Assembly (NCBI GenBank): GCA_012031335.1
Contig: JAAUTT010000209.1
Span: 1 to 7,291 of the forward strand
Direction: 5' to 3'
DNA from: Bacteroidales bacterium
Lineage (GTDB): Bacteria; Bacteroidota; Bacteroidia; Bacteroidales; JAAUTT01
DNA length: 7,291 nt
The notes below the pieces were generated by a model. That model searched no databases and was not told the DNA's origin. It saw nothing but the letters and a program-made list of their open reading frames with translations. Position 1 is the first letter of the stretch, and the number at the start of each line of letters is the position of its first letter. Shown piece after piece: positions 1 to 7,291 of this stretch. The position numbers and the translations under genes are program-made.

Positions 1-117
1 CGTTCGATTTGCCACAATGATAACCTTTATTCCCGTTTTGAATGAAAACTTTGCTCATTTCAAGTCCAAGACCCGAGCTTCCTCCTGTTATGAATACAGT
101 ATTGTTTTGATTTTCAT
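1..117 (-). CDS. Short-chain dehydrogenase/reductase (SDR), N-terminal part, cut by window edge
   Basis: Reading leftwards from the ATG at 115-117, the sequence encodes the start of a classical SDR oxidoreductase. A beta strand (NTVFITGG) leads into the glycine-rich dinucleotide loop TGGSSGLGLE, then a helix (MSKVFIQNGNK) and the next strand (KVII). The TGxxxGxG motif binds NAD(P)H in this family; the substrate cannot be told from the N-terminus. Two frame breaks are needed. The ATG is joined to the SDR frame only if the T4 run at 111-114 is really T5, and the KVII strand needs one base fewer at the T3 run 26-28. Both are homopolymers, so sequencing error is likely. The gene follows a Crp/Fnr-like regulator on the same strand, and its start codon lies between the arms of a perfect inverted repeat (95-146), which suggests local control. 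The catalytic YxxxK would lie outside the window. Confidence 0.8.
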
Positions 118-146
118 GACCAAAATATTAGTTAAACAATACTGTA
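95..146. promoter_or_regulatory. Perfect 13-bp inverted repeat around the SDR start codon
   Basis: The arms TACAGTATTGTTT (95-107) and AAACAATACTGTA (134-146) are exact reverse complements separated by 26 bp. The SDR start codon (115-117) lies in the spacer. As DNA it could be a split operator for the neighbouring Crp/Fnr-like regulator. As RNA it would form a 13-bp stem with the start codon in the loop. One arm is also coding sequence (the NNTVF stretch of the SDR). The symmetry is read directly from the sequence; the function is inferred. Confidence 0.5.
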
Positions 147-184
147 AAACTAGGCTGTCAATTCATAGTGTGCATTGATCTAAG

Positions 185-741
185 TCAAAAAACGATTCTT
201 TTTCGGATGCGGCTCAATGTTTCAGGCTGGATGCCTAAATAGGAAGCTATAATTCCCTGTTTAATTCTTTGTTCCATGCCGGGGAATTCTGTGAGAAAAT
301 TCCTATACCTCGTCTCTGCATCAAGTAGTAATAAGTCGCGCTCCCGTTTTTCTTTCGCAATGTATCCCCTTTCAAGAAATTTCATAAGAAACTGAACCCA
401 AAAAACATCATTTTCTTTTAACTGGTTGAAGTCTGCCCAGGTAATCTCCAGCAAATGTGAATTTTCTAAAGCTTCAATTGAAAAGTAGGAAGGTTTATTT
501 AATACCATGGCAGAATAAGAACTGATGAAAGTATTTTCTGTTATGATTGCTTTTGTAAATTCATCTCCTTTATCGTTGATATATACATAACGAAATAATC
601 CTTTAAAAACGAAAGCTATTTTTACCGGAGTTTCTCCAGCTTTAATAAAATAACCCGAAGTGAGGATTGATTTTCCTTTCCTATTGCAAGTAACTCGTCA
701 ATACGATTATCCGGCAATAAAATTTTTAGCTGCTCATTCAT
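185..741 (-). CDS. Crp/Fnr-family transcriptional regulator
   Basis: The corrected protein is 185 residues. Residues about 25-115 form the cyclic-nucleotide-binding-like beta barrel (GYFIKAGETPVKIAFVFKG, then RYVYINDKGDEFTKAI). A long dimerisation helix follows at about 125-150, and a C-terminal helix-turn-helix at about 160-182 ends in GIQPETLSRIRK. This is the short Bacteroidota Crp-like type, in which the effector is usually unknown and cAMP-binding residues are not conserved. The start is the ATG at 739-741. The frame breaks once, near 671-674: a T4 run that must be T5 to read GKEKSILTSGYF without interruption. The downstream two thirds, from the Met at 506-508, is open by itself. The next gene is an SDR enzyme 67 bp downstream, an arrangement typical of a regulator beside its target. 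DUF3052 ends 45 bp upstream on the same strand. Confidence 0.85.
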
Positions 742-786
742 TTTTATTTTGCTAATACATATTTACCCTCATTACCTTACCACCAT

Positions 787-1215
787 TTAGCGGTTTGTTG
801 TTCTCGATTTCAATTTGGCGTGACTGTTATTATACGTTTTCCCTTTTTTGGGATGGGTAAATTTCAATGCCGACCAAATTTCATTCACGCTCAAACAGGT
901 ACTCTCCACAAGTCCAAATTCATAACCTATCTTAATAACTTTTGGTAATGTAAGGTCTGTATTTAACTTACCACCCTTTGGCCACGAAACCCAGAGCATG
1001 CCATCTAATTGGAGGTGATCCTTTAATTTTGGAAACAGGCTTTCCTGTTCACTACTTTGTTTAACAAACAAATGAATATAATCGAATTCGCCGGTTAATT
1101 CTTCGCACAATTGAATGTTGGGAAGTTCTAACGATTTTATAGCTTCTTTTGGTGCATCCACAAAATACGTTTTAGCATTTTCTTTGATGCCCATTTTTTG
1201 TGATACGGTTTTCAT
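787..1215 (-). CDS. DUF3052 family protein
   Basis: An intact 142-residue frame. It matches the DUF3052 pattern: an N-terminal KMGIKENAK segment, a central FDYIHLFVKQ strand followed by a helical region with FPKLKDHLQLDG, the strand MLWVSWPKGG, then DLTLPKVIKIGYEFGLVES and a terminal NEIWSALKF. The hydrophobic strands and the glycine-rich WPK turn resemble a small Rossmann-like fold; no enzymatic activity is established for the family. I chose the ATG at 1213-1215, giving the usual length. The frame stays open upstream to about 1317, but that stretch enters the 100-bp repeat and has no family resemblance. The gene sits immediately downstream of repeat copy R1 and 45 bp upstream of the Crp-like regulator, with which it may be co-transcribed. 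Confidence 0.85.
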   Translation of the reverse strand: MKTVSQKMGIKENAKTYFVDAPKEAIKSLELPNIQLCEELTGEFDYIHLFVKQSSEQESLFPKLKDHLQLDGMLWVSWPKGGKLNTDLTLPKVIKIGYEFGLVESTCLSVNEIWSALKFTHPKKGKTYNNSHAKLKSRTTNR

Positions 1216-1301
1216 TTGTTTAAAAATATTAAAATTTACAGATAATGAGGCTTGTACATCATTCCTGAAATGTTGATGGAACATTGCTGATTGCAGGCAA
1301 T

Positions 1302-1401
1302 TTCCTGAAGACTGCAACCCTTGTACAACTTATGTACTTGAATTTTAATCCGCTTGTTGAACTAAAACCCAACAAACAGGACTGACTAATAAAACAAACA
1401 T
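1302..1401. repeat. 100-bp direct repeat, copy R1
   Basis: This block matches 2734-2833 without gaps at about 85 of 100 positions. The strongest conserved cores are CTGCAACCCTTGTACAACTT, GCTTGTTGAACTAAA and AAACAAACAT. It contains the palindrome TTGTACAA and an inverted repeat TTGTTG/CAACAA around 1354-1375. It lies between the PIN-gene remnant and the DUF3052 start. It is not coding: the frame open in R2 has stops here. Together with R2 it brackets a 1.3-kb accessory module. Confidence 0.85.
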
Positions 1402-1421
1402 TTATTCTTTTTGATCCGGAA

Positions 1422-1481
1422 ATTTATATGTGAATTCAGGCTAGGTTGTGCCGATTAGTTGAATTCATATTTATATGTGAA
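1422..1481. repeat. 13-bp direct repeat with nested TGAATTCA palindromes
   Basis: ATTTATATGTGAA occurs at 1422-1434 and again at 1469-1481. Two copies of the palindrome TGAATTCA lie at 1431-1438 and 1460-1467. The inner parts also form an imperfect inverted repeat. The block lies just downstream of the PIN remnant and may be a scar of the event that shortened it, or a small regulatory or terminator structure. The repeats are seen directly; the role is unknown. Confidence 0.6.
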
Positions 1482-1485
1482 GTAA

Positions 1486-1586
1486 TTATTTCTTTATCTT
1501 CCCTTTTGTTTCCCATAACTCAAAAAACTCATCGGTAGAAATGATATTGCACTGAAAACGATATTGGCATCAACGATTATTTTCAC
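1486..1586 (-). pseudogene. PIN-domain toxin (VapC-like), internally deleted remnant
   Basis: From the GTG at 1584-1586 the frame reads VKIIVDANIVFSAI. This is the start of a PIN ribonuclease, including the first metal-binding aspartate in the VDAN motif. After about 14 codons it jumps to another frame reading NIISTDEFFELWETKGKIKK and a stop at 1486-1488, which resembles a PIN-protein C-terminus (I-S-x-D-E-F-x-E-L). The two ends are present but the central ~90-100 residues, with the other acidic catalytic residues, are gone. Such toxins are normally 120-140 residues. A short near-repeat, AATATCGTTT / AATATCATTT, lies at the join and could have mediated the deletion. The start overlaps the stop of the upstream small gene (GTGA), the usual antitoxin-toxin coupling. 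It cannot encode an active nuclease. Confidence 0.7.
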
Positions 1587-1822
1587 TTAATAGACCTTTT
1601 GCGATTCTTAGACCACCATTTCTCATTAAGTTCATCAGCAAGTCTTTCAGCGTCTTCTTGGGTAGCTTTACTTTTTGAAGTTAATTCAAGATAATCAACT
1701 ATCAGCCGACGCAGATTATGTCCAAAACGGCTAGAAATAGGGTATACCAAGCATAAATTATTGGCATTACCGGCAGTTGATGAATTTAAATTTATTTTAT
1801 CATGTTGATGTGTCAGTTTCAT
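1583..1822 (-). CDS. Small antitoxin-like protein upstream of PIN remnant
   Basis: A 79-residue frame from the ATG at 1820-1822 (a TTG at 1832-1834 would add four residues). The second half is helical and charged: an RRLIVDYLEL helix, then ATQEDAERLADELNEKWWSK and a basic tail. I do not recognise the family with certainty. Position is the main evidence: the stop overlaps the GTG start of the PIN remnant by 4 bp, as antitoxin genes do with their toxins, and size and charge fit an antitoxin. The start overlaps the end of the DUF4272 gene by about 23 bp, so all three would share a transcript. The N-terminal 30 residues are unconvincing; given the error pattern in this sequence, the true start could lie in another frame. 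Confidence 0.5.
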   Translation of the reverse strand: MKLTHQHDKINLNSSTAGNANNLCLVYPISSRFGHNLRRLIVDYLELTSKSKATQEDAERLADELNEKWWSKNRKRSIK

Positions 1823-2469
1823 CCCATTCAGCAATATCCATGAACCTTCTTACCCAATTTAATGTCTGATGTCTCAAAAATGAGATATTACTGTCTATAT
1901 CAGATGTGTTGTTCTTTCCATTGAAGAGGAGGTCTCTAAAATAGGTTGTTGCCAGTTCATGAAATATGTTTTCATCATATATTTCTGCTGTATTTCGATA
2001 ACTTAATTTACTAAGAAAATCATCAAGTTTCTCACCAAGTGCAGGAATATTATTTATAAAAAATGTCAAATTGGTGCTCATTCACTGGTTCAATAGGAGA
2101 TGGTTTCTCTTTAATAATGCTTAAAGCCCAGGCAAGGATATATGCACATTCTCCTTGCCATGAAAAGTCAATTAATTGTTCTTTATCGTTTGCATTTCCA
2201 TCAAAAAATTCACGTTCTCTGGGCGAAACATGTTCCCATATCCCTTCTCTTATAAGCCAGTTTTTAATAGCTTCTCTATATTCAATATTTGTTGCTGTGA
2301 AGGCTACAGCATACAATATAATCATCCTGCAACCAACTTCGAAAGGTGTTGCAAAGGTTTTGTCGTCAAATTCTAAGTATGGCAAATAGTCCACACGATA
2401 ATCTTTAATACCATGTCTTGTTAACCTGTCTTCAAGTTGTTTTTTTCTATTCTTAAGGTTTGTTGTCAT
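1800..2469 (-). CDS. DUF4272 domain-containing protein
   Basis: The corrected protein is 222 residues, typical of DUF4272. The N-terminal part has RKKQLEDRL and a membrane-like but probably buried helix (MIILYAVAFTA). The hallmark segment is at about residues 70-120: an IKNWLIREGIWEHVSPRERE stretch, then FSWQGECAYILAWALSII. The C-terminal part has the family's closing pattern HQTLNWVRRFMD ... WDETDTST. No biochemical function is established for the family. The reading frame breaks once at the A6 run 2058-2063 (T6 on the coding strand); removing one base joins DIF to INNIPALGEK and restores one protein. The start is the ATG at 2467-2469; a short remnant frame upstream overlaps it by 17 bp. The gene lies inside the repeat-bounded module. 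Confidence 0.85.
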
Positions 2470-2608
2470 TGTCTTTTAGGCTTACTTTCAAAACTTTAAA
2501 ACCATCATTACCAAATCCCACCACGATCCAATACCTTCCAACCTCCAATTTTGGTATTCCGGCTTTTATAGATGTTGTAAGTGTTTTTAGAGATTAATAA
2601 TCAGTCAT
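2453..2608 (-). pseudogene. Short coding remnant upstream of DUF4272
   Basis: From the ATG at 2606-2608 the frame reads MTDY, then an in-frame TAA at codon 5, then about 46 codons ending at 2453-2455. The latter part looks protein-like (GIPKLEVGRYWIVVGF, then GFKVLKVSLKD) and overlaps the DUF4272 start by 17 bp, as a coupled upstream gene would. I cannot name a family. It may be the tail of a longer gene lost from the module, or a small gene broken by a sequence error. Confidence 0.35.
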
Positions 2609-2733
2609 AAAAGTGTGTTTGTTTGGTTATGTTTTTAAAATCGATTGGCAAATTACAAATTTTGCCATTTAGCAAGCAACCAGGGGTTGATTTTTACTGA
2701 AAGGATGAAGGAGGATTGCCTATTACTGTCTAA

Positions 2734-2833
2734 TTCCTGACAACTGCAACCCTTGTACAACTTTTGTACAGTCATTTTTACCCGCTTGTTGAACTAAATC
2801 CCAACCTACAAGACTGATTTATAAAACAAACAT
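2734..2833. repeat. 100-bp direct repeat, copy R2
   Basis: The second copy of the block at 1302-1401, same orientation and same length. Differences cluster around 2764-2773 and 2804-2825. It lies between the stop of the 142-residue membrane protein and the DUF4272 module. The preceding stretch 2609-2733 has no gene, only a small hairpin GGCAAA/TTTGCC at 2647-2666. On the minus strand this copy is open for about 31 codons, but the frame is closed in R1, so I do not call it coding. Confidence 0.85.
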
Positions 2834-2874
2834 CCACCAGGAAAAAAGGCAGGTTTCGCCAATCTGGTATACTC

Positions 2875-3303
2875 CTAATGATTGATGGCAGTTCCTTTTA
2901 TTAATCTTTCTTTTGAACTTAATTCATCCATCAAAACATAAAGAATTGCGTTAAATAAAAATAATAAAAGTGATCCAGCAAAGAAGTATTCCTTAGGAAT
3001 CCAGCTTGACGCACCCCAGGAATGTGCAATTAATACAAACAGCAAAAAAATCCTTGAAATCCTATTAGGTAGGTAATAACCTAAAATTAAAATCAATACT
3101 ATCCAAATTCCGGAAATAATAAAAATCCCAGTGATATGATTTGTCATGAAGAATGATCCTATTGGATTTCTTTCATTGGCAATATTTAAATTTCCCTTCC
3201 AATATCCGGCAGGTTGTCCTGAAATTGTAATACAAATATCCAGTAAACTTGCCCAGAGTGCTGGAATAATTGGCAAAAATCCTGATCTTTCAATTTTTCC
3301 CAT
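2875..3303 (-). CDS. Integral membrane protein of unknown function
   Basis: An intact 142-residue frame from the ATG at 3301-3303. After a short N-terminus come a hydrophobic stretch near residues 9-29 (FLPIIPALWASLLDICITIS) and a polar loop with GQPAGYWKGN and ERNPIGSFF. Three clear transmembrane helices follow, at about 57-77 (ITGIFIISGIWIVLILIL), 82-100 (ISRIFLLFVLIAHSWGAS) and 106-127 (FFAGSLLLFLFNAILYVLM), then a basic tail. The D..ISGQP..YW segment, the NPIG turn and the HSWGASSW motif look like conserved family features, perhaps on one face of the membrane, but I cannot assign a function. It is downstream of other small membrane genes on the same strand and upstream of repeat R2. Confidence 0.75.
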   Translation of the reverse strand: MGKIERSGFLPIIPALWASLLDICITISGQPAGYWKGNLNIANERNPIGSFFMTNHITGIFIISGIWIVLILILGYYLPNRISRIFLLFVLIAHSWGASSWIPKEYFFAGSLLLFLFNAILYVLMDELSSKERLIKGTAINH

Positions 3304-3399
3304 CTCTTTTTAATGTTATTTGGTTAATGGTCGGTGTATCTGCTTTTGAAGCAATGATCTTTAAAAGCAGGGATTGCGCCCGAATGAATTTATTGGGTG

Positions 3400-3818
3400 C
3401 TATTTATTGTCTATTTTTAATTCATCATTATTCCATTTTCTTTTATGAAAATAAAATGTTGAAGGATTATATTTAATCTCCTTCTCATTTTTATCATTAC
3501 CAACAATGAAAAGACTTATGCTTCCGTCATTTTTATAAATGCTATCTCCAAATTCAGCAGAATCAAAGATCGGATTCCAAAATGAGTCATACAATACAGT
3601 CTGCATCGAATCATGACCCATAATAATCACAGATTTTGTTGCATGATTTTTTCATCTGTAATCTTGTCGGTGAAATGTCCCTGGAATGTCATAGGTAAAA
3701 TATATTCAATCATTTCGTCTTCAGCAGAATTGACTTTAACAAAGACAAAGAAAAAAATAATTAATATCACTACTACGGGAAAAATACCAAAATATAATAA
3801 TTTATTATCCGCTTTCAT
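3400..3818 (-). CDS. Membrane-anchored protein of unknown function
   Basis: The corrected protein is 139 residues. Residues about 8-28 form a single N-terminal transmembrane anchor (LLYFGIFPVVVILIIFFFVF). The rest is a soluble, beta-rich domain probably facing outwards, with FQGHFTDKITDEK, SVIIMGHDSMQTVLYD, FGDSIYKNDGSISLFI and a C-terminal YFHKRKW. This pattern recalls small Bacteroidota cell-surface proteins of unknown role. The frame breaks once at the T6 run 3647-3652 (A6 on the coding strand); adding one base gives DEKNHATKSVIIMGHD and joins the two halves. The start is the ATG at 3816-3818. It probably belongs with the neighbouring small membrane genes, though 151 bp separates it from the upstream one. 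Confidence 0.65.
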
Positions 3819-3969
3819 TCGTTTGTTGATGTTAAATAAAATTGTTAATGGATGATGCCGCTTGCAGACAGTATAATGTAAATTGCCTTACTGAACTGGA
3901 ATTTTTAACAAGAATAAAAGCATGTTCTGCTGTCTAACTGAAATCATACTAATTATATCCGGTAAACCT

Positions 3970-4146
3970 TTATATATTAATCATAATCAACACACCCAAA
4001 AACAAAATTCCTAAATAAATCAAAGTAAATGCTTTGTCTATTTTATCTACTTTTCTTTTTATACAATTATCATAATCACCCACTTCAGAAAATTTACTCC
4101 ACTAAATGGGTTCTCTTTTATAAATTAGAAAATAAGCGCTCCGCAT
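3970..4146 (-). CDS. Small single-pass membrane protein, interrupted frame
   Basis: The ATG (4144-4146) overlaps the stop of the upstream membrane gene (TAATG), a strong sign of coupled translation. The frame begins MRSAYFLIYKREPI and then meets a TAG at codon 15. The same frame resumes with DYDNCIKRKVDKIDK and a C-terminal transmembrane helix (FTLIYLGILFLGVLIMI), stopping at 3970-3972. Two compensating one-base changes, in the T3 and A3 runs near the TAG, would instead give EPISGVKFSEVGDYDN with no stop, consistent with the error pattern elsewhere. Length would be 58 residues. Function unknown; the charged segment followed by a tail helix suggests a tail-anchored topology. Confidence 0.5.
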
Positions 4147-4463
4147 TAAAATGAAGTAACCAAAATGATACTTAAAACCATTCCATTACTGATTGAAAAT
4201 AATCTTTTGGTTATAATTACTTTATCTGTATAATAAATCAACCATACGATAAAAGTCCATATGGCAATATTCGAAATTTTGGAGAAATCAATATATACAA
4301 CTTTATGAATGTTAATTGGATATAAAAACCGAAACGCAAGAAGTCCCGTAATAAAAAATACCAGATTTCTCATTAATTCCGAATTCAAATTAACATATGA
4401 ATTCAGAATTAAAAGTACCACAACCAGTGAGTTTATTAATTCGGTTTTATCGGGTAATCTCAT
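4146..4463 (-). CDS. Small multi-pass membrane protein of unknown function
   Basis: An intact 105-residue frame from the ATG at 4461-4463. Three or four hydrophobic segments are visible: about residues 10-25 (INSLVVVLLILNSYV), 32-50 (RNLVFFITGLLAFRFLYP), 64-81 (ISNIAIWTFIVWLIYYTD) and a C-terminal stretch near 89-103. No catalytic or binding motif can be seen. Its stop overlaps the start of the next small membrane gene by one base, so the two are very probably translated together and may form a complex. Upstream is the GC-richer non-coding block, which could contain its promoter. Confidence 0.6.
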   Translation of the reverse strand: MRLPDKTELINSLVVVLLILNSYVNLNSELMRNLVFFITGLLAFRFLYPINIHKVVYIDFSKISNIAIWTFIVWLIYYTDKVIITKRLFSISNGMVLSIILVTSF

Positions 4464-4910
4464 TTATTTTATTGATTAATACGATTATCACAATGGCCAT
4501 TAAGGAATTGCGAGCTGCATCTATATCCCACATTAAAAAAAGCTGATGCAGGAGATGAACTTTGCGAACCAGTGACACCCCAAGACTTCGATGATTGAAC
4601 TTTCGAGGCTCAATCACAAGGCTTTTACAACCGCTGTCTAAGCTTCGTGCCATCATCTCTGATGACTTCGCAAGACTCGCTTCTGGTGGATGGCTAGTCC
4701 TTGCCAGGCAGGATTGGACCTGCCAGGTTACTAAAAGGTGTTTCAACTTTAATCCCCACCATATGGGCTTTTCACGACGCAATGAAGCACTTTCCTGTCA
4801 TGTTACAAGTACTTTTGATAAGGGTTGAAACGTTCGATAACCCATTAACTGCCAAATGTTTTATATACGATGTTACACGTTGGCGTTCTTTCTGTTTTCT
4901 TGTCATACCG
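4464..4910. other. Structured, GC-richer stretch without a convincing gene
   Basis: Between the WG-repeat gene and the small membrane genes lie about 450 bp with no recognisable protein. From about 4530 to 4800 the GC content is clearly higher than on either side. Hairpins are visible: GATTGA/TCAATC at 4593-4615, TCATC-TCT-GATGA at 4653-4665, and GGCAGG-ATTGGA-CCTGCC at 4707-4724 with two further CC/GG pairs outside. Nearer the WG gene are GGGTT/AACCC at 4822-4843 and GCCAA/TTGGC at 4851-4884. Long open frames exist on both strands here, but they read as low-information, Ser/Arg-rich sequence. It could be an interspersed repeat, a structured RNA, or the remnant of a mobile element. Confidence 0.5.
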
Positions 4911-5605
4911 TTAATGTTTTTCGCCCTTTTCATTAATAATTATTTTTTCGTTTTCAAATGTTGTCACCAAAGCAAAACCGTTATAAAATGGTTCAATTGA
5001 CAGGTAACGATTTTTATAAAGTTCATTTCCTTGTTTGTCAATGTGAAACCAACCGTCTTTGTCTTTGGCTGTCGCAAAGTTTTTATGAAAATCCTAAATC
5101 TATAAATGATTTGCCGTTGATGAGCTTTCCCTTGTTGTCAATGTGTCGGTATAAACCGTCTTGCGATTTTACGCAAGCAATTCCGTCTTTGTAGTCGCCT
5201 GCGTAAGCATAGTTGTTTGCATAAAATACAGTTTCCGTTCAAGTCAATGTGAAAATATAAGTTGTCTGCGTTTCTAACAGTGCAAATATTTTCTTGATAG
5301 TTTCCTGTCCATAAGTATTTGGAAGAATAAACTCTTTTGCCGTTTTCATTGATATGAAACCAAAAGTTATTTTCAATAACAGAAGCCCTATTGCAATAGA
5401 ACCCAAAAGACCGTGTGAACCTGTCTGCGTATAGTTGTATGCCTGAACTGTCAATGTGATATGAGCCACTTTCGTCCTCTACTGGTGCAATACCTGGCGA
5501 ATGAAATTTAAACACTTCTAAAAACTGTCTGCCGAAAATTTGTCTTCCCTCAAATAGAAAATGAGTGTTGTCTGCTGAAACTTTTATTTCTTGCCAATTC
5601 ATCAT
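4911..5605 (-). CDS. WG-repeat protein (third gene of the coupled unit)
   Basis: The corrected protein is 230 residues and consists almost wholly of WG-like repeats of about 34-35 residues. The motif [F/Y/R]HI[D/N]xxG recurs with its His at about positions 50, 84, 119, 154 and 187, and a degenerate sixth unit (IINEKG) closes the protein. Conserved aromatic and glycine positions between motifs (GNYQENICTV, GDYKDGIACV, EPFYNGFALV) mark each unit. Such repeats form beta structures thought to mediate binding. There is no signal peptide, so it is probably cytoplasmic. The ATG at 5603-5605, or the next one, overlaps the phosphatase stop (ATGA). Two breaks need correction: the T3 run 5232-5234, and a one-base excess at the TTTT run near 5088-5091. 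Both restore the repeat pattern. Confidence 0.8.
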
Positions 5606-7024
5606 TTCAATAGTTTCTGTTTGAGTTGTGATATTTGTTTTTCACTTAATCCGCATGAAAGCAAATAGTTTTCAATTCCGTTTTCATGTTTGATTATTTC
5701 AAGAGTTATGTTCAAGTATTCTTTTTTTGTATCGGTTTCAGTTGCTAAATAATCATTGTAAACTGTTTCCAACTCTGCTCCTGAAAGCAAGTGAAGCATA
5801 GAAATAAAAATCCCTGTTCTGTCTTTTCCTGCATAGCAATGAATGGCAATAGAATTTTTGCTCTTGCAAAATTGCTTCAACTGCTTTCTTAATTGAGTGC
5901 TTGCATTCAATAGAAAAAAAGCGATATGCAATTTCCATATTTGAGCCTTGATGATGGGTTGCCTGAAATTCTATTGATTGACTCCAAGGGTCAAAAGGAG
6001 TATGAACCCAGATGAAATTCTTTAAACTATTTTCTGTGTAGTTGCTTTCAGCAACTTCTTTTTCTGCTCTTAAATCAATTACCGTTTTGATTTTCTTTTC
6101 GCTGATAAATTCTTCAAAAAGTTTCATTCTGAATCAAAGTCATTGTAGCCGTTCGGTAAATCAAACCGCTTTTGATTTTAGGATTGTGCAAACTGATGTC
6201 ACGAAAGTTCCAAAGAAAATCTCTATTGTAAATTGTTTCGCAAAACAGTTTAAGTTCTGTCAGCTTTTCAGTTGTTACTAAACTTTGAACTGACGAATAA
6301 AAGAAGCCAAGGAGTTTTCTTTTCTGTTCGTTTGCTTCTGGCAGAAACAAACTGCCTCTTAAACTGTAAAAATCCTTTTGCTCTGCTTTAGTCAATACGT
6401 TAGCAATAAAATTCTTTGGAAGAAAGTTGAATTTGGTTTGTCCTTTAGCAAGGTGGTTTAATTGAATGGCAACTTGCAAAGCAATGTTGTAAAAAAATAA
6501 AAATGGTAGCCGTCACTTCTGCGATGAGAGTTGGAACAACTCTCATACTCATAAAGAAACTTGTTTATCAAGTTTAAAGTTTCGGCTTCTTTGTTTATTT
6601 TCTTTTACACTTTCCTGTACTTCTTTGATTGCTTGAAAATGTTGCAAAGCATTTTCTGTTCTGTCAAACAAAATGCTTGCTGAAATTTTATCTAAAGGAA
6701 TTTCAGAGCCTAAATAATTTCTGTCATGCTCTGATATGTTTTGGTGAAAAGCAATTTCTGCTTTGGGCTGTTTATTGAAGTAAAGCACAATTTTATTTCT
6801 CAATCTACCCTCAATGCTTTTCAGCAACCTTGTTGAAAAATGTTTTGAATTACTGATAGTAACTGCTCAACTTCAAAATCTTTATTTACAACTGTTGCAA
6901 TATCAATGTCTGAATTTACGGTTGGGTTTTGCCTTGCAAACGAACCATAGAGAAACGCTGTTTCAATTTGCTTGTTTTCTAAAAGCAACAGCCTCAACTC
7001 GTTTATAATTTTCAGTTGTTCCAT
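5602..7024 (-). CDS. Nucleotidyltransferase-tyrosine phosphatase fusion protein
   Basis: The corrected frame gives 473 residues. Residues 1-95 are a polymerase-beta-type nucleotidyltransferase: GSFARQ (27-32) followed by NSDIDIA with Asp39 and Asp41 as metal ligands, and perhaps Glu90 as the third. Residues about 110-270 are helical, resembling the accessory domain of such enzymes. Residues 273-473 are a dual-specificity/tyrosine phosphatase of the NFRD type: NFRDIS (273-278), SGLIYRTATM, IKTVIDLRAEKEV, and the P-loop HCYAGKDRTG with Cys396 and Arg402. The frame breaks at five places, all by one base: A5 6836-6840, T3 6590-6592, A7 6491-6497, A5 6116-6120, A7 5914-5920. With these changed, no stop interrupts and no good internal start separates the domains. 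The start overlaps the SPASM gene by 13 bp; the stop overlaps the WG gene. Confidence 0.8.
6524..6546. repeat. 10-bp stem, 3-nt loop hairpin inside the fusion gene
   Basis: ATGAGAGTTG (6524-6533) and CAACTCTCAT (6537-6546) are perfect reverse complements around a GAA loop. On the minus strand it encodes the YESCSNSH region of the fusion protein's helical middle. A stem this strong inside coding sequence could affect elongation or transcript stability, or may be chance. It is seen directly; a function is not shown. Confidence 0.55.
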
Positions 7025-7291
7025 ATTGGTTTCCTCATGTTACAAGTTTTACAAAGTGGTTTTGTTTTGTAGTTGTTTACAAGTTCAGTGTAAACCGAAC
7101 TTTGTAAAACATCTTCAATTGTTGTCGTTGAAATGTTTCCAAAATCACCTAACGATTTTCGCAAATTGTCGGGAGCACAACATGGTGAAATATTCCCTGT
7201 TGCAGAAATCCAAAGTTCTTTATTGAGAAACGGACATTCATATTCTTCGGGAAGTTCTTTGGTTTCGTTATTGAGAAGCGGAATGATGTTT
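7012..7291 (-). CDS. Radical-SAM-type enzyme, C-terminal SPASM domain, cut by window edge
   Basis: The last 92 residues of a protein whose start lies beyond the window. They carry a SPASM-type iron-sulfur domain: Cys19 in ECPFLNKELWISATGNISP, the pair Cys37-Cys38 in SPCCAPD, a GDFGNIST segment, a helix (TIEDVLQSSVYTELVN) and the closing PLCKTCNMRKP with Cys80 and Cys83. This C...GxxxPCC...G[D/N]...CxxC layout binds auxiliary [4Fe-4S] clusters in radical-SAM enzymes that modify peptides or proteins; the radical-SAM CxxxCxxC core would be upstream and is not seen. The frame is intact. The stop (7012-7014) lies 13 bp inside the nucleotidyltransferase-phosphatase gene, so the two are co-transcribed and probably translationally coupled. 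Confidence 0.8.
   Translation of the reverse strand, partial: NIIPLLNNETKELPEEYECPFLNKELWISATGNISPCCAPDNLRKSLGDFGNISTTTIEDVLQSSVYTELVNNYKTKPLCKTCNMRKPIWNN

Follow-up and report, generated by a model that had tools for sequence, protein, structure and literature searches.

Several described systems share single parts with the locus analysed here. In mycothiol synthesis the GT4 glycosyltransferase MshA glycosylates a phosphorylated acceptor and a phosphatase then acts, and nucleotidyltransferase and carbamoyltransferase families of the kinds met below act elsewhere on hydroxyls of sugar-bearing small molecules. Among the nucleotidyltransferases themselves, the Lnu/ANT enzymes (LinB, ANT) have a characteristic two-domain fold. 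Radical-SAM enzymes with a SPASM domain mostly modify peptides, as is also stated in the excerpt of PMC10352776 used here, which describes Bacteroidales RiPP clusters with precursor peptides and transporters. RtcR and RtcR-like CARF-AAA+-HTH activators have a sigma54 domain and control a divergently placed operon, and according to an excerpt of PMC4012209 those that are unlinked to Rtc often adjoin restriction-modification genes.

The present locus combines such parts in another way. As judged from the gene maps, the three genes in question form the downstream half of a larger, compact, strongly conserved cassette that is sporadic across one bacterial phylum. It comprises a GT4 glycosyltransferase, a radical-SAM/SPASM enzyme, a phosphatase and a WG beta-propeller, is usually accompanied by a divergent regulator and in many loci by a small gene, and has an O-methyltransferase or a carbamoyltransferase as optional genes. 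Like the mycothiol-type pathways it has a GT4 enzyme and a separate phosphatase; in contrast to them it adds the radical-SAM enzyme, the WG protein and an optional transfer of NMP, methyl or carbamoyl groups, and it has no deacetylase or ligase family. Unlike LinB and ANT, its nucleotidyltransferase (NT) is fused to a phosphatase and lies within a multi-enzyme cassette, and unlike the MptpB-like phosphatases (PF13350), its tyrosine phosphatase (PTP) is the C-terminal half of a fusion and is replaced elsewhere by histidine phosphatases. The RiPP clusters likewise place a radical-SAM gene near a glycosyltransferase gene in Bacteroidota, but their precursor peptides and transporters, as excerpted from PMC10352776, set them apart from the cassette, and the words "phosphatase" and "WG repeat" have no occurrence in the main text of that paper. 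The relatives of RtcR-like activators are mentioned in the excerpt of PMC4012209 beside restriction-modification genes, whereas the cassette regulator shares their sigma54 domain and the divergent arrangement, shows a weak resemblance to the RtcR-type sensor half and adjoins a GT/radical-SAM cassette. In open-licence PMC papers no account of this gene set was found, so within that literature the exact set is, as had been supposed, undescribed.

The three genes in the window

The window, i.e. the whole stretch of DNA that was analysed, has a length of 7,291 nucleotides. The original observation was of three genes that overlap by 13 bp and 4 bp, which the coordinates bear out, all three lying on the minus strand (Table 1). 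The SPASM frame is open at the window edge and stops within the NT-PTP gene, its overlap with the NT-PTP start (ATG at 7024) being exactly 13 bp (7012-7024), and the NT-PTP stop at 5602 and the WG ATG at 5605 give an overlap of exactly 4 bp.

Table 1. Positions of the three genes and their parts in the window
Feature	Coordinates	Strand	Evidence
GT4-radical-SAM/SPASM gene, C-terminal end	7012..7290	-	PF13186 E 9.5e-12; remainder outside window
NT-PTP gene, five changes of frame	5602..7024	-	P0001 90% identity to joined pieces
Nucleotidyltransferase catalytic part (GS...NSDIDI)	6821..7024	-	PF18765 (Polbeta) 6e-11, PF01909 (NTP_transf_2) 3.2e-7
NT half, continued: catalytic domain (second half), helical domain	6250..6866 (approximate)	-	Pieces matched to P0001
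Tyrosine-phosphatase half, HCYAGKDRTG active-site loop	5602..6260 (upper limit approximate)	-	Y_phosphatase3 7.2e-19
WG-repeat gene, three frames	4911..5605	-	PF14903 (WG_beta_rep) 1.3e-5, 25.6 bits, exactly at cut-off

The SPASM domain makes up the last 92 residues of the gene that enters at the window edge; it scores above the Pfam cut-off (PF13186, 45.5 vs 21.5 bits) and shares 88.6% identity across 88 aa with the C-terminal end of a 786-aa protein in a related locus (L002), while the same fragment scores below the cut-off of the grasp-with-spasm model TIGR04193 (22.4 vs 175 bits). As deposited, the NT-PTP gene consists of six pieces in frames -1, -3, -1, -3, -1 and -2 and the WG gene of three pieces in frames -1, -2 and -3, as derived from the coordinates, which gives seven changes of reading frame over the two genes (five and two). 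Both genes are recognisable though broken, because every piece matches intact relatives: by tblastn the WG pieces are 68%, 64% and 77% identical to the WG protein of L007 in three successive frames, and intact relatives of NT-PTP are common, with 637 at E 1e-3 among the 7995 candidates scored. It is noted that the CRP-like regulator and the SDR fragment at the window edge (window 1-750) change frame too, as seen by eye, which suggests that the frame changes reflect sequence error, of a general insertion/deletion kind in this record, more than decay.

Two further observations concern the remainder of the window. A group II intron match (RF02005, 83.9 bits vs a cut-off of 49) lies at 4576-4717 on the minus strand, directly downstream of the WG gene, and the window's list of open frames holds no long frame that is fit for a reverse transcriptase. 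A 140-nt direct repeat (1262-1401 and 2694-2833, 80% identical, spaced 1432 bp) has minus-strand frames on both sides.

Linkage, gene content and the enzymes of the cassette

A genome scan with two short peptide patterns gave 21 NT-PTP loci, L004 and L005 being one contig. By tblastn, the SPASM end lies upstream in 20 of the 21 and the WG gene downstream in 19; of the exceptions, L020 has neither SPASM nor WG, and L021 stops at a contig edge. The adjacency of the trio is thus far above chance. The radical-SAM core that had been predicted upstream is also there: the CxxxCxxC motif is found in all 20 loci tested, the window itself holding only the C-terminus. Since neither rare adjacency nor lack of CxxxCxxC was seen, the idea of a linked system stands. 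The cassette is almost certainly a real functional unit.

When the survey is widened to 37 cassette loci, which are partly kin (L089-L091 are close relatives, and likewise L010, L012 and L015), a glycosyltransferase or radical-SAM enzyme is recognised by HMM in 36, the remaining locus (L013) having a SPASM piece by tblastn, and WG is present in 35, both loci without it ending at contig edges. In gene maps and clustering, the flanks are unrelated between loci, with no other family in more than three of them, and no scaffold-building enzyme, protease or exporter recurs around the cassette. Some loci have an extra gene before WG, which encodes either an O-methyltransferase (PF00891) or a carbamoyltransferase of the NodU type (PF02543/PF16861). 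Judged by gene content, the near-invariant set is the glycosyltransferase, the radical-SAM enzyme, a phosphatase and WG, with the nucleotidyltransferase exchangeable; since the nucleotidyltransferase, methyltransferase and carbamoyltransferase are present in some cassettes and absent from others, they look like tailoring enzymes. The trio as a fixed set is not upheld: NT-PTP is not invariant, and among the 20 cassette genomes from one order, 10 have a histidine phosphatase in its place.

The gene entering the window was taken to encode a radical-SAM enzyme, which is correct as far as it goes; in most loci, beyond a plain radical-SAM enzyme, the protein is also fused to a glycosyltransferase. 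The complete fused protein has 763-804 aa and consists of a GT4 domain, a radical-SAM core and SPASM (in L004: PF00534 2.1e-29, PF04055 2.1e-17, PF13186 1.8e-10), and the glycosyltransferase and the radical-SAM enzyme are separate frames in L019, L021, L040-L043 and L088-L092. Auxiliary Fe-S clusters had been predicted in the plural. The C-terminal region has five invariant Cys (A6, 10 sequences), enough for one cluster, and in the excerpt of PMC10352776 it is 7 or 8 Cys that bind two auxiliary clusters in SPASM enzymes; one auxiliary cluster is therefore likelier, and several are not supported. Among PDB sequences, the radical-SAM part (L040 copy) has a single relative at E <= 0.01, namely 5v1q, "Radical SAM" (E 1.2e-5), which we take to be the peptide-modifying enzyme SuiB, a relation that speaks for a peptide substrate and counts against the glycoside pathway proposed below.

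The predicted fusion of NT and PTP is real. In predicted structures, the NT half has the fold of the lincosamide nucleotidyltransferases, that of the intact relative P0001 having a VIA match to LinB over model residues 1-268, and the PTP half has the fold of MptpB. The NT half has the features of the Lnu/ANT enzymes, namely a GSxxR-DxD motif and, over its whole length, the same two-domain fold; LinB aligns with it at the GS motif, at the first DxD Asp and at a Glu further downstream, the second carboxylate of LinB being a Glu. Protein, RNA or small molecules had all been considered as targets of this domain, and its fold points to small-molecule hydroxyls rather than to protein. The domain should not be read as a drug-resistance enzyme, and its scores lie far below the curated NCBIfam cut-offs: the NT piece in the window reaches 20.8 bits vs 340 for ANT(9) and 20.8 vs 540 for Lnu(H), and full-length L004 matches no ANT or Lnu model at E <= 0.1. 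The curated model of the type VII antitoxin MntA (NF047752) is likewise matched below its cut-off, with 34.6 bits in the window and 24.6 in L004 vs 60.

The HCX5R phosphatase loop is present in 20 of 20 loci, with PF13350 at 105.8 vs 22.2 bits in L004. Among the 37 cassette loci, 26 have (NT-)PTP (including L043, which is without the NT half), 10 a histidine phosphatase, one (L093) neither and none both, and the 20 of 396 genomes of one order that match the GT-radical-SAM profile divide into 9, 10, 1 and 0, the absence of both together holding for the fetched stretches, not for whole genomes. The histidine phosphatase is unrelated to PTP: PF00300 was found in 8 of 8 tested (3.3e-10 to 1.6e-17), the copies in L090 and L091 being recognised by a custom HMM only. 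One type of it occupies the NT-PTP slot (L083-L087), and another stands after WG (L088-L092). Since phosphatases of two unrelated kinds serve one and the same need, the dephosphorylation step is probably essential to the pathway. As a separate observation, Algoriphagus has a relative of NT-PTP (L020:9968-10978) that contains the PTP but has neither the NT catalytic part nor a cassette.

The WG protein was regarded as a binding module, and its intact relatives in the cassettes (231-251 aa) are predicted beta-propellers, the L004 copy having a model pLDDT of 95.9 and a PF14903 score above the cut-off (47.3 vs 25.6 bits); it is likely a binding propeller and may, as originally suggested, hold or sense the target. 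A small precursor-peptide gene had also been considered upstream, and no universal one was found: the small gene upstream of the glycosyltransferase is recognised by HMM in 19 of the 31 loci with that side available, and three of the other 12 (L019, L043, L092) have other short frames there. In L016 a 73-aa frame between the regulator and the glycosyltransferase gene (7035-7253) resembles, by eye, plant seed maturation (SMP) proteins, and it has a relative in L017.

These data bear on the view that the SPASM enzyme, the glycosyltransferase and the decorating enzymes act on a peptide or protein, either the product of the upstream small gene or WG itself. The usual substrates of SPASM enzymes, the relation to 5v1q, the frequency of the small gene and the near-constant presence of WG, alone among the non-enzymes, all agree with it. 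On the other hand, more than a third of the informative loci have no HMM-recognised small gene, the small families are conserved over their entire length rather than as a leader with a variable core (by eye), no protease or exporter recurs, and the fold of the NT half belongs to enzymes that transfer groups to small-molecule hydroxyls. The peptide or protein modification originally suggested thus keeps a modest chance and is not favoured.

NT-PTP is rare: at E <= 1e-40 a phylum sample of 395 genomes gave 1 hit, a genus sample of 398 gave 2 and an order sample of 396 gave 10, counts that include the already known centre genome in each sample and the known G011 in the order sample; the searches scored the best few candidates per genome, so that misses are possible. 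The WG profile matches 34 of the 396 genomes of the order at 1e-20, 21 of them at 1e-70 or better. Two WG orthologues at 1e-70 lie outside the 20 GT-radical-SAM genomes: that in G904 (L013/L037) is in a locus cut by the contig edge, with NT-PTP adjoining WG, and that in G842 (L094) has no other cassette genes.

Regulator, promoter and neighbours

A regulator adjoins 27 of the 37 cassettes and, in part, also that of L003; in six others the contig stops too close to the cassette, and in L039, L086 and L088 the flank is available and no regulator adjoins the cassette. The long regulators (584-623 aa) have the sigma54 activator domain PF00158 in 7 of 7, and the short forms vary. In 6 of the 7 long forms the RtcR/CARF domain PF06956 is weakly matched (best E 0.0048, 16.8 bits, below the cut-off of 23.1). 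The shorter regulators are without the front half and most of those also without the GAFTGA loop, a GAFTGA-like loop being absent from 12 of 19 regulators in a pattern search. A second, short regulator-like gene lies within the cassette of L089 (6861-7763).

With an activator called full if it is of the long form or has a GAFTGA-like loop and degenerate otherwise, a GGCAYR box stands ahead of the first gene in 8 of the 9 loci whose activator is full vs 0 of the 10 whose activator is degenerate. Over 27 loci, with longer gaps that include small genes, the counts become 14 of 16 vs 3 of 11 (Fisher p 0.003), the chance rate in random stretches of these lengths being 24%, and on requiring the preceding T of the -24 consensus, a demand made post hoc on the same data, 14 of 16 vs 0 of 11. 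The distances vary, the boxes of L093 lying more than 1.7 kb from the glycosyltransferase gene, and the sigma54 site is weak in its -12 half. Near the starts of degenerate regulators, palindromes of the type TTGGCAAATATTTGCCAA occur in L007, L010, L011, L012 and L038 and are a possible candidate operator.

The regulator raises the question of whether the cassette serves tRNA or RNA modification or repair, induced by broken RNA, with the CARF half sensing RNA ends and the enzymes modifying or repairing RNA. The weak RtcR similarity of the long regulators and weak TsaD matches in 3 of the 4 carbamoyltransferases scanned are consistent with this, and enzymes with RNA substrates are known among the pol-beta nucleotidyltransferases, the Cys phosphatases, the GT4 and the radical-SAM families. 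We consider such a role quite unlikely.

The genomic surroundings bear on another view, that of an anti-phage or stress-defence system in defence islands, the product of which is toxic or protective. Besides the tendency of RtcR-like activators noted above and the sporadic spread of NT-PTP, L012 is flanked by type I HsdR on one side and Gabija on the other, McrC (PF10117) adjoins L016 and an McrC relative adjoins L017. In five further loci, 4 of the 10 nearest neighbours match PADLOC models at 1e-6 (one in L084, two in L086, one in L091), which is a raw count, uncorrected for defence-gene density. By contrast, PADLOC holds broad models, 6 of the 10 neighbours have no match, and several neighbours are housekeeping or unrelated genes (FtsH, a tricorn-like protease, an ice-binding protein, an aminotransferase). 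The cassette proteins themselves match no described system strongly: of six searched with PADLOC, GT-radical-SAM has 2e-10 at best (pVip) and NT-PTP 3.7e-6 (PDC-S09), and the other four have none at 0.1. We thus give the defence view a small chance. A ParE-type toxin gene (PF05016, 8e-12) lies near the GT-radical-SAM gene of L039, on the opposite strand (12948-13280).

A proposed pathway

The gene set, the linkage, the mutually exclusive phosphatases, the catalytic motifs, the predicted folds and the regulator types, all as read from sequence, are the material for the following proposal. We tentatively propose, at somewhat less than even confidence, that the cassette encodes an inducible pathway in which a phosphorylated acceptor is glycosylated, radical-modified, dephosphorylated and decorated to give a sugar-bearing small molecule. 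A signal would act on the divergent sigma54-type activator, with its RtcR/CARF-like sensor half in many loci, and switch the operon on. The GT4 enzyme would then transfer a sugar from a nucleotide sugar to the phosphorylated acceptor, the type of acceptor being taken by analogy, and the fused or adjacent radical-SAM/SPASM enzyme would oxidise, epimerise or cross-link the glycosylated intermediate. After this, one dedicated phosphatase, of the Cys type or the His type, would take the phosphate off. In some lineages the product may be O-methylated or O-carbamoylated, and in the window's lineage the lincosamide-nucleotidyltransferase-like domain could add NMP to a hydroxyl. Finally, the WG propeller would bind the product or its target. 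Inferred in this scheme are the order in which the enzymes act, the phosphate on the acceptor, what WG does and the signal that induces the operon.

The inducible glycoside pathway is preferred because of the two phosphatases for one need, the tailoring enzymes, the mycothiol-type logic and the families that act on hydroxyls. Besides the relation to 5v1q, several points stand against it, namely the locus without a phosphatase nearby (L093) and the three without a regulator, the frequent absence of the GAFTGA-like loop, the poor -12 half, the rate at which GGCAYR arises by chance and the sub-cut-off RtcR similarity. Moreover, with neither a scaffold-building enzyme nor an exporter recurring around the cassette, the pathway must draw on a substrate that is common in the cell, which could equally be RNA or protein. 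The same enzymes might instead tailor a surface polysaccharide or glycolipid, GT4, carbamoyltransferase and methyltransferase being glycan decorators elsewhere; as no further gene family occurs near more than three of the cassettes and the regulator is of a stress type, this is very improbable.

Going further with the glycoside pathway, it is conceivable, though doubtful, that a CARF-like/sigma54 switch senses RNA breakage or a phage-linked nucleotide and turns on the making of a phosphate-capped, radical-SAM-modified glycoside. The phosphatase would uncap this glycoside, NMP, methyl or carbamoyl groups would adjust or hide it and WG would receive it, giving a drug-like answer to infection or RNA damage.

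The fixed core with its exchangeable enzymes shows what the pathway needs, that is, one dephosphorylation beside glycosylation and radical chemistry. Should the CARF-like regulator respond to broken RNA, RNA damage would be tied to small-molecule synthesis.
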